From positions 195 through 12,982 of the forward strand of contig PEWQ01000015.1 of assembly GCA_002780065.1 (NCBI GenBank): a DNA stretch of 12,788 bases, given 5' to 3'. The notes beneath the pieces were generated by a model. That model was given only the letters and a program-made list of their open reading frames with translations. It did no database searches and was not told the origin of the DNA. This DNA comes from Candidatus Hydrogenedentes bacterium CG07_land_8_20_14_0_80_42_17. Its GTDB lineage: Bacteria; UBA8481. The translations under genes and the position numbers were made by a program. Positions 1-12,788 of the stretch are shown piece by piece. The first letter of the stretch is position 1; each line of letters starts with the position of its first letter.

Positions 1-549
1 CCTAATTTTAATCTTTTCTCTGGTATCAGTAGCATCACTTTCAATTTCACTTTTATCCTTTTCCATTCCGTATCGAATGTAAATAAAGCCCTTGTCATCT
101 CCGTTCTTCATAAATCTTTCAGGCATTTGCGGATAAGTATCCATAACAAGAACTGCAGACCAAAATGCAGTATCTCCCGGAAAAATATTTTTCAATGTCC
201 ATCCGCGAGCAACCGGATTTGAATCGAAAATATGTGTCGTCTCCAGAATAATTCTATCATTCGAAAAAGTTTTTGACATCTCGATAACTCGAAGCCCTGA
301 ATCAGTCTCTGCTAAAAAATATCCGAACGCCGCATTCCCAGAATCCACATTCTCACATATAAAGGAAAAATTTATTGAAATAGTATCTTGAGGCTTCAAA
401 GGTTCACTGCGCTTATTAATCCATGCGTTTCTATTTCCTCGGGCAATAAAGTCTTGATCTTCCATTCGAAATTTCTGAAAAAAATTCGACCATGTAAGAA
501 AAATCTCCAGCAAAAGAAAAAGAAGAAGCCAGAATACTATTCGGCTCAA
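1..549 (-). CDS. Membrane-anchored protein of unknown family, 3' end outside window
   Basis: An open frame of 183 codons reads from position 549 to the window edge without a stop, so the C-terminus is missing. I chose the TTG at 549 because it lies 5 nt after the stop of the upstream gene, has an AGG about 10 nt before it, and puts one hydrophobic segment (about residues 3-18, IVFWLLLFLLLEIFL) at the N-terminus. The first ATG (465) would remove that segment. The rest is soluble and looks beta-rich, with no cysteine-rich or catalytic motif that I recognise; a single-pass anchor with an extracytoplasmic domain is the simplest reading. Gene order suggests co-transcription with the O-antigen-ligase-like gene and hence a cell-surface role, which is inference. 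The coding call rests on the long open frame and natural-looking composition; no family is assigned. Confidence 0.6.
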   Translation of the reverse strand, partial: MSRIVFWLLLFLLLEIFLTWSNFFQKFRMEDQDFIARGNRNAWINKRSEPLKPQDTISINFSFICENVDSGNAAFGYFLAETDSGLRVIEMSKTFSNDRIILETTHIFDSNPVARGWTLKNIFPGDTAFWSAVLVMDTYPQMPERFMKNGDDKGFIYIRYGMEKDKSEIESDATDTREKIKIR

Positions 550-554
550 TTCGA

Positions 555-3038
555 CTAAAGCCTTGCTTTTACCTGCGCAAGCTTTTCTACAATTTGAGGA
601 TTTTTCGAGACATAATACGCTTGAGATAAAAATGTTTCCGCCTCACCGTATCGTCCCTGGCAGGCATAAATCCAGCCGGCAAGCTCCAAACATTTTTCCG
701 GCCTGAAGTTAGCTGAAAAGACTGTCTGCAGATTTGCTAGAATAGTATTGCCGAGAAACTGAGCCGCCTCAACAGGCTGACCGCCAGGTTGCGGCAAAGG
801 AAGCAAGTTTGCTATTTGTTCGGCAAGATCTAATCCAACTCCAAAATTCTTTTCAGTAATTGCCTTCTTCATATTCATCACAACTAACGCCAAGTTATTT
901 GGAGAATTTTTTTCCAATCTCTCCCGTAATTTATTTCGCTCCGCTTCATCATTTCCGATAAGTTCATCCATCAAGAGAGCCGCATTAAAATTATCCGAAT
1001 TGAAATCCAAAGCTTCTTTCAATTCAAACTTCGCGTAATCTTTCTTTCCAACACCGGCGTAAATTCGAGCAAGCTCAGTCAATAAATTATCCCGGTCATA
1101 CCAAAACATATCACCTGAATCGAGCCGTTCTCGTTCGATTGTAAAACAGTAATGCATATGCGCAATTGCCCGCATCGGATAGCCCAACTGAAGCCAATAA
1201 GCAGCGGCGTCTCTTTGATTTCGTGTATTGTGCTCGATCATAGAAGCCCTGTCCCGCTCCCACGCTGAGGCCGTTCTAAAACCCATCTGATCATTTAGAT
1301 ATGCAAGATTTATATGAATCTGAGCATAATTCGGAGCAAAGGACTGCAGGGTTCTATACGCCTCTAAGGCATCGTCCAGCCTATTTGCCATCAAATAAGA
1401 ATATGCAAGTTTATAGTAAACCGAAACCGTTGAATAAGATAATTTCTGAGCTTCTTCAGCTTCCTTGACTGCATACTCAGCAGTTCCTCCACCTGCATCG
1501 GTATATCCCATATTATTTCTCAGATGATGATCAGCCATCCAAAAATCCCATGCTTTTATTGAATAAAAAATAATTATCAGAGATAAAACAGCGGCGGCAT
1601 AAGGGAGGTATTGCGACGGCTGAAAATGTTCAGATAAATTAACTTTAATTTTTTTCTTCTCTTTTGGGTTTTGAACCTTTACTTCTATTTTCGCCTCAAC
1701 GGACTCTTTGAGAAGCACAGGAAGATTCATGAACGCAAGAACAAATCCAACAGTAAACCACATCGTAACTCCATTACCGGTCCACCGAGTTTCAACGTCA
1801 AATGTTCCCTGAATCCATTGCATCCACGGACCTAAAAATGCCGCAAGTATCAGCGGGAAATGATATCCCTTTCTGTGACGCCAAATTTCTTTCGCGCCAG
1901 TCCAGAAATAAGCCACCAAAACCCACCAAAAAGCAGTCAAACCCAGTATGCCGCCGTCATGCAACCATTCGAGATGTTCATTGTGAGGATGATCGGTATT
2001 ATGAGAAACACCCCATCTGTGATACCATACAGCTCGCGTTTCAGGCATGTTCCAATTGAAACTGCCAAGTCCTCTTCCAAATACCGGATAACGTAGTGTT
2101 CCGTCCAAAGCCATTTGGAAAAATACAAGTCGAACCCAATTGGTATAATTCGATTCGAAATCGACGATCGAATACATTTGATTATAAATTTTTTCCGGAA
2201 CCGCCATTAATTTATCTCTCTTAAATACAACTCCGGCCAGAATCGCAATGATAGCAAATATCGCCAAGCCTTTATTCAATTTCAACCACAACTCATTTTT
2301 AATGAACCGAAGATTTTCACGATTCAAAAATAGAATTATGAAATATAGAGGTATACAAATAGCAGTTGCCAGATAAGCGCCTCTCGCTTCAGACTCGACA
2401 ACTTCATAAATATTAACTAGCGCAAGAATAGGCAAAGTTAAAATAAGCAAAGGATTCTTTGTAATGAACCAGTAGCCAATAATCGTAGGGAAAGTTGCTA
2501 CAAGATATCCTGCGAGAAAATTCGGATTGCCGTGTGTGGAGACAAAAACGTATGCTCCCCAATCAGGTATCAATCCCAAATCCACTAAAATATCGTGCCT
2601 CATTATCTGAGTCAAACCATAGCCGACAATAAGGACATTAGTAATAACCAACGCCTTAAGAAAGAGCCCCATTTTTTCAAAGGAGTCCATGAATCTGATG
2701 AGCGCCCATACCTGAACAAAATAGCAAAACATTCTGCCCCAGAGTTCTGTTCCGTAAGCAGTAGAAGTGCCTGCAATGGTCGGAATCAGCCAATAAAGCA
2801 GAGCTCCAACAGTCGCAGTGACGATGCCATGGCGCGGAAGATTCCATCTGCCGTATTTGGCAAGATCCCCGCAAATCCATAATGCAAACACTATCAGAGA
2901 AAGTAAAGGCGCTGAAAGATCCTTCAGCAAAACAATGTTCTGGGTATATGTCGTGAATATGAGATTCACAAAAACATATTGAACAACCAAAAGCCAAATA
3001 ATAATCCGCTCATAAGTATCTATCAAAATTTGAATCAT
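555..3038 (-). CDS. O-antigen ligase/polymerase-like membrane protein with C-terminal TPR region
   Basis: About 827 residues. The N-terminal half has some ten or more hydrophobic segments. It carries the family's conserved pieces: an Arg in SEARGAYLAT (about residue 219), GRGLGSF (about 321-327) and HPHNEHLEWLHDGGILGL (about 350-367), typical of the Wzy_C/O-antigen ligase superfamily, whose members join lipid-linked glycans or polymerise them on the outer face of the inner membrane. After a basic linker (KEKKKIKVN) and one more membrane segment (about 480-495), residues about 520-827 look like TPR helices (for example VYYKLAYSYLMANRLDDALEAY), probably periplasmic. The frame stays open upstream to a GTG at 3137 and an ATG at 3071. 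I prefer the ATG at 3038 because an extended -10 box lies just upstream of it and the longer versions would run into the divergent nfo gene. Substrate is unknown; ligase and polymerase cannot be told apart here. Confidence 0.85.
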   Translation of the reverse strand: MIQILIDTYERIIIWLLVVQYVFVNLIFTTYTQNIVLLKDLSAPLLSLIVFALWICGDLAKYGRWNLPRHGIVTATVGALLYWLIPTIAGTSTAYGTELWGRMFCYFVQVWALIRFMDSFEKMGLFLKALVITNVLIVGYGLTQIMRHDILVDLGLIPDWGAYVFVSTHGNPNFLAGYLVATFPTIIGYWFITKNPLLILTLPILALVNIYEVVESEARGAYLATAICIPLYFIILFLNRENLRFIKNELWLKLNKGLAIFAIIAILAGVVFKRDKLMAVPEKIYNQMYSIVDFESNYTNWVRLVFFQMALDGTLRYPVFGRGLGSFNWNMPETRAVWYHRWGVSHNTDHPHNEHLEWLHDGGILGLTAFWWVLVAYFWTGAKEIWRHRKGYHFPLILAAFLGPWMQWIQGTFDVETRWTGNGVTMWFTVGFVLAFMNLPVLLKESVEAKIEVKVQNPKEKKKIKVNLSEHFQPSQYLPYAAAVLSLIIIFYSIKAWDFWMADHHLRNNMGYTDAGGGTAEYAVKEAEEAQKLSYSTVSVYYKLAYSYLMANRLDDALEAYRTLQSFAPNYAQIHINLAYLNDQMGFRTASAWERDRASMIEHNTRNQRDAAAYWLQLGYPMRAIAHMHYCFTIERERLDSGDMFWYDRDNLLTELARIYAGVGKKDYAKFELKEALDFNSDNFNAALLMDELIGNDEAERNKLRERLEKNSPNNLALVVMNMKKAITEKNFGVGLDLAEQIANLLPLPQPGGQPVEAAQFLGNTILANLQTVFSANFRPEKCLELAGWIYACQGRYGEAETFLSQAYYVSKNPQIVEKLAQVKARL

Positions 3039-3048
3039 AGAGTTGCAG

Positions 3049-3057
3049 ATTATATCA
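3049..3057 (-). promoter_or_regulatory. Extended -10 promoter for the O-antigen-ligase-like gene
   Basis: Reading the minus strand, TGATATAAT (TG, one base, TATAAT) ends 10 nt before the ATG at 3038. A start site about 7 nt past the -10 box would leave a leader of only a few nucleotides, and there is no Shine-Dalgarno sequence there. A -35 element is weak (TTGCAT at a short 15-nt spacing), as tolerated with an extended -10. It also argues against the upstream start codons at 3071 and 3137. Confidence 0.5.
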
Positions 3058-3092
3058 ACAATCTTTTTCATGCAACGAAAAATGAAAGCCGA

Positions 3093-3098
3093 TATAAT
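3093..3098 (+). promoter_or_regulatory. -10 box of nfo, predicted leaderless
   Basis: A perfect TATAAT lies 6 nt before the ATG at 3105, so transcription would start at or next to the A of the start codon. No Shine-Dalgarno sequence precedes this ATG, which fits a leaderless message. No good -35 hexamer is visible at 16-18 nt. Confidence 0.45.
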
Positions 3099-3104
3099 TC
3101 TGTC

Positions 3105-3953
3105 ATGAAGAAAAAAGATCTTCTCATAGGTTGTCACTTATCTATCTCTGGCGGAATATCGCGTTCAGTCGAACGGGCAAAGGAGATAGGATGCACCGCG
3201 TTCCAGATATTTACAAGCAATCCTAGAGGATGGAGCAAGAATGAACTGTCGCAGGAAGAAATTACGAGGTTCAGAGAGGGCATAAAAGAGACAGGAATTT
3301 TTCCGATTGCGCACATGCCGTATCTGCCGAACCTAGCCGCGCCCGACAAAGAAATTTACAAAAAATCTGTCGAGCAGTTAATTATTGAGCTCGAACGGTG
3401 CGAGTCGCTTGGAATAACGTATATTGTCACTCATCTCGGTTCGCATCTTGGAACAGGTGAAGAGGAAGGCAGAAAGAGAATAGTAGACGCAATTCGAATA
3501 GCAATCTCCAAAGCAAATTCATCAACAATGATTCTTTTAGAGAACACAGCCGGCACAAGAAATTCGCTCGGCTCGGCGCCAAATGATCTTGCAAGAATAA
3601 TATCGGAGTTGAATGGCGACAAGAAAATCGGAGTATGCATCGACACGGCTCACGCATTCGCCGCGGGTTATGATTGGCGCGAACCTGAAAATAAATTCTA
3701 TTCGGAAATTAATGAAGTCAAACTCAAGTCCAGAATTAAAGTTCTTCACTTCAACGACTCGAAAGTCGATCTCAACGGAAAAGCTGATCGGCACGAGCAC
3801 ATCGGGCTCGGCAAAATCGGACTAAGCGGACTTGCACTGATTCTTAAAAATTCGTTGTTTCAAAATATTCCTATAATACTTGAAACTCCGGTTGATGATC
3901 GACGCGACGATAAATCAAATCTCGATGCCGCAAAAAAACTAGTAAATGAATAA
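3105..3953 (+). CDS. nfo: Endonuclease IV (deoxyribonuclease IV), AP endonuclease
   Basis: 282 residues, the usual length of the family. It cleaves the backbone 5' to abasic sites in base-excision repair, in the cytoplasm. All nine ligands of the trinuclear zinc site can be placed by their motifs: H70 (IAHMPYL), H110 (VTHLGSH), E146 (LLENTAG), D180 and H183 (CIDTAHAF), H215 (LHFNDSK), D228 and H230 (ADRHEH), and E260 (ILETP). The spacing is nearly that of E. coli Nfo. The frame is open for another 42 codons upstream, but family proteins begin just before the GCHLSISGG strand, so the ATG at 3105 is chosen; the upstream part lies in the divergent promoter region. Its stop overlaps the start of the MFS gene by 8 bp, so the two are probably co-transcribed. 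Confidence 0.95.
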   Translation: MKKKDLLIGCHLSISGGISRSVERAKEIGCTAFQIFTSNPRGWSKNELSQEEITRFREGIKETGIFPIAHMPYLPNLAAPDKEIYKKSVEQLIIELERCESLGITYIVTHLGSHLGTGEEEGRKRIVDAIRIAISKANSSTMILLENTAGTRNSLGSAPNDLARIISELNGDKKIGVCIDTAHAFAAGYDWREPENKFYSEINEVKLKSRIKVLHFNDSKVDLNGKADRHEHIGLGKIGLSGLALILKNSLFQNIPIILETPVDDRRDDKSNLDAAKKLVNE

Positions 3954-5160
3954 TCAAAAAAGAATTCTCGATTTTTTTGCGCTTACACCAATTATGTTCG
4001 GGCTCCTCGCAATGGTAATATTCATCGGGCTTGGCGAGAAGATGGCGGAGCGATTTCTTCCGATCTATCTAATAGCTCTAGGTGGAGGAAGCATAATCAT
4101 CGGCCTTCTGAATGGATTAGACAACCTTCTCTCAGCGCTCTATTCGCTTCTTGGAGGTTTTCTATCGGACCGAATCGGAGCGAAACGTTCTCTGCTGATA
4201 TTCAATCTACTCTCACTGGCTGGATTTTTAATCGTAGCTCTGATCCCGTCATGGATCGCAGTAATCGCAGGGGCTATACTTTTTCTGTCTTGGACTGCAA
4301 TTTCGCTTCCCGCAACCATGAGCCTTATTGCGTCTTCTTTTCCGAAAGAAAAGCGAACGATGGCGACAACTATGCACTCGATGGTAAGAAGAATTCCGAT
4401 GGCGCTCGGTCCTGTCATTGGGGGCATTCTCATCGGCCATTTCGGAGAACGCGGAGGAGTAAGACTTGCATTCGGCATTTCGGCGCTGTTAGCTGTAGCG
4501 GCGATTGCTATTCAGCAAAGGCTCATTAAAGAAACTCACTCTGATTCAAAAAAGAAATCCATCTCTCCTTTAAAAGTGTGGAGTTCGATGCGCAAAGAAC
4601 TTAAAATTCTTCTTGCCTCTGATATTCTCGTTAGGTTCTGCGAACAAATTCCTTATGCGTTTGTAGTAGTCTGGGCGATGAAGAGTATCGCAGAGCCGAT
4701 AACTGCTCTTCAATTCGGGCTCTTGACGGCAATCGAGATGGTCACTGCGATGCTTATCTACATTCCTATAGGTTATCTTGCGGACAAAGGGAAGAAGAAG
4801 CCATTCGTCGTTATAACTTTTTTCAACTTCACGCTTTTTCCACTGATACTATTATACAGTTTAAGTCTTGAATGTTTGGTTGTAGCTTTCATCGTAAGAG
4901 GACTTAAAGAATTCGGAGAGCCCACGCGCAAAAGTTTGATTCTAGATTTCTCCAGAAAAGAATACAGTGCTTCTACTTTCGGACTTTATTATTTGATACG
5001 AGATGTAATAGTTTCGATCGCGGCATTTGGCGGCGCATTTTTATGGGAGATAAGTCCCAGCGTAAATTTTGTCACTGCGATATTTTTTGGTCTCGCAGGA
5101 ACACTGCTATATCTTCTCAAAGGTAGTGACTCATTCCGAAAAGCAACAGAAAATAATTAG
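3946..5160 (+). CDS. Major facilitator superfamily transporter
   Basis: 404 residues with about twelve hydrophobic segments arranged as two six-helix halves joined by a charged loop near residues 195-218 (HSDSKKKSISPLKVW). Conserved MFS motif A is clear after helix 2 (GGFLSDRIGAKRS, about 70-82), and its degenerate counterpart is in the second half (GYLADKGKKKPF, about 276-287). These loops gate conformational change in proton- or ion-coupled transporters of the inner membrane. A charged GEKMAERFLP stretch follows the first helix. Nothing in the sequence fixes the substrate; efflux of small molecules is one option. The start codon overlaps the end of nfo by 8 bp with only a poor ribosome site, so translational coupling is likely. 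There is no evident functional tie to DNA repair. Confidence 0.85.
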   Translation: MNNQKRILDFFALTPIMFGLLAMVIFIGLGEKMAERFLPIYLIALGGGSIIIGLLNGLDNLLSALYSLLGGFLSDRIGAKRSLLIFNLLSLAGFLIVALIPSWIAVIAGAILFLSWTAISLPATMSLIASSFPKEKRTMATTMHSMVRRIPMALGPVIGGILIGHFGERGGVRLAFGISALLAVAAIAIQQRLIKETHSDSKKKSISPLKVWSSMRKELKILLASDILVRFCEQIPYAFVVVWAMKSIAEPITALQFGLLTAIEMVTAMLIYIPIGYLADKGKKKPFVVITFFNFTLFPLILLYSLSLECLVVAFIVRGLKEFGEPTRKSLILDFSRKEYSASTFGLYYLIRDVIVSIAAFGGAFLWEISPSVNFVTAIFFGLAGTLLYLLKGSDSFRKATENN

Positions 5161-5174
5161 TGATAACGAATTAT
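5153..5174. terminator. Weak AT-rich hairpin between convergent genes
   Basis: ATAATT and AATTAT arms (6 bp), with GT/AC pairing inside and a 4-nt loop, lie between the stop of the MFS gene and the stop of hicA. Read on the minus strand the hairpin runs into a short U-rich stretch (ATTTTC). It is the only structure in the 24-bp convergent gap and could serve hicA, but the stem is AT-rich and weak. Confidence 0.25.
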
Positions 5175-5184
5175 CTACTTCAAA

Positions 5185-5391
5185 TCATAGCTCGTTTTCA
5201 TCAATTTCAGCAATCTTCATAAGATATCTCAGTAAACCAATTTTTAACGGACTATTTCCATGTATCGGGACAGATATTCGAGCGGAGTTTCCCACTTTAG
5301 CAAAAATATAATGACTCCCCTTTGTTCTTATCAATTCCCAGCCTTTTTTCTCAAGTGTCTTTGCAAATTTCTTTCCTGAAACAGATTTCAC
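5185..5391 (-). CDS. hicA: HicA-family mRNA interferase toxin
   Basis: 68 residues, normal for HicA, a small double-stranded-RNA-binding-fold ribonuclease that cleaves mRNA when freed from HicB. The diagnostic core is present: GSHYIF with the catalytic His at about residue 27, followed by [25 protein letters not shown], where the basic-hydrophobic helix is typical of the family. It starts with GTG at 5391, overlapping the hicB stop in a GTGA junction, so the toxin is translated behind the antitoxin. The gene order is antitoxin first, the reverse of the E. coli locus but common elsewhere. Nothing suggests that it is broken. Confidence 0.9.
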
Positions 5392-5591
5392 ACAGCTATT
5401 TCCATGACTTTGTCTTTTTCTGTCACCTTAACTTCCTTTATATCTACTGATAAACAGCCCTCAACAGCCTCGTAGATATTTTTTAAGAGTTCTTCAAATG
5501 TCTCTCCCTGTGTAGCACAACCCTGAATAGAAGGAACTTCAGCCCAATAACCTCCTTCTTCCGCTTCATGAACAATTACTTTCAGCTTCAT
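5388..5591 (-). CDS. hicB: HicB-family antitoxin, short form
   Basis: 67 residues carrying only the partial RNase-H-like HicB domain: [30 protein letters not shown] and then a helix ([16 protein letters not shown]). This domain binds HicA and blocks its active site. I chose the ATG at 5591 rather than 5606 because GAGGTGA lies 4 nt before it. Many HicB proteins have a C-terminal ribbon-helix-helix or HTH domain for autoregulation; here the chain ends soon after the core ([13 protein letters not shown]), so that domain is missing and operon control must work differently. It is transcribed from an extended -10 promoter just upstream and coupled to hicA by a GTGA overlap. Confidence 0.9.
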
Positions 5592-5595
5592 AAAA

Positions 5596-5602
5596 TCACC
5601 TC
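5596..5602 (-). promoter_or_regulatory. Ribosome binding site deciding the hicB start
   Basis: GAGGTGA on the minus strand, 4 nt before the ATG at 5591. It overlaps the coding frame of the alternative upstream ATG (5606), which has no such site, so the shorter HicB is preferred. Confidence 0.75.
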
Positions 5603-5635
5603 GCATTTTTTATAAGCACATTAATAATAAGAAAA

Positions 5636-5644
5636 ATTATAGCA
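5636..5644 (-). promoter_or_regulatory. Extended -10 promoter of hicBA
   Basis: TGCTATAAT on the minus strand is a consensus extended -10 element (TG, one base, TATAAT). It lies about 45 nt upstream of the hicB ATG, giving a leader of roughly 38 nt that contains the ribosome site. The -35 region is AT-rich without a clear hexamer. No obvious operator palindrome overlaps it. Confidence 0.55.
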
Positions 5645-5744
5645 CAATCATTTAAGAAATATATGCACTAAACAATTATCGTTTAAAAACATACCTTACT
5701 TTCCTCAGTGATGAAATTTTCGGAAACTTCAGAAAATAAATCGA

Positions 5745-5771
5745 TCGACAAAGATTTTAAATTATGATAAT
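5745..5771 (+). promoter_or_regulatory. Probable promoter of tRNA-Val
   Basis: TCGACA (5745-5750) and GATAAT (5766-5771) are separated by 15 nt, with the -10 box ending 13 nt before the mature tRNA 5' end. The short spacer is the weak point. An overlapping TATGAT (5763-5768) is an alternative -10. Confidence 0.4.
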
Positions 5772-5784
5772 TTCTTCGTCACTA

Positions 5785-5858
5785 GGGCGGTTAGCTCAGT
5801 TGGCTAGAGTATTTCCTTGACATGGAAGGGGTCACTGGTTCGAGTCCAGTACCGCCCA
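5785..5858 (+). tRNA. tRNA-Val (anticodon GAC)
   Basis: A complete cloverleaf can be drawn by eye. The acceptor stem GGGCGGT pairs with ACCGCCC. The D arm is GCTC/GAGT with an AGTTGGCTA loop. The anticodon stem TTTCC/GGAAG encloses TTGACAT, giving anticodon GAC, which reads GUC and GUU valine codons. The T arm is ACTGG/CCAGT with loop TTCGAGT. The discriminator is A (5858), and the next bases are GG, so CCA is not encoded and must be added by the nucleotidyltransferase. It stands alone between hicBA and the repeat region; a short T-run follows at 5861-5866. Confidence 0.95.
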
Positions 5859-5956
5859 GGTTTTTTGTAATTAAGAGTTGAGTCAATAATTTTCTGTCTG
5901 GAGTATCCCGAAAAAATAAAGCTCTTTTCTTTTATCCCCTCATCCCTCCACCTCTC

Positions 5957-6027
5957 CCAAAGAACGTGTGAAACAATTGAAAAATGAAAATTGGAAAAAT
6001 AAAATTTTCAATTTGCACTTTCCAATT
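5957..6027 (+). repeat. Dispersed repeat, copy A (direct repeat of 12661-12731)
   Basis: This 71-bp block, starting CCAAAGAACGTGTGAAA and ending TTTGCACTTTCCAATT, recurs at 12661-12731 in the same orientation with 68 of 71 identical bases (differences at block positions 18, 24 and 31). It contains an internal inverted repeat around AAAATAAAATTTT. In this copy one arm position is mismatched, so the hairpin is imperfect. Similarity may continue a little upstream (TCCACCT against TCCAGCCT) with a gap. It has no coding potential. Confidence 0.85.
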
Positions 6028-6050
6028 TGCAATTTCAAATATAGCGGGAG

Positions 6051-6073
6051 ATGCCTTGGCGGCATGCACGCCA
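6051..6073. terminator. GC-rich hairpin pair after yedF, possible terminator
   Basis: Two mutually exclusive short hairpins overlap: ATGCC/GGCAT (6051-6065) and TGGCG/CGCCA (6057-6073). They lie 10-33 nt past the yedF stop as read on the minus strand, in an otherwise AT-rich spacer. There is no U-tract after them on the minus strand, so this is not a canonical intrinsic terminator; it could stabilise the 3' end or belong to the adjacent repeat. Confidence 0.25.
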
Positions 6074-6083
6074 TGAAAATCAA

Positions 6084-6677
6084 TTAAGGTAAACTAACAA
6101 TATCCGCCGTCAAAAGAATCTCCGCGATTTCGTACATGTTCGAGACCCTGCCGACAGCAACTTTTTCTTTCAATCCAAAATAATCAAGACACGTTCCGCA
6201 TAAAATAATATCCGTACCGCTATCAGTCAGCTTTTTTAAATTCTCGATTGCCTGAGGCTCTTCCGTTGCGAGTCTCACACCGGACTGCATCAAAATAATT
6301 ACACCTGGTTTCTTCTCAAGTTCAGTGAGAGTGTAAATAAACGCGAGCAACAATTTTGAACCGAGCTCATCACTGCCTCTGCCGATACGATCCGATGCAA
6401 TGAGCAATGCTTTCTTTTTCGAAAATTCTTCTTTCGCTGAATCAGTCTTTGTTTCAATAAAACTAGTTTTTTTCATCTTGATTCTGTATGCTCCGGAATC
6501 AACAACAATCGACTCGACAGCATACCCTGAATTATCCGCAAACTTCTTCAAATTTTCTTTCGAAGCATCATCGCTGACAAGAATCTCAAACTCACTGATT
6601 CCTTCATCAACAGCCTTCTTTGCTCTAACAATAGGTTGAGGGCAAGAAAGCCCTCTCGCATCAATTACAACACTCAT
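6084..6677 (-). CDS. yedF: YedF-type sulfurtransferase-like selenium metabolism protein
   Basis: 197 residues. The N-terminal TusA/SirA-like domain has DARGLSCPQPIVRAKKAV with the CPxP cysteine at residue 12, which in TusA carries persulfide. A linker with charged residues (about 70-88) leads to a DsrE/DsrF-like domain ending in a CGTCLDYFGL motif (Cys 160 and 163). This two-domain arrangement is the form found with orphan selD genes, where it is presumed to handle sulfur or selenium for the labile selenium cofactor of molybdenum hydroxylases; the exact reaction is not established. The frame runs upstream to 6776, but AAGGAG lies 9 nt before the ATG at 6677 and the TusA fold begins at MSVVIDARG, so this start is chosen. 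It is the last gene of the operon and overlaps DUF3343 by 17 bp. Confidence 0.93.
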   Translation of the reverse strand: MSVVIDARGLSCPQPIVRAKKAVDEGISEFEILVSDDASKENLKKFADNSGYAVESIVVDSGAYRIKMKKTSFIETKTDSAKEEFSKKKALLIASDRIGRGSDELGSKLLLAFIYTLTELEKKPGVIILMQSGVRLATEEPQAIENLKKLTDSGTDIILCGTCLDYFGLKEKVAVGRVSNMYEIAEILLTADIVSLP

Positions 6678-6927
6678 AAATTTTTGCTCCTTTATCAAAA
6701 AATACTCGATAGATTTTTTCGAATCTAAAATCCTTCGTCTTTGCAAATTCGTAAATACTCTCATTCTCCGATTCATGAATCAGAATCGCAAACCCGCACT
6801 CGCTTGCAACAGCTCTTGGAGTCGGCACTATCTCGTGTTTATACCCTGCGTTGTGAGAATCGCGCGCAAACTTTAGCGCGTCATGACTCGATCGAAAAGT
6901 AAAAAGCAATTCAGTTGGGCAGCTCAC
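6661..6927 (-). CDS. DUF3343 small protein, putative selenium/sulfur carrier
   Basis: 88 residues matching the DUF3343 (Se/S carrier-like) family: an N-terminal strand (LLFTFRSSHDALKFA), the central conserved VPTPRAVASECGFAI with the SxCG cysteine near residue 44, and a C-terminal tail ending in a Cys-Cys pair (YECCN). The family accompanies yedF and orphan selD and has been proposed, without proof, to carry reduced selenium or sulfur. It starts with GTG at 6927, sharing GTGA with the selD stop, and its end overlaps the start of yedF by 17 bp, so synthesis of SelD, carrier and YedF is tightly coupled. The function is inferred from context and the conserved cysteine. Confidence 0.88.
   Translation of the reverse strand: MSCPTELLFTFRSSHDALKFARDSHNAGYKHEIVPTPRAVASECGFAILIHESENESIYEFAKTKDFRFEKIYRVFFDKGAKIYECCN
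6687..6692 (-). promoter_or_regulatory. Ribosome binding site deciding the yedF start
   Basis: AAGGAG on the minus strand, 9 nt before the ATG at 6677. It lies within the coding sequence of the upstream DUF3343 gene and supports the 197-residue YedF over the longer frame. Confidence 0.7.
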
Positions 6928-7958
6928 AGTTCCACTCTTATGACTCCAATTTCATTAGTCGTCTCCCCTATCGCATTTGCCGTGTGGCCGGTTTCTTTCA
7001 GCCTAACTAATACTTCCTGATATCTTTCCTTCGATACGGAAAAAAGAAGGCCTCCGGAGGTTTGAGGGTCGAAAAGAATATCGCCGGCGAAAGTCGGAAG
7101 AGTCGACAGCCCATTCACCATCTTTTCTCTGAATTCACGATTGCGATAAGTCCCCGCCGGAATTAATCCTAATCTTGCATATTCGATTGCGCCATCGATT
7201 AGAGGTATCTCGCTGAAGTGAATCGTCAATCCCGCCGAAGAGCCGCATACCATCTCGGCTGCATGTCCGAGCAGTCCAAACCCCGTTACGTCGGTGCATG
7301 CAGACGCATTAGCCGACAACGCAATTTCTGAGGCAATTCGATTTAGTCTCGTCATCTCTTCAATGGATTTTTTTAAAGATGTATCCGAAGCCATTCCTGC
7401 TCGAAGCGCAGTATTAATCAAACCGGTGCCAAGCGGCTTTGACAAAATTAATATTTCATTTTGCTCAATCGTATTATTTCTCATAATTCTTTTCGGATTA
7501 ATAATTCCCGATATGGAAAACCCAAATTTTATTTCGTCATCTTCAATCGAATGTCCGCCGACCAACGCCACTCCTGCGTCAATCAGAGAAATCAATCCGC
7601 CTTCCATCACCTTCCGTAAAACTTCAATATTCATCTTCGATTGCGGAAAGAGAACCACTGATACCGCGGTTAGAGGCTTGCCGCCCATCGAATAGATATC
7701 AGAAAGCGCGTTTGCCGCTGCTATTTTTCCAAATGTTATAGGATCGTCCACAATTGGAGGAAAGAAATCAATCGTCTGAACAAGTGCTAGTTCATCGTTC
7801 AATCGAAATACTCCGGCGTCGTCCGATGCCGCATAACCAACAATGAGTTCAGGATAATTAGGTTGAACAAGACCGCATAATGCCTTATCCAAAAGCCCTG
7901 GGCCCAACTTAGCACCGCATCCTGAAAACTTTGTGTACTCGGTTAAACGTATATCCAT
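6924..7958 (-). CDS. selD: Selenide, water dikinase (selenophosphate synthetase)
   Basis: 344 residues. SelD uses ATP and selenide to make selenophosphate, the selenium donor for selenoproteins, selenouridine in tRNA, or the Mo-hydroxylase cofactor. The active-site loop reads FSGCGAKLGP with C14 and K17, equivalent to C17 and K20 of E. coli SelD; the nucleophile is an ordinary cysteine codon, not selenocysteine. Further family signatures are SDDAGVF, TIDFFPPIVDDP, AAANALSDIYSMGGKPLTA, GGHSIEDDEIKFGFS, TDVTGFGLLGH and FDPQTSGGLLF. A TTG six codons upstream is possible, but the ATG at 7958 is better because it comes 1 nt after the stop of the previous gene. Its position with yqeB, yqeC and yedF, with no selA or selB in view, points to the cofactor branch. 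Confidence 0.96.
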   Translation of the reverse strand: MDIRLTEYTKFSGCGAKLGPGLLDKALCGLVQPNYPELIVGYAASDDAGVFRLNDELALVQTIDFFPPIVDDPITFGKIAAANALSDIYSMGGKPLTAVSVVLFPQSKMNIEVLRKVMEGGLISLIDAGVALVGGHSIEDDEIKFGFSISGIINPKRIMRNNTIEQNEILILSKPLGTGLINTALRAGMASDTSLKKSIEEMTRLNRIASEIALSANASACTDVTGFGLLGHAAEMVCGSSAGLTIHFSEIPLIDGAIEYARLGLIPAGTYRNREFREKMVNGLSTLPTFAGDILFDPQTSGGLLFSVSKERYQEVLVRLKETGHTANAIGETTNEIGVIRVEL

Positions 7959-7959
7959 A

Positions 7960-9093
7960 TCAATTTTCTCTTTCAAATCTCTTTAGAATTTCGAATGCCG
8001 CACCGATCTCATCTTCATTCGTAAAATAACTAAAACTCATTCTGACCGTTCCTTCAGGAAAAGTTCCAATACATTTGTGAGCTCCCGGAGCGCAATGCAA
8101 TCCTCCTCTGACAGCTATTCCAGCGCTATCAAACGCCAAAACAATCTCATCAACCGGAATCTTTCTATGAATAAAAGAAACTATTCCGTGAGCAGAATCA
8201 AAATTTTTTATTTCAAGCTCGTTGATTCCGTGCAGTCCATCGAGAGCAAAGCCGGTCAGAATTTTAATACGTTTTTCAATTTCTGAAATATTTATCTTCA
8301 TAATAAAATCAAGAGCCGCTGACAATCCTGCTATGCCGGATAAATTCTGCGTACCCGATTCCATTTTGTCAGGCATGAATTCAGGCTGAGACTCTTCGCT
8401 CGACTTAGAGCCTGTTCCACCGAGGATCAGCGGTTCTATTTCTAACCCTTCTCTCACGTAAAGAAAGCCTGTTCCTGCAGGTCCCAGCAAGCCTTTATGT
8501 CCTGACGCCAAAATAAAATCAACGTTTGAAGCCGCATCTTTTAAATCCAGAGTTCCAACCGCCTGCGAAGCGTCAAGACAAAAAAGCGATCGATTCGAAT
8601 GAGTAAGTTCACTCATCTCGTGCCATGGAAAAACAGCTCCGGTCACGTTAGAAACCGCAGTAACTATCACAAGCGTCGGGTGCATCGAAACAGCACAGCG
8701 AAAATCATCGAGGCTCGGTCGGCAGTACTGGTCGCATTTGAAACGTATAATCTCTATATTTTTTTTTCGATTCAAAAAGTTTAATGGTCTCATAACAGAA
8801 TTGTGTTCGCACTGTGAGACAAGAACTTTCCCGCCGTTTTCCATGACACTGCGAATGACAGTATTCAAAGCCATTGTCGCTCCAGAAGTAAATACAATTC
8901 TTGAAGAGTCTGTTGCGCCTATCAGGTTTGAAAGTTTTTCGCGAGTCTCAAAAAGAATTCGGTCGTTGTCAAGAGTGCCTGAATGCGATGAGCGGGAAGA
9001 ATTTCCTGCACAATTTTCGATATGTCTTTTTACAGCCTCTGCCACGCCAGGTGCCTTTGGAAATGAAGTTGAAGCATTATCAAGATAAATCAT
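7960..9093 (-). CDS. Cysteine desulfurase family protein (class V aminotransferase fold)
   Basis: 377 residues. This PLP enzyme is expected to take sulfur from cysteine or selenium from selenocysteine, forming an enzyme-bound persulfide or selenide. Visible are the N-terminal YLDNASTSFPK, GAT at about 71-73, the PLP-stacking His in SQCEHNSVM (H97), LDASQAVG (D174 and Q177), the Schiff-base Lys in ASGHKGLLGP (K200), and the mobile-loop cysteine in RGGLHCAPGAHK (C334). The GLHCAP loop and the neighbours match the branch known from selenium-hydroxylase clusters (the Enterococcus EF2568-like group) rather than housekeeping IscS. It probably feeds SelD, which starts 1 nt downstream. Its ATG shares ATGA with the yqeC stop. 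Sulfur or selenium preference cannot be read from sequence. Confidence 0.92.
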   Translation of the reverse strand: MIYLDNASTSFPKAPGVAEAVKRHIENCAGNSSRSSHSGTLDNDRILFETREKLSNLIGATDSSRIVFTSGATMALNTVIRSVMENGGKVLVSQCEHNSVMRPLNFLNRKKNIEIIRFKCDQYCRPSLDDFRCAVSMHPTLVIVTAVSNVTGAVFPWHEMSELTHSNRSLFCLDASQAVGTLDLKDAASNVDFILASGHKGLLGPAGTGFLYVREGLEIEPLILGGTGSKSSEESQPEFMPDKMESGTQNLSGIAGLSAALDFIMKINISEIEKRIKILTGFALDGLHGINELEIKNFDSAHGIVSFIHRKIPVDEIVLAFDSAGIAVRGGLHCAPGAHKCIGTFPEGTVRMSFSYFTNEDEIGAAFEILKRFEREN

Positions 9094-9863
9094 CGAAGAA
9101 TCTCTTCGAAATATTCGGAGTGAATATCCCCGATGCCTACTCTGGATATTTCAGAATGTTTTAGGAGTAAAGCCGCAAGCTTTAGAGCATTATCCTTTCT
9201 TTCATCGGAAGAGACTTTGTTTATAAAAACTATTCGCTCTGATTTTAAAGAAATCTTGTTCGGCTTGAAATAGAATTCCGTAATCAATTCTGCAACATGC
9301 TCAATTTCTATTCTCGAATTTATTTGATGCCATAAAGTTTCGGCAAAAAGTTTGCTTCTGTGGAAAATATCTTCTGATAAAGGCGCGCCCAAAACTTCAG
9401 CTCCAACAACCGCAATCACTCGTTCTGCTTCGGCATCTACTACAGGATCAGAATCAACATGAAACTTCAACGGTCTGCCTGCGGCGCCGTCGGCTTCAAC
9501 TAAAAAAACATCCGCAGAATTTTGCTTCCATAAGCCTCTAAAATATTCTGGAGCATGACCTACCAGCTTTCCCTTTTGTTTATCGTTTTTAAACGCGAGC
9601 GTCACAATTCCATATTTATTCGCCAATGCTCGGACGTTAGACGCCTCAGGAGAGCCAATATGAAGATGTTGAGTTTCTTTTGACGATGGAACTAAAATAT
9701 GAGTCGTCGTGCCGGTCACAACTTTTTTTCCGTTTCTGAATAAAATATCCGCGAGTTTGTAAATAAGAGTTGTCTTTCCTCCGCCGCCAATAAAAAAAAT
9801 AAATCCTGTTCCATTAATGAAAAATTTTGAAAGAGGCCTTTCGAAATGAGCGTTATCGTTCAT
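9090..9863 (-). CDS. yqeC: YqeC, selenium-dependent hydroxylase accessory protein
   Basis: 257 residues. A P-loop FFIGGGGKTTLIYKLA (Walker A at about 26-32) is followed by TGTTTHI and a conserved acidic motif FLVEADGAAGRPLK (E123 and D125), the signature of the YqeC family. These proteins occur with selenium-dependent molybdenum hydroxylases and are assumed to act in nucleotide-dependent maturation of their cofactor; the exact step is unknown. The start ATG abuts the TAA of yqeB directly, with an AGG ribosome site inside the end of yqeB, and the stop overlaps the next ATG (ATGA). Length and motifs are intact. Confidence 0.92.
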   Translation of the reverse strand: MNDNAHFERPLSKFFINGTGFIFFIGGGGKTTLIYKLADILFRNGKKVVTGTTTHILVPSSKETQHLHIGSPEASNVRALANKYGIVTLAFKNDKQKGKLVGHAPEYFRGLWKQNSADVFLVEADGAAGRPLKFHVDSDPVVDAEAERVIAVVGAEVLGAPLSEDIFHRSKLFAETLWHQINSRIEIEHVAELITEFYFKPNKISLKSERIVFINKVSSDERKDNALKLAALLLKHSEISRVGIGDIHSEYFEEILR

Positions 9864-10652
9864 TTAAAGCCTCCCACTTTTGTTCGACAAAATCGCTTCC
9901 AAAACTCCACCGCTTATCGTTCTTGTTTTATCCGATAGAGTAAAGCAATACGAAGGCTCTAGCCTTGGATCAATGTCTCCTAATTTAGTGTTTTGACTAA
10001 CATTAATTCCATCATGCAAAAGTCCTCTGACCACTCCTTTCAGAAGAGAACTTATCTCGCGTTCTCCAACTCTGCAAACAGCGTCACCCTTTTCGACAGC
10101 ATCGCCGATATTTCGAAGCGACTTAAATATGCCGTCGCACGGAGCTCTTAAAATTCTGTATTCGGATTCTCCTCTGATAGATCCCGGAGTTCCAGTATCC
10201 GGTTCAGCTTCTCCGTTAAAAATTATCTTTCCAAGATTGTGGCCTCTATTGGTTTCAATCACCACATCGCAATGTATTCCCGCAGTAAACCCTGGCCCAA
10301 GTCCTATCACAAAAGAAGCATCGCCCTTTCTCGTTTCGATATCGCGCTTTTTTAATCTAGCATCAATAAGAATGGACGGTTTTAAAATTCGCAGCGAGTT
10401 CAAATTCGGATCAATAATCACGTTTACTACGTTCCAATCGAGTGCATCAATCGAATCGATTTTCTTGCCAATCACACCTTCAACTTCGGCTATTCCTCCA
10501 AATATTGCGGAAGAAAACGATACCATCCGTCTGACGCACAAAGGCATTTCAAGCTCAGTCATTAATATTCTGAAGCCGGCTTTAAATAGTCTATGAGCAG
10601 TTCCCGAAGCATGTTCTCCTGCTCCGCGTATAAGCACAATTTCATTCATCAT
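9864..10652 (-). CDS. yqeB: YqeB, selenium-dependent molybdenum cofactor biosynthesis protein
   Basis: 262 residues from the ATG at 10652; an ATG at 10649 and a TTG at 10661 are alternatives. The N-terminus has a dinucleotide-binding-like strand and loop IVLIRGAGEHASGTAHRL, as in XdhC-related proteins. It continues with DARLKKRD, FVIGLGPGFTAGIHCDVVIETNRGH and a C-terminal biotinyl-like part (APCDGIFKSLRNIGDAVEKG, then GVVRGLLHDG). This set of motifs defines the YqeB family of the Mo/Se hydroxylase system, thought to modify or deliver the selenium-containing molybdenum cofactor. It is the first gene of the tightly packed block and is preceded by an 80-bp gap with a probable operator and promoter. 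Confidence 0.93.
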   Translation of the reverse strand: MMNEIVLIRGAGEHASGTAHRLFKAGFRILMTELEMPLCVRRMVSFSSAIFGGIAEVEGVIGKKIDSIDALDWNVVNVIIDPNLNSLRILKPSILIDARLKKRDIETRKGDASFVIGLGPGFTAGIHCDVVIETNRGHNLGKIIFNGEAEPDTGTPGSIRGESEYRILRAPCDGIFKSLRNIGDAVEKGDAVCRVGEREISSLLKGVVRGLLHDGINVSQNTKLGDIDPRLEPSYCFTLSDKTRTISGGVLEAILSNKSGRL

Positions 10653-10681
10653 CTCAACCAAGCCCGTAACGTTTCACAAAT

Positions 10682-10707
10682 TCGATATTCGTATATGAGT
10701 ATATCGA
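10682..10707. promoter_or_regulatory. ModE-like operator overlapping the yqeB promoter
   Basis: A 26-bp inverted repeat has perfect 7-bp outer arms TCGATAT and ATATCGA, separated by 12 nt. In total 10 of 13 base pairs are symmetric. The CGA/TAT arms resemble the TATA-rich ModE boxes known from other bacteria, as I recall them. On the minus strand it covers TATACT (10698-10703), a good -10 hexamer, and ends 29 nt before the yqeB ATG, so binding there should affect transcription of yqeB and the genes after it. The -35 match is poor. The regulator gene lies immediately upstream. Confidence 0.55.
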
Positions 10708-10732
10708 GAAAAAATATCTTAAGAAACTGAAT

Positions 10733-11077
10733 TCACCGTTTAAAATATGCTAATAAACTTTTTTCTGATTTTTTAACAAATGAAATGCAATTTTTTCGAG
10801 TCGAAATAAATGTCTTCAGCAGGCGTTTCGCATCCGGAGTCAATATCGCGGATCCCTTCTTTCTTCCGCCTTTTTCGCAATGCAATGCCTTTTTGCCTAA
10901 CGCGCGCTCAAAATTTCTTATTATTTTCCATGCCTTGGAATAAGCCATATTCATGCTGCGCGCCGCTGAAGCGATTGTTCCTGTCTCTTCAACCAGCATG
11001 AGCAATTCGGCAATGCCGTCACCGAAAACTCTTCTTCCTTTTGAATCTATTATTCTAACCGACACTTTTAAATGCAT
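10733..11077 (-). CDS. ModE-type DNA-binding regulator lacking molybdate-sensing domains
   Basis: 114 residues. It matches the N-terminal winged helix-turn-helix of ModE: the opening strand VSVRIIDSKGRRVFGDGIAELLMLVEETG, the helix-turn-helix TIASAARSMNMAYSKAWKIIRNFE (about 34-57), and a wing with GGRKKGSAILT (about 70-80). Full ModE is about 260 residues with two C-terminal molybdate-binding (MOP) domains; none is present, and the protein ends in a lysine-rich helix. Short forms like this are widespread, and their signal is often unknown. It is the first gene of the minus-strand set, 80 bp from yqeB. The gap holds an inverted repeat fitting such a protein, so it probably controls yqeB to yedF and perhaps the divergent deaminase. 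No good Shine-Dalgarno sequence precedes its ATG. Confidence 0.88.
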   Translation of the reverse strand: MHLKVSVRIIDSKGRRVFGDGIAELLMLVEETGTIASAARSMNMAYSKAWKIIRNFERALGKKALHCEKGGRKKGSAILTPDAKRLLKTFISTRKNCISFVKKSEKSLLAYFKR

Positions 11078-11162
11078 ATAATAATTTTACTTCAATATTA
11101 ATCGAGAAGCATTTGATTTTTCGAAAAGTTTATTTATTCTTTTGTTATTCACGGAGGTAATG
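11078..11162. promoter_or_regulatory. Divergent promoter region between regulator and deaminase
   Basis: 85 bp, AT-rich. On the plus strand TTGATT (11113-11118) and TATTCT (11135-11140) with 16-nt spacing could drive the deaminase. A 10-bp perfect palindrome TTTTCGAAAA (11118-11127) lies between these hexamers and could be an operator. A minus-strand promoter for the regulator is not clear; TAATAT about 17 nt before its ATG is a weak candidate. Confidence 0.35.
11153..11157 (+). promoter_or_regulatory. Strong ribosome binding site of the deaminase
   Basis: GGAGG lies 5 nt before the ATG at 11163 and only 2 nt before the ATG at 11160. This makes 11163 the better start, and excludes the TTG at 11142, which lies upstream of the site. 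Confidence 0.8.
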
Positions 11163-12539
11163 ATGTCAAAAGTTCTCATAAAAAACATTAAGTATCTACT
11201 AACCATGTCTGACGGCGTGGAAAATAATCTGCAAGGCGCTTCGATTTTAATTGAAGGTCCGGAAATTAAAAAAATTTACATGCGAAACGATGAGCTTCCT
11301 GAATCTCCAGACGTTGCTGTGATTGACGCAGATCATCATCTCGTAATGCCAGGGCTCGTCAACTGCCATCATCATTTCTACCAGACTTTGACTCGAAACC
11401 TTCCGGGATGCGCAGACGCAAAACTGTTTGACTGGCTTCTTTACCTTTACGACATCTGGGCTGAAATGACTCCGGAGGATATTCATGACGCGTCGGCGAT
11501 AGCTGCGGCGGAATTGATTCTTTCAGGTTGCACAACTGCGCTAGATCATTTCTATGTTTTTCCACGCGGAGACAATTCGTGTTTCGACGCTGAAGTTGAA
11601 GGCGTGCGGCAAACCGGGCTTCGGCTTCATCTCACTCGAGGTTCCATGAGCCGTTCAAAGAAAGACGGCGGGCTTCCGCCCGATTCTGTCGTGCAGACTG
11701 ACAAGGAGATCATGAACCATACTGAAGAAATGGTATCAAAATATCACGATGCAGATCGATTCGGAATGTTGCGCGTAGTTCCTGCTCCATGTTCGCCGTT
11801 CTCGGTCTCAACTGAAATTATGCGCGAAACTGCGGAATTCGCCAAAGCTAATGACTTGACAATTCATACTCATCTTGCGGAAACAGAAGACGAAGAGGAT
11901 TTTTGCGTTAAAATGTTCGGCAAGCGGCCGGTAGATTACATCGAGAGCGTTGGTTGGCTGACCGAAGGAGCGATATTCGCTCATTCGGTTTGGGTTAATT
12001 CGGCAGAGATTAAAAGATACGCAAAACACAAATGCGGTATAGCTCATTGTCCGTCTTCAAATATGCGGCTCGGATCCGGTATCGCTCCGATTGTCGAGAT
12101 GCTTAAGGAAGGAGTTCGAGTCGGACTTGGAGTTGACGGGTCCGCGTCTAACGACTCTTCGCACATGATTCAAGAGATGAGACAATGCATGCTGCTTCAG
12201 AGGGTTAAATACGGAGCAGACGCTTTGAGCGTCAGAGATACAATTCGAATCGCAACAAAAGGCGGAGCTGAAGTTTTGCGGCGCGACGATATCGGAGAAA
12301 TAAGGCCGGGATTCGCCGCAGATTTAATCGGAGTTGACCTCAACAAAATCTGGTATGCCGGAGCTCAAAGCGATCCCCCCGGCGCATTAGCATTATGCCA
12401 CACAGACACGATCGACTTTTCCGTTATCAACGGTAAGGTCGTTGCGCTAAATGGAAAATTGACCGGACTTGATCTCTCAGCCTTAATTAAACGCCACAAT
12501 AAAAATGCAGAGGCTCTTTACAAACGCGCGAGAAAGTAA
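11163..12539 (+). CDS. 8-oxoguanine deaminase-like amidohydrolase
   Basis: 458 residues, amidohydrolase superfamily (cytosine deaminase/TrzN branch). The family reaction is hydrolytic deamination of 8-oxoguanine to urate and ammonia. Metal and catalytic residues: HxH in NCHHHFYQTLTR (H69 and H71), HTHLAE (H237 and E240), AHSVW (H274) and VDGSASND (D325). Stretches such as LTRGSMSRSKKDGGLPPDSV, APCSPFSVSTEIMRETA, DEEDFCVKMFGKRPVDY and AHCPSSNMRLGSGIAPI match, from memory, the characterised Pseudomonas 8-oxoguanine deaminase closely; guanine deaminase, SsnA and atrazine-type hydrolases fit less well. Divergent from the ModE-like gene and the Mo/Se maturation operon, it suggests a purine-degrading pathway shared with a molybdenum hydroxylase encoded elsewhere. 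Substrate assignment by motif similarity is good but not proof. Confidence 0.88.
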   Translation: MSKVLIKNIKYLLTMSDGVENNLQGASILIEGPEIKKIYMRNDELPESPDVAVIDADHHLVMPGLVNCHHHFYQTLTRNLPGCADAKLFDWLLYLYDIWAEMTPEDIHDASAIAAAELILSGCTTALDHFYVFPRGDNSCFDAEVEGVRQTGLRLHLTRGSMSRSKKDGGLPPDSVVQTDKEIMNHTEEMVSKYHDADRFGMLRVVPAPCSPFSVSTEIMRETAEFAKANDLTIHTHLAETEDEEDFCVKMFGKRPVDYIESVGWLTEGAIFAHSVWVNSAEIKRYAKHKCGIAHCPSSNMRLGSGIAPIVEMLKEGVRVGLGVDGSASNDSSHMIQEMRQCMLLQRVKYGADALSVRDTIRIATKGGAEVLRRDDIGEIRPGFAADLIGVDLNKIWYAGAQSDPPGALALCHTDTIDFSVINGKVVALNGKLTGLDLSALIKRHNKNAEALYKRARK

Positions 12540-12579
12540 TCAAAAAACTTCTAGCTGGGCTCGCGCAAGTCGCATTTTT

Positions 12580-12650
12580 AAACCACAAAGATGCAGAGAC
12601 ACGGAGATCTTTTAAATAATTTTTTATTTTATCTTTTTTTCCTTGTCTCC
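12580..12650. repeat. Degenerate palindromic element with CCACAAAG end
   Basis: It begins AAACCACAAAGATGCAGAGA and continues CACGGAG. A mismatched inverted arm follows after 36 AT-rich nt: AGACACGG (12597-12604) against CCTTGTCT (12641-12648), 7 of 8 pairs. CCACAAAG...CACGGAG palindromes are a familiar class of dispersed non-coding repeat in many environmental bacterial genomes; the outermost part of the right arm is decayed here. It abuts repeat copy B. Confidence 0.55.
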
Positions 12651-12660
12651 AGCCTATCTT

Positions 12661-12731
12661 CCAAAGAACGTGTGAAATAATTGCAAAATGCAAATTGGAA
12701 AAATAAAATTTTCAATTTGCACTTTCCAATT
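12661..12731 (+). repeat. Dispersed repeat, copy B (direct repeat of 5957-6027)
   Basis: 71 bp with 68 bases identical to copy A, same orientation, 6704 bp away. In this copy the inner hairpin is complete: TGCAAATTG and AAAA pair with TTTTCAATTTGCA with one bulged G (13 pairs). The three differences from copy A include a change that mismatches the arm there, so B may be closer to the intact form. It continues into tandem units. Confidence 0.85.
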
Positions 12732-12788
12732 ACCAATTTGCACTTTCCAATTTCCAATTTGCACTTTCCAATTTTCAATTTGCACTTT
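12710..12788 (+). repeat. 21-bp tandem repeat array, continues beyond window
   Basis: Three full units (12710-12730, 12731-12751 and 12752-12772) and 16 bases of a fourth, all of the form TNNCAATTTGCACTTTCCAAT. They differ only at the second and third base (TT, AC, TC, then TT). Copy A has just one such unit. The period is exact, with no spacers. Confidence 0.85.

Follow-up and report, generated by a model that had tools for sequence, protein, structure and literature searches.

The closest described counterparts of the locus studied here are ModE-type regulators, and among the single-domain forms these include the proteins of Agrobacterium tumefaciens, Desulfovibrio and Campylobacter jejuni, the last of which we take to be single-domain. 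The A. tumefaciens protein is reportedly linked to molybdenum-cofactor status and not to molybdate. It is HTH-only (structure 2IJL) and similar in length to the regulator of our locus, and the Desulfovibrio protein is likewise HTH-only, unlike our locus in its predicted motif, CGGTCACG-N14-CGTGACCG (PMC545781). For the C. jejuni ModE-like protein we rely on Taveirne 2009 as cited in PMC7759655, and, unlike our locus, none of these single-domain proteins has a selenium-gene setting in the descriptions consulted. For the E. coli-type ModE box, the consensus has been published as ATCGNTATATA-N6-TATATANCGAT (PMC545781), and a similar consensus is also quoted in PMC2700814. A ModE-type gene beside the same selenium-cofactor genes as in our locus has been noted in E. 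faecalis, where EF2572 adjoins the selD/yqeB/yqeC/xdh cluster (Zhang 2008, PMC2432076; Haft and Self 2008, PMC2276186), but no operator or regulon was given there, and ModE was noted just as wider in distribution than SelD. LysR_Se/HrsM (Lin 2015, PMC5322559) is also a winged-helix regulator near selenium genes; unlike our protein, it is a full-length LysR with a C-terminal substrate domain and is associated with selenocysteine genes. C. difficile yqeB has been given a SigL promoter and a predicted link to DioR (PMC11448449). In the open-access literature searched, we found no earlier description of a ModE-type operator at yqeB, selD or yedE.

The window, which is the whole 12,788-nucleotide stretch of DNA analysed from Candidatus Hydrogenedentes bacterium, carries the following features:

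6084 to 6776, minus strand: yedF, sulfurtransferase-like selenium protein (TIGR03527, 195 bits)
6661 to 6927, minus strand: Se/S carrier protein-like gene (DUF3343; PF11823)
6924 to 7976, minus strand: selD, selenophosphate synthetase (TIGR00476, 365 bits)
7960 to 9093, minus strand: cysteine desulfurase/selenocysteine lyase-like gene (TIGR01977, 364 bits, just under the cut-off of 377; PF00266)
9090 to 9863, minus strand: yqeC, selenium-cofactor biosynthesis protein (TIGR03172, 147 bits; PF19842)
9864 to 10661, minus strand: yqeB, which heads the probably controlled operon (TIGR03309, 317 bits, cut-off 220)
10682 to 10707, no strand: palindrome TCGATATTCGTATATGAGTATATCGA, an inverted repeat with 7-bp perfect arms
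10683 to 10706, no strand: putative ModE-type operator core CGATATTCGTATATGAGTATATCG, 24 bp, CGnTAT-N12-ATAnCG (PWM, independent sequence model and published geometry)
10698 to 10703, minus strand: candidate -10 hexamer TATACT inside the putative operator (8/12 with the -35 TTCTTA at 10725-10720, 16-bp spacer)
10733 to 11077, minus strand: single-domain ModE-like winged-helix regulator, 114 aa (TIGR00637, AF2, 2IJL)
11142 to 12539, divergent from the regulator: 8-oxoguanine deaminase (NF006055, 599 bits, cut-off 532)

Read along the minus strand, the order is regulator, repeat, yqeB, yqeC, the cysteine desulfurase/selenocysteine lyase-like gene, selD, DUF3343 and yedF, with TIGR03309, TIGR03172 and TIGR00476 in one strand-consistent run, as in an SDMH selenium-cofactor operon. 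The frame of yqeB starts with TTG at 10661 and its likely start codon is an ATG at 10652 or 10649, while the real start of yedF is probably internal because the matched domain begins at about residue 37 of the ORF. The divergent gene at 11142-12539 was rejected as SsnA, as it fails the SsnA model (148 bits vs 455), and is a metal hydrolase of the SsnA superfamily; as an 8-oxoguanine deaminase, which makes urate, it fits a purine-breakdown role of the selenium operon. A tandem array of the unit AATTTCCAATTTGCACTTTCC (3.9 copies, 12707-12788) reaches the window end, and a short related array lies at 6003-6040, at the opposite end of the selenium operon.

The palindrome, TCGATAT-N12-ATATCGA, occurs once in the window and sits in the 71 bp that separate the regulator's stop codon from the yqeB ORF, so that both the repeat and its position between regulator and operon are as the original prediction had described them. 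Within it, two CGnTAT half-sites form an inverted repeat spanning 24 bp (CGATAT-N12-ATATCG, 10683-10706), which is the half-site geometry of the E. coli-type ModE consensus, and 13/20 letters of that consensus agree (PMC545781). The original prediction had not named this motif. The inner TATATA arms of the consensus are kept at 3/6 positions on the left (TATTCG) and 4/6 on the right (AGTATA), and the A/T at the outer positions is retained only in part (TT/AG in the window). The likeness to the E. coli modABC operator lies in the 24-bp geometry, in the winged-helix DNA-binding domain and in a site beside genes of the molybdenum/molybdopterin system, whereas the window differs in the partly diverged inner and outer bases, in a regulator that does not have the two molybdate-binding domains of E. 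coli ModE, and in having a selenium-cofactor operon as its putative target.

To estimate chance expectation, we used 3000 simulated gaps with the length and composition of the real one. An inverted repeat of at least 7 bp with a spacer of at most 20 was present in 21% of them, so the bare 7-bp repeat is not significant, and this figure speaks for reading the palindrome as a product of chance in an AT-rich gap, or else as the site of another factor or an RNA hairpin. The pattern CGnTAT-N12-ATAnCG, on the other hand, was found in 0/3000 simulated gaps, and in 0.6% when up to one mismatch was allowed. In the organism's own 2.39-Mb genome, the box pattern has 4 matches versus 6 for a reversed control pattern, so the degenerate pattern is uninformative genome-wide by itself, and we turned to scored models and to gene context. 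Of these 4 matches, only that in the window is intergenic, the other three lying within coding frames. With a symmetrised PWM trained on sites beside ModE-like genes of other genomes, the window being excluded, the window site scored 20.6 bits and the runner-up in the window 7.2, a margin of 13 bits; maxima elsewhere were 17.3 in 1 Mb of simulated DNA and 11.2 in 65 kb of own-genome contigs. A false positive of equal score does occur in the own genome, as a box inside an RNA-methyltransferase-like gene (L004) reaches 20.9 bits. A second sequence model, built from 33 sites with the window left out and run over all 2.39 Mb, returned the window site as its sole match at E<=10, with an E-value of 9.6 that is not significant alone.

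The exact ModE-box geometry and the top rank given by two models built without the window site argue against a chance repeat, as does the recurrence of the box at yqeB of other genomes described below. For a terminator or RNA hairpin, we found no U-run and no terminator, and folding is no better than that of shuffles (z-score -0.10), so this candidate was rejected. Taken with the chance repeat and the site of another factor, we hold this group of explanations to be very improbable. The original prediction had also laid the repeat over the -10 region of yqeB: the hexamer TATACT is indeed present (10703-10698, minus strand), but the promoter match is not above chance. A consensus scan gave no promoter on the yqeB strand, and we rejected a sigma-70 promoter as independent support because the match does not exceed shuffles; an overlap of the putative operator with the yqeB -10 is plausible at a level not above chance.

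The adjacent regulator matches TIGR00637 with 55.4 bits (E 4.8e-15), below the curated cut-off of 98.5, and the same model is matched by 29/29 family members scanned. HTH_1 is its sole Pfam match, with no molybdate-binding TOBE/molbindin domain in the 114 aa, which agrees with the expectation that the protein is without such a domain, and neither a LysR substrate-binding domain nor NF040786 was matched. The AF2 model (pLDDT 94) has its best full-length structure match in the single-domain A. tumefaciens ModE 2IJL (TM 0.77-0.80, E about 1e-5; phmmer 1.2e-10), and 1B9M and 1O7L were also matched, with a TM of about 0.67 for E. coli ModE. The protein is thus a stand-alone ModE winged-helix fold within the length range of about 105-135 aa. 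The helix MNMAYSKAW is near-invariant across the family, partly since this peptide was the search pattern. In a tree, the regulator is placed in the clostridial group (99/99 for the wider group), where its branch is long, with identities of at most 41%. HTH-only relatives of 104-137 aa with the recognition helix preserved are widespread, and the description of the regulator as truncated was not borne out: judged by these comparisons, it is a member of a widespread single-domain ModE-like family and not a decayed gene.

The same relatives bear on whether the box could be used by a full-length ModE encoded elsewhere, with the small protein as a relic. Such a gene could be missing from the assembly, because this is 87% complete and in 207 contigs. 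The 114-aa regulator is, however, the only ModE-like protein found in the genome, where TOBE matches are confined to two frames of 377 and 398 aa that are probably ABC ATPases, with no small molbindin-type protein among them, and a relic is at odds with how widespread HTH-only relatives with an intact recognition helix are. We therefore regard a full-length ModE acting here as very improbable.

When 85,000 species genomes were scanned with the regulator, 41 loci were obtained, most of them clostridial, and about half have yqeB, selD, yedF or yqeC near the regulator gene. We combined the scan loci with those of genomes drawn as relatives, which gave 57 upstream regions (300 bp) of ModE-like genes; 16/57 contain a box with no more than one mismatch, and three control patterns matched in length gave 0/57 apiece. 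In 12 clostridial genomes chosen for having the regulator and a site near it, CGTTAT-N12-ATAACG occurs 27 times versus 1 for the control. Conservation of the palindrome in related genomes had been set beforehand as the test that could refute the prediction, and the outcome did not refute it: five or more further genomes (L043, L060, L066, L107, L119/L149) have the box directly before yqeB. The ModE-type box also recurs across genomes before other genes of the same functions. In Clostridia it precedes modE-like genes (L028, L032, L034, L037, L039, L041, L046, L054), and at most of these loci it heads a selD-yedF-yqeB or yqeB operon. It is further found before yqeC (L038, L048), before the yedE selenium transporter (L032, L066, L105, and L041 by position and similarity), before XdhA (L045) and Se-dependent xanthine dehydrogenase (L048, L102), before modA-type binding proteins (L046, L106, L110, L111, L116), before MoeA-like proteins (L046, L098, L108, L112, L113, L115) and before Fec/Btu-type ABC transport genes (L040, L099, L109). 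Apparently unrelated sites were seen as well (L097, within a helicase gene; L104; L114). Since the same site precedes molybdenum and selenium genes in gut Clostridia, the two elements are probably connected through one regulator, and the proposed link of molybdenum-type regulation to selenium-cofactor assembly gains support from these genomes.

Closer to the window, the comparison within its own phylum consists of two genomes, the other one having neither yqeB nor the regulator. In the own genome, no strong box was found near four Mo-hydroxylase genes or at the mod genes. A weak box (L078:5784; 8.5 bits, two mismatches) lies upstream of a MobA-like/porin/modABC operon (C194); as a further target it is unconvincing once the number of promoters inspected is allowed for.

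We also used a stricter sample of 148 evenly drawn genomes from one clostridial class, in which yqeB was above the cut-off in 14 genomes and the regulator was present in 7 of these 14. Box counts in this sample were not above control once the training genome was set aside, and the perfect box was absent from 4/7 regulator-positive genomes; the motif is thus not universal for the family. In non-training regulator-positive genomes, 4/4 boxes stand at linked genes, and in regulator-negative genomes 2/2 stand at unlinked genes, a post hoc reading of six sites in total. The four linked sites are at yqeB, in a modE-like/NTPase_1 gap arranged as in the window, at NTPase_1, and at a metal-type ABC binding protein on the regulator's contig.

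Two protein families were seen repeatedly in this setting. NTPase_1 proteins (PF03266, THEP1-type) lie beside modE-like genes or directly behind a box (L153:913-1452, L150:1554-2084, L139:1864-2463), and NTPase_1 may belong to the Mo/Se system without having been recognised as such. Fec/Btu-type ABC binding proteins (PF01497) are located behind or near a box (L154:402-1478, L109:2081-3346, L040:7075-8178) and are candidate transporters of molybdate, tungstate or selenium compounds.

The scored models and the recurrence of the box beside the same regulator family support the candidate operator, and it is very probable that the small ModE-type repressor encoded alongside binds the palindrome. 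Most likely, it serves as a ModE-type operator at which a homodimer of the adjacent protein would repress the yqeB operon when the molybdenum-cofactor system is satisfied. The homodimer of the single-domain protein would bind the two CGnTAT half-sites and cover the promoter/start region of the yqeB-yqeC-csd-selD-DUF3343-yedF operon, and selenium-cofactor assembly would be shut off once molybdenum-cofactor demand is met. The anatomy of the site suggests that repression would occur by occlusion, with the box lying over the weak -10-like hexamer and its edge about 30 bp short of the yqeB start. E. coli ModE activates moaA, and the same operator and regulator could in principle activate the yqeB operon in this manner, which would suit the boxes upstream of biosynthesis genes (moeA-like). 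However, occlusion is favoured by the placement of the boxes: in the window the box is centred about 43 bp from where yqeB translation probably starts, on top of the likely transcription start, and elsewhere the distance to the start codon is about 19-60 bp. The same box is also found at molybdate-uptake genes, which are classically repressed. Activation is thus an unlikely mode at this operon.

As the regulator is without molbindin domains, the signal for repression would probably come through a cofactor-maturation protein (YqeC or a MobA-like transferase) or through expression level. HTH-YqeC fusions with a complete YqeC domain are encoded in Lachnospiraceae MAGs (L043:4224-5318, L059:9935-11056), and an HTH-MobA-like NTP transferase (PF12804) fusion in [Clostridium] aminophilum (L051:10001-10999, box 106 bp upstream); all three have a perfect box upstream, at 106-173 bp. 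If fusion partners share a pathway step, maturation proteins may carry the sensing, because they are fused to the HTH elsewhere. Fusions of selD-neighbouring families with HP1/HP2 (YqeB/YqeC) were mentioned in 2008 (PMC2432076). Other composite frames include one of 441 aa that joins MoaC to YqeB (L043:2668-3993; MoaC and TIGR03309 above cut-off) and one of 483 aa in which a periplasmic-binding domain (PF01497) follows a ModE-type HTH, a possible fusion (L015, G091). A wider proposal, which we put forward tentatively and consider somewhat doubtful, is that the single-domain ModE family may be a joint molybdenum-selenium regulator whose sensor is the cofactor-maturation machinery (YqeC or MobA-like). 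If true, YqeC/MobA-like proteins, joined to the HTH in some lineages but encoded apart from it in the window, would signal to it how the seleno-molybdopterin cofactor stands, and expression of yqeB/selD/yedE and of molybdenum uptake would be set accordingly.

The above analyses support an operator whose kind is known but whose setting is new, in which a single-domain ModE family would join molybdenum and selenium-cofactor genes. The third use of selenium is as the labile cofactor of Se-dependent molybdenum hydroxylases, involved in purine breakdown in the gut, and the operator together with the regulator family would provide for this use a testable regulon of molybdate uptake, molybdopterin synthesis, selenium transport and selenium-cofactor insertion. 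The box may be used for finding uncharacterised partners, and it may offer a handle on sensing by ModE proteins that have no molybdate-binding domain.
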